This document shows, one piece after another, positions 1 through 64,000 of a DNA stretch of 64,000 nucleotides. Positions within the stretch are counted from its first letter, which is position 1; every line of letters begins with the position of its first letter. The position numbers and the translations under genes were made by a program. Below the pieces are notes generated by a model that did not search any database, was not told the DNA's origin, and worked only from the letters and a program-made list of their open reading frames with translations. The stretch spans positions 1,984,001 to 2,048,000 of the forward strand of contig OY730174.1 in NCBI GenBank assembly GCA_963422465.1, written 5' to 3'. This DNA is from Lichina pygmaea (Eukaryota; Ascomycota; Lichinomycetes; Lichinales; Lichinaceae).

Positions 1-3000
1 CGCCATGGCCCACCTCTTCCACAGCGGCCAACGCCCCAAGAGCCCGCGCGAAGTGTACATGGTCCTGAAAGCAATGGCGGCGTGGATGTCCACCGTCGTG
101 GCGGCCGGCACGACGGACGACATGATACAGAACGTCACCGGTCACGCCGATCATACCGCGCCCGAGTCGCAGGCCATCGTCGAGGCCGTCGGCATGCTCA
201 TGTATGCAACCGCGGAAAACCCCAGGGTCTTGAGCGTGCTCGGAGGGCCATTTCCAAAAGGTAATGCTGCCATATCGACGATAGGACCATTCATCCATGC
301 GTGGACGCGAATCATGCCTTCGTGTATTTGAGTGTGTGAGAGTCTGTGTGTGCGCGCACGCTCGGAGACGGCAGTAGTCGACTACTGCGTGCGGGGACTG
401 GACGGTCTCGTAGTACGATCACGAAGGTGATCTGTCTTCCTCGAACGAGCACTCCTCAGCCCACCGTGACCGGCCCAAGCTCACTCTGTATGCCTCTTCG
501 TCGTCCAGACATCAAGAGCACCCTGGCGCATGCGCTGTCGCTGTTCATCCCCGTCGTCTTCCACTCCTCGCCGCCGATCGCGACCAGACTCGAGGCGTTC
601 CAGCGGGCAAACGATCTCGTGCCCGGTCGTGCCACCAAAGAAGACGACAAGCCGATGGAGGACGTCGCCGGCAACGCGCTCGGCCTCCATGGCCTGGGCG
701 GACTGGGCGCGGTCGAGACGGCCGTCATCCACTCGCGCGCTGGACTGTACATCTTCCTTCATTCTTTGGTTCGTTCATCGGCGCCGTTGTTCTCCTACGA
801 TGCGGTCGAGAGCGCTCCTGGCTGACTGGGCGTCAGCTGGCCGGAAGACCGATCATCGACGACAACATGGTCTTGAACCATCTGACGGCTCGATACAAGG
901 TAAGGGTTGACGTGGCCGAGGGCCCAACCTGGCCGGAGAGGCTCCTGATGACGACGACCAGGGCGACATGTCAAACCTCACGACCGACTTGATCGTGGCG
1001 GCCTTTGACGTCCTCTCGAACGCGACCTTCCGCAACGAGTCCCAGCAGACGCGCTTCCTGCTCCGAGCCTTCCTCATCAACAAGATCCCCGTGCTGCTGA
1101 CGACGCTGTCGCTGTCCATGTTCCCGCCGCTGACGCCCGAGCTCTGCATCGGCCAGGCCATGACGCACGTCGACACCCAGGCCTTCCCGACCCTGTCGGC
1201 CATGTTCGACGCTCCCAACGACGGCGGCGGAGGCGGCGGCGGCGGCGGCGGCGGCGGCGGCTTCTTCTCCGACGTCCGTCAGGAGTTTCTGTTCGCCTGC
1301 TGCCTGCACGGCCTCATCCCCGAAACCAGCATCGAGACCCTGCTCGGCGAGATGCCCATGCAGGAACTCCCCCCCGGCGGCAAGTACACCAAGGATCTCC
1401 TCGTTGGCCAGTGCGCGAGCGACCCCGGCCGCATCGAACCGCTCCTGGGAGAGGTCGAAGGAATGGACGGGAACGCAGGCGCCGTCGTCGAGGCCATCGT
1501 CGAGGTCGGTGTCTTTTGTTTGTGTGTTTCATGTCCGTGCTGTCCTGACGCGCGGAAACAGATTGTTCGGAACATGTGTGCGGCCAAGGGGACGATTGCT
1601 CTCAAGACCATCTGCATGACGCTGGCGGCGCGGCCGTCGTCGCTGGACGTCATGCTCTGCTTTGCATCGCCGGCGGCCATCCTCCAGCCGATATGCGAGC
1701 TGCTCGATACGTGGCAGTACGAAGAGGATCAAGGTCTGACACGCCGCCTTCAACGAGCCAGAAAGCAAAGAGAGCCATGTCCCTCCGGCCTGTTGCTGAC
1801 CCACACCCAGGAGAGTACCAGCCCGTCTACGAGGAATTCGGGTGCATCTTGCTGCTCGTCCTCGCTTTCGTCCACCGCTACGACCTCACGGCCTTGGACC
1901 TCGGCCTCGCCGACGGCACCTCGTTCGTGGCCCGGCTGCTTCGGCCCGCCGCGACGACCCAGCGCGTCGACGAGCTCTCGGAGGACGACTCGACGCAGCT
2001 GGCGGGCTGGCTGCGCGGCCTGTTCGAGCCGGACAGCGGCATCACCGACGAGCTCATGGCCGCGTGTCGGCCGCAGGTCTACTACATGCTCGTGCCGGTG
2101 CTCTTGAGCCAGAGCGTGCTGGCCTGTCGCGCCGAGGTCATCACGGTCGAGACGCTCAAGGGGGGGCTAGAATGTCGGTCGGCTCCGTGTTTCTTCTTCC
2201 CGGACCTGTCCCCCGCGCTCGGCTGATCGAAGGTCCCCAGACATGCTCGAGACCTTTCTGCTCCCGTCCCTGATCAGAGCGCTCTCCTGGCTGAGCCACC
2301 ACGTGTGGGAGGAGCACGGCGACGTCGACGTCGTCATGCAGATCCTGCAGATCGTCGTCAAGCCGAGCTCGATCTCGGGCGAGGCCGCGGTCGTGCACGC
2401 GGTCGTGCTCTCGCTCGTCGGCAAGCAGCTCGAGTGCGCGCTGCGCGACCTCCGCCGCCGCAACCCGGACCGCAGCGACGTCGACGTGGTGCTGCAGAAC
2501 CTGCAGCCGCACGTGACGCTGAAGCGCACGACGGCGAGCCACCACGGCGAGCTCGAGAGCTGGACGTCGCACTCGCCCGGCGGGCTGCTGTCGAGCCTGC
2601 GCAACACGTTCCAGTCGCTCGTGCTGTGGAGCACCGCGCCGGACATCAACATGACGCCGGCCAACTACACGCACCGACACGTGCTGGTGGCCGTGCGGCT
2701 GCTGGGCGCCCGGGCCGTGATCCAGACCATCCTGGACGAGATGAAGATGCAGGGCCAGAGCGACGGCGGCGATCTCGATCTGGACATTGCGACGTCGCTC
2801 GTCGTCGCGCCGACCGTGGACGACGTGCCAATCATCTCCGAGCCCTGTCTACCCCGCACCACCGCTCACGTGCACGGGCAGACGACGACTCCTCCTGCTC
2901 CTGCTCCTCTTCAGCAACGAACGCTGTACCGTCCAAAGACGCGGCTCAGCTTGCGCGACGCGCTGAGGCTCGAGCACGACGACGTCGCGCCGAGGATATC

Positions 3001-3334
3001 GACGGCCGACCCGGCGCGGGCCGAGAACATTGGGCGACTGTACCGGCGCGTCGAGGCGCACTTTGCCGGCGTCGCCGAGGCCAACGCGGCCGCGGACGTG
3101 GGCGCTCATGCTCTGGCCGGCGTCGCGGCTGATCTGGACGTGTCCATCGTCCCCACCGCGGCGGACATGATCCAGGGACTCGAGGTCGCGGCGGCCACGG
3201 CCACGGCGGTCGCCGCCGCCGCCGCCGCAGGCATCGACGTCGACGTCGACATGAACATGAACATGGACGACGTCCTCATGCTCGGCCAGGCCGCGGCCGC
3301 CACGGCCATCTCGGGGACGGATACAGGAATGTGA
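1..3334 (+). CDS. MED5: Mediator subunit 5 (MED5/Nut1), C-terminal part, 5' end outside window
   Basis: Fungal-specific tail subunit of the Mediator complex, linking activators to RNA polymerase II in the nucleus. Exons read by splice sites and frame: 1-260, 509-768, 837-899, 962-1504, 1562-1733, 1811-2173, 2241-3334 (stop 3332-3334). The joins restore blocks I know from fungal MED5: SRAGLYIF, then AGRPIIDDNM, GEVEGMDGNAGA, DQGEYQPVYEEFG, GGLEYMLETFLLPSL and a long C-terminal helical region. The 57-nt intron at 1505-1561 is a multiple of three without a stop, so it could be read through by mistake. Oddities are a Gly run (about 13 residues, near 1225-1260), an Ala/Asp/Met-rich low-complexity tail (3195-3330), and a possible further small intron near 2830-2880. 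Only the C-terminal portion is present; the start lies upstream of base 1. Confidence 0.88.
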
Positions 3335-3910
3335 ATTGGCGTTGTCCGTGGTCTTGCCGCTGCCGGGCTGTCGTGGCAGCGGTGGCAGGGATGGGAATGT
3401 GGACGTGGATGATGTTCTGTATCTGCTCGGGCGCGCCGCCACCACCACCACCACCACCACCGCCGGTGCCTCTGCCGTCTGTATCGCTGTCTTTACAGGC
3501 ACCGGAACAGGCACAGGAACAGGAATGATTCGACGGTCTCATGCGCGGTGAAGCCGTCATCACTGCTGTTCTGCTGATGTTACTTCTACTTCTGTTGCTG
3601 CTGCCACCACCACCACTACCACCACCACCACCACCACAGCCGTCACCACAGAGAACGAGGACAAGGACAAGGACAAGGACAAAAGACAAGAACAGAAGCA
3701 GGAACCGGAACGGGACCTAAATCTGGACCTAAGCCTCAGACTAGACCTTGACCTGGACGCGGAACAAGAACCCGGAACGAGACCTCGACCTGTTAGCTCG
3801 AACCTCGACCCGGTCTCGAGCCCAGGACGGGCATCGATGGTAATTCGCAGCGGCGGTGGAAGGAGTATCAACTATGCAGGAGAAAATCACCAACCGGTCG
3901 GAGTACTGTG

Positions 3911-4060
3911 ATTGCGGTGTTGGTGATTATGGTGTTGGTGATTGCGGTGTTGGTGATTGCAGTGTTGGTGGTTGCAGTGGTGGTGATTGCAGTGTTGGTG
4001 ATTGCAGTGTTGGTGATTGCAGCGTTGGTGATTATGGTGTTGGTGATTGCGGTGTTGATG
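3911..4060. repeat. 15-bp minisatellite, 10 units
   Basis: Ten head-to-tail 15-bp units of the form ATTGCGGTGTTGGTG, differing at a few sites (ATTATGG, ATTGCAG, GTTGCAGTGGTGG variants). The period is exact, so all three frames stay open through it; this explains Cys/Val/Gly and His-rich open frames that are not genes. Confidence 0.95.
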
Positions 4061-5107
4061 ACTGCAATGAGAGAAAATCATCATGTGATGATCATGAGGA
4101 GGAGGTCTGCATAAGGAGGATCATGATCAGGAGGAGGACAACTGCATAAGAAGGATGACTGCATGAGAAGGATGACTGCATAAGGAAGAGATGACGGCGG
4201 AGGACCGAACAAGGACGAGGATGAGTGGGGGTAGGGATGGGGGACTGGACCGGACAAGACCAAAGACAAGAAACAGACCCAAGAAAAAAGAGATATGCAG
4301 CAACATACTGTCCCTGGTGTCCGGGCATGGAGTACATACATACTCTGCTTTATTTTCTTTCTGTGGCCATGATAATTTCCTTTATACTCCCAGACACCCA
4401 TCTTTTTTTTTGTTTTGTTCTTTTTTTTTTTGGAGGATGGGAGAGGGTGGGAGAGGGTGAGAGAGCGAGAGGGAAGGTGTGAGTTTCTTGTTGGGTGTTG
4501 AAAGAGAGAGAGAGAGAGAGAGAGAAATACCATGATGTTGGCGATAGCAAGAGATGAGGGGGGACAGGAACAGGAGATTCTCGCCATGTTTTTCTGCATC
4601 TGTGCAAGTATAAAAAACTTCTTTTGGTTTCAAATCTGTCAGATCTTCTTCTTCTTTTTTGTTCCTCTCTCTCTCTCTCCCCCTCCCTCTCCATTGATCG
4701 ATTCTGGAGGCACAGCAGAAGAGGATGAGTGTCGACTGTCAGATTGATCAGGGAGAAGTAGCTAATCATCTATATGTAGACACGAAGCTGATGTTTGCCT
4801 TGGGGCTGTCAGAAGGCTCTAGAAGGCACGAGGTGGATCCGTGCAGGGTTTCGGCAACCACCCCCTAAATGCATGGGCACGATGGGGCAAGAGCAAACAT
4901 GACGGTGCTTGGGGCTCCGGGTTCCACACCCACAACATCCAACGTCCAATATCCAACGTCCAATATCCATATCCCTCTCCCGTCTTCATCTCCATCTCCA
5001 TCTCCATCTCCCTCTCCCTCTTCCATCTTCATCTTCTGTTTCTTCACACTCTTCTTCTTCTTCTTCTTCTTCTTCTTCTTCTTCTTCTTCTTCTCCTTCC
5101 TAATTCT

Positions 5108-5136
5108 CCCCCCCCCCCCCCCCCCCCCCCCCCCCC
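5108..5136. repeat. Poly-C run, 29 bases
   Basis: Uninterrupted C run right after a TTC-repeat tract (5050-5095). One of four G/C homopolymers of 23-29 bases in the window; the length is likely to be error-prone in the assembly. Confidence 0.9.
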
Positions 5137-5312
5137 GACAGACCACCAGCACAAAGCACCCAACAAACAAACAAAAAAAAAGCCCCATTGTGGGCTCTCC
5201 TGCTGCAAGCTTCTACACCCCACTTACAGTATCATCCTGACGGAGAAAAGGAGCACGGCAGTACATAGTACTTCCCCCACACGACGATGACGTGATATGG
5301 TGCGGCCACATG

Positions 5313-5360
5313 GAATAGAAGTCTAAGGTGCCCGTGGAATAAAAGTCTAAGGTGCCCGTG
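5313..5360. repeat. 24-bp tandem duplication
   Basis: GAATAGAAGTCTAAGGTGCC plus CGTG, followed at once by a second copy with one change (ATAGA to ATAAA). Confidence 0.9.
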
Positions 5361-5500
5361 GGCCTCCTGCGTATATCTACGACGGCACAGGGCGACGCGG
5401 AAGTCCGCGGCCGCTGAAGACTCGCAAAACAACGCCGTGGCGTGCGGCGCCAAGAGAGTCCTCTTCCCGCGCCCCCTGAGAACATCCAAATTCCGCTCGA

Positions 5501-5541
<41 letters not shown>

Positions 5542-5613
5542 CCGCCCTTTCGCTCGCATGTACCAATGCAGCATCGTTCCCCTCCCACGTTCCCTCCCGT
5601 CATCCCGGCCGTC

Positions 5614-6471
5614 TCAGTGCACTGGCACCCCGAACGGCCTCAGAGCCGGTCGTAGGCCGGCGCCTGCCAGGCCCGGATCCGTGCCGGACCCTCTCACGAG
5701 GTAGCCCTTTGCGACTTGAGCGATGTTGGACAGGCTGAACTGGTTCGTAGCGGGATCCTGCGGTGGTTCCGCTTCCGAATCTGGTCCCGGTCCCGGTCCC
5801 GGTCCTGGTTCTGGCTCTGCTTGTCGTGCGTCTTCTTCGGTCCGAGGAGACCCGTCGTCCCTTAACCTCCCCGCCTGATGGTCCTTCATGCATTCCTTGT
5901 GGATCAGCAGTATCTGTCTTTGATTCATCGAATGGGTAGCGCCCTGACAGCACGAACAGGGGTCGCGGGAGCATGATCAGCTTGGGTCACTGTCATATGG
6001 TACTGCCGGTGACCGCAGACTCAGGCTACGTACTCTATCGACGATACACTGACTGATCCTGTTTCTCTCCTCGGGTGGGAGTGATCTCAGATATGTCGTC
6101 TTTATCGTCACAAAGGCCTTTTCGAGCGGGGTCAACAACGCGAGCTCCTGGTCTATCAAGAGTTGTGTTTCAAAGTGGCCCTTTCGAACCAGAAGGTTGT
6201 TCGCGTAGTACGGCGGTGTCTTGTGGTTCTTCGACTGTCGATACTTGCGTCTGAGCCGCTTGATCGTAGTCAAGGCCGAGATGGGATTGAGCAGAGACCG
6301 ACGGCCGAGTGGCCGCATGGCCGTGGCCGAGGCAGTGGCAGCCTCGACGGCGACGGAGTCATCCCGAGCATCAGCGCCGGAGCCGGGAACAGGATCGACG
6401 GCGAGCTCGCGAGGTGACGGCAGGGCGAGGGACAAGGGCAACGACAGGAGCAGAGCCGCCGAGAGTCGCAT
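5614..6471 (-). CDS. Predicted secreted protein of unknown function, two exons
   Basis: I do not recognise the family. The ATG at 6471 opens a classical signal peptide (MRLSAALLLSLPLSLALP). A 59-nt intron fits at 5944-6003 (GT at 6003, AG at 5944), giving exons 6471-6004 and 5943-5614 in one frame and a 265-residue product. Without the intron the protein would stop at 5977, just after the donor. After the signal peptide come an acidic/Ala-rich pro-like stretch, a basic block (RRSLLNP...RLRRKYRQSK, about 57-80) and a helical region (about 95-150) with GHFETQLLIDQEL and LRSLPPEERNRIS. The second exon has a Gly-Pro repeat and a compact motif, FSLSNIAQVAKGYLVRG. The domain has almost no cysteines, so it is not a Cys-rich effector type. 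Extracellular location is inferred only from the leader. Confidence 0.7.
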
Positions 6472-7947
6472 GGCTCCGTCTGCTGCTACGCGCCGATCTG
6501 ACTGTAGACAGCGCCGACGTCTGACCAGGCAGGGGACAGCAGAGGGGAGAAAGGAGGGTCGATCCTCATACCCCGCCTTCGCTCGAGGGGCGGGGCAGGT
6601 GACACCTTAAGATCCCTAGACGGCCTGCATGGCCGTTGAGATGCAGCCATGCTCGGGACGACATCCCGAGGTGTTAGACCACCACGGACGGCCTTCAGCA
6701 CTCTGCAGGGCGTATCGACACAGGAGCGGCTGATCCTTGTCGATCCTCAACGGTTGTGCGCACGAGAAATCTCCATGAGATGGGGAATGGCATTGGCAGA
6801 AGCTCGGTCTGGTGACAAGACGTACCGTACTGCACTGTAGCTAGCTGGCCGGCTCATGCAACGGCCGGGGGTTATTGCTGAGCTCTGACCTCGAACAATA
6901 CGTGTGTGTCTGTGTGTCTGTGTTTGTGTGCGTCTGTGTGTTGTGCGTTGTGTGTGCGTAGGGCTCCGTGCGTTACGTTCCGCCCGTACCTTCGTACCTT
7001 CGTACCTTCGTACCTCCGTACCTCCCGTAACGTATTGATAAGAGACCGACGGGGAACTAACGTAACGTACAGTACGGAAGTACTTTCTGCGGAAAAACCA
7101 GACAATGTCTCGGAGACATGATCGTGTTTTGTGGACCAAAGCTTTTTTGAAGGCACGGATATGGACGACGTCGACGACGGAGCAGTCGCAGCAATTCAGG
7201 CAGAAGACTGGACACTCGGACGTGTCTGAAGGAGGAGGGGGGTGGAGGGGGCGAAGGAAGAGGCGGAGGGGGGGGTTGTTGGAGACAAACTCTGAAAGGG
7301 AAGACGGTCCACTTTTGATCATGTCGCCCGGTGCTGTGTACGACTACGGTACGTACTAGTACGTATGTACATGTAGTACGTTACATACAGTGTGCATACG
7401 TGCGTATGTATGAGGGCTCGAGGTGATTATAGGGTACTAGATGACTAAGCCGCCCCTCCTGTCTCGGCGCCCGTGAACGGGGGGCATCGTACGAAGTACA
7501 TACGTACACCGGCCATTGTTGAGGGACCCCGTACGTACGTACGGTATTTAGCCTGTCGAGCCAGTCAAGGCCGTCTGGATCACCGCCTCGTTGGTCACCG
7601 CTGCTTGGTCACCGCAATAGGCGCATGCTATGTCTGGCCGTAAGCTATGCCTTCATGCGACGACCAAGGCCTCTCCGGTCGAGCTCTCTCCGGCAGGAAA
7701 GACACCGCACCGGTCCTGCCAGAGCCAAAGGCAAATAAATCTTCAACAACAACACCAACCCAGAACACTCGTACAGTACTTCTTCGTACGGTAATCAGAC
7801 AGAAGAGTCAAGAGCACTTCTTTTCAATAGATCCTTTCTTCTTTTCTTCCCCAACTTCGATAGCTTCAGAGGATCTTGGAACAGCTTGGACCAGCTCATA
7901 GCAGTGACAGGTGAGGGTGGGAAGGTGGGACATCGGAGAGGACGACA

Positions 7948-7983
<36 letters not shown>

Positions 7984-8677
7984 GGGACAGTTCTTCGTCT
8001 CTCCCCAACATATTTCAAGTTCTCCTCGGGGAGCCGCAATTCTTCAAACCAACAGATGAACAACATCTGTTGGGACTCCGACCAAAGCAGCCAGGCAGGT
8101 GTGCACTCCTGCCGACTTTTTCTTCCCCCTTCTTTGTCCTCTTCTCCAACGGCGACAACGATGATGGTAAGTGGTGAAAGTGCGCCAGGGCCACAAATGT
8201 CCAGCCGGAGCACATCTTTGTGTGCACAGCATCGCAGTTTGCGTCTCCCCCCGCAGATGAAACAGAAACTCGGCTCCAGATCCTTTTCCTTGCAAAACAT
8301 AGGAGATGCGTAGGGATCCAGACCGTGAAAGTGAGGGAGATTCCAGGCGTTCCCTCCGGTCGAGATGGAAAATAGATATGAAACAAAAAAATTGCTGGTA
8401 TCGCAGTTCAATATGCACAAAAGTAGTAGTAAAGAAAGGCACTCCCGACAGCAAAAAAAAAATTTAAAAGATGAGATGAGCAATCGGATCCTGACGAACG
8501 CCATCACCACCACCACCACCTGTCATGACGGAAAAAAAGACCAAAAGCAACAGACGAGAGGAAAACGTAGCCGATCGTGAGATCGTCGCCGGAAACCTCT
8601 AAAAAGCCGCCAAAAGACAGAGGAAGAAAGGAGGACGGGAGAGAACGACAGGGTATCGATGGCAAAGTGGCGCTGAT
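6472..8677. other. Spacer upstream of the secreted-protein gene and downstream of the Ras-GEF gene
   Basis: No convincing gene. It holds the promoter side of the minus-strand secreted-protein gene (just above 6471) and the 3' UTR side of the Ras-GEF gene (just below 8678). Visible are a GT-rich run (6898-6957), a CGTACCTT repeat (6988-7025), one copy of the 11-mer TACGGAAGTAC (7073-7083), GTACGTAC clusters (7345-7540) and a GAT microsatellite (7950-7982). Confidence 0.55.
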
Positions 8678-8780
8678 CTACGGCACGCCCACGAGCTTCT
8701 CCTTGTTGGAGGATGCCCAGGCGAAGAGATCGAACCGATCTCGGGTGGAGGTGGTGGTGGTGCCGGTGAAGGCGGCCGCA

Positions 8781-8814
<34 letters not shown>

Positions 8815-11291
8815 TCGTCGCCGTGGCCGACCCCACCGCTCCGGCCAGATGATGCGGGAAGGACTCGCTCGCGGTCGGCCGATGGGAAGAGCCGTCGCGC
8901 GGCTCGAGCAGCAGAGAGCGACGGTACTGGTTCTGCAGGCTGCTCTCTTCCGACGCTCGCACGTCCTCGAGCTGGGTCAGGATGAGCTCCTGCAGCTCGG
9001 GCACCTCGGTGAGGGCGTACGGGACCTGGAAGCGCTGCAGCTCGCCGACGATCTTGGCCGTCTTCACGTGCTTGTCGAAGTTGATGGCGCTCTTGGCCTC
9101 GCCGTCGCCGTCGCCCGGCAGCTGCCGCGTCGCCTGGTTGCCGACGTCGACGAAGGTCAGGTCGGTCAGGTACAGGCCGACGAAGGGCAGGCACGGCGAC
9201 TCGTGGCTGTGCAGGTGCTGGCGGAGCACGGCGTAGTTGCGCGACACGTCCACGACGCCGCGCAGCTGCTCGAGCCTGACCATCGTCTTCTGCGACAGCG
9301 CCTCCCACGTCCTCTTGAGCCTCAGGATGTTGGACGAGTTGAGGGCGCAGACGACGGCCATGAGCGAGTCGTAGTTCTGCAGCGCGAGGCACTCGCGCCC
9401 GATCTTGACCCAGTGCTTGATCACGGCGGCGCGCTTCTTGACGTCGGCGACGCGCAGGACCGTCTCGGCCACGACGGTGGCGAGGTCGGTCGAGAAGGTC
9501 GACATGGCCCGGATGTTGCCGGCCCGCGATCCCGACTTGCGCGTCCACTCCTGCGCCAGCAGCTCCTCGGGGAGGATGGCGCAGAACATCTTCGACTCCC
9601 TGATCGTCAGCTGCCGCGCGAGCTCGAGCGGATCGAGGTCGAGCAGGCTCGGGAGCGCGCCGCCCTGCCTCCAGCTCCGGAGCGCCGTCATCTGGCCTCG
9701 CGAGATGACCGGGGTCGGGGGCGACTCGGTCGCGGACACCGGTGGCGCCGCCAGCGTGCTCGCCTTCCCCAGCGACGAGAGGAGACGGGGCACGAGCGGA
9801 CCGTCGATGGCCGAGGCCTTGGCCGCGAGCTCGCCCAGCCGCCGAGCCGGCTGGGGCAGGACGTCCCGCAGCCTCGTCGCCGCGAACTCGACGAGGATGG
9901 GCAGGGCGATGCAGTCGTGGTCCTTGTGCCAGTGGGACTCGAGCCAGCCCTTGATGACGTTGTAGACCCGCAGCCGGACCGGCCCGGCCATCGGTCCGCT
10001 GTCGCCGATGTATTCGAACCGATCGATCAGGGCCTCGGCGAAGGCGAAGGCGGTGGTGAAGAGCCGGAAGGTGAGGTAGAAGGTCGACATGAAGGCCGGG
10101 TCCGGCGTCGAGTCGTGCATGGTCAGGCGCTCGACCAGGGCCGGCAGCGTTCCGCCGACGACCTGGCCGTCCTTGTTGTAGATGAGCTCGTGGGAGTACG
10201 TCTTGGACGGCGTCAGGGAGGACATGTCCTCGTTGGCGTCCGGGCCCTCGGTCACGTCGGCGCCGGTCTGGTGGGGCAGCGGCGCCGGCCACGACAGGCC
10301 GTACGCGCCAGGGGAACTGAAGTCGGGCGACGTCGCCCTTGTGGACGTCGTGCCGACATCCGACGCCGTCATCTCGCTGAAGGACGTGTTGTTGGTACCT
10401 GCGCTGCCGACGTTGAAATCGTGACCCAGATCGTCGAGAGGTTCCGCGATGATGGTGGTCGTGGCGATGATGCACTTATCGGTGCGGATCTGCAAGAGCT
10501 CGGTGTAAGCCCGTGCGGCGGTCGTACTGGCGGACGTGCATGGGCGGACGGAGCTGGCGGAAGAAGCGATCGGGGATGCTGTCGTCGTCGGCGACGGAAG
10601 GCGTTCGCCGCCCTTCGACCGTGGCGGGGGCAGCGGTGTCGGTAGGTCGGAGCTGTGATCGGGCGCCGGGAACGGGCCGACGGTAGACGGCGCCGTCGAA
10701 GGAGGCAGGGGGAACTCGGGGAGGGGAGGCTCGTCGTCGTCGTCGTCACCGTTCCCAGCGGCGCCCTGGACCTCGCACGCCTCGGGCAGATCCGGAGGCA
10801 GCTCAAAGTCTCCGACGCGCACGAGGGCGGATCGAGCCTTGGCGACGCATCCGCCGGCGGCCCGCACGCAGCGGGTGGCGACGGACATGAGATGCTGACC
10901 TTCGTCGGGCGTCATCATATCGATGTCGTCCAGCGCGGCCGCGACGGCCGCCGACGAGTTCGAGCGCGGTTGCAGGACGTCCTTGGTGTTCTGGACCAGG
11001 TTCGCCATGTGGATACACATGGCTTCTTTGCTCTGCCGCAGGTCGTTCGGGTACGGATCCCGGTCGCAGACAGCATCGACGATGCAGACGAGGTCGCGGC
11101 AGGCGAGGGCGGATTGCTGGGTCGTGAAGAGCAGGTCCCCGGGGAACCGGGCCTGGAGGTGGAGACGGCCGATGAACGATCCCTGGTGAGAGAGGAAGAC
11201 GTCGTGGGCAGCACCGAGACGCCGAGAGACGAGGGTAGGGTTGTTCGACGACGACGACGACAGCGACGGCGACGACGGAGGAGAAGAAGAA

Positions 11292-11332
<41 letters not shown>

Positions 11333-12666
11333 GACATGTGACTCCGGAGGAGAGGCGACGTCGGCGAAGGACATTGAAGAGAGGTCCAACGTCGTCGGAG
11401 AGGAATCGAGCCGGATTGGGGGAGTAGGCACAACCGATTCGACCAGGGACGTGCCCGAGGCCTTTGAGGAGTCGCTGCATCCATCGCCGTTCTGAGACGA
11501 GGAGGACGAGGACGAGGAAGGGTCGGGGGCGGGAAGGTGGACCTCGTCGACAGCGGCAGCCGGGGATGTTTTGGGTGGTGCAACGCCGTCATGGTCGACC
11601 TTTGCCGGTCGGTCGACGGCGGCGACGACGGCAACGGGCCACAGGGCCGATTCCGTCAAAGGTCGTTCGACCCACCCACCGTCGCCGCTCAGCTGGAGGA
11701 GGCCGTTGCGGATGTCGAGAACCTTGACGCCCCGCATCACCACCTTGAAGGCCTTCAAGGCCATGTCGTCCACGAGGCTCACGGGATCCCCCCCGGGGAA
11801 GGCGCCGGCTCGGGCCATGTCCTGGAGCTGCTTCGTCAGCTTCACGAGGGTCGACAGGTCGGCGAGGAGCGCCCGACGATTCCGTCGCAGGACCTCGTGC
11901 GCCTTGACCAGCGGCGAATCTCTCGTGAGGGAGTCGCATCTCTCCTGCAGACGCGATGTCAGCTTCCGTCGACCAAGACAGCAGCCCCCCCCCCCCCCCC
12001 CCCCCCCCCCCGGGATGTAGGGCATGGGAGTTGGGGCATCGGCAGGAGAAGGCAAGCGGCGCCGTCAAGTTTAACAGCGGGGAAAAGGGAACATTGCTCT
12101 CTTACCAGTAGGTGCCGTACGCCGGCGATCATACCCCTCATGCATTCGCCGTAGCGATCCAGGTCGACAGCGCCGCCACATTCCCCTCGCAGCGAGGCCC
12201 AGACGCGGAGCAGCGCGTCGAGGAGGACGCGGAGCGCTTCGGGGTCGTAGGCGTCGCAGTAATTAGTCGGAAGCCAACCGCGAGCGCCCGTGGTCAGCAG
12301 CGTCCCATCGGCCCAGCCGTTTTCGTGGACGGAGTGGATCAGGATCACGTCGCCCTCCTGGAGCGGCAGCGTCACCGTCGTCGACGGCGCCGTGTCCTCG
12401 GATTCGAATAGACAGAAGGCGCGGAGAAAGCCGCGCGGGACTGGGGCGGTCAGGTCGTCGTCGAGAGGTCCCGGCGACGCTGTGGGTGTCGGCGTCTCCG
12501 GCAACGGCGTCTGAGCGGCCGCGGGCGCGGTCATGGCCCTCCGCAGCCGCGGCCGCATGTCCGCGGGCGGCCAGTCGTCCACGGCCTTGGCCGTCGACGG
12601 ACGACCAAGCCCAAGTGGGCCCACGAAGATGGCCGCGAGCTCGCCGTTGGGCATCGCGAAAGCCAT
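8678..12666 (-). CDS. Cdc25-type Ras guanine-nucleotide exchange factor with SH3 domain
   Basis: Activates Ras by GDP/GTP exchange at the plasma membrane, upstream of cAMP/PKA and MAPK signalling (family knowledge). Exons are 12666-12106 and 11944-8678, phase 0, giving about 1275 residues. Domains: SH3 at about 79-141 (FLRAFCLFESEDTA ... GARGWLPTNYCD); a conserved helical block across the join (MIAGVRHLL, then ERCDSLTRDSPLVKAHE); poly-Ser linkers; Ras-GEF N-terminal (REM) domain near 765-895 (SHELIYNKDGQVVGGTLPALV); and the catalytic CDC25 domain near 955-1178 (LDPLELARQLTIRESKMF ... CALNSSNILRLKRTW ... PCLPFVGLYLTDLTF). It ends in RFDLFAWASSNKEKLVGVP. The 161-nt intron contains a 27-base C/G homopolymer that codes a Gly run if read through. 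The start at 12666 is the first in-frame ATG before a CAT/ATG microsatellite and a gap, so a further 5' exon is possible. Confidence 0.92.
11985..12011. repeat. Poly-C run (27 bases) inside the Ras-GEF intron
   Basis: It lies wholly within the intron 11945-12105. On the coding strand it is a G run next to the 3' splice site region, a strong candidate for G-quadruplex formation in the pre-mRNA (inference). Confidence 0.9.
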
Positions 12667-12705
12667 GATGGCCGCTGTTGTCGTTGTTCTTGATGGTGGT
12701 GGTGG

Positions 12706-12711
12706 TGATGG

Positions 12712-12773
<62 letters not shown>
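12706..12773. repeat. GAT/ATG trinucleotide microsatellite
   Basis: About 20 consecutive GAT units directly upstream of the Ras-GEF start codon and just left of the assembly gap. Read on the minus strand it gives poly-His or poly-Ile frames, which are not coding evidence. Confidence 0.95.
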
Positions 12774-12813
12774 GTCCACGATGAACCTTGACAGCTTCGG
12801 CGCGCGTCCGTCC

Positions 12814-13013
12814 NNNNNNNNNNNNNNNNNNNNNNNNNNNNNNNNNNNNNNNNNNNNNNNNNNNNNNNNNNNNNNNNNNNNNNNNNNNNNNNNNNNNNNN
12901 NNNNNNNNNNNNNNNNNNNNNNNNNNNNNNNNNNNNNNNNNNNNNNNNNNNNNNNNNNNNNNNNNNNNNNNNNNNNNNNNNNNNNNNNNNNNNNNNNNNN
13001 NNNNNNNNNNNNN
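12814..13013. other. Assembly gap, exactly 200 N
   Basis: A run of 200 N, a conventional gap length, so the real distance is unknown. It lies in the 5' region of the Ras-GEF gene and may hide a first exon or the promoter. Confidence 0.99.
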
Positions 13014-13288
13014 GCTTCCCGGCCGCGCCAGGTATCGTGCGCCTCGTATGAACACCGTCCTAGATCGCCAGACGGAGCGTGCACCGGTCGACCGGTGGCA
13101 TGCCGGACGTTGCGTAGAGGGCGGATCTCGCGGTTCGAAGAGCGGTCCAGGATGGAAAGGGTCGTTGGCCTGATGCCGTAGGCCGACAGCCTGGAGCCGA
13201 CGGTGCTTTCTAGAGCGAGCAAGGTCGACCGGTTCCCGGAACGGTCCCCGTCCTCTTGTTGAGCGGAAGGGAAAGCCGGAGCTCGTCT

Positions 13289-13291
<3 letters not shown>

Positions 13292-13320
<29 letters not shown>
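13292..13320. repeat. Poly-G run, 29 bases
   Basis: Uninterrupted G run 280 bases beyond the assembly gap. Such runs often cause sequencing drop-outs, consistent with the nearby gap. Confidence 0.9.
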
Positions 13321-16300
13321 AGCGGACGAGATCGTGGCCTCGTTTCTATTTTGATGTTGTCAACCGGGGGATGTTATCGAGGCTGTCGATTGGGCGAGGA
13401 GGGGTCTGTAAAGTCAGGAATGCTGGTATCCGTCCGAGCCGCCGGGTCGCCGCATACCACCACGCAAGACCCTTCTCAAGGGACGCCGAGCCTGGATTCC
13501 TCGAGCCTGGCAGCCTGGCCAGCACCCTGCAGGACGCACCGGCACACAGCAGCGGCGGCGGCGGCGGCGGCGGCGGCGGCAGCGGCAACGCCGGTACGCT
13601 CCTGGGAACCCCCCTTCTTCGAGTGTCGACGGCGCGAGCGGACTTGGAGCGAGTCTCTGGGCACCCCACACGACGTCGGCAACGACCGCGCCCCCTTGCT
13701 GTAGTGGGACTGGATCGGTGCGAGCCCGGAGCTGGCGTCACCGCAGGGCTGCGCCGTCGTCGCAGTCGTCGTCCTCTCTCTCCCTCGGGGTGGGTCTCGT
13801 CTCGTCTGAGCGTCTGGATCTCGAGGCAGGCAAGCAGGCGCGCCGGAGAGGTTGGAGGATGAGAGAGCGAGCGAGCGAGGACGATCCGAGGAGGTCGGTC
13901 AAGAATCCGTCCCGGGTATCCTTCCAAGCCTGGCGTTTCGGTCAACGACCCGGTCGAGAATAGAATCCGGTCGACCCGTCGACCGGTCGGAGATAGCTCG
14001 AGATAGCTCGAGATAGCTCGAGAGAATCCGAGACGACGGAAGCAAGCAGGCAAGCAAGCGAGCAAGGGCAGCGTTCCCTTGGCCGAACCCGAACCCGAAC
14101 CGTACTCGACGAAGGCAGCTAAAAGCCGGACGGGGCGCAACGTCGTAGCGATGAAGTCAAGTGCTGCGTGTCGAGGGGCGAACGTGCTCCACGAGCCTTT
14201 AGCGCGTATTCACGAGGCGAAGGAGAGACGACTCGAGCCGAAGACGACGACCGGCGACCAGCTTCCTGGTCGTTCTCGTGCTTGGCCCTGGACGAGGAGA
14301 CGGAGAGGGGCGCACAAGCGGGAAAGGAGGACGAGCGGCGATCGAGGACGACCTTAAACCGAGACCTTTTTGTTCTTTCTTCCTGCTCCCGCTCCTCCTC
14401 TTCCTCTTCTCCCTACCGGGGTGGCGCACGTACCGTACCGTAGGTACGTAACGTACTTTTGCTAGGGGTGCAGAACGGCCGGTGTGGCTGGGCCCTTGAC
14501 CGGCTGGTGTTGCTTCTGCTGGCGGCGGCGGTGGTGGTGGTGGTGGTGGTGGTGGTGGTGGTGGTGTGGGGGGCCGGTGTCGGTGGTCGCGGATCGCGGG
14601 AGCTGTACGGTAGATCAAGAACCGTCATGCGCGAGGGCCGAGCCTGACGTCGGAGCAAGTGTCCAAAACAGCGTCGACGGCGTGGTAGGTTTGTCTGGAA
14701 GGACCGACGGAGGAGGACGAGTGCCGACAACGGTCGTTCCGGGTGTGGCGGTCCTTCTTGCTCCTTCTCGTTGCTCGTGGCCGTTGTCGTCGTTGTCGTC
14801 GATGCCGTCCCTCCGTCGCGCCTTCCTCCTCGGGCCGTCTCTCCCTTGCCTGGCCGATTTTCCGTTCCTATCCTCGGCTCTTCCGTATCAGGACGCGGAA
14901 GGAGACATCGTCGTCCCTACCAGGCGCACGCGCACAGCTCGTCCTTCTCGCCCTCCTCTCCTTCGTCCCTCCAGGGCTGGCGCCGCGTCTCCCATCGGCC
15001 GAGGAGCATGATCCGCAACAAGCGCGGCACTTTTCGTCCCCACTTTCCCCCCCACTCTCCTCCCCTCTCCTTCCTTTTTCCCGCCTTCCCGTCGTGGCCC
15101 TTCACTTTTGCGATGCCATCCCGGGCCCGCCACCTGTCCTGTCCGGTCTCTCTGGTTCGCCTCCGCTTCCCCGTTGGCCTGGCCGTGCCGAGAGGTCTTG
15201 GACGCTCGAAGCAATGCGTCGCAGTAGCACTAGCGGTAGATGGAGTACGGAAGTACCGTCCGTACGTACGTACGTACGTACGTAGAGTATGCATGTACGC
15301 ACGTCCTAGGTCCGTATGCGCTTCAAAGGACTCTCGCCAAACGGGTCAGTCGTCGACGGCACTGCTGCGGCTAGCGTGTTCATACTCACCTGTCGTGCCT
15401 GTGTGGCCTCCGCACAGGCTTCCTCGGCTCTCTTCGCGATCTTTCAATCTCGGTCCTCGACTGTCGTCGCACCGGATGCTCGTCCCGTCTTTCTTTTTCT
15501 GCCCGGTCTGTCTCTTCCTTCTGTCTTTCCTCTCGGTCGATGTGGTCGTGGTGGTGGGCCGGTCCTGGCATCGATTCGTCCGGCTTCCACGTGATGCTTC
15601 GTCGACGGTCGACTCTATCGTCGGGGCGGGCTGTCAGGATCCGGACTGCGGGTAGTAGACCCGATGCTCGGCACTTTCATCTCACGGTACTGTCGCGTCC
15701 GTCGGCCGGGACGACGGCCAATTCAGGAGCCGTGATTGTCGATGGACCTGGACCCGGCCGGGGACGTCAGAAGCCAGCGCGCGGCGGGCGTTGCCTGAGG
15801 ATCGGACTTTTGTCCGGCGCTCCAATCACGCACGGCAATCCTCAAAAGTCTCGGCCCCAGCAGACGTCGTGAGCTTGCGATGTCATCTCCACCGGTGCGG
15901 CCGTGATTGGGCGGGCCCGTGAGCGGCGGCCGCGGCTGGAGATTCGTTATCGTTTTCGGATTTGTTCTCGTGACTTTGGACAAAGCTTGGCCGATCCCGC
16001 CATCGACCTCGGGTTGGCGAGAAGCAATTTCAAATGTCGCAAAGCGTATGTTTAAACGACGACGTCTCCTGTCGTCCACGGTAATCGGCCGGCGCCACCG
16101 GGATGTTCGCGCCGGCTCAGCTAAATTCCGAACTCGAATTGGTTTCCTGCCGGCAGAGAAGGCCGTGTGGCGGGACGTAAGTACCGTCGCGGTATCTCCT
16201 TCGCCATTGGCTTCTTTGACGTGCCGAGTCTTTGGCGTCGCGGTACTCGAGGATACGGGCGGCCACCATCCCTGGTCCCGGCCGACGACAGGGCGGCGTC

Positions 16301-16965
16301 GGCCGCGGTCCCTGGTGCTAGGGCACATGGGCCCTGGATGGGAGCTTGCTTGCCCCCTGCGCTTGGGGCCTCTCGAGGGCATCGTTGGACGTACGAGTAC
16401 GGGGAAGGCCTACCGCCGGACAACGCTAGCTCGTTGCGATGAGAATGACGTCAGAGTGCTTATCATCCCTATGCTTGTGCTTGCGATCCGCTTCGGACCG
16501 TCCGAGGCCAGCTGCTTGCGACTTCGTACGTACTGTGCGTACGTAAGTACGTACGCACAGCATCCCCGTTCATGCTGTACCGGTGAGCAGCTCGTCCGGC
16601 TACCAAGCCATATTTGCCGTGTTCGATGGAAGGTTACGTGTTGCATGATCAACGCAGCTCCCAACCTAGTCACGGACGCGATATCCAGCTGCATCTTCCG
16701 GGGGATCGGCGTTTGTTTCACTCCCTGCTGGAGCGAGTACGAGAAGTCGTTCGTCGTCGATAGGGTCCGGCTTCGACGCCGGACCGCGCCCAAGCCGACC
16801 GCTTCCGCCTTCCCCGTCCCTCTTGGTCGGGCGGCGACGGCCCGGCCGTCTCGTCCGACGATGTGGATCGGCCCTGGCTCGCTTGGCGATATCCAAGCCT
16901 TTCCTTGCTTCTTCTGCTCTCCTGCAAGCTGTGTCCTTGGGAGCGCTTGGGGACTGTGCGGAGGA

Positions 16966-16998
16966 CTTCGTACGGTACGGACATAGCACCGTACGAAG
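16966..16998. repeat. Short perfect hairpin built of GTAC motif
   Basis: Arms CTTCGTACGGT (16966-16976) and ACCGTACGAAG (16988-16998) are exact reverse complements around an 11-base loop. It belongs to the GTAC-rich intergenic motif family described under findings. Confidence 0.75.
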
Positions 16999-18516
16999 GT
17001 GCCGTACTCGGATCATGACTCTGGAGAGCGCAGGGTCGAGGATGACGAAGCATGGCATCCAGGACGAGGTCAGCATGGTCGAGGTCTTGGGCCAACCTTG
17101 TCTTGCCGGTACGACGGCCGCTCGCGTCGCAGCCAACCGAGAGGCGAAGACCGGTTGACGGGAACGCATGACAGGACAGCGACGACACCGAGACCCGGTC
17201 GAGGAGTCCAATCCGGCTCGTTGGCCCCTGCGGCGGAGGCGCAAGGATGGAAGCTCGACGTTGCATCGGCCTGATCCGCATCCGGCCCAGAAGCAGCATG
17301 TCCGAATCACGCTATATACCGTAGGGGTGAGGTCGTCACGTCCGGTCCACTTGGATATGCTGGCTCGTACGTACGGAGGTACAGTACGTTCGCACGATAG
17401 CTCAGGACTACAAGATCGATGGCCCTTCAGACTCGTCTACGACGTCTTGCCGCCGCACGCCGTGGTCTGCAGTCGATCGCGTCCGAAACCGCTTTCCAAC
17501 GTCGTACACCGCGGGCCGCGCGGGTCGCTGGGCCATCCCGTCGGCCACAAAGGGTCCGCGGCTCGTCCGGCAGACGAACGGTCTTCCCCCGCGCCGAGCA
17601 GCTCGAGACCCCGTCCAGGACGAGGAGGCAGGTGGCTGGTGAGGCTGGGCCTTGCGATCACGTGATCGGCCTTCGATGCAGTGCTCCTGCAACGTTGGAC
17701 GAGAGGGGCAACGGACGGGTCCGGGCGATTGCAGGACCGCTGCAGAGGGTCGTCGACAGCATGCGCACTGGCTCGACCACCTCCTTTGGGTTGCAAGGCA
17801 TCCGAACCGGTGACATCTCGCAGGTGCTGTGACGACCTCTGCAGCGGAGTCGGACGGCGCCGCAAAGACCCCCACATCGCAACGGGCCTGCCAATCTGCC
17901 TGCTGCGGCCGAGCGAGAGAGATCGATGAGGACGACTGCTCGGCCGTCCTCCCAGACGTGGGTCGGAGCAGACGAGCGCAGCAGCACCGTCGCCGTCGGT
18001 CGCGACGGCGTCTACAGCTCGGACGGATCAGACCTTCCGCGCCCTAACGAGATCGCCGCATCGCATCGGCGTGTCGGCGCACCAACACGCTCCCCCGCCT
18101 CGCGCACCTGCCTACCGTACGACAGGAACATCTGGGAGGCGATGTGCATTGCTTGTGCGATGAGCTTGTCCAGTGTGTCGACCGCTCGTCCGTCAACAGA
18201 ATCAGCACTTTTTCTTCTGACCTCCCAGGTAGAAAAGATCTGGAAAGAACCGGTGTCCAACTGCTGTTCGCACCGAACCCTTCTCCACCTCAGTCCTCAA
18301 AGTTCTCATTTGAGTATTTGCTAGGATGAGTTCGACGTCGAGATCCACGTCGAACCATCGATTTGAGATACTTGTGGATTCTAACCCAGAGGTTTGATGA
18401 GTACACCAACTCTCAGCGAGCTAGTATCAGATATTAGCTTGGAGCCCGCTGTCGGACGCCGAGAATGGATTCGAAGTCGGGCCAGGAGTGGAATCAGAAA
18501 GAGTCTACAGTTTAAG

Positions 18517-18552
18517 GATTGTATTGTATTGAGATCCTACACCATTCTCGGG
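18517..18552 (-). repeat. Relic of a LINE-type 3' tail, reverse orientation
   Basis: On the minus strand it reads GAGAATGGTGTAGGATCTC, then an AATAC-type pentamer tail. The same layout (GAATGGAGTAGGA, then AATACAATAC) is found on the plus strand at 24533-24571 and, without the tail, near 44730. This matches the short 3' tails of non-LTR retrotransposons. Confidence 0.4.
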
Positions 18553-19491
18553 TCTGTCCGAGGATGGCCTCTTTGTTGACGGGGCGCTCCCGGTTGATGG
18601 CGCCGTCGTTGTTACCCGTTGCCGTTGATCCAAGAGACTCTCAATTCCGTCAGCAAAGGGTGAAGTTGTAGTGGTTTAAAATTGGTGGCTATCAACAAAT
18701 TTACTAGCAACCGGTTGACGTACAGTACGAGTACGTAACAGGTCTCTCGACGGAGAAGCCATCAATCTGCTCAAGACCGGATGTGTGACAGATCACATTC
18801 ACTCGTCGAACGCGCGCCGTGAGATACTGTACCGCACGTACGTACGTACCCTCCGAGTGACGGCGCTCGAACGGCATCGGCGCCCGACGGCATGCTCGGG
18901 CCCGGAACGAAAATCGCCTGCGACTGCCCCCTGTGGCGCTCTGGGCACTTACAGTACGCAGGCACGGGCAAGTCAGGTCTGACGCGGTCGGAAAGCGACT
19001 GCGACTTCCGATCAGGTGTGGCTGCGCACCCCCCCCCGATGGCGTCAAGCCCCTTGACTACCGACGTTGTCCTCGACCCGTCCCACGAGACCGACCAGGC
19101 TCAGCAGGCCTCGGCGGGGAAGGGAGGCAGGTCTGGGAGGTCCGGCGCCAGGTAAAGTCCGAAAGCGCCCAGGGGCCGTTGCGTCGTCGGGCCCGGTCCG
19201 ACGTGCCCGATGCTGTTATCGCCGTCACACGACGTCGTCGGCTCTGATATCGTGTGCTGGGCTTTCTGACTGCCGGACTCGGTACAGGTTATCTGTACGT
19301 AAGTACGGAAGCGCTCGCTTGCGTCGTTGTTCCCCGTTCAAGCGCGAGTCGGACCTGATCACCTGCTGAAGCGGAATTCCCATCTCGGTTGCCTCAACTA
19401 GCCCTACGATGTATGTCTGACAAGGGGCACTAGGCCTGTTTTTCCCAACATCTGTTCCTCGCCTGTCGACCTTGCACCTTCGTGAGGGTGG

Positions 19492-19514
19492 CCCCCCCCC
19501 CCCCCCCCCCCCCC
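19492..19514. repeat. Poly-C run, 23 bases
   Basis: Uninterrupted C run in the gene-poor block. Confidence 0.9.
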
Positions 19515-20044
19515 TGTCAAGGTGGAGCCGATTGATAAAGGATGGACTTGCATATGCACACTACAGTATCTTAGGTTTTTCTCTCTCGCGAACAAGGCCC
19601 ATCCTTGCTCCCCCCCCACTTCGATACGAGGTATCCTCGTACCTAGGTACCGGTAGCGCCGAGCCTATGTACTTCTCGTACTGGGTCCACGTACGGAGCG
19701 CACAGAGTACGGCGTGTGTACGGAAGTACGTACGTACGAGCGACTCGCCTTTCCGTCGATCGAGCGATTGATAGGTCGAGATCCGAGTCCTAGGGCCCAG
19801 AGGGCCAGAGGGGGCTGGCCGAGGGGCCTTGGCGCTGTCTTGACAGGCATAACCAGCCCCAGACTTACTCGTACAGCACTGTGCCCAGCCGCGTACAGTA
19901 CAGTACGTACAGTACCGTACGACGTCTACAGCGTCAAGCAAGATACAAGCGAAAAAGTTGATTGCAGAGCGCCACTGTCAAAACTCTCGAGACATCTACG
20001 GTGGACGCTTGCATTCGTACGATACGTACATACGTACGTACGTA

Positions 20045-21041
20045 CCCGTGCCGAGGAGGTACTCCCGTACCGCCCACTCTCTCGCAAGCTCGGTCGGGAC
20101 AGCTTTACTTCGTAAAGGTGTCCATCGCCGGGACGCGACAGATCACCGGGACACGACAAAAACATCACGATCAAGTCCGCAGTCCTATAAGTCCGCAACA
20201 CCACAACCAAATCAAAAAGCAAGTGGCTTATCTGAATCGCCTACTTCTCTAGTGTAATCTGTGAGATTTTAGAAGTCTACTGATTTCTGTAGCGTCGCCG
20301 AGAAACCACCACGGCTGCTAGACCAAAAACAGACCCTCGACAACGAACACTTCAAACACCTATAAGTTTGTAGAACAATGACCAAATGGTAATTATCATT
20401 GGCCCATCTGATTCTAGACCACTTCATCCATTGGACGGTAGCTTGCCATGTTGCTCGGAGCATTGTGGTGTTGGTGGATCGTGGTTGCGATTGCAAAACC
20501 TGCTGTCGTGGCTTTGCCTTGTGTCGCTTTGGCTTCCCTTGCCCGAGCACGCTCTTCATCCTTTTGTTGTTTCTCCGTGATAGCCCAAGCTTCAAGCATG
20601 ATCCACCAACACCACAATGCTCTGAAAAAGATGACAAGCTACCATCTGATGGATGAAGTGGTCTAGAATCAGATGGGCAAATAATAATCACTCTTTGGTT
20701 GTTGTTCTACAAAGTTATAGGTGTTTGAAATACCATCTGTCAAGGGTCTGTTATCAGTCTCGCAACTACCGGTATAGTAGATTCTCAGCAATGCTATAAA
20801 ATTGAGTGGACTTCTCCAACTTCAGAGATTATACTACAGAAGTAGGGGAATCTAATGAGCCACTTACTTTTCAATTTGGTTGTGGTGTTGTGGAGTTGTA
20901 GGACTGCGGACTTGATCATGATGTTTTTGTCGTGTCCCGGTGATCTGTCGCGTCCCGGCGATGGACACCTTTACGAAGTAAAGCTGTCCCGACCGAGCTC
21001 GCGAGAGAGTGGGCGGTACGGGAGTACCTCCTCGGCACGGG
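20045..21041. mobile_element. 1-kb foldback element: almost a single long inverted repeat
   Basis: The left half (20045 to about 20480) is matched in reverse complement by the right half (about 20595 to 21041). The ends CCCGTGCCGAGGAGG / CCTCCTCGGCACGGG are exact, as are many inner blocks, for example CCCATCTGATTCTAGACCAC at 20402 and its complement near 20657. Arms of roughly 435-450 bp carry scattered mismatches and small indels, around a loop of about 110 bp. No transposase is coded. It resembles a foldback or MITE-like element; a transcript would form a very long hairpin. I could not settle a target-site duplication because both flanks are GTAC-rich. Confidence 0.75.
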
Positions 21042-21939
21042 CAACGTAAATGTGCGACTCGGACTTCGGTGTGACGACCCCCTGTTGGCATCAACGGCGC
21101 GCCTGGCAGCATGCCTACATCGAAAGTCTTATCAGCTCGTCCAATCGTTCTTCTTGGCCGATCGAGTCCCGAGCCTGGCCTGGCTGTCGCCCAAACCATC
21201 GAGAGCATCTTTGGGGACTGCCGGTACCGGTAGATCTGCCGTGCCTGCGCAGCGATCTGTCCAAAGTCGGTGGTTTGGCTTACTAAGCGGTGTTCGCTTG
21301 ATGTTATTTCTGCTATGGTAGGTGTACGGCGACTTACGTACTGTGCCTTACCACCGTTACGTACGTACGGTAAACGTACGGTGAAGAGGACACAGTACGC
21401 GTACGTTACGTTACGTACGCGATCAAGTCCGTGGCGAAGATATGAGGACATCTTACCTCACGGCTCCACGCGGACTCGCCAGTGCCAGTCCCCTTTGTCC
21501 TAGCTTTTAGGACCGGTCTCTCGGTGGGCCAAGGTGTGTTAGGGATGTCTTGTTAGGTACGGTATCTCTTGATAGGCAGCGCGAGCTAGGCTGGCACGAG
21601 CTGAGCCGAGCTGGGCTGGGCTGGGCTGCCTGGGGCTGGCGCGAGCTAGGCAAGGCTTGATGATACCGGTATGTCTGGATGCCACGCGAATTGAGACAAA
21701 GAGCATGCGATGAGCATGGCGAGATTTGATCTTTCGTCTTTGATCTGTGTGTGCGGCCTGGGAAGGCTGGGCAACCGGGGCAGCCTGGGCTGCTTGGAAT
21801 GCCTGGGATGCCTGGGATGCTTGGTTTGCCTGGAGTGCCCCTGTGATATCTCGGCTTCGACGGCTGTCTGTCCGAGGCCCCCGAGCCGGAGCGGCTGTCC
21901 ATCTCCCGCGACGCCCCACGACGCTCCACGACGCTCCGC

Positions 21940-22011
21940 GAGATACAGCTGTCCGAGACCCACGAGATACCGCCGTTCGAGACCCACGAGATACACTTGT
22001 CCGAGACCCAC
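21940..22011. repeat. 24-bp minisatellite, three units
   Basis: Three head-to-tail units of the form GAGATACAGCTGTCCGAGAC plus CCAC, preceded by an 11-bp CGACGCTCCAC repeat and by CTGGGATGC repeats at 21790-21835. Confidence 0.85.
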
Positions 22012-22612
22012 GAGGGACACGAGGAGCTACGAGGAGCCACAGTACGACGGACTACGGCACGGCCACTTCTCGTCCTTTTTTTTAGAGCAAGCTGGAACAG
22101 GACGGACTGTGCTTACGGTACGGTACGTACTGTATATACGGTGTGTAAAGATAGTCGTAGTACGAGCGTTCGAGCGTACTCGTACTGTAATTGATGGCTG
22201 GAGAACCTACCGGTACGTATGTACCTCGTACGGTAAGTACGACCAACACCCGGAGCCCTCCCTGCCGTGCTCACATTCTCGGGAGACTTTGCCCGGTAGG
22301 GCAGTCACGTGTGCCTGGATGGCAGCACTGGAACCAGATGGCAGCTCTGGCTCTACGTAAGTACTGTAGATGGAATACATGTTACAGTGGGGCACATGGC
22401 ATGATATCCCAACCGACAGCTTAGTCATCGGCCTCTTGTTCCTTGCGGTGCAGCACGAGGTACTAGATCACGCACATCCTGTACAAGGATGGGCGTGATT
22501 CAAGTAGGAGCCTGTTCCTTGGATCAACCATCTCACGTCAAGGATCTTGGGGGCTCTGCTGTGCTATATCAGGATCATTTGAGTCTTTATTACGTAGTCA
22601 GGCGCTCGAGAC

Positions 22613-22708
22613 AGTCGGTCAGTCGGTCAGTCGGTCATTCGGTCGGTCGGTCAGTCGATCAGTCGATCGGTCGATCGGTCGATCGGTCGATCAGTCGGTC
22701 AGTCGGTC
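22613..22708. repeat. Tetranucleotide repeat (GTCA/GTCG/GATC)
   Basis: About 24 consecutive 4-bp units varying between AGTC, GGTC and GATC. The period is four, so it cannot be a coding repeat. Confidence 0.9.
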
Positions 22709-23761
22709 ACGAGAGCCCCGTGTTATCGTCGGAGAACGGAACCCTCGCGAGAGAATTTGAATCGATCGCTGTGAGAGTGCCCGGATCATGGCGACGAGCC
22801 CAAAGAGAAGATCGGGCGGACACGAAGAAGATGTGATGCGTCGCTCGATCTTGTACCGGGGAAGCTCTCTCGGTCGAGAGGATATTCTCTTACGGCAAGG
22901 ATCCATCTTTCGGTACGATCTTTTTTTCCAGGAGGATGCTCGTCTCCAGGGTCGATATAGCCAGACGATCCCGTCTCTCATCGCTTCCTCCGTTCTTTGT
23001 GGGAGGGGTCCTTCAGACACTTGCTCGGTCTCAAAGTAGACGCGTGTGGTCGTGGTGTAATTGGTCTTGATGCGGACTTGGTGCTGGCTGGAGCCGACCG
23101 GGCCTGAGCGGGACCCCCTTGTCGTCGAGGACGTTGTCGGCGGCACGGGGAGTCGGCCCTCACTCCAAGGCGTCGAGTGATCACGACAGGTATGGACTCC
23201 CATCTGTCGTCTTGCCACCGTACGGGACAGGGATTATGTGAGACTCCTCGTAGTCGTGTGCAAGATACCTAGCTGGAGACTCCAGTCTTGCTGCTTCGGA
23301 TTGCCTGAGGATACCGCTGTGGTGACGAGGTCTCTTGCTCAAGCCTGCCACACCTGCATAGGCAGACGGATGCCGACGCTCAAACCAAACAGTATATCGA
23401 CGAAAATCTGCAGGGCTGTAGTGGAAGTTGGTCGTAAAGTGTGGTATCGATTGTGTGACGATGAGCTATGGCTCAGCCAACAGGCTATCTATAGGGGGAT
23501 GCAAATCACATCCCCGTAGACATGTCGCCATGATTCCGGCAGATTATATCAATGACATCTTTTTTTCCCCTACATAAGTACAGCCTCGTGCTTCTCTTAA
23601 CCTCTCCCCCTATCCTCTATGATTCCTGATTCCGCCAAAACCTCCAAGGCTCCCTCTCGGGACTGTGCGGCGCGCTTGTCGGCACCCAAATGTCGTCTCG
23701 CTGCCTTTGGGCTGTGAGGTGTTGGACGTGTTGCCCCTCCCCTTTGGACTGCCCGGCGCGG

Positions 23762-24331
23762 TCACAATTCACTAGGCCTCGTGGTGTTGTTGTTTGTGAT
23801 GTTTTGAGGTCTAGCCTTCCGATCAAGAAGAAGCGTCTCTGCTATTTCAAAGTGACGACCCTTCTCATCAAGCTGCTTGGTCGAAGCAGCGACCTTGTGC
23901 CGTAAGCCATCAGCCCTGGTACTGGCCGTCTCGCTCGCTGCGGAATGTGGCTGCCTAGGATCTGGCCGTGTCACAGCTATCCCAGACCTTGGTCATCTTG
24001 GTCTCCACCATGTTCAGCTGTTGGCGGGACTTGTCGTGCTCTTTTGTCACATCAGCCAATTTGATTTGCTTCTCGCGGGCTTTCCAGCGGAGGCCCACCG
24101 GCACGGCTTGTCTGTCTGGTCCAAGACACATTGCCTCCAAGATCTTCCAGATTTGCTCGTTGGAGTATGGGTAGTCTGGATTCCTAACCAGCAAAGAATG
24201 TTAGCAGTATTTCTTTCATCTGATAGGCACACACGCCTCACTAGGGAGTGGTGATTTCTGCGACAGACAGAACAACGACTATTGACCAGCATGTAGCTAA
24301 TCTTTTGACTGCGTGGGTCCCGGCTCAACAT
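23762..24331 (-). pseudogene. Possible decayed coding remnant, unidentified
   Basis: On the minus strand a stretch reads like protein: SYMLVNSRCSVCRRNHHSL (CxxC motif), a perfect-looking 58-nt intron (GTGAGG, GCTAAC branch site, TTAG), then NPDYPYSNEQIWKILEAMCL and a Lys/Glu/Gln-rich helical segment (about 23962-24190), then a frame change into a second helical segment (23762-23970). The frames do not join through the intron without a stop, so this is either broken or partly misread. No family was recognised. Confidence 0.3.
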
Positions 24332-24504
24332 CGTCCTGTTGTCTACCTGGACTGATGACCGGCTCTAGTTTGGCTGCTGGTCAGCCACCTACATGTTTCC
24401 AGCTGCTTGATAGAAGGGCGCCCGCCAAGAGGTTGCAGGATGGGGTTTTGGTCACAAGGCCTGGGAGCACCTGGCCTGGAGAATTCCTTGTCATCTTGTA
24501 TATT

Positions 24505-24571
24505 CCCAGCATGGTCTAGCTTAGCTAGTCTTCGAATGGAGTAGGACTTGAATACAATACAATGCCTATAG
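24505..24571 (+). repeat. Relic of a LINE-type 3' end with pentamer tail
   Basis: The block from GCATGGTCTAGCTTAGCTAG to GAATGGAGTAGGA is very similar to the one at about 44706-44742, which follows a recognisable LINE coding fragment; here it ends in an AATACAATACAAT tail. Confidence 0.4.
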
Positions 24572-27066
24572 GACACGGCCTGGCCTGACCAAGAAAATGG
24601 ATGCCTAGTTCCAAGACCGAGAATGAAAAAATAAGACATCGATGCAGAAGCCATGTTGTACTGTACCGTATGCAAGAAAATATCAGGAGAAGAGTCACGT
24701 ACTTGGGAAAAGTAAGACACGATTGTCAGGGGCACCACTGATGCCCCAGCATCTTAGACTTTGGAGGCACCAGACCTGGTGCCTCACCTTGCTCAGTTGG
24801 GAGGGCGGGTACCGTGTGATTCCGGTAATTGATCACGGTGCTTATGACCGTTGCTTGTGGAAACATCCGAGTTGGCTCTCGAGAGTTTCGAGCCAGTTCT
24901 TCATCCCCCTTCTCGTGTAGGGGTTATCACCACGGCGTGACTCCCGAGTCTCGAGTCAAGAACCTTGATGATTGGTGGTCTTGTAGACTACCCATCTCCT
25001 CCTTCTGCCAACTACACATGTCTTGTAGTTGGGCCAGCGGAGATGTGCGAGACCTGGGTCATGGAGTACATGTTAGCTGTGGTGTTCTGCGTCTATTCTC
25101 CTGGCAATGTTGTGTCGGGGATCTCTTGACAAGTTTGGGCTGATGATCAAGTAAAGGGCTTACGTAGAAGATTCCTCGCCAGCGCCCCGTACCACAGCAT
25201 CCGGAGTCACTGGAACCGGATCACCGGCTTATCAAAGGCCGCGAGCACCCCGATGACAAGACCAATGATGGTCAGGATCATGGTCAGGTCTATCCTGGCA
25301 AGGACCACATTGACGATTGCGATATAGTGACAGGAAGCTAGACAGCAAAAACCTTGAAGAGAACAAGCAGAAACTGGACAACAACAAGACAGATGACAAG
25401 ACAAGTGATGACAAGACAGATGACCACAAGACAGATGGTAAGACAACGACGACAAGTTAGATGACCGAGAGCGGAAAGAAGACTGGGGATACGTAAGGAG
25501 ACGACGTAGTCAGTCTGACCGAGCGTATCATGTTCCGATTGCAAAGCCACGATCCCCTGTTGTTAGTGGCCGTCTTTGTCGGTGCTTGTCCAGAGAAGAT
25601 ACTCGTACGTGAGGGCGGTTTGTCGTGGTCTTGACCCACGTGATAGCTAGGCGCACGATGGATGAGGTACTTCCGTACTGTATGTGACTCTATGTCCACT
25701 CATTTGACCAGCTTCCACGCTGTACTGTTCGAGGGGTCCCTCCCCACAGTGTTCATCTCCGCCGAAAAAAGGCCGGAGTCTTTCCAGTACGAAGTACTGG
25801 TACGTAACGTACTGCATCCCTGCCTGTGCTACGGTGCTGTGGGTGCCTACCAAAGCCCCACCATACCTCGTAGCGCTACGTACGGAAGTACATTTGAACG
25901 ACACAAGTCAGCGCACAACCTCTTAGAGCAAATACTTCGGGCAGTTCGGTGCGATCAAAAGAGGCAGGACCGTACACATCAAAAACACGGAGTTCGTCGC
26001 ATCACTAATGACCACGGCACCTACGACTATGTAGCGGCGCCCGCAGACTTGTGTCGCGACACCGTCCGAAGTGCTACCTAGCCCCACCACACCCCACCAC
26101 ACCCCACCACAGCCCCGCGGGCAAAGAGCCCGGGCGTTAACCCCACAAAGTCCGAATCGTGCATCTACACGCATTGCTTTTTGGCTGCCCATGCTCGACA
26201 TGACAGACTGGTGGCTGACATCGCGTACTGTACCGTACTGGTGACCGACAGTACCGTATGTACGGCCTGGTATCTCGTAGATGTGTGGATGGCGATTCCT
26301 GGTAGAAGTACTTCCGTACTGCCAGGCACAGGACTGGCTTCGCCGTAGTGTACGTATTACGGAAGTACGTTACGTACAGTACGGTACCGTACGGAGTACG
26401 TGCGTTTAGGTTAGGCGGTGGCAGTGACGGTGACAGTGACAGTGACGTGACAGTGACAGTGGCAGTGGCAGTGGCAGTGGCAGTGGCAGGCTTATCTGTG
26501 TCGCAGGTACAGTGTATCTGCGTGGCAGATGTAGCCAAGGCAAGGCAAGGCCAGGCGACAAACGTACGTACCCTCCCAAGAAAGAAGGAAAGAAAGAAAG
26601 AAGGGGAGGAAGGAAGGAAGGAACGAGGGATAGGAAGGGAGTTGAGTGTGCTTGGTCATCGTACTGTACGTCCCGCCGTGGTCCGTCCTAGGACCTAGAT
26701 ATGCTAATCACGCCGAGAGGACAAAGGACCGGATATAAGAAGGAGGGCCACTCCACGCCCTTGTTCGCCGAGACCTCTTGAGCGTTGACGCTTGCAAGGC
26801 ACATCTAAGTATTGAAGGATACGGCCACGCGTCGAAGCATATGCTGTACTGATACGTACGTACAGCCTGATAGGAAGGTGCTGGTGAAGAAAGTATCGCC
26901 TTCGATACTTGATACTTGTGTTGACGTTGAGGTGTTCAGGGTGCTTGTGACCCGAGTGTTGTGACGCATAGCTTGGTGGTATCACATCGGCACTTGCCAG
27001 ACAAGAGGAACACCTGTCTAGAACGAGGCATCCGTAAGGAAGACACCGCGAGAGAGAACGGAGAGG

Positions 27067-28239
27067 ATGCCTGCTCGGCTTGCGACGCGCCGTCTGGGTC
27101 GGTCTGGTCCGGCCGTGAGCGCGCTCGGGTTCGGCGCCATGGGCCTCAGCGGCGCCTACGGCGCGGTCGAGTCGGACGAGGAGCGCTTCAAGGTGCTGGA
27201 CCGCGCGTACGACCTGGGCGTGACGAGCTGGGATTCGGCCGACGTCTACTACGACTCGGAGGAGCTGCTAGGCAAGTGGTTCGCGCGCACGGGCAAGCGC
27301 GACGACATCTTCCTGGCCACCAAGTTCAGCCTCAGCATCGACGCCATGGGTAACATGTCCCAGCGCAGCGACCCGGAGTACGTACGCGAGGCGTGTCACA
27401 GGTCCCTGGGTCGGCTGGGTGTCGGGTGTATCGAGCTGTACTACTGTCATCGGTATGCGCAGTCTCCTCGGTGTTCGGGTTGGGTGGGGTAGGGGGGCTG
27501 GACTGCAGAGCAGTTGTTGACCTTCGCATACCTGATAACCTCGAAAGAAGCTTTCCTCCGTTGTCGCGAGTTCGCCAAAGAGAACTTGACGCTGATGGCC
27601 TTGCACGATGCAAACAGGGTCGACAAGGTCACGCCCATCGAGAAGACCGTCGAAGCCATGGCGCAGCTGAAAGACGACGGTAAGATCAGATGCCTCGGTC
27701 TGAGCGAGGTGTCGTCGGCGACGCTGCGCCGCGCCCACGCTGTGCATCCGATCTCGGCCGTGCAGATCGAGTACAGCCCGTTCGCGCTGGACATTGAAGA
27801 TCCGGAGATCGGCCTCCTGGCCACGTGTCGGGAGCTCGGAGTCGCCGTGGTCGCCTACAGTCCGCTGGGACGCGGCTTCATGACGGGGAAGTACCGGACG
27901 CCGGACGACTTTGAGGAAGGCGACTTCCGGCGCATCTCGCCGCGCTTCTCGCCCGAGAACTTCCCGAAGAACCTCCGTCTGGTCGACCAGCTCGCCGACT
28001 TTGCCCGGCGGAAGAAGTGCACGGCGAGCCAGCTCACACTCGCCTGGCTCCTCGCCCAGGGAGACGACATCATCCCGATCCCGGGCACCAAGAAGATCAA
28101 GTACGTCGAGGAAAACGTCGACGCCGTGAACGTGCACTTGACGGACGAGGAAAGCGCCGAGATCAGAAAAGCGGTCGAGGCGGCCGAGGTGCATGGCGAG
28201 AGATATCCTGCTGTGTATGTGCCATCGCAGCTTGCCTGA
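27067..28239 (+). CDS. Aldo/keto reductase, 335 residues
   Basis: NADPH-dependent reduction of aldehydes or ketones in the cytosol; the substrate is not predictable from sequence. Exons are 27067-27452 and 27618-28239; the 165-nt intron (GTATGC...CAG) joins YYCHR to [14 protein letters not shown], the usual family sequence. The catalytic tetrad is present: Asp56 and Tyr61 (WDSADVYY), Lys86 (LATKF) and His128 (YYCHR). The cofactor end is also seen ([11 protein letters not shown] near the middle, [15 protein letters not shown] near the C-terminus). The length is normal for the AKR13-like pyridoxal-reductase/YakC-type branch, to which the sequence looks closest. It is convergent with MLH3. Confidence 0.93.
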
Positions 28240-28715
28240 ACCTGGCAGGAACGGTCGACTAACTCAAAGACCTTTACGGCTCGACAGCTTTGCCGACAGC
28301 CTGTTCGCCGATACCGTGCCGCTGACATGAAAGACTGAGCCCGTGGGCATCGACGGAACTTTTTCCAAGGGAAGGAAACTTGCTTCTCGAGGCTTCGCTT
28401 GACTGTGCTGAGGTGGTGGGCACGCATCGAACATGTAGTACTGAAGGTATTTGCGATGGCACCATGGACACTATAAGGTGTTTCGAAGCAAGATGTTTTC
28501 TCATAGTAGTCATGTGATTGTATGATCAGAACATATACTACCAAAGCTTGTTAGAATTGATACAAGACAGCAGAAACAGACGTCGAGAGTATGAAGAGCT
28601 GTTCACCTTGTCAAGATACGTAGCGAACTGACGCCGCTCTCAAAGTTCGTGCGGACACTGGGCGCCGTTGATCTGCGGATGCAGAGAGGGCTCGGATACG
28701 GCAAGACAGCCCGGC
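28240..28715. other. Convergent 3' region between aldo/keto reductase and MLH3
   Basis: 476 bases with no gene seen; the two 3' UTRs face each other. Nothing notable in it. Confidence 0.6.
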
Positions 28716-31700
28716 TCATGACCGCCACCGCCGGAATGCTGTAACAAAGAGGTCTCGAGGGCTGAAGTCATCAAAGGCGGAGATGGAGCCGGGACCACTG
28801 GAGGAGACGGACGCGACACGCTGGATCAACGACTGCTCTGTTGGCGGGGACGTCGGCCTCGGGCGACGATCGAGATCGTCGAGGAGACCGTCGCTCTCGG
28901 TATCCATGTCGACGATTGGAAACATCGTTGGTCTGACGAGCTTGAGTGAGTCGGACGTCCTCTTCGTCCAATGTACATGCTGCAGGAAAGAGGAGCGAGG
29001 ACAGACCTGCCATGCGCGCACTGGAACGGGAAGACGCATTCGGCGAGACGGGATACAAGCCCCTGACATTCCTCGACCGAGAGCGGGTCGTTGAACATGA
29101 TTGCACCTTTGGTTCGGGGGCCGTTAGCGATGCGACCAGGCACAGCCGGCTCGTGGACGGACTCACTCCGACAAGCTCGGGAATTGAGCATATCGAGCAT
29201 CATGCGAGGACAGTCTCTCAGTTGGCCTAACCACGGCTGTTCTTCGCCGTCGCTCGTGGCATCTTGGCCCGCGTCCTCCCGGCCGCTGGCAGCGACTGGA
29301 TCGACGCAAGACGCTGCGGCCGAGCTGCCTTGCGACACCGACCCAGCGTCGTGGCGCTCCCAGACCTCGCGCCGAAGCAGGTCCGTCAAGAGTCTGGGCT
29401 CGCTCTTGCACCGCTCCGCAATCCCAGGAGGTATCGTCGTCACGGAGACCGTCTCCTTACCCGGCTCGGCGCGACCGGCAGGCTCGATCGTCAGATCGTA
29501 GAGGATCCCCCACCGCGCAAAATACGCCGCCGATGCGTGGAAGAGCCGCAGCTCGGACGCCGTGACACGGAGAGCAAGCGACTTCTCGAGCACCACCGTC
29601 TTGACGAGGGAGTGGTGCCCGAGCGACGACCGAGGCGCCTGATCGACAGGTACTTTCGCACACAGCTCCACGAACAGAGCCTCGATGCGACATCGTTCGT
29701 CGGCGGCATGCTGGTCGATCGCGACAAGTGCTTCGATGCGGCGGTTCTGCCCATCGACGGTCTGTCTGCCGGCTCGATAGTCTTTGACCCTCACCAGGAT
29801 GAACTTGCTATCGAATTGCGCAATGACCCTCGCGCTTCGCAGACCAGCCTTGGACAGGCGGCAAAATCGTGCTCCATCGACGTCCACGTCTGGATGGCGG
29901 ACTTTGAGGAAGGCTGACCCGCCACAAGCACCATCGCGACTGGAGGTAGCTTCAACCAGCGACATGAAACCCGAGGCCCCTTGAAGGGTCGGGCGCTCCG
30001 GCGGCGAGAAGACGGGATTCTCCCAGCCTGCCAAGACGTTCCGGAACCAAGTGCTCTCTCCGAGTTCTGGGCCTGAGCTAGTATTGTACAGCTCGGCGCC
30101 ATCCTGCTTCTGTCGTTTTCTTGCACCGTCCGGATTCGAGTGACCGGCGCGAGACGCCGAAACGATACGAAGCTTTTCCGTGGGCGGTGACACGACGTTG
30201 CCTGTCCGGGTGTTGAGCCGGAAGCAGAGTCTTGTCTTGGGATTCACACAGACACGCTCCTCGTCAGAGCCTGATGGAGGCTCGGATACGTCGTCTCCTG
30301 GCTGCGGATCATGCCGAGTGGATGACGGCAGTGTTGTCACGAGTTGAGCATCTTCCTGGGGCTCTGGGGGTATGATCTCCGGTTGGCTGTTCCTAGAACC
30401 ATCCTCAGGGCTTGGCTTCTCCGTGGACGCTGCCCTGGCCGGAGACGACACGCTGACCCTCGTGGGGTCCAGGCCCCGAGCATGGACCGTTCTACCAGTC
30501 TCCTTCCTGCGAGCCTCCTGGACGATGGTCTTGTGACCGCATCGCTTGCTGCTCTTCATCCTACTCCACATACTCGGTTCAGCGCCAACGTCAATCGAGG
30601 TTTCTCTGCCGAAATCAGGAAGTATTACACCCCCACCAAGGTCATCGAACTGGAATCTTCTGGCCGCCCTTCTGACCGCTGAACTGCGCGTGGCTTGCGT
30701 CGCCGCCCGGGATGGTCGAGACGTACGGCAGCTTGGGTTTTGCGGATCGCCGTCGGAATCAGGCATCTTATCGCCGGACGGATCCTGGTCAGACTCGCGC
30801 CGGGGAAGCGTCAGGTCGATTGACTTTGATACAGCTCCATCTCTAGCCGTCGAAGCCTCTGGCTGGCCTGTGGGTCGTGGCCGTCTAGGCTCGAGTCCCG
30901 ACTCGTGAAGAAACTGCATGATCGTAGCTTGAACCAGCAGCGTCAGGGCCGTGATGAGTCCCGGATCAAGACCAATTCCAGGGGCCCCGATCTCAGACGT
31001 TGATGGACTTTCGAGCCGACTGATTCTCAAGAAAAACATGGGCCATCGGTCTATGCCTCTGCTTCTGATGTCCGGCTGCTGATCGGGCCTTTTTCCTCCC
31101 TCGCTCGACAGTTCACGTCGATCTTTCGGTCCCCCTTCGACACAGACGGCTTCACTAGATCGACCGAAACTGGACGCAGCAAACAGAGCGTTGATTCTGT
31201 GAAAGATATCGTTGTATTCAGTATCTGAAGTCACTGGCTCGATGCCGAAAGCGATGAACTGAAGATGCCGGCTCGGTACGGGCTCCATCGCAATAGCGCC
31301 ATCGATCCTCAGCGCCGAACTGGTCGCCGACACGGACACCCAGGTATCCTGCAAGCGTGGAGGCAGCTTCAGCCCCTGAACGAGCATGCTCTGGGTGATG
31401 GCAACGGACGTGCAAGGCGCTGTCCGTAGCCTCTCCAAGCAGTCGTCGTAACGCGCTTCTGAGTTCGGCCAGCGAAGCACGCACTTCTTGTCCCTTTCCG
31501 CATCTCTGAGGATGATCTTGACTCCTCGGCCCCAAGCAAGCAGCAGAGCCGCCGTCATCCTCTTCAACTCCCTCCAATCGCTCGACACTGCTCCCTGGCG
31601 ATCCGTCGTCAGCGCCAGATATTTGACTCTGACCGGCATGTTCCCGAACAAGTCCCGGACAGCAACCCTAGTCCCGTGCGACCTGAATGGCAGCTCCTGA

Positions 31701-32203
31701 TGCAAGGGAGCAGGCCGATGCCGAGCAATGACCGCCGAGTGATGGAAGCTCAGAGAATTGTGGGACCGGTGAAGATGATGTCGTGAGATTATCGTCAGGA
31801 GCGAGAGAGACGCTAGTAACGAGAGGAACACGCCCTGATGCCCATACACAGTCTCGCAGCTGTCATGCTTGGAAGTGTCTGTCCTTTTCCAGTCAGCTGC
31901 GTCCTCATACGTAAGGTATTGCCTATCGTCGACGCATCGACGCAGCAGCATCAGAAGACGCCTACAATGAAGTCTTCCCAATCCTCCATCGCCGCGAAAC
32001 TCGTCCGGCGGGATGCCCAGACCATCATCTTCCACCGTACATCCGCGGCGACGGTAGTCTACGTCGATCGTCACCTTCGAGGCCCCGGCATCAAGAGCGT
32101 TCCGTAGAAGACCGGCCACGACGTCGTTCATGGTGACGAGCTTGCTCGAAGACCGGATTCTGGTCTGTACCGCCGCCGGCAAAGGCGTGATGGACGCTGT
32201 CAT
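28716..32203 (-). CDS. MLH3: DNA mismatch-repair / meiotic recombination protein MLH3
   Basis: MutL homologue that pairs with MLH1 to form MutL-gamma, a nuclease acting in crossover resolution and some mismatch repair. Exons: 32203-31966, 31878-29167, 29106-29007, 28932-28716, giving 1088 residues. Introns one and two are 87 and 60 nt, multiples of three without stops; intron two has a GCTAAC branch site. Splicing restores GRLHYTSKHDS, ACRSAIMFND and CAHGRPTMFPIVD, the conserved MutL C-terminal motif. N-terminal GHKL ATPase: NALDAG (35-40), EDDGLGIP, GHQGVFLSLLAS. Nuclease motif DQHA-x2-E-x4-E is intact (DQHAADERCRIE, about 798-809). Odd: the position before the ATPase Asn that is usually a catalytic Glu (xELxxN) is Gly31 here. 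If the third intron is ignored, a false C-terminus of about 60 residues results. Confidence 0.93.
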
Positions 32204-33060
32204 GACGCCGACAGCCTCGACCAGCTGGTCACACCGGCGGAAAGCTCAACAGGCAGAGCAGTGGCAGTTCTGGCTCTGGCCCAGCGTGCCAACCGTGATT
32301 CAAAGGAGGGTACCAAAAGATCCCATGGCCTGTAGGCATGGAGACTTCTGGGCCATACGGTACCGGTAGTCATGACTGCGAGTCCCCATCATACGGTAGA
32401 TTTCCGCCGCCTGATCTATTCCCTGTCCGATGCGTATTTACGGACTGGTGCGTACGGGACCGGTACTCGGCACAGACGCACAGTCTACAGTCTACGGTCT
32501 ACAGTCTACGAGTAGATTGTGCCGTGGTGGAGCGTCCGCCTGCGATGCGGCTCTGCGGAGGTCTCCGCAACCTCGGTCCAGATCGTCAGCGGCATCTCAA
32601 AACGCCTTGCCGTATTTGACCGGCGTCACATCGGCCGTGGACAATCCCTTCCCACGAAGTACATACGTAGCATCCATCAAGATCACTCCTCCGCCACGGC
32701 CGTCCTGTCTTTCTAATTAGGGGACTCGTCGCAGCCTCGGTGCCCCGTACGGTACGGTACTCGACGTCGACATCGGGCTCGTCGCGAGGTCGTCCTCCTC
32801 CGCCGCGCATCGAGACGCATCGGAGGACTTCCAGTCCCTTCCTACTGTGGATTACTAGGTCCACTCTCGACCGAGTTCGTCCACGTACGCGCCTTGCAAG
32901 GTTACGACCTGGCCGTACTTCGATCCTTCCTGCCTTGATACCCCGAACGGCCCGTCATGGCTATGGCGGAAGCTACAACGACTACACAAGGTCAACAGCA
33001 ATTTCATAGTCCTACTCCGAGAAAGAAAACAATCGGGTTCGGTCAGAGGAGCTGACCACA
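32204..33060. promoter_or_regulatory. Divergent promoter region of MLH3 and the 33-kb gene
   Basis: 857 bases between two genes transcribed away from each other, so both promoters lie here. Seen: CAGTCTA/CGGTCTA 8-bp repeats (32478-32512) and GTACGGTACGGTAC (32747-32760). No clear TATA box was found. Confidence 0.5.
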
Positions 33061-34425
33061 ATGTCGCAACCACCAGACCGACATATTCGCCGTCGTCCGT
33101 TCTCTCTGTGGATGAGAAGGCTGGCCAACCTGAAGACTTCATCCTCGGAAGCACGCGCCAGCAACGGCCAGACGACCAAAGGCACCAACGCAAACGCGGC
33201 GCCGAAGCCCAAGAAGTCGATCACGGGGAAGAGCAAGCACGCTGCGGGCGCTGCGAGCTTGGATGCTTCCGCCTTGCAGGACGGCGCCGGTCACGGCCCC
33301 TCGTGCGCGCCGTACACCCGTCGTTCCGGCAGCGTATCGGCCTACGAGCTCCAACAGGAGCCCGACAAAGGTCCCTCTGAAGATCAGCAGCTTGCACCGC
33401 TGAGCGGGAGATCGACCGCTGTGACGGCATCGACCGAGCCCGGCACGACGCATTCAGATGCGACGAGGTCAACCAACGCCGCATCGGGCACCAACACAAC
33501 GGCCGGCGGTGGGCCGAGCTCGAAGGGCGGGGGCGCCGGGAGCACGTTCTCGTCTCGGGCGCCGTCGGAGCGGTCTCTGACGACGACGCTGACGACGATA
33601 CAATCGACCGGCCCTGCGGGTCTGCTCACGGCCGGAGGGACCACCCAGACGCCAACGCCAGGTCCAGTCTCGGGGCCCGGTCACGGCGCCGGCCCCATCG
33701 CCAACGGCCAGCAGAGCGCGCAGTTCTCCCTCCAGTTCTCCTCCTCGCCGACGACGCCGTGCATCCAGTCTCATCTCGCCCCGCAATCGGCGGCGATGCC
33801 GCCGACGACGTACCACGCCGCCACGGCGAACAATCTCCTGACGGACAACGCGTCCATCCTGACGCTGGCGTCGTCGTCGAAGCGGAATCGACGGCACTCG
33901 CTCGACACGGACGCGTCCGTGCGAGCGCTCGCGCCGTCGTCGCTGTGGGGAGGCAGCCGCGAGAGCCTCCCGCTGAGCGTGCTGAGCAGCAACGTGGGCG
34001 AGCTGAACTACCCGTCCACGCCCGGGATCCAGCACGGCCGACCCAGCCTCGGCGGGATCACCAGCGCCGAGCGCGCCAGCGTGTATTCGGCGTCGGGCAT
34101 CGCGCCGGCGCTCAGCAGCGACCGCGGCAGCTTCTACGCCGGCAAGGCGAACCCGACCCTCGAGGGAGGCAGCGTCAAGAGCGGTCCGCCGGGGCACGGG
34201 CGCAACGATAGCGTCAGCGGCAGCATCGGCGGCACGAGCCTGACGGTGGCGAGCCCGCGCGAGACGAGCTTCGGCGCGAGCACGACCATCGGCGCCGTCG
34301 GGCGCGCCAGCCGCCGGAGCTCCGGCTGGGCCGAGGTCAGCGAGGAGATGACGGACGGATCGGACGAGAGGCAGGCAAGCCGCAAGGCCTCCCTGCACGG
34401 AATCGCACAAGGCCAGGAATCGTAG
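33061..34425 (+). CDS. Conserved low-complexity fungal protein, function unknown
   Basis: One exon, 454 residues, rich in Ser, Thr, Gly and Ala. A basic N-terminus (RRRPFSLWMRRLANLK) is followed by a long disordered region. The most conserved-looking core is NNLLTDNASILTLASSSKR, then RRHSLDTDASVRALAPSSLW, SRESLPLSVLS and YPSTPGIQHGRPSLGGITS (about 275-345). Later come short Ser/Gly blocks (DRGSFYAGK, RNDSVSGSIGGTS). I recall this core from proteins across Pezizomycotina, some carrying the label calcium-modulated cation channel polycystin, but no membrane segment is visible here, so I do not support a channel role. Many Ser sites after Arg suggest a phosphoprotein (inference). Confidence 0.8.
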   Translation: MSQPPDRHIRRRPFSLWMRRLANLKTSSSEARASNGQTTKGTNANAAPKPKKSITGKSKHAAGAASLDASALQDGAGHGPSCAPYTRRSGSVSAYELQQEPDKGPSEDQQLAPLSGRSTAVTASTEPGTTHSDATRSTNAASGTNTTAGGGPSSKGGGAGSTFSSRAPSERSLTTTLTTIQSTGPAGLLTAGGTTQTPTPGPVSGPGHGAGPIANGQQSAQFSLQFSSSPTTPCIQSHLAPQSAAMPPTTYHAATANNLLTDNASILTLASSSKRNRRHSLDTDASVRALAPSSLWGGSRESLPLSVLSSNVGELNYPSTPGIQHGRPSLGGITSAERASVYSASGIAPALSSDRGSFYAGKANPTLEGGSVKSGPPGHGRNDSVSGSIGGTSLTVASPRETSFGASTTIGAVGRASRRSSGWAEVSEEMTDGSDERQASRKASLHGIAQGQES

Positions 34426-36374
34426 GAATCGACCAAGCGGAATCGACGAAGCGGAATCGACGAAGCGGAATGCGGGGTCGAGGGATGGTCGGGGACCATC
34501 GGGGTAGCGACAACGTTTCTGAGCCTGCAAGCCCTCTTATTTTTACTTTACATTGTTTTCGTGCCCGAGCCACACCCCTTCACTGCAGCCCCACCGATCC
34601 TGCTCATCAACCCGTGCCAGATGTGTTTGTCGTACGCCTGCTTTGGCATGACTGGAGGCACCCCCCTTGGGTTAAGGGTATCACGGTACAGACGTACAGG
34701 AAGTAATCGTCGTGGCTGCGCCGAGACAGCGTCATCTTGGTGGAGCGAGCCACGGTTCGATCGTTGGGAAGGTCGGGGTCGGATCCAGACCACCTCCGGC
34801 ATGAAGAGTTGATAATCAATCGCGTCTTGGCTCCTGTCAACTCCTCAGGGAGATATGACAGCTTGTTTGGTGCCAGCGGGTCTCATATGTCTCAGCCTCA
34901 GATACCAATGGAAAGTATCCTCACAGTCATCATCTCTATGGAGCCCTGGGCGTGCTCTCAAGAACAATCAAGACTGTCTGTGACATCTGAGACCCAAGTT
35001 CATCCTAGCGGAGATGGCAGGGGCCTTTTCAGTCTTACATCTCAGCTGTCACGCTTTGATCTGTACGGTAGATTGTACAGTAAATGTGAAAGAGAGGGTG
35101 TGATCTGTTTTGCCTTGCTGCTTGTTTGATCTATATGTATATTTATAGAACTGTCTGGGGAAGTGAGAACCTGAGATGGAAGGAGAAGCTGGTGGACGTA
35201 ACGTACATGCATACGGCAATTTCCGTAGACAGGCTGCTGATAGACTGTTTCACGACTTATGAAACTGTTTGTCTGCACTGACATCCGGTCCTTATCCAAG
35301 TCGAATGTGCAGCAAAAGTTATGAGGCTTGGTCTCACGTCCACTCGTACAACAGCTGTTTGTTCATGCACGCTCGGAGCTCGATTGAGGAACTTGAAGAT
35401 CTCCAAACTGCAACAGGACTAGTGTGAGTGTATGAAAGCTGTAGTACGTTACATACACGTGTACGAGGCGTACTGTAGCGCTGCTGGCGGTGAAGACTCG
35501 ACACCTCATCGTGGAGCAAGACCAGGGATCAGGAGGGACGACTCACGGCGATGCTAGTATAGCATCGCTGGGGTGCCTCCATGCTCCTGTCTCAGCCCGA
35601 GATTGCAGTACTTCCGTACCGCAGTCGCATCTCGAGGGCCAAAGGCAAAGTTTCGGTTGAGCACCTCCCCGCGCCCCTGCGGCATCCGGATACGAAGGTC
35701 CTGACAGTCGGCAATCGCACAGAACAGCCAGGGCACCGGCAGGGCGGACTCGAAGGGCTGAAAGAACGGGGCGCACACGTCCTTCTCGACCACATGCTTT
35801 CTCCGGCCGATATCGGTTGGAAATGAGACGCCGAAAGGGCTGAAAGCGTTTCTCTGCGCGCCTTGTGAAGAGACCGGCCACGTGTCGTGGTCGTCTTTAC
35901 GCCGCTCGGAGTTCGCTTTCGAGGCGAACTCTTTTTCTCTTCTCTTTTCACTGCCGCAGCTGCGACGTCCTGGGGGACTGGCATCTCAAACCGAAGGACG
36001 GACGGAATTGGATGGCCGAATCGTGCCGTCTCGCGTGGGGCTGCCCTACCCGTCTTTCAACGTCGCATGATTGCCGTGGAACGCGGCGGAGAAGAGCGCC
36101 AATGATGGAACGTCGGCCTTTGATCTCGGCCGTTATCCCCATTGACTTCCGCCAAAGCTGTGTAGTAGTCGCGGAGGCCTGGGCGTCTCCGCATTATGAT
36201 ATGCGTCCCGGAGAGTCCCCGGATTCACGGCTCTACGGAGGTAGCCGTGGGTTGACATGTGTATAAGAGGGGTCCGACCCCGCACGATGCTGCATCGTCC
36301 CCTTCACTTCTTCCTCCGGCACCTAAATCTTAGTCACTAGTCACGTTCCACTCGTTCACTTCATCATACCAACG
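34426..36374. other. Spacer upstream of the GPI-protein gene
   Basis: No gene is supported. It contains a GGAATCGACGAAGC tandem repeat just after the upstream stop (34426-34471), AT-richer sequence (34850-35300), one copy of GTACTTCCGTA (35608-35618) and the promoter of the next gene. Confidence 0.55.
36261..36374 (+). promoter_or_regulatory. Core promoter and leader of the GPI-protein gene
   Basis: TATAAGAG at 36262-36269 lies about 105 bases before the ATG at 36375 and is followed by a CT-rich stretch (36296-36320), the usual arrangement of a highly expressed fungal gene. The leader has CACTTCATCATACCAACG just before the ATG. Confidence 0.6.
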
Positions 36375-37171
36375 ATGCATTCGCGCAACGTCGTCTTGGC
36401 CGTCGCCGCTCTGCTGGCCGGCAACGCCCTCGCTGCCCGAAAGTCCGCTGTCGGGAGCGGCCATTCGCTCTTCCGTCGCCAGGATGACGAGTCCCAGGCG
36501 TTCGTCCCGGGGAACGAGACGCGTACCGGCGATACCTGCGGGGAGGCATGGGGAGCCGGCTACATCGACTGCGGGCCCGAGTCGAACAACCTCTGCTACA
36601 ACCCTGACGACGGACAGACCTGCTGCGAGAACGGAGGCTGTACGTCATCGGCCTCTCGCCTGGTCACACGGCTCCGTCCGCTGACATTCCATTCTGCGAC
36701 CAGGGAACTGCCCCGCCCAATCCTTCTGTCTCGTCGAGGAGCACTGCTGCCCGGACGTACGTGTTTTTTCGCTCTCTTCTGCACTCACCTACATTCGCCG
36801 CTGCAGACACTGATTGTCCCGATCAGGGTCTTGATCCCGCCAGCTGCGCCGCCGAGAACGGCGTGACCCTGCCCGAGGGCTTCTCGGCCAGCAGCACCGA
36901 CGCCGCCGTCGCGGAGGCGACGACCGAGGCGGCTACTGAGGAGACGGCCGAGGAGACGGCCGAGGAGGTGACTGAGACGACGACCGAGGCGACGTCGACG
37001 GACTACCCTACCGAGCACGTGAACACCAGCTATCCGGTCGCCACGGGCACCGGCGAGCCCGACCGAGCGACCAATGTGACCATGTTCACCGGCGCCGCTG
37101 CGCAACCCCAGCAGGTCCTCGGCGGTCTTCTCGTCGGCGCCGTGCTCGCCTTGGCGGGCAGCCTGCTGTGA
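36375..37171 (+). CDS. GPI-anchored Cys-rich cell-surface protein
   Basis: Predicted cell-wall or membrane-anchored protein of 220 residues. Exons: 36375-36639, 36704-36756, 36827-37171. The signal peptide is MHSRNVVLAVAALLAGNALA. The mature N-terminal domain holds regularly spaced cysteines: GDTCGEAWGAGYIDCGPES, NLCYNPDDGQTCCENGG, then across the joins NWNCPAQSFCLVEEHCCPD and GLDPASCAAENGVTLP, a pattern I know from many ascomycete surface proteins. A Thr/Glu-rich stalk (about 125-175) and a hydrophobic C-terminus after GAAAQPQQ (VLGGLLVGAVLALAGSLL) indicate GPI attachment. The splice choice GAC to GGT at 36826/36827 is preferred over the CAG at 36806 because it alone restores CCPDGLDP. The biological role is unknown. 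Confidence 0.85.
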
Positions 37172-38558
37172 CTGGAACGGACGTCGTGTCGAGCGGCGCA
37201 ATATCGCTGGAGACGGTCTAAAAGGCGGGGCGCGTAATCGCCAGCCAATGAAGATTCATGCCTACAGCGGTTTCATTCGAGCTCCTGTCGCCCAATCGTC
37301 ACCGACCCTTCAGTAATCTCGCTTTCTGTGTCGATTGTCTGCGTCTCAAGCTACTTATCGTGCCACTGCGTGCGAGCTAATCATACGTAAGCGGTGGGCG
37401 GTGGTACAAAGTGCTGTAAGTAGCCGGAATTGTGGTGTTCGCCTCTCGTGTCTCGCGTGCCTAAGATCGTTACCTATTTTTATGCGTCCCTCTCGTCCGT
37501 GCGAGTCCATCTCCGGGTAGAGTGCAGTACGTACTTACGTAAGCCACTCCTACCAGCTTCCTCAACTAGCAGTCATGCCAATGCCTCTAGCATATAGCTA
37601 TCAATACTTTCTCGGAAGAGAACTGTCGCAGTGTGTGTACCCCGTAGCTGACTACGTAAGCTACACAAGCATCTTATCAGTAGCATCCTATCATACGAGT
37701 ACGTGCACGCGCAAGCTGCCCCATGGGAGCGAGTGCAAGAGAGTCGAGCGAATGGCCGAGGAGACCAGTACAACCCAATATTCAAAGAACACGAACGTTC
37801 AATGCCACGAGAAGAAGGACGACGGAGGTGGATTAGAAGAAGAAGAAGAAGGAGGATATGATGATGAAGTTGGGGCAAGCGGGGTGGGAGCGGGTTAGGA
37901 GCGGGGTAAGAGCAGGGTAAGTGAACAGAGAAACAGTATGAGAGGCTGAACATGTGGAGACGATTGAGCGGATGCTGTAGCGTCGGTAGCACGGACAGGA
38001 AGAGTAGGAAGGACAGGAAGGCGAGGAGAGACAGGAAGAGCAGGAAGAGTGGGAAGGACAGGAAGGACAGGACAGCGGGAAAAAACAGAAACAGCAGAAA
38101 CAGCAGAAGAGGCAGGGGGGGCAGGAAGGGCCAGAAGGACATGAAGGGCAGAAATAGCAGCAAGGGCGTAAGCGCAGGATAAAGAGCTAGAGAAGAGGAA
38201 CATGAGGTTTAGAAGAGCGGTTACTGTACATCGCCACACGGTGCAAAGGAGAGAGAGAGAGAGAGAGGTTTCATGCAAGAGTGGACAATTTGCCTTGCTT
38301 CAAGACTCGAGTGGGAGCTTTACTATGCAGACAGAGGGTATTTGAGACAGTGAAGAGTTTGATGAGTGGCCAGAGAGCTGGTGGACGAGGGCAGTGCACA
38401 AAAACCCACACGAGAGCAGTGCCCAACAAAGCAGACGAGAGCGGCGCACCGCAGACCCGATAAAAGCAATGCACAGCCGGCAAGTAGAACCAGTGTCAGC
38501 CGGCAAACCAGAACGCATCCATGAAGACCGAAACCACTCCATATCCATATCGTCCCAA
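37172..38558. other. Convergent spacer with a purine-rich tract
   Basis: No gene is supported. It holds the 3' UTR of the GPI-protein gene and that of RNR1 (minus strand). A purine-rich AGGAAGAGC/ACAGGAAGG tract (37985-38165) gives a false Leu/Phe-rich frame on the minus strand; a GA run is at 38250-38267. Confidence 0.6.
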
Positions 38559-41500
38559 TCAGCCGCTGCACATGACGCAAGCGTCCTTGTTTTGTATGCT
38601 GCCTAGAGGAGGACGATCAAAAGCATCGACGGTCAGCTGTTGATCGTGCGTCTGGCGACGTTGTTTTCCGATGTGAGCATGAGACGATGTCGATCGGACA
38701 AAACTCACATTGCAGCGCCTTGTCGGCGTAGATGTCCGCCTCGCGCTCCTTGCTCGTGCCCTCGCCGTCCTCCTCCTGTTTGAGGCTGCTCACGCCGTTG
38801 ACTGCGACGTCGTCGTCAGCGCCGTGGGCCGCCGTTGGTGATGCGGCCGCCGCCGGCGGGAGCTCATCGTCGTCGGCCTTGGGCGGCGCGGCGGGCGGGT
38901 CGGTGATGAGCAGGCGCGGACTGCTCTCGAGCTCGGTTGCGTCGGTCGACTTACTGCGCGTGGCTTGTGCCGCCGCTCCCGACAGCGAGTCGGTGCGTGA
39001 TTCTGCCGTCCGCTGCGGAGCGGCCGGCGGCGGCGGAGTGGCGCTCGGGGTGACGATGCCGCCGCTCCCGACCGTCCCCGTCGCCGGGTCGGATGACTTC
39101 TGGAGGTACATGGGCCGCGGCACGGCCGACATGGCGTTGCCGTTGGATGCAAACGGTCGCTTCCGAACCCCGCCCGCCCTCGCGACGTTCGTGTCGGCGA
39201 CCTTCAGCTGCTCCTGATCGACGGTGAACTGGATCGGCGCCGAGGCGGCCATGGTGCGCAGGTAGTACATGCCCGTCTTCAGACCGAGCTTCCACCCGGC
39301 AAAGTGCATGCTGGTGATCTTCCCCATCGTCGGCTCCTTCATGTGGATGTTGAGCGACTGCGACTGGTCGATGAAGGCGCCGCGGTCGGCCGCCATCTGC
39401 ACGATCGTGCGCTGAGAAATCTCCCAGACGGTCTTGTACAGAGTCTTGATGTCGGCCGGGACGTTGGGGATGTTCTGGATCGAACCCCCGTCGGAGATGA
39501 TGCGGTTCTTCATGTTGTCCGACCATAGGCCCATGTCCACGAGATCCTTGAGCAGCCACGGGTTGACGACCTGGAACTCGCCCGCCAGCACGCGGCGCGA
39601 GTAGATGTTCGACGTGTACGGCTCGAAGCACTCGTTGAAACCTAGGATCTGGCTCGTGCTGGCGGTCGGCATTGGCGCCACCAGCAGGCTGTTCCGCACG
39701 CCGTGATTGGCGATCTGGCCCTTGAGCGAATCCCAGTCCCACAGGTCCGTCGGCGCCACCTTCCACATGTCGTACTGGAGGATCCCCTTCGAGACCGGCG
39801 ACCCCTCGTACGTGGTGTATGGACCCTCGACCTTGGCGAGGTCGCACGACGCCGTCAACGCAGCGTGGTAGATGGTCTCGAAGATCTGGACGTTGAGTAG
39901 CTTGGCCGCGGCCGACTCGAACGGCAGCCGCAGCGCGAGGAAGGTGTCGGCGAGCCCCTGCACCCCGACCCCGACCGGTCGGTGCCTGAAGTTGCTACGC
40001 CGCGCCTCTTCGACCGGGTAATGATTGACGTCGATGATCTTGTTGAGGTTCCTGATGACCACCTGAGTGACTTCGTGGAGCTTGCCAAAGTCGTACTCGC
40101 CGCGCGTCGAGTCGACGAACGTCGGGAGCGCGAGCGACGCGAGGTTGCAGACCGCCACCTCGTCCGGGCTCGAGTACTCGACGATCTCGGTGCAGAGATT
40201 TGAGCTGCGGATGGTGCCGAGGTTCTGCTGGTTGCTCTTACGGTTGCAAGCGTCTTTGTACAGCATGAACGGATTTCCCGTCTCGGTTTGCGATTCCAGG
40301 ATGGCGTACCAGAGCTTTTGAGCTTTGAATGTCTTGCGGCCTCGTCCTTCGGCCACGTACCTAGAATCTGTCGTCAGTATGTACTGGAGGCATTTATCTT
40401 GTTGTTTTTGGGGGAAGGGGGTTCGGAACGTACTTGTTGTAGAGCGCCTCGAATTCCTCCCCCCAGACGTCTGCCAGACCGGGAGCCTCATTCGGGCAGA
40501 ACAGCGTCCAGTCTCCGTTTTTCTCGACCTGTGACATGAACAGATCCGGGATCCAGAGGGCGAAGAATAGATCCCGAGCCCGGACCTCTTCCTTTCCGTG
40601 GTTCTTTCTCAGATCCAAGAACTCAAAGACGTCGGCGTGCCAGGGCTCGAGGTAGATGGCAAAGGCGCCGGGGCGTTTGTTGCCACCCTGATCGACATAT
40701 CTCGCCGTGTTGTTGAACACCCTTAGCATCGGGACGATGCCGTTGGACGATCCGTTGGTGCCGCCGATGTACGAGCCAGTGGCTCTGATGCGATGGATGT
40801 TGAGGCCGATACCACCGGCGGTCTTGGAGATCATGGCGCACGTCTTCAGCGTGTCGTAGATGCCCTCGATGCTGTCTTCCTTCATATCCACCAGAAAGCA
40901 CGACGACAGCTGCGGCTGCGGAGTACCGGCGTTGAAGAGCGTGGGCGATGCGTGTGTGAAGTACTTGCTCGACATGAGATTGTACGTCTCCAAGACCTTT
41001 TCGACGTCGTCGTCATGTATGCCAACGGCGACCCGCATGATCATATGCTGAGGCCGCTCTGCGACGTTGCCATTGAGCCGTAGCAAATACGATCGTTCCA
41101 GAGTCTTGAAGCCAAAATACTGGTAGTTAAAGTCGCGATCGTAGACGATGGCCGAGTTGAGCTCGTCCGCGTGCCGCATGACGGTCTCAAAGGTCCGTTG
41201 AGAGATCATGGGGGCCCTCTGTCCGTTCTTAGGGTTGACATAGTGATAGAGATCTGATACTACAGACGAAAACTGCTTCTTCGTCTGCTTGTGGAGATTG
41301 GAGACCGCGATGCGGGCTGCAAGGATGGCATAGTCGGGGTGGGTTACGGTCATGTAAGCCGCCGTTTCGGCCGCCTAGGTACGTGACGAACGTCAGCCAC
41401 GGTCACAGTAAATCGACGCGTCGAGTGGTCAGTAGCGGCTGGCTCAGATGGCCACTCACAAGGTTGTCCAGCTCGATCGTGGTGACGCCGTGATAGACGC

Positions 41501-41786
41501 CAGAGATGACCTTCAGCGTAATGGCCGCGGCATCGACATGGTCTGAGTCCAGGCCATAGCATAGTCTCGAGACGCGAGCGGTGATCTTGTCGAACTGGAC
41601 GCGTTCCTTGCGCCCGTCTGCATGGTAGTAGAATCAGCGTCATGGCCGAAGAAAGCTGAACACGCCTGCCACTTAGGCCGGAGTGTCTCTGGGCGCAAAG
41701 ACAACAACCGTCGGACGACTATGGCCGTCGATGCTCGACTAAGAGTGAAACTTCAGATGACACTGACCTCGCTTGTAGACGAACAT
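38559..41786 (-). CDS. RNR1: Ribonucleotide reductase large (R1) subunit
   Basis: Class Ia R1 reduces NDPs to dNDPs with the R2 subunit, in the cytosol; 937 residues. Exons: 41786-41768, 41617-41460, 41374-40434, 40360-38709, 38602-38559. The 19-nt first exon (MFVYKR) and the 44-nt last exon are easy to miss. The N-terminal ATP cone begins [18 protein letters not shown]. Active-site residues are Cys218 (SSCFLVD), Asn427/Cys429/Glu431 (SNLCTEI) and Cys444 (AVCNLASL). The last splice gives [16 protein letters not shown], the redox CxxC tail that re-reduces the active site. Between the catalytic core and the tail is a linker of about 120 residues rich in Ala, Pro, Ser and Asp, longer than in yeast (888 residues in total). 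If the last intron (106 nt) is read through, a false tail with a chance CEFC appears. MCB boxes upstream suggest G1/S control. Confidence 0.96.
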
Positions 41787-42152
41787 GGCTATGGGTGACG
41801 ATGCGCAGAGCAGATGTTTCGGCCTCGGCTGTCTCCTCTGCAGCTAAGGTCGGATGCAGCTGTCGCTATCAGGGGACAAGGATGCTGGCAAAGTGTGGTC
41901 GGTTATGATGCAATGCAGCTATGGGTAACGCGTTTGAAGAAGTTGGGGTAGAGGGGCACCGACGATGTAATTAACGACCAGTAGACGCGTTGACGCGCCA
42001 AGAATGCTTAGTCAGATGATTGAGGTTTCTGACTAACATACTCCGTACTCGATGTAGAGCTAGTGCCAAAACGTACTAGCCAGTCGGAGCTCGGATTTAC
42101 TTTGTTCCCCGCGACCTTTATTCATCGGTTTCTCCACGTCGATCCAGCTACG
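41787..42152. promoter_or_regulatory. Bidirectional promoter RNR1 / lipoate ligase with MCB boxes
   Basis: Two exact ACGCGT elements (41928-41933 and 41985-41990) plus TGACGCGCC right after the second. ACGCGT is the Mlu cell-cycle box bound by MBF in fungi and controls RNR genes at G1/S (established in yeasts). A further ACGCGT lies in the second RNR1 intron (about 41416). The boxes are 142-204 bases from the RNR1 ATG; an effect on the lipoate ligase is possible but unproven. Confidence 0.7.
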
Positions 42153-44135
42153 ATGATGGCTCCTTCAAGAGGACTAACCAGACTACAATGGCGCTCTTTT
42201 AACAGGTACCGCGTCCTTCGGACGAGGGAAGACTTGGAAGCCATTACCACGCGCCAATCCAGAGACAGGGTGCTGGAGGACATCTTGTCATGTCAGGCAA
42301 AGTATCAGGTCTACTCCTCACAGAACGACTGTCCGTACGCCAACCTCTCGATCGAGCAAAGTCTCCTGGAGAAGTCGCCGGCAGACTCCACAGTCTTGTT
42401 GATTTACGTCAACAAGCCTTGTGTGGTCATCGGCCGGAATCAGAACCCATGGCTCGAGGTTCATCTGCGACGGCTTGAAGCTCTGCGCCAGCTATCCTCG
42501 TCAACTGATCCAACTCGCTATGCCTTGGTCCGGAGACGGTCTGGAGGTGGGGCGGTCGTCCACGATCGTGGCAATGTGAACTACTCCGTCATCTATCCAG
42601 CATCAGAGTTTCGGCGGGATAAGTATGCCGAGGTGGTCGCATCAAGCCTGCGGAAGTTAGGCGTCGCGAGCGCACGGGTCAATGAACGGCACGACATTGT
42701 CATCGACAACAACCAACGCCCGGAGAGGTCTCGGCAGGGTGCTGTACATCAGCCTACAGCTGGGCCTCTGAAGGTGTCTGGCTCTGCGTACAAGCTGACG
42801 AAGGGACGGGCCTTGCACCACGGCACATGTCTGCTACAGTCTCATCTGGGCCGCATCTCCAGGCTGCTTCATTCGCCGGGCAGAGCGTACATCAAGGCGC
42901 GTGGTGTCGAGAGCGTCCGCTCGGCCATTGGGAATGTGATGGTCGGCCATGACGCCTTTCGCGCCGCGGTAGTGAACGAGTTTGGTCTCATGCACGGCCT
43001 GAAGGACTTTGATTTGAAGTCGATACTGGCGGCACAGCGCCTGCTCTCAGGACCCGGATGGGCTGGTGGCGTAATACCCGATTACGCTGCAGACACGGAC
43101 GGCATTTTCTGGGAGGGCGCGCAGAAGCTGAAGGTACGTATAAAGTGATTGATAGATAGTTTGATTCAATGCAGCTCTCATCCCTCGGACGATCTTTGTC
43201 TTTTGGCAAATCCTGTTACCGTGGACTATCGGCCATTGATGATGCGAATCCGTGTCTCCTAGGACCCCGCGTGGATCTATCAGCAAACCCCCGACTTTGA
43301 ACTCAACAGCTTTCCGAGCGACGGCACGCCTACCTTGCGATTCGAACCGTTTTTACGGGATAGCCAGGTAGGCATCGCGATAGTACACTATTGTCAGCGC
43401 CCATCACCGGTGAACATTATGTCTGCAATCGATGCAAGGGGACCTTATTTTGGACCTTTTACACGTCTCGATCCTGCCGCGGCCTGTTTCAAGCAAGACC
43501 CACCTCTCCTCTTCCCTTTGAGATATCCATCTCGCCATCTCCTTTCCGCCGTAGCACATGAACATCCGTCCCAACGGCTCTGAAATCAACAGCTCTGAAA
43601 CCAAGAACAAGTAGACATTTCCACCAACTAACCCATCATGAACCCCTTCCCCTTCTAGACATCCATCTCGATCAAAGCACAGCACGGCACGATCCAGCAC
43701 GCTCGAATATCCAGCTCGGCAGATCCCCACGTGGCGGAGCGACAGGCGCAGAGCACGAACGAACAGCTCTCCGGCCGCATCCTGCACGAGATCACCGACT
43801 TTCAGCCGTACCTGGCGGGCTTGTCTGATCCGTCTCGCAAGTGCCTGTCTGATCATGCATTGCACCAGGCGTCGCAAGCCTTGGGATCGCGGCTGAACTA
43901 CCTCTTTGGTGTCGGGCGTTCTGGTGTCGGGCTTTCCAGTGTTGGGCATTCCAGCGATGGGCTTTCCGTTGTTGCACGTCCCGGTCGTCATCATCGCTTG
44001 GCTTTCTCGAGGAAGGGGGATGGCCCGGACGACAAAGTAGAAGAGGAGGAGGGGGAGGAGATGGAGGAGGAAGATGGAGATGGAGAGGCTGATCTCGCCG
44101 AAGATCTGGACGAAGAGGATAAGGTGGGGGCGTGA
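42153..44135 (+). CDS. Lipoate-protein ligase A family (mitochondrial)
   Basis: Attaches lipoate to the E2/H proteins of mitochondrial dehydrogenases (like yeast Aim22/Lip3; family knowledge). Exons: 42153-43133, 43263-43367, 43659-44135, giving 520 residues. The start is the first ATG (MMAPSRGLTRLQWRSFNRYR); its basic, Ser-containing start fits a mitochondrial leader. LplA motifs: VGRN-like VIGRNQNPW, RRRSGGGAVVHDRGNVNYSV (lipoyl-AMP site), KVSGSAYKLTKGRALHHGT (catalytic Lys). The second exon, PAWIYQQTPDFE, is the usual C-terminal domain start. Odd: after the family's normal end there are about 90 extra residues, with a GVGRSGVGLSSVGHSSDGL repeat and a very acidic tail (EEEEGEEMEEEDGDGE), possibly a late extension. 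The 291-nt last intron has a CTAAC branch site. Confidence 0.9.
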
Positions 44136-46085
44136 TGATGCTGAGGAAGAAAGAGAAGAAGGAGAAGAAGATATTCCCCGCAACCGCAAGAGTGGTGGCC
44201 CCTGAGAGACGAGGATGGCGCCTGTCTCGTCCTGCTTGTCTTCTCGATCGACCACTCTTTCATCATACCTGCATCATGGAATATCTACACACTTGCATCT
44301 TTGATTATCTACACACCTGGCCCGGCTTCCCTACACCAGCTCGCAGCTGCGGAGCGCCGTGGGGAGACCGCCAAACACGTGCTTCTGGACTGCCCCCCGC
44401 CTTCTCCGGGCACGACGAAGCCTGTACCAACGTACCTAGGGGCCGCTACTACCGACTACCAGACCCTGACATCCCGACCGCGGCCTGCCGCACCGCCCTG
44501 ACAGCGTGGATCCTTCGCCACGGCGTCCTTCCCCAGTTCTCCTGGGCTCAGGAGCAGCTGGAAGCTGGCTACTAGCCAGCCAGCCAGCCCACCCCCCAAC
44601 ATGTTCTATAGCTTCTCGACAGGATGGCGGTGGTCAGGCGTTGCAGAGGGATGTTCTCCACCGTAGGCCTAGGGTTTTCCTTACCTTGTATTTCATAGTT
44701 TGACTCAGCATAGTCTAGATCTCTAGGGCTAGAATGGAGTAGGAATATCAACACCAATACCAGTACCAGTACCAATAGCTCATACCTGGATATTGGATCA
44801 TCCTCACGGACTTGCATCTTACACCACGTACGGAGGTACGGCACATACTTGGATGTCACAAAGTCAGAGTACTCACTGCAGGGCCCGGACCGCTAACCAA
44901 AGACTGCACACTAGATGACCCGTTCTCGTCATCGACCGCCCTTGCGATGGTTAACTTACAGTACTTGGTGGTATGGTAAGATACTCTGCCTGATCACAGC
45001 ATTTCGAGCTCCAAGCAGTCCTTCCGTAGGGTTTGGTAGGAGCGTGCTCGGAAGTAACACTCTATTCAGAGCTGTGAGATCCAGTCTATCCCTCCGGCAG
45101 CTGTCTCTATGTGCCGTTCAAAGTGTCTGTGTGTCTTGATTCCTCGGTGCATAATCTGTCTTGCAGTCTTCCTTTCTTTCCATTCGGGTTGAACGGTCAT
45201 CGTCCTTGTTACTCTTTTTCCGACTAAAGTACGAAGCCCCGTCATCCAAGTCTTTCATCCAAATTCTTTCGTCCCGTATAAGACGAGAGAAGGGAGGAGA
45301 AGACTCCAATTACTCCCCCGCGCACCTCACAGAAAACCGCCTTTGTTTCTTTCCTTCGTCGATGGAGAATGTAGATGAAGATGAGAAATTTGCCTCAGAT
45401 GAATATGAAAAGGGAGGAGAAAAGAAGGGTGGGGGTGATAGCAAGAGCGAGAATGAAGGAGAAGAAGAAGAGGAGTAGAACGAAAAAAATCAAAGAAAGG
45501 CTGGAATATATGGTTACCGAAAGTACTATTGAATCTTCGTTAGAGTAACACGAAGTATTCAGGCCTCAGATCGAAGAAGATGTAAAAAATGACTTGATGA
45601 GTTGGTGAACAGAAAGGACGCGAGAGAGAGAGAGAAGAGGATAAGTGTGAATAAAATAATCTAGCGTTGCCAAGATGAAGGACGACAAAGCTGCTGTGAG
45701 TAAGAGGGAGAGAAACGGAGAGAGATGGGTGGAGATGGAGAATAGGAAGGGGAAGGGATAGAGAGAGCGGGAAGTCTGTCATCGAGAGGACGAACAGTGA
45801 GATGCACTCTGCGTGATAGCTGACAAACAGGATTGAACAACGGAGATCAAGAAGCTAGCTCAAAACAATGACCCTGCGGCGTGATAGAAACATGAGAGTA
45901 GAAACACGAACGGTGATGTCTGGTGCACCATGGCAAAGGTGCACCTTCAGAGGAAAAAGGAGGACAAAGAGACCGAGGGCTATTGCATGCGTTGCGGTTG
46001 ACAAAAGCAGGTAAAGAGTAACAAGCCGCCTCCTGCATGAACGCTTGGGTATAGCAAAACAGAGGTTGGACGCCATCTCATCACA
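44136..46085. other. Spacer between lipoate ligase and kinase genes (both 3' ends)
   Basis: Apart from the LINE relic described separately (44313-44760), no gene is supported. It has ACCAATACCAGT repeats (44750-44778), a GTACGGAGGTAC motif (44829), AGA-rich stretches (45370-45480) and AT-richer 3' UTR-like sequence below the kinase stop. Confidence 0.55.
44313..44760 (+). mobile_element. Fossil 3' end of a Tad1-like non-LTR retrotransposon (LINE)
   Basis: One frame reads LAAAERRGETAKHVLLDCP, the ET-x2-H-x3-C signature near the end of Tad1-type LINE proteins; after a frameshift a second frame reads TALTAWILRHGVLPQFSWAQ and ends at a TAG (44573-44575). The following block (44700-44742) shares its sequence with a relic at 24505. 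No intact ORF remains. The fragment is 3'-only, as expected of 5'-truncated LINE insertions. Confidence 0.6.
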
Positions 46086-49000
46086 TCACAGCACGCCATC
46101 TTCACAGGGGATTGCCGTCACTGGCACTATCTGGAGGGTATGCGAATTGGCGCCATCAGGTTGGATGCAGCTTGGGATGCCTTGGTCAGGGGCTTCGTCA
46201 GGGCAACGTTGAGCGTTGTCGCTAATGGAATTTATGTCCTGCGTGGTGATGGTAGCCGACGACAGAGCGAGAGGGATGTCGCCCTGGCCAGGCCTCGACG
46301 TGGCCGCCGTGGCCGCCGTGGCCGCCGTGGCCGCCGTGGCCGCCGTGGCCGCCGTGGCCGCTTCGTGCTCCCCGCTCCTCTTCCCCACAGAGCCTCGACC
46401 CCGCGGTTTCCGTCGGGTCATGAGCAGAAACTCCTCGCCGTCCTCGCCATTATCGTGGTGCCTGTTGCGGCGGTCTTCATCGTCGTCGTCGTTGTCGTCG
46501 TCGTCATCGTCGTCATCGTCGTCGTCCGTGGCAACGGCCGTATCCCCATTGTATCCCGCTTCGTCATCATCGGACGGAAGCGGTTGGCTGCCGATGCTGA
46601 ACTGCCGTCGAGAGAACTGAAGGGGCCGCACGGACCGAAGCCCCGGCTGGGTTACGTGAGTCCGGGCCAGCGAAGAAAAGGTGTCTAGCTTGGGCCGCTG
46701 GTAGTTCGGTTCGTCCAGATACACCGACGACCCTGCCGACCCGGTCGACGGCATGGACGGGTACGACGTCGACAGCGATATGCCCGAGTTGAAGTGCTCC
46801 TCCGACGAGCTCGTCACGACGCCTCGTCCTGCGTGGACGACGGGGCTTTGGTCGGTCGATCCAGAGACTCGATCGATCGGCTCCTGCTCGTAGAGTCCGT
46901 TGCTCCCCTCTGCGAGAGGCTTCGACGGTGGTGACTGCTGCAGCAGCTGTTGTTGTTGTTGAAGATGACCTTCTTCGTCGTAGACGCCGTGAACACTAGT
47001 GGAAAAGCTGCCTCCTGGTGGCCGCGCACGAGGGCTGGAGTGCAGCAACTCCACGGACCCGTGCGTAGATGCCATGGCCCTTCTATCGTCGGCACGGCGG
47101 AAAGGTGATCTAGGGGAGCGAAGGGCGGAGATGTTGAGGGCCTGGTGGAGGATTTCGTGAACGGGCACCGTTCGTTGCTCGGACCCAGGCCAGCCGGGCG
47201 AAAGGCTCGGTGACGCCGGCGCCGACGAGAGCCAGGACGGCTGGGACGACTCGACCCACCGTCGCTGCGGCACGGGCATCGACAGCCGGTTCGTCGTGAG
47301 CCTGTCGTTGGCCGAGCCGGACCGGGCAGACAGCACGTGAGAGGCATCGTCGCTGGAGAGCGGCGACGGCTCGACGACGCCCGTCGCGGAGGCCTTGCTG
47401 ACGGCCACGCTCGGCTCGCCGCGCTGCTCCTCGAGCATGTTCCGGACCAAGTCGACCGACGCCGGACGTCGGATGCCGCCGACGTGATCGCCGTTGTCGT
47501 CATGGCCGTGGCCGCAGTAGAAGCCGCTGCCGCTGCTGTCGCGACGTCCGGCCCGACGATAGGCGCCTAGGATGTCGGTCGACGCCAGGGGCCCGACCGC
47601 GGTCGGTTTTTCGGGCAGCGGCGGCGGCGGCGGAGAGCCCCGGTCCAACGTCTGCCGCTGCTGGTTCGAACATGGCACAACCGTGGCCGTCGACGCCGTC
47701 GACGCTGAGACGGTCCGCTGGAGGAAGCCCGGCCGGGTGGGCAGGGCGCCGAGGTCGGCGCCGAGGAATGCCGAGGCGGCCGAGGGGTCCTGCTCGCGGG
47801 GTTCCGGCGTGACGACGACGCTCCGGGAGAGCGGGTGCTCGACGTCGCGAGGGCTCGCGACGGATGATGGCAGCGACGTCTCGTCGGACCGGACGCCGCG
47901 GCGGTGATCGTCCGTCAGGGTCGGCGTCGGCGACCTCGACGACGACGTGTTGGACCCGGCCCCGTCGGTCGAGTTGGCCGCGCTCGCGGACCGCCTCCGC
48001 CGGCCGGGGCGCGAGGGACCGAAGCCCATGGCGGCCCCGACCTTGCGCATGCTCGACTTGACGCGCGCGAGGAAGCCGATGGGCACGACGGCGCGCTCGA
48101 CATCCTCGCTCGACACCTCGATGCGCTTGCCGTGATACTGGCGCGCCGGGTCGGTCTCGTCGACCCAGCCGACGGGGTCGTGCAGACCGGCGAGCGTGAA
48201 GGGATGTCGCTTGATCTCCTTCAGCGTGATCCTCCTGGTCGGATCCTTCTCGAGGATGCGCCGCAGCAGATCGACGACGTCGTCGCCGACGTCCTCGTGA
48301 TCGAGCCGGTCCGGCCGCCGGTACTCGAGGTCGGGCCACGGCGACGGCGGCGGACCCGACAGATCGGACCGGCCGTGGTGGTACCGATGGTAGGGGTGCG
48401 GCTGCGGCGGCACGGGCCTCAGCCTCGACCGCGGCACGTATAGCTGCTCGTCGGTGATGGCCCTAAAGAGCGCGAACTCGTTCTCGGCCAGGAAGGGCAC
48501 GCGGGCGAAGAGCAGGCAGTACAGGGTCACGCCGAGGGCCCAGATGTCGATCTGGCCCGTCACCGCCGGACGCGGGCCCGAGAGGTCGGTGAAGCAGAGC
48601 TCAGGCGCGTAGAAGGCCGGGGTGCCGACGGTCTTGGCGAGCTCGACCGCCTCGTCCAGCGGTCGGGCCTCGGCCTCGGACAGGTCCTCGGTGGCGTCGT
48701 CGTCGCGGATGGGCCGGCCCAGGTAGGATACGCCAAAGTCGGAGATCTTGACGCCGTGGTCGGACGCCCACAGCAGGTTCGCCGGCTTGATGTCACGATG
48801 GATGATGCCCTGGTAGTGGAGGTACTCGAGGCCCAGGACGGTGTCGCGGAAGGCGCAGCGGGCCTGCTCGAGCGTCAGGCACGGCACGTACGAGAAGTCC
48901 TCCTCGTACGGGTCGAAGCAGACGTCGGACGAGAAGCTCGAGATAAAGCTGCCCGGGTAGCTGGGGATCCGGTCAGGCGCGCGTTCGCGCTCGCGTTCGC

Positions 49001-49271
49001 GCTCGCGTTTGCGATGGTGATCGAGATGGAGGTCGTCCTCGTCCTCGTTCTCCTTCACGGCGACGCTGCTGGCACCGCCGCTGCCGGGGGCGCTACCGAG
49101 GCCGCGGCCTCGACACAGGGCGGCCAATGACTCCCTCGAGGTGGCGAACGTGCGCTCGAGGGTGTCAATCTGGACATCCTGGTCGTCGAGGGCCCGGGGC
49201 GGCTCGCGCGCTCCGCAGACGTATCGAGCCATGGGCGACAGCGGCGTGACTCGGCTCGAGACATCCGTCAC

Positions 49272-49305
<34 letters not shown>

Positions 49306-49982
49306 ACGGTACCTCGATGGTCGGGCCAGGCATCATCTATACCGTACAGTACGCCGCCCGCTGCCTGTTCTCCGTGTCGTCCGAGGTCGGCTGGGGCCGT
49401 CCCAGGCGACTCGTCGCCGTCGCCGCCGCCGCCCTGTTCGAGACTCCCTATGTGCTGGCCCACGTCGTAGCGTCGATGCAGGCTCGAGACGCTACGGTCC
49501 GCCCGTTCTCGCTCTCGATCGCGCCGGGCCTCGGGCATCCGTCGTCGGTCTCGGTCCTCGGCCAGCCGGTCCCGCTCGATGCGGCGACGTTCGGCATGGG
49601 CGACGTTGGCGGGGGCTTTGGTGCGCCATTTGATCTCGCCGAGGCTGACAAACTCCAGCACGATGTAGACCTTCTTCTTGGCCGGGTCGTCGATCACCTC
49701 GAGCAGGGCGACGACGTTGGGATGGATGGCCTTCTTGAGGATGGCCACCTCACGCTTGACGCTCTCCTCGGGGTCGCCCAACTTGCCCAGGCGACGACGT
49801 TTCGAGTAGCGGTGCACGATCTTGATGGCGACGTCTTGGTGCTTCTCCAGGTTCCGACCCAGCTTCACCTTGCCATGCACCCCACGGCCGAGCTCGTCAA
49901 TGATCTCGTACTGGTTGAGCAGCTTTCGACCGGAGATGGGGTCTCGATCGACGTCGGCGACATTGGTGACCAGCAACGCCAT
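46086..49982 (-). CDS. Ser/Thr protein kinase, CaMKK / Snf1-activating kinase type (Ssp1/Sak1-like)
   Basis: Upstream kinase of Snf1/AMPK-type kinases (family role), cytosolic; 1298 residues from the first ATG at 49982. The conserved lead-in DRDPISGRKLLNQYE starts at residue 12, so a separate upstream exon is possible. Kinase domain about 25-595: P-loop GRGVHGKV (32-39), Lys54 (VAIK), HRD 395-397 (IIHRDIKPANLLW), DFG 415-417, GTPAFYAPE, DIWALGVTLYCLLF. An insert of about 250 residues between the VYIVLEFVSLGEI hinge and the YVPCLTLEQAR helix is typical of fungal members but long here, with charged R/E repeats. The C-terminal 700 residues are disordered, with poly-Asp, an ATAATAAT run from a 9-bp DNA repeat, and a short conserved-looking GEEFLLMTRRK. 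No intron is needed. Confidence 0.92.
46301..46360. repeat. 9-bp coding minisatellite in the kinase gene
   Basis: Six to seven units of TGGCCGCCG, coding an Ala-Ala-Thr repeat in the kinase tail. A GTC run just downstream (46480-46530) codes the poly-Asp stretch. Confidence 0.9.
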
Positions 49983-51216
49983 GAACAGCCGGGGGGGAGA
50001 AGAACCCCTCAAGAGGGGGGGAGGGGGCGAGGGCGACACAGACGTTTCAGCCGGTGTCGTCGGCTCCCTCGCTTTCTGGTGGTGTTGCTGTTCGACGTTC
50101 GAATTCCCTCAAGGCTCCTGTGATATTCTTCTCGCCCCTCCCTTTGGCAGCAGAACCCGTCCGGTTGAGCCGGTTGACGAGTGCTGGAGGGAGGGGGCCA
50201 CGGGGAAGCCAAAGCCAATACCCACCAATTGTACTCGGCAGTCCGTACGGAAGTACCGTACAGTACGTACGTACTTCCGTACGTATCTAGGTGATGTTGG
50301 TAGCGATAGGGGTACGTATGTACTGGTCTGACGCGTAGCGGTAGGCTAACTGTGATGTCCAGGGGAGCAATACCCTGGGGCCATAGGGCATGCATGCTTA
50401 GGTAGGACTGGCTACGGCTTGTACGCAATATCGACCGCAACTGGGCGCTGGCCGGCGCATGGGGTAATTGTCTGCTAGCCGTCTGCACGCCGTACAGGAC
50501 CGCTGCAGCGCTGTCGACTCGGCGTGTTGGCCTACCGGGCTCCGGCGTCGAACTGCCCCACTACGGTGGTTAAAATAATTAGCTGCCTTCCGTTGACGCG
50601 GTACTCTAACCAGACAAGAGCCCTGTTTCAACAGGGGACAAGATGGGGGACTAGGGCCCTACCGCAGCCTAATGTTAGTGAAGTAGGTGGAACGACCTCC
50701 CCCAGCCCTTGGATGCTTGGCTCAGGCTCATCGACCGGTCGTCGTCGTCTTGACAATCTTTTGTTGGGCGTGAAGAAAAAATGTTGTTCCGCTTTCAAAT
50801 TCTGAATCACTTCCGCAAGGGTCCCCCAGATTTCACATGCCAATAGCTTCAAGGGTCATCGCTAGTCCAGATTGGGGAAGAGATGCAGGTCACGTGAGAA
50901 ATCAGCCTACCAGCAAAAGATACATGTGCAGTCCTATGACTTCTTCCGGTACGTAGATTGACGGTCCATTTGGTGGGCTCGCGGCTGACTAAACACCTTC
51001 CCTCGCGGCTGACTAAGGCAGAGCTGACTCCAGAGTCTGCTTAGGTAAGCACCAAAAATTCGACAACATAACTTCTGCGCCCGCACCGGCACTCTGCCAA
51101 AATCACCAGACATTTCCACGAATATTTGTCAAAATCTCAGCCTTCTATCTCAGCACCAGCACTGCCACAATTTGCAGCAACGAGCGAGCAGTAGCAGCAG
51201 CAGTAGCAGCAGCAGT

Positions 51217-51266
<50 letters not shown>

Positions 51267-51582
51267 TAGTAAGTTGATCAGCAGTGCCAGCACTAATACA
51301 AGCACCAGTACTAACACCAGCAATAAGCTACAGTCAATCTCACTTCCTGACACTGCCACCATCCACCCTACCACCACTATCACTACCATCACGGGCAGTG
51401 GTAGTTGCAGCAGGAGCAGCAGCAGCAGTAGCAGCACAGGCACAAGCATGAGCATAAGCATCACCAGTAAGTATTGACACCACTACTCTGTACTATTACT
51501 AGTACTAACACTGATAATAATTGACAGTCAACACCCAACCAACATCACCACCACTACCGCCACCGCCACCACCACTGCCACT
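49983..51582. other. Kinase promoter side and start of the repeat-rich zone
   Basis: No gene is seen. It includes a hairpin of two 11-mers, TACGGAAGTAC (50246-50256) and GTACTTCCGTA (50271-50281), a repeated GCGGCTGACTAA (50984 and 51005), a poly-Ser/AGC microsatellite (51189-51264) and ACCACCACT-type simple sequence up to 51580. The kinase promoter should lie in the first few hundred bases. Confidence 0.55.
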
Positions 51583-52878
51583 ATGGTCTGGACATACAAG
51601 GTACGAGATAGTCTTGTTCTTCAGGACTGGAACAAAACAATGCTGGCACAGATGACAGAGAAGTAAGTAAAGATTCTTAGAATAGTTAACAAGAAGTTAT
51701 ACTGATAAAGTTATATACTAGAGAACATAAATCAGCCTATGAGGCACAGTGGGGGAAGCACTTCCACCCACAAGTTGACAACCCTGACATGGATGATGAA
51801 GAGGTGTTGCAGGCAAAGTTCTGGGGAAAAGTCCACACTAGAGCTTTTACCTCTTGCTTCAGCTGCCGGATCAACAACTTGCCAAGGCCAACAGCTGATC
51901 CTTGTTACGATCCCTGGGATGGGAGCCACTCATTTATAGGCAATCAGGCCGCGGGCCAGGCAAGAGGACACCATGGAAGTCAAGTGACCAACCAACAAGG
52001 GGTCACGTGACTGTCGAGACAAACACGGGTGGCTCGACGCAGCATGCATGAAGCATCGAGACAATCTCACCAGTCTCGATGCAGGATGCAGGAAGCATCG
52101 AGACAGCCTCACCAGTCTCGACGCAGCGTGCATGAAGCAGCGAGACAATCTCACCAGTCTCGACGCAGGGTACATAACATGGTGGGACCGTCGAGACAAT
52201 CTCACCCGTCTCGACGTCGAGACTGTCGAGACAATCTCGATTGTCTCGACAGGCTAGCACTATATAGTCCGGCGATAGTTCCCTTATGGAACGATCGTCT
52301 TCAACTCATGTTGTGATCCAGACAACTAGATCTACTTCAATACAATCTTGTACGAAGCCATTGATCAGGTGTCACCACCACCACGTTCCACCAAACCTCT
52401 TCGCGCTCCTTGACACTCCTCTCCTGCGAGAACCAACCCGCCTTCCGCATCTCGCCCTCAATCCTATACTCGGTTAGGACGGCACGGTACGGACCGCAAC
52501 AATCCTCCTGTGAGTATGGATGATGATGACCTACTTTGTTGCGGGTGTCAGTACAAGGTAAGTACATATATACTTATTCTAGTGAACAAAAGATAGTAGT
52601 ATTATTACTAACATGATATGTATTAGAGAGCCATGATTGAGATGTGGCTTGTTGAAAAGGAAGTCATCCCAGACCCCCCTGCCCCCAAAAGCTCTGGTCA
52701 GTCAGAGCCCAAGGGTATCCACCCAGAAGTCCGGCTCTGGATCATCAAGCTTCTGGAACTACATCTAGGGTGGGCACCTTTTGAGGTGTCAATACTCTTT
52801 GAGTCAGAGTCTGAGAAGGTGCTGGCAATGCCAGGAGCAGCTGCTTTGCTTGAGAGCAGTGACGATAATGTAAATTAA
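51583..52878 (+). pseudogene. Small spliced gene of unknown function, split by a solo LTR
   Basis: Exons: 51583-51662; 51722-51902 continuing at 52507-52557 once the LTR (51903-52501) and one 5-bp target copy are set aside; 52627-52878. The pieces total 564 nt, exactly 188 codons with no internal stop, and both introns have good GTAAGT donors and TTAG/CTAG acceptors (second branch site TACTAAC). The product would have 187 residues: MVWTYKVRDSLVLQDWNKTM at the start, a FWGKVHTRAFTSCFSC segment, an acidic stretch, CCGC, then helical RAMIEMWLVEKEV and VRLWIIKLLELHLGWAPFEV. CxxC...CxxC suggests a small zinc-binding fold (inference). I do not recognise the family. It could be a host gene or part of an unrelated transposon. 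The LTR puts stops in frame, so it is now broken. Confidence 0.6.
51903..52501 (+). mobile_element. Solo LTR (599 bp) with 5-bp target-site duplication
   Basis: It begins TGTTACGATCCC and ends GGACCGCAACA (TG...CA). It is flanked by ATCCT on both sides (51898-51902 and 52502-52506), proving one complete insertion followed by loss of the internal part. About 250 bases of the right half match the 3' LTR of element A in reverse orientation; the left part differs. It contains a 42-bp tandem repeat (52057-52182, three units, CGAGACAATCTCACCAGTCT core). Confidence 0.9.
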
Positions 52879-52921
52879 TTTCTTTAGTAGAAGAAGAATC
52901 TATCTCTTACACTACTATATC

Positions 52922-53105
52922 TAAATTCCAGTCCTCTCTTTCTAGAACTTCATATTCTACTTGGGGTTTCCCATCATGTCTTGTGTACACTGCAATACTC
53001 AGATCTTTACTGAGTTATGCTGTGGGGATCTGGTTCAATCCTCTACGAAAATCTTCTAATATCTCTTCTCTTAGCACATTCCAGAACAAATGCCTGAGAC
53101 TTATT
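52922..53105 (+). mobile_element. Fossil LINE reverse-transcriptase fragment
   Basis: The frame reads RTSYSTWGFPSCLVYTAILR, then SLLSYAVGIWFNPL and LSTFQNKCLRLIG, the conserved C-terminal (thumb/connection) block of Tad1-type non-LTR retrotransposon polymerases (STWG..., YTA..RP.L.YG..W, Q...LR...G). It is cut at its right end by an LTR fragment (53103). No other part of the LINE is seen. Confidence 0.65.
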
Positions 53106-53176
53106 GGATGTTGCGGTCTGTACTGTGCCGTCCTAACCGAGTATAGGATTGAGGGCGAGATGCGGAAGGCAGGTTG
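53103..53176 (-). mobile_element. LTR end fragment (family of element A)
   Basis: Starts TGTTGCGGTCTGTACTG and matches the first about 73 bases of the 53484 LTR before being interrupted by the next fragment. Confidence 0.7.
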
Positions 53177-53483
53177 GTGTTACGACCCAGAAGGGACACA
53201 GTCTTTATACTCACAGAAAGCAGCAGACAGGATACTGGACGGAAGTACCAGACGGCATGACACGGGAAACAGTCACGTGACCGGCGAGACTGACCAGGGG
53301 GTGCTCGCCGCAGCATGCATATGTGTGAGCAGAGTGAGCAGAGCTCGCCCAGCTCGCCGCAGCGTGCATGAACAGTGAGCAAAGTGAGCAGAGCTCGCCC
53401 AGCTCGCTGCAGCATGCATGGACAAGTGAGCAGAGTGAGCAGAGCTCACCCAGCTCGCCGCAGCGTGCATGAACAGTGAGCAA
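53177..53483 (+). mobile_element. LTR start fragment (family of element A), opposite orientation
   Basis: Starts TGTTACGACCCAGAAGGGAC and matches, in reverse complement, the right end of the 53484-54038 LTR, including its GAGCAAAGTGAGCAGAG tandem units. It is truncated where element A's LTR begins. Confidence 0.7.
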
Positions 53484-54038
53484 AGTGAGCAGAGTGTTGC
53501 GGTCCGTACCGTACCGTCCTATCCGAGTATAGGATTAGGGCGAGAGGCGGAAGGCGGGTTGGTTCTCGCAGGAGAGGAGTGTCAAGGAGCGCGAAGGGGT
53601 TTGGTGGAACGTGGTGGTGGTGACACCTGATCAACGGCTTCGTACAAAAGGATTGTATTGAAGTAGATCTAGTTGTCTGGATCACAACATGAGTTGAAGA
53701 CGATCGTTCCATAGGGGAACTATCGCCGGACTATATAGTGCCCAGTTCGTGAGCAGAGTGAGCTCTGCTCACTTTGCTCACTTTTCATGCACGCTGCAGT
53801 GAGCTGGGTGAGCTCTGCTCACTTTGCTCACTTTTCATGCACGCTGCGGTGAGCTGGGTGAGCTCTGCTCACTTTGCTCACTTGTTCGTGCATATGCATG
53901 CTGCGGCGAGCACCCCCTGGTTTGTCTCACCGGTCACGTGACCGGTTCCCGTGTCACGCTGTCTGGTACTTCTGTCCAGTATCCTGTCTGCTGCTTTCTG
54001 TGAGTATATAAAGACTGTGTTCCTCCTGGGTCGTAACA
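53484..54038 (-). mobile_element. 3' LTR of element A
   Basis: In the element's (minus) orientation it runs TGTTACGACCC ... GGACCGCAACA, 555 bp. Directly inside it is a polypurine tract (minus strand GATGGAGAGGAGGATAG, 54039-54056), as required next to a 3' LTR. The middle holds tandem units with CTCTGCTCACTTTGCTCAC and GCATGCAC (53770-53900). A plus-strand TATATAAAG (54005-54013) points inward, antisense to pol. Confidence 0.85.
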
Positions 54039-54081
54039 CTATCCTCCTCTCCATCTTTCATCATCTTGATGAAATCTGGTC

Positions 54082-57793
<3,712 letters not shown>

Positions 57794-58021
57794 TCACAGG
57801 TGCTTTGTGTTGCTAGGGGTCATGTTGTTGAGCTCCTGATGTCACCCCTTGACAAGGGAGTTCAGTCTTTTCCTGATCAAAGTGTCTTACCACTGACTGG
57901 GCAATGGGTCCAGCCATTCCCATCAGTTCTGAGGAATCTGTTCATGAATTTGTCTTGCTGATGCTTGTCACATCCAGGCTTGAGGCAGTACTGCCAATTG
58001 TCGACGTAGCAGTTGTAGTTG

Positions 58022-58434
58022 TGTTAAAGGCCAGTCCACGTTCACACAGAATGTGGGTGGTCCTGTCTTCGACCGAGGAGGGCAGGGACTCAATAGATGA
58101 ATAGCAAGTGGGGTAACTCTCTTGCTATTGTCACTCGTAATGTGTGTTCAGCCTGGAGAGCTATTCTCTCCGGCTATCTGGGTTCTTATATACAGGAGCC
58201 TGAGGGGGGGGGGTCCTCCCGAGGGGTATCAGCTTTCTGCGTGGACGAGCTGGACGAGCTGGTTACACATCGTCCACCTCGTCCACCGGGTCGGGTGAAC
58301 ATTGTTCCTGTGGACAAGCTGGACGAGCTGGTTACACATCGTCCACCTTGTCCACCGGGTCGGGTGAACATTGTTCCGTGTACCTCTGTACACTCGCTTC
58401 GGTCAGCTCAGCCGTTCCGGCCTGGGCCTTAACA
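58022..58434 (-). mobile_element. 3' LTR of element B (413 bp)
   Basis: Plus-strand ends TGTTAAAGGCC ... GGCCTTAACA. It contains a 69-bp tandem duplication (58241-58309 and 58310-58378) made of GTGGACGAGCTGG and TCGTCCACC arms, and a TATATA at 58187-58192 that reads as TATATAAG in the sense (minus) direction. Confidence 0.9.
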
Positions 58435-58486
58435 CCATCCCCTCCCTCCAAAGGTTCTGTCCCCAGATCCTCTCGCTTCTCTTACC

Positions 58487-58969
58487 ATGACCCGGACATC
58501 TCGTTGTAATCGTCGTGGAGTCCTCGGTTCTCGTGTTGGCAAGATGGGCAAGGTATCCAAAGTTTCATGCAGCGCATGTCGTCGTGACCGTGCCAAGTGT
58601 GTCGTCAGTTCAGAGTCCACATTTTGCGGTCAGTGCCTTGAGAAGAGTCGCCGTTGCGATCTCCATCTCGCGGAGTCGGAGTGGGAGAAGATGGAGCTTG
58701 AGCGCACTCAGCTTGAGGCTCAACTGAAGGAGATCGAGGAGCAGGAGTCTGTTCTCCTTCCTCGCAAACTTCGTCTCCGTCGTCAGTTGGGTGTGTTGTC
58801 CAAGAAGGAGGGTGAGGCCATCAAGCGTGAGCTTGCTGCGATTGAGGATCAGGAGAATCTTGAGCAGGAGGCTACGCGTGTGGAGTCCCCGCCGCCTTTG
58901 GAGGACTTCTTCTCTTCGGAGGCTTTGGCTTCTCTCGAGCCTTTGTCTCCATCGATCCTGGCTTCCTAA
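58487..58969 (+). CDS. Antisense accessory protein of element B: Zn2Cys6 cluster plus coiled coil, intact
   Basis: Plus strand, antisense to the end of pol, between pol and the 3' LTR; 160 residues without a stop. Cysteines read C-x2-C-x6-C-x8-C-x2-C-x6-C (CSACRRDRAKC to CGQCLEKSRRC), an exact Zn2Cys6 pattern with the basic residues expected between Cys2 and Cys3. A Glu/Leu/Lys-rich region (about 65-125) with heptad-like leucines follows, predicting a dimerising coiled coil, then an acidic Pro/Ser tail (ESPPPLEDFFSSEALASLEP). It has the same order as the antisense ORF in element A although the sequences are very different. It is intact while gag and pol are broken. Its end overlaps the pol 3' end. 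Expression could start in the LTR. Function unknown; a DNA-binding regulator of the element is the natural guess. Confidence 0.75.
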   Translation: MTRTSRCNRRGVLGSRVGKMGKVSKVSCSACRRDRAKCVVSSESTFCGQCLEKSRRCDLHLAESEWEKMELERTQLEAQLKEIEEQESVLLPRKLRLRRQLGVLSKKEGEAIKRELAAIEDQENLEQEATRVESPPPLEDFFSSEALASLEPLSPSILAS

Positions 58970-61900
58970 CCACTTGACCAGGTATTCGATTTTCCGTCCG
59001 CTTCTCCGGCTGTCTAGGATCCTTTCGACATCGTACTCTTCTTCGTCGTCCTCGAAGTGCCATTCTGTTTCGATTGCTGCGTCGCTGGGTGCTGGCTCGA
59101 GCAGCGAGACATGGAATACTCGGTGTATCCGTGCCTTTTTTGGCAGTCTCAGTCGGTAGTTGACTTCTCCAGTGCACTTCTCAATCTCAAACAGTCTGAT
59201 TCGTACATGATCCAGCTTTTTGCTTGGTCACTTCGAGCGCAGGTTTTTTGTTGACAAATAGACCTTATCCCCCCTCTCCAGGGTTGGTCCCTTCAACCTT
59301 TTGCTGTTTAGGCGGTGGCTTGTTGTCTTTTGTGCAGATTCAATTGCAGTCTTCATTTCCTCATGCATAGCAGTGAGTTTTTCGACGTTTGTTGAAGTGC
59401 CACTTCCAGCCGCCATCGCTTCCCAGCGGGGGTTTCTGCCGTAGTTCGCAAAGAACGGCGTCATGCCCATCACGCTGTGTTGCTGATCGTTGTACGCAAA
59501 CTGAGCCATTGGTAGCAGTTCTACCCAATCGTCCTGTCGGTGGTTGACGTAGTGGCGTAGGTACTGTTCCATCGTCTGGTTTGTTCTCTCAGTTTGTCCG
59601 TCTGTTTGTGGATGGTAGGCAGTAGACATCCTCGTGTCTATCCCTAGCTGTCTTGTCCACGTGTTCCAGAATTTCGAGGTGAAGAGTTTGTCTCGATCCG
59701 AGATAATCTTCGTGGGTAGTCCTCGCTGGCTAACCAATTCTTTGAGCAGGACATTGGCGAGTTCGCTCGCTGTTCCTGTCTCTCGCCACGGGATCAGGTG
59801 AGCGTATTTGGTGAGTTTGTCAACAACCACCAAGATACTGTCATATTTCACCTTTGTTACCGGGTCCTCTGACCTCGGCAGCTTCACCACAAAATCCATT
59901 GTGATAGTATCCCAAGCCGCTTCTGGGAGGTCCATTTGTTGACTCTCTCCATAGGGTTTGTGGCGTGACGGTTTGTTTTTCGCACACTCTTCGCAGTTGT
60001 GAATAAATTCCGTCACTTTCCGCTTCATTCCGTTGAAGTGGTAACATCTCCAGATCTTTTCCAGGGTCTTGTCTCACCCAGGATGTCTGTGTAGAGGTCC
60101 ATCGTGATGTTGTCGAATCACGTCCTCTTGTGCGCTCTCTGGCACTTCTTCCTTGTTCGTGGCCGCAACGTTGTGGCCTAGGGTCAGGAGTGCACCCATT
60201 TCTTCAGTTCTCGCTAACTGAGGTTGAGCATAGACCAGAGTTTGTCCTTTTGTCACTAGGATTGGGCGCTCTTCTGTCGTGTCGTCTGTCGTCATATCAG
60301 GCCGCCTGCTAAGCGCGTCCGCTCGTGCGTTTTCTGATCCTTTTCGATAGAAGATCTGGAAGTCGTATGAAGCTAAAAGCTCCGCCCATCGGACTTGTCG
60401 TCTGTTTAGCTTCTTCGTTGTCGTGAAGTAAGCCAAGTTCTTGTGGTCTGAGTACACGTCCACTGTGTACTTTGCTCCTTCCAGGTAAGGTCTCCACTCC
60501 TGGAATGTGTCGACAATCGCTAACAACTCCTTGTCGTGAACATCGTACCTGAGTTCTGGGCCAGAGAACTTTCTCGATCAGTATGCGACAGGGTGTAGGC
60601 GGTTTTCGGCGTCTGGTTGACACAAGCAAGATCCAAGTGCTTGGTCTGAGGCATCTGTCTCCATGATGATCCGCCGTCCGGGATCAAATGATGCCAGTAT
60701 GGGTGCGGAGGTGAACTTCTCTTTCAGCTCCTGGAACGCTCTCTCTTGGCTGTTCCCCCATGTGAAGGTTTCTTCCTTCTTTGTTAGTTCAGTCAAGGGT
60801 GCTGCTGTCCTTGAGTACTCCTTGATGAATCGTCAGTAGAAGTTCGCAAATCCTAGGAAGGATTGGACTTCTTTGAGGTTTTTGGGTGTTGGCCAGTCTT
60901 GTACTGCCGTGATCTTTGTATCGTCCATACGGATTCCTTCCGTCGTCAGGATCGATCCCAAATATTCCACTTCTTTCACGTGGAAGACGCTCTTATCAAG
61001 GCGTAACCTCATTCCTGCTTCTTGGAGTGCATGTAGGATCTTCTTGACATGCTGTCTGTGCTCCTCCAGGGTTCCATTGGTGTAAACCAAGACATCGTCG
61101 ATATAAGCGGTAACAAATATATCCAGGTATTGTCGGAGGATGGTGTTAATGAGTGATTGGAACATCGCCGGTGCATTCGTAAGGCCGAATGGCATAACAG
61201 TATACTCGTAATGCCCGTACCTCGTACGAAAGGCTGTCTTCCATTCTTCGCCATCTTTCATCCTAACCAGGTTGAAAGCGCCTCGGATGTCGAACTTGGT
61301 AAACCACTTGGCTCCTTGGATTTGGTCCTGGATTTCCGATATTAACGGTAGCGGGTAGCGATTCTTAATCGTGATCGCATTAAGCTGCCGGTAGTCGACA
61401 CACAGTCGTAATTTGCCGTCTTTCTTTGGCACAAACAATATCGGGTATCCGGCCGGTGATGTTGAAGGTCTTATGAACCCTTTCGCTAGGTTCTCGTCCA
61501 GGTAATCTCTTAGGGCCTCAAGCTCCTTTGCTGATAGAGCGTAAATAGGGCCATGTGTGGGTTTCTTTCCGTCTTCCAGCGGAATTTCGTGATCCCACTC
61601 TTGGTGTTCCGGTAGCGTCGCGACCGCTTCCTCACCAAACATCTCCTGGTAGTCTTTATACTCACTTGGCAGCTGCGGTGCCTGAGTCTCGCCCACGGTG
61701 TCATGCGTGGTGCAAAGTTGATGGTTTCGGGGCTTCATCCAAGCCACATAGGCTTGCCCTCGCCGGTGGTGCTTCTTCCACCCTGCATATGAGATCTCTT
61801 TGATTCTCACTTTCTCTGGCTCTGCTCGAGTTGCCAGACTCCTCTTCGGAAAGACTAGGTGCCTTCTTTTCCAGTCGATCCTTGGGTTTTGACTTTCCAA

Positions 61901-62386
61901 CCACGGAAGACCCAATATAACTTCATGTGGTATCTGGACCAAGTCGAATTCTTCTGATCCGATTGTCGTACTGTCGACACACAGTCGTAGGTTCTTGGTC
62001 TCCTTCATCACTCGTCCTTGGTTGTTGGAGAGTGGTGTCCCGTCCACTACTGTTAGTTGGTATGGATTCCTCTTTTCCTGAGTCGGGATCTTGTGCTTCC
62101 TGGCGAAACTTTCTGACATGAAGTTGCCAGTAGCTCCAGAGTTGATCATGGTGTTCGTCAGATGCCCGTTGACTCTCATCCTGATGCGAAAATGCGGACT
62201 GCAGGCTGTCGCGTCGAGGCTCTGCTCGACCCCTTCTCTCCGGAGTGTTGTCTTGCCTGCTCTTCCGACTCCGGATTTGAAGAGCACTGCTAGTTTTTTG
62301 AACAACCAAGACCCTGAGCCTGGCGTTCTGCCACGTGTCTTTCGCATTTTTCGGTGAAGCATAGCTCCCATGCGTCTTCTCCACAA
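58970..62386 (-). pseudogene. Element B pol, broken by four in-frame TGA codons
   Basis: One frame from about 62386 to about 58970. Protease reads MINSGATGNFMS, with Asn in place of the catalytic Asp (DSGA becomes NSGA). RT: PEHQEWDHEIPL, VDYRQLNAITIKNRYPLP, YIDDVLVYT (intact YxDD), FLGFANFY. RNase H: METDASDQALGSC, YDVHDKELLAIV, VYSDHKNLAYFTTTK. Integrase: HPG, FIHNCEECAKNK, MDFVVKLPRSEDP, STAYHPQTDGQTERTN. Chromodomain: YDVERILDSRRSGRKIEYLV (about 58990-59060). TGA codons have lowest bases 60833, 60578, 60074 and 59228; the first aligns with Arg in element A. The 62386 end overlaps gag in another frame by about 97 bases, as expected for gag-to-pol frameshifting. The exact 3' end is uncertain. 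Confidence 0.88.
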
Positions 62387-63834
62387 TCATCGCGTTCTTT
62401 CCCTTGCTGGCTTAGCTGGTGCTTGATGCTCCAGGCTTTCTTGTGGTATTCTGGGCCAGGGAAGTAGTGCCTTCTCCTTTTCTCTAGGAGATGTTCCTTG
62501 CAGTGGTGGTCCTCACATCCTTTCCAATAAGGACGTCCGCAGGCTGGTGTCGTAGCCTGGTGAAGGTCCACTTGCGCTGCGATGTCTCGGGGCTGTGAGA
62601 TGCTGATGGTGTCGTCCACCCATCGCGTCACTCTTGCTTCGCCGTCCTCCGACAAGGTCGCATCCTGTCGTCAGAGTAGTGGTGTCTCGGGAACTGGTGG
62701 CATGCCGGTTATGTCAATCTCGTAGTCTGTTGTGTCGAATTCGGAGATCAGGTCATCCTCCCAATGAACCTTATCGATCTGGTCTTGGATTGCGTGCAGG
62801 TCCTCCAGTGACCTCTGCAGATCGTTCTCCAGTCTTTCGATGTGCTGTCTGAGATTGTCCTCCTGTCCGAGGAGTGTTGCTTCTGACCGGTTCATGGGTA
62901 GCGTGCCTCTGGGGGCCCTCGGTGGCTTCTGAATACCCTTGCCTTTCCAGGCACCGGTGGCATTCAACTGCTTACCCTTGCCTTCTTTCTTCTTCTTGCT
63001 TTGGCAGTTGGCTGCGAGGTGTCCTACCTTCTGGCAATTGTAACACTTCCGTGTTTCTTTCTTCTTTGTTGCCTGTGGTGTTGTTGCATCAATCTCCATG
63101 GGTGTCAAGCCGTACTTGTCTTGTGCTGGCGCTGTCTTTTTGCCCCATGGCCTTGCATGCTTGCCTCACTTCTCAAGTTCTCGTTCGAACTGTCGGTCGT
63201 CGATGCGTACTGCTGTGTCGATCATATCCTCAAGGTCGGTGGGTCGGTCTCCTCGTGCGATGTCATCCTTGACTCGTTCCTTGAGAGCTTGGTAGAATAG
63301 TGCTGTCAAGGCACTGTCTCCCCATTGTGTCCTCACTGACAGCTGTTGGAACTTCACCGCGAAGTCTGATGCTGACCCTGTCTGCCGTAGTGCTTGGAGC
63401 TTTTGTTCCGCATCTTGTTCTTCATCAATGACCCTGAAGGTCTTCTTCATCTGGGTCTTGAAGGTAGAGAATCTCCCAATGATCTGCCGTGTCGTGGTCT
63501 CCATGCTAGAGGGATCTTCCTTGTTGTCGAGGAAGTCTTGTAGGTAGACATTAAACCAGGCAAATGTCAGTCCGTCCAGGTAGGAAGCTGCGAACAGCAC
63601 CTTCTCCTGTTCCGTAGGGAATTGTGCGGCGTTGAATCCGTAGTAAAGCTCAAGCTGAGAGAAGAATAATTCCAATCCCCCTCGTGATCCATCGTACCTC
63701 TTCGGCATACCTACCTTCAACGGCTTTGGAGGTAAGGTGAGGGTGGTAGGGACAGGTGGTTCCTGGGCTTGCGCCTGAGGCGCAGCCCGGGCTTGGCCTG
63801 CCTGCGAAGGGGTAGGGCTGCGTGGATCTGCCAT
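62290..63834 (-). pseudogene. Element B gag (capsid plus CCHC zinc knuckle), two in-frame TGA
   Basis: Starts MADPRSPTPSQAGQ 39 bases inside the 5' LTR. The capsid-like region includes MPKRYDGSRGGLELFFSQLE and LFAASYLDGLTFAWFNVYL, then QWGDSALTALFYQALKERVK; the nucleocapsid knuckle is CYNCQKVGHLAANC; a coiled coil (LRQHIERLENDLQRSLEDL) follows. TGA codons have lowest bases 63166 and 62671, both before or after Lys/Leu where Arg is likely. The frame runs on to 62290, overlapping pol. Confidence 0.88.
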
Positions 63835-63872
63835 CGTATTGAGCTGGTGTCCTATGTGTTAGAGGCTGAAAC

Positions 63873-64000
63873 TGTTAAAGGCCAGTCCACGTTCACACAG
63901 AATGTGGGTGGTCCTGTCTTCGACCGAGGAGGGCAGGGACTCAATAGATGAATAGCAAGTGGGGTAACTCTCTTGCTATTGTCGCTCGTAATGTGCTTTC
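63873..64000 (-). mobile_element. Start of element B 5' LTR, cut by the window end
   Basis: 128 bases nearly identical to 58022-58149; I see one clear difference (GTCACTC versus GTCGCTC) before the final few bases diverge. High LTR identity points to a recent insertion. Confidence 0.9.

Follow-up and report, generated by a model that had tools for sequence, protein, structure and literature searches.

The antisense open reading frame (ORF) beside the 3' LTR of a Ty3/gypsy chromovirus in Lichina pygmaea is a gene under protein-level purifying selection, as computation on the divergence of two subfamilies (A and B) shows, and the selection is strongest in the segment that holds a six-cysteine cluster. 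Judging from its sequence, we consider it somewhat probable (roughly 55%) that the product is an element-encoded, Zn2Cys6-like coiled-coil dimer, the work of an antisense accessory gene, that would act on the LTRs of its own family. The ORF was found in a window of 64,000 nucleotides, the whole stretch of DNA analysed; Table 1 gives the features in window positions.

Table 1. Features of the two chromoviruses in the window.
Feature	Position	Strand	Basis or remark
Tandem inverted-repeat array GTGAGCAGAG/CTCTGCTCAC in presumed E2 3' LTR	53749..53881		
TATATAAAG, candidate antisense TATA box of E2	54005..54013	+	
E2 antisense frame, C-x2-C-x6-C-x11-C-x2-C-x6-C and predicted helix	54082..54582	+	three internal stops
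3' LTR of element A	58022..58434	-	
Two ~68-bp tandem repeats in element A LTR with inverted GTGGACGAG/CTCGTCCAC half-sites	58241..58377		candidate operator
Polypurine tract GGAGGGAGGGGATGG beside 3' LTR	58435..58449	-	pyrimidine-rich on ORF strand
Antisense ORF P0001, 160 aa (family length 176 aa)	58487..58969	+	translation
Six-cysteine cluster, residues 28-57, C-x2-C-x6-C-x8-C-x2-C-x6-C	58568..58657	+	translation
Predicted long helix / coiled coil, residues 61-133	58667..58885	+	AlphaFold2 model
Tail-to-tail overlap of ORF and pol, ORF codons 129 onward	58872..58969		position from copy L013
Junction of ~94-bp deletion	58965..58966		relative to copies L012 and L013
pol of element A, protease motif NSGATGN	59228..62386	-	four in-frame stops
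5' LTR of element A	63873 to about 64285		ends ~285 bases past window end

Element A, which hosts the ORF, has 5' and 3' LTRs that differ at 6 of 412 positions, and it is flanked by a 5-bp target-site duplication, AGTTG (58017-58021 and from the base after the 5' LTR). A chromodomain at the integrase end, recognised by eye in the translated pol of copies L012 and L013, identifies it as a Ty3/gypsy chromovirus. In the window copy, in-frame pol stops stand at 60835, 60580, 60076 and 59230 (counted from 62386 to 59000, with gag outside the count), and the protease motif translates as NSGATGN, in which we presume that the first residue should be Asp. A deletion of ~94 bp has removed the second half of the chromodomain together with the last 16 ORF codons; because these bases are missing, the window product has 160 residues rather than 176. 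Element A abuts a second chromovirus, E2, and appears to sit nested inside it.

The ORF starts with ATG and translates over 160 codons antisense to the chromovirus gag-pol. An earlier note, made from the letters of the window, had described exactly this cysteine spacing followed by a probable coiled coil; the spacing is present in the translation, and AlphaFold2 predicts the helix, with block means of pLDDT above 90 for residues 71-120. Two further statements of that note hold in part. The ORF, placed there between pol and the 3' LTR, does adjoin the LTR but overlaps the end of pol: the pol stop in copy L013 lies opposite ORF codon ~129, and the last quarter of the ORF runs over pol. The frame, called intact, is open and retains its six cysteines but has lost its last 16 residues. 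The note also gave six stops for the sense genes together; the present count covers pol, with four. Antisense to gag-pol, beside the 3' LTR and present in most copies of its family (the copies examined being those found through the ORF), it has the properties of an aORF-3R.

The product matches the spacing of the Zn2Cys6 cluster (PF00172), C-x2-C-x6-C-x(5-12)-C-x2-C-x(6-8)-C, in which the two loops vary within these ranges, and it carries basic residues between Cys 2 and Cys 3. The Pfam profile Zn_clus matches 13 of the 24 members of alignment A1 at E 0.5 (best E 0.0071). Scores for P0001, L012 and L073 (14.0, 15.7 and 16.1 bits) fall short of the gathering score of 21 bits, and because of this shortfall we call the product 'Zn2Cys6-like'. 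All 17 Foldseek matches of the ORF model were Zn2Cys6 proteins, none of them significant alone, and the model agrees with 1cld, which we take to be Lac9, at 1.9 A over 33 residues. A profile search of PDB sequences with alignment A1 found no match up to E 1, and NCBIfam gave only matches far below cut-off for the ORF family. Overall, the spacing, the sub-threshold Zn_clus match and the Foldseek matches of the predicted model agree with the Gal4-type architecture proposed earlier, so that a Gal4-type zinc-cluster fold of the A/B product is supported but not proven. Gal4, Put3, Ppr1, Lac9 and Hap1 share with it the cysteine spacing, the basic residues between Cys 2 and Cys 3, the coiled coil predicted to follow and, judging from the model, perhaps the fold, in which two short helices after CxxC surround a two-zinc cluster. 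Unlike these factors, the ORF product scores below the Pfam threshold, has no long effector domain (160-190 aa in total) and is encoded by a retrotransposon. A Gag-type zinc knuckle, which follows the CCHC pattern, was rejected since no histidine is in place in the ORF motif.

The genome (32.47 Mb in eight contigs, seven large and one of ~48 kb) was searched for the ORF protein and returned 150 scored protein matches among 290 candidates, in several subfamilies. Sixty-one of the scored matches belong to subfamily A (83-100% identity); the remainder, at 59-71% identity, comprise subfamily B and older copies. Among 60 fetched A copies, the ORF is 176 aa long in 51 and open over at least 155 aa in 54, the ATG is kept in 57 and all six cysteines are kept in 54. 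The subfamily B ORF is open at 190 aa in 14 of 20 non-A copies, a fraction biased by hand-picking from 90 unfetched rows in favour of good and varied loci, and 12 of these 14 open copies keep all six cysteines. The ATG start is common to both subfamilies, and the differences in ORF length between them are in-frame. Database searches with ORF-type proteins found 19, 23 and 81 matches (7995 candidates were scored in the last of these), none with Pfam domains.

Selection on the protein is visible in the divergence between A and B. For one pair, L013 (A) and L074 (B), the 122 codons outside the pol overlap differ at 26, 17 and 49 first, second and third codon positions, with dN 0.19, dS 0.87 and dN/dS 0.218 by NG86 (0.161 by YN00). 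In the same pair and stretch, the other five frames hold 3-8 stop columns and give ratios of 0.48-2.75; since all three sense frames are among these five, a concealed intact gene on the sense strand is excluded as the cause. Within the ORF, the NG86 ratio for this single pair is 0.917 in the N-terminus (residues 1-24), 0.072 in the zinc segment (residues 25-60) and 0.199 in the coil (residues 61-128), and it is 0.32-0.34 for the ORF in the pol overlap (0.339 for residues 129-176). Across the 238 pairs formed by 17 of 51 A copies and 14 B copies, the median ratio comes to 0.257 (range 0.214-0.313); the corresponding values are 0.62 within A (first 30 copies) and 0.33 within B.

Two further computations agree with this picture. 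When the A-to-B differences were placed at random under a null that keeps base types and leaves CpG context free, none of 5000 placements had as few nonsynonymous codons as the 36 observed (mean 57.5, SD 3.5), and the frame stayed open in 5.9% of placements. A McDonald-Kreitman-like test, limited to copies whose frame is complete and open (51 of 60 A and 14 of 20 B/C; the rest were dropped), gave 39N:39S fixed against 107N:51S polymorphic changes outside the overlap (p = 0.010) and 17:11 against 44:31 within it (p = 1.0). The earlier note had suggested a dN/dS comparison as a check and named a ratio near one as grounds for abandoning its claim. The ratio of 0.218 outside the pol overlap, with stops in the five other frames, is in its favour.

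The second chromovirus, whose pol remains lie at ~54.5-57.8 kb on the same strand as element A, carries an antisense frame in the same position and orientation. An open frame of 166 aa is present in 7 of 8 E2 copies, a fraction biased because the loci were chosen, from 150 rows, for the length of their open frames; all 7 open copies keep the six cysteines. Purifying selection is also shown by computation in this second family, from one pair: E2a and E2b (L096 and L102) differ at 34, 25 and 78 first, second and third positions over 165 codons, and dN/dS is 0.151 at a dS of 1.26, which is near saturation. The other five E2 frames carry stops, and one sense-strand frame has a ratio of 0.258. Database proteins 56-62% identical to the E2 product share its design, four of them with a loop one residue shorter. 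Zn_clus matches 2 of 14 E2-type members (best E 0.24). The comparison of the E2 model with the PDB by Foldseek was uninformative and did not single out Zn2Cys6 folds (2 Zn2Cys6 entries among the best 50 of 76 matches). Homology between the A and E2 products was considered and is not claimed (hhalign probability 22.6%, E 0.0009). Separately, one of the 14 E2-type proteins in alignment A3 matches Pfam zf-PHD-like (E 0.0029) and one matches DUF3716 (E 0.055).

The LTRs offer a candidate target. In the LTRs of both A and B, tandem units carry half-sites in inverted orientation around GTGGACGAGC/GCTCGTCCAC, and GGACGAGC occurs four times in the A LTR, seven times in the B LTR and not at all in 2252 nt of pol. 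Inverted 8-mer pairs number 14 in the A LTR and 16 in the B LTR (two pairs in each being another motif, of AATAGCAA type) against ~0.4 in shuffles, which keep base composition only; the number of pairs is also raised by tandem duplication. Such pairs number 9 in the 3' LTR of the window copy. For comparison, at least 8 pairs are reached by 7 of the 154 stretches of 413 bp in the window, among them the E2 LTR region and one simple repeat. The E2 array differs from that of A and B and has 8 inverted pairs, two of them a ACCGGTCA palindrome, against 0.17 in shuffles of the same kind. Beyond these arrays, the GGACGAGC/GCTCGTCC 8-mer is found nine times elsewhere in the window, mostly at 14-22 kb and also at 41161, and the stretch 52014-54008, in and beyond the E2 3' LTR region, is densely packed with tandem and inverted repeats, among them units of 42 and ~50 bp. 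Arrays of inverted repeats suit a dimeric DNA-binding protein, and those in the LTRs might be its target. In E2, the candidate TATA box lies 77 bp upstream of the antisense ATG, just inside an LTR edge (54038) that is presumed from terminal sequence rather than from a second LTR.

The relationship between A and B is itself a mosaic. Compared along their length, L013 (A) and L092 (B) show an identity per 60-base block of 95-100% in pol and of 97-100% on the R-U5 side of the LTR, its outer ~120-155 bp, whereas the ORF and U3 are only ~60-85% identical. Given the mechanics of retroviral replication, we infer that a reverse transcriptase changing template once within pol would produce this pattern, with U3 and ORF coming from one parent and R-U5 and pol from the other. 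Because a single switch explains their joint divergence, functional coevolution of U3 and ORF was set aside and is kept only as a possibility.

Taken together, we favour the following mechanism. An antisense promoter at the edge of the LTR would drive transcription of the ORF, and the ORF product would dimerise through the coiled coil; the dimer would bind LTRs of its own family at their tandem inverted repeats and, through this binding, might control the sense transcription of sister copies, either as activator or as repressor. The suggestion that the element carries an antisense-coded regulator thus stands as far as a selected protein gene is concerned (dN/dS 0.22, and 0.07 in the zinc segment), and for regulation itself the backing comes from the LTR arrays.

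A selected accessory protein with some other job, such as nuclear import of the pre-integration complex, integration targeting or nucleic-acid chaperoning, is unlikely but has to be weighed, because selection shows that a protein is useful and not what it does. A review proposes, in its passages on antisense ORF products, roles like those of retroviral accessory proteins, some of them nuclear (PMC7264820). The occurrence of the lowest dN/dS in the zinc segment, and of LTR arrays that offer a candidate DNA target, speaks against such a job.

A VANC-like anti-silencing factor, which would bind repeats in the element's own non-coding DNA and lift chromatin silencing or cytosine methylation, is slightly less likely again. 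Zinc cluster with coiled coil is the typical architecture of transcription factors, and this speaks against it. In its favour, C/T and G/A changes dominate the decay of the copies (of 5227 differences from L013, counted in 55 of 60 copies, 3771 are C/T or G/A in CpG context), so that a repeat-directed process is likely, and the candidate target repeats of A and B differ in sequence and number. VANC of the Arabidopsis VANDAL elements is likewise element-coded, and its targets are described as often tandem repeats that vary between related elements (PMC5735166). It differs in being a plant protein and in having anti-silencing shown for it, whereas for the chromovirus product this role is a conjecture.

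It is highly improbable that the antisense RNA alone matters, through dsRNA or transcriptional interference, with the frame incidental: non-coding antisense transcripts are described for other elements (PMC7264820), but the codon-position bias and the dN/dS of 0.15-0.22 in two families need selection on a protein.

How individual copies keep the frame is a separate matter. In the 55 of 60 A copies that are collinear (the five non-collinear ones, the window copy among them, stand outside the count), the last 798 pol codons contain 246 stops and the ORF contains 6; 49 of the 55 are stop-free in the ORF and 1 in this part of pol. Most of these pol stops (214 of 246) arise at CGA codons, as TGA. 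CGA accounts for none of 19 Arg codons in the L013 ORF and 19 of 60 in pol (p = 0.004). Stops are otherwise rare in both: per site and copy at CAA, CAG and TGG, they amount to 0.007, 0 and 0.026 in pol and to 0.018, 0.012 and 0.018 in the ORF. Post-insertion decay therefore looks neutral, with the frame surviving by codon choice. Of the two reasons offered in the earlier note for the intactness of the window copy, fewer CGA codons is the one favoured for individual copies; we rejected selection since insertion because the CGA effect largely explains survival. Selection acted in lineages that were still moving, and the evidence for it is the divergence of the subfamilies rather than the openness of the window copy. 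As to the decay in general, copies L011-L070 change mainly by C/T and G/A, in the manner of a CpG-directed mutation process in repeats. The L013 ORF encodes Arg by CGT, CGC and CGG, without CGA, AGA or AGG, and pol mainly by CGA and AGA; this contrast may hint at a separate origin of the ORF.

A frame that is open by chance, and preserved because it lacks CGA, would account for this post-insertion survival but can be given hardly any weight, since it fails against the 0 of 5000 neutral placements, the in-frame length differences, the ATG shared by A and B, the same design in E2, and dN/dS values of 0.218 (A/B) and 0.151 (E2).

Antisense ORFs in this position, near the 3' LTR, have been described before. 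HTLV-1 HBZ is an antisense bZIP regulator encoded at the 3' LTR; it resembles the favoured LTR-binding dimer as an antisense-coded coiled-coil regulator beside this LTR, has a different fold, and no relationship is claimed. In HTLV, the antisense promoter is placed inside the 3' LTR (PMC7264820). Among fungi, the Boty-like Ty3/gypsy elements of Botrytis cinerea carry an antisense gene, brtn (Zhao et al. 2011, as cited in PMC8365987 and PMC7264820); the likeness is that of an antisense ORF near the 3' LTR, and no sequence relation to the A or E2 products is claimed. A further report mentions a transcript from Monilinia that resembles truncated Pol and BRTN (PMC5987419). Plant examples given in the same review are gene23 of maize Grande, rice RIRE2, Silene Retand and bean PvRetro13, which are alike in position, orientation and presence in many copies (PMC7264820). 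For Grande, it relates nuclear localisation of the product and an antisense promoter upstream of gene23; its passages on the plant ORFs describe no zinc cluster and note an SMC domain for PvRetro13 (PMC7264820). In 2020 these passages called the function of antisense ORF products near the 3' LTR unknown and described no clear protein similarity (PMC7264820). The words 'antisense' and 'zinc' are absent from the main text of a paper on Blastomyces LTR elements (PMC11540331) and of the H. ohiense genome paper (PMC13334192). The open literature searched describes no antisense retrotransposon ORF as having a zinc cluster; this literature leaves subscription papers aside and so supports absence weakly. 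With this scope, the zinc-cluster design and the computed selection in two families were not found earlier.

A broader and more tentative proposal, which we think more apt to fail than to hold, is that at least two chromovirus families of this genome carry a self-recognising antisense zinc-cluster regulator that binds arrays of palindromes in the LTRs of the family it belongs to, and that it corresponds in fungi to HBZ or VANC. A single template switch would then bring the regulator, along with its U3, to a pol backbone that both share, and elements might in this way swap regulatory identities and escape or impose copy-number control.

A recognisable DNA-binding design, selection and a candidate target make the function of an antisense gene directly testable. 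Should the LTR-binding reading be true, fungal retrotransposons would have transcription factors of their own, and these might also act on host genes near scattered LTRs.
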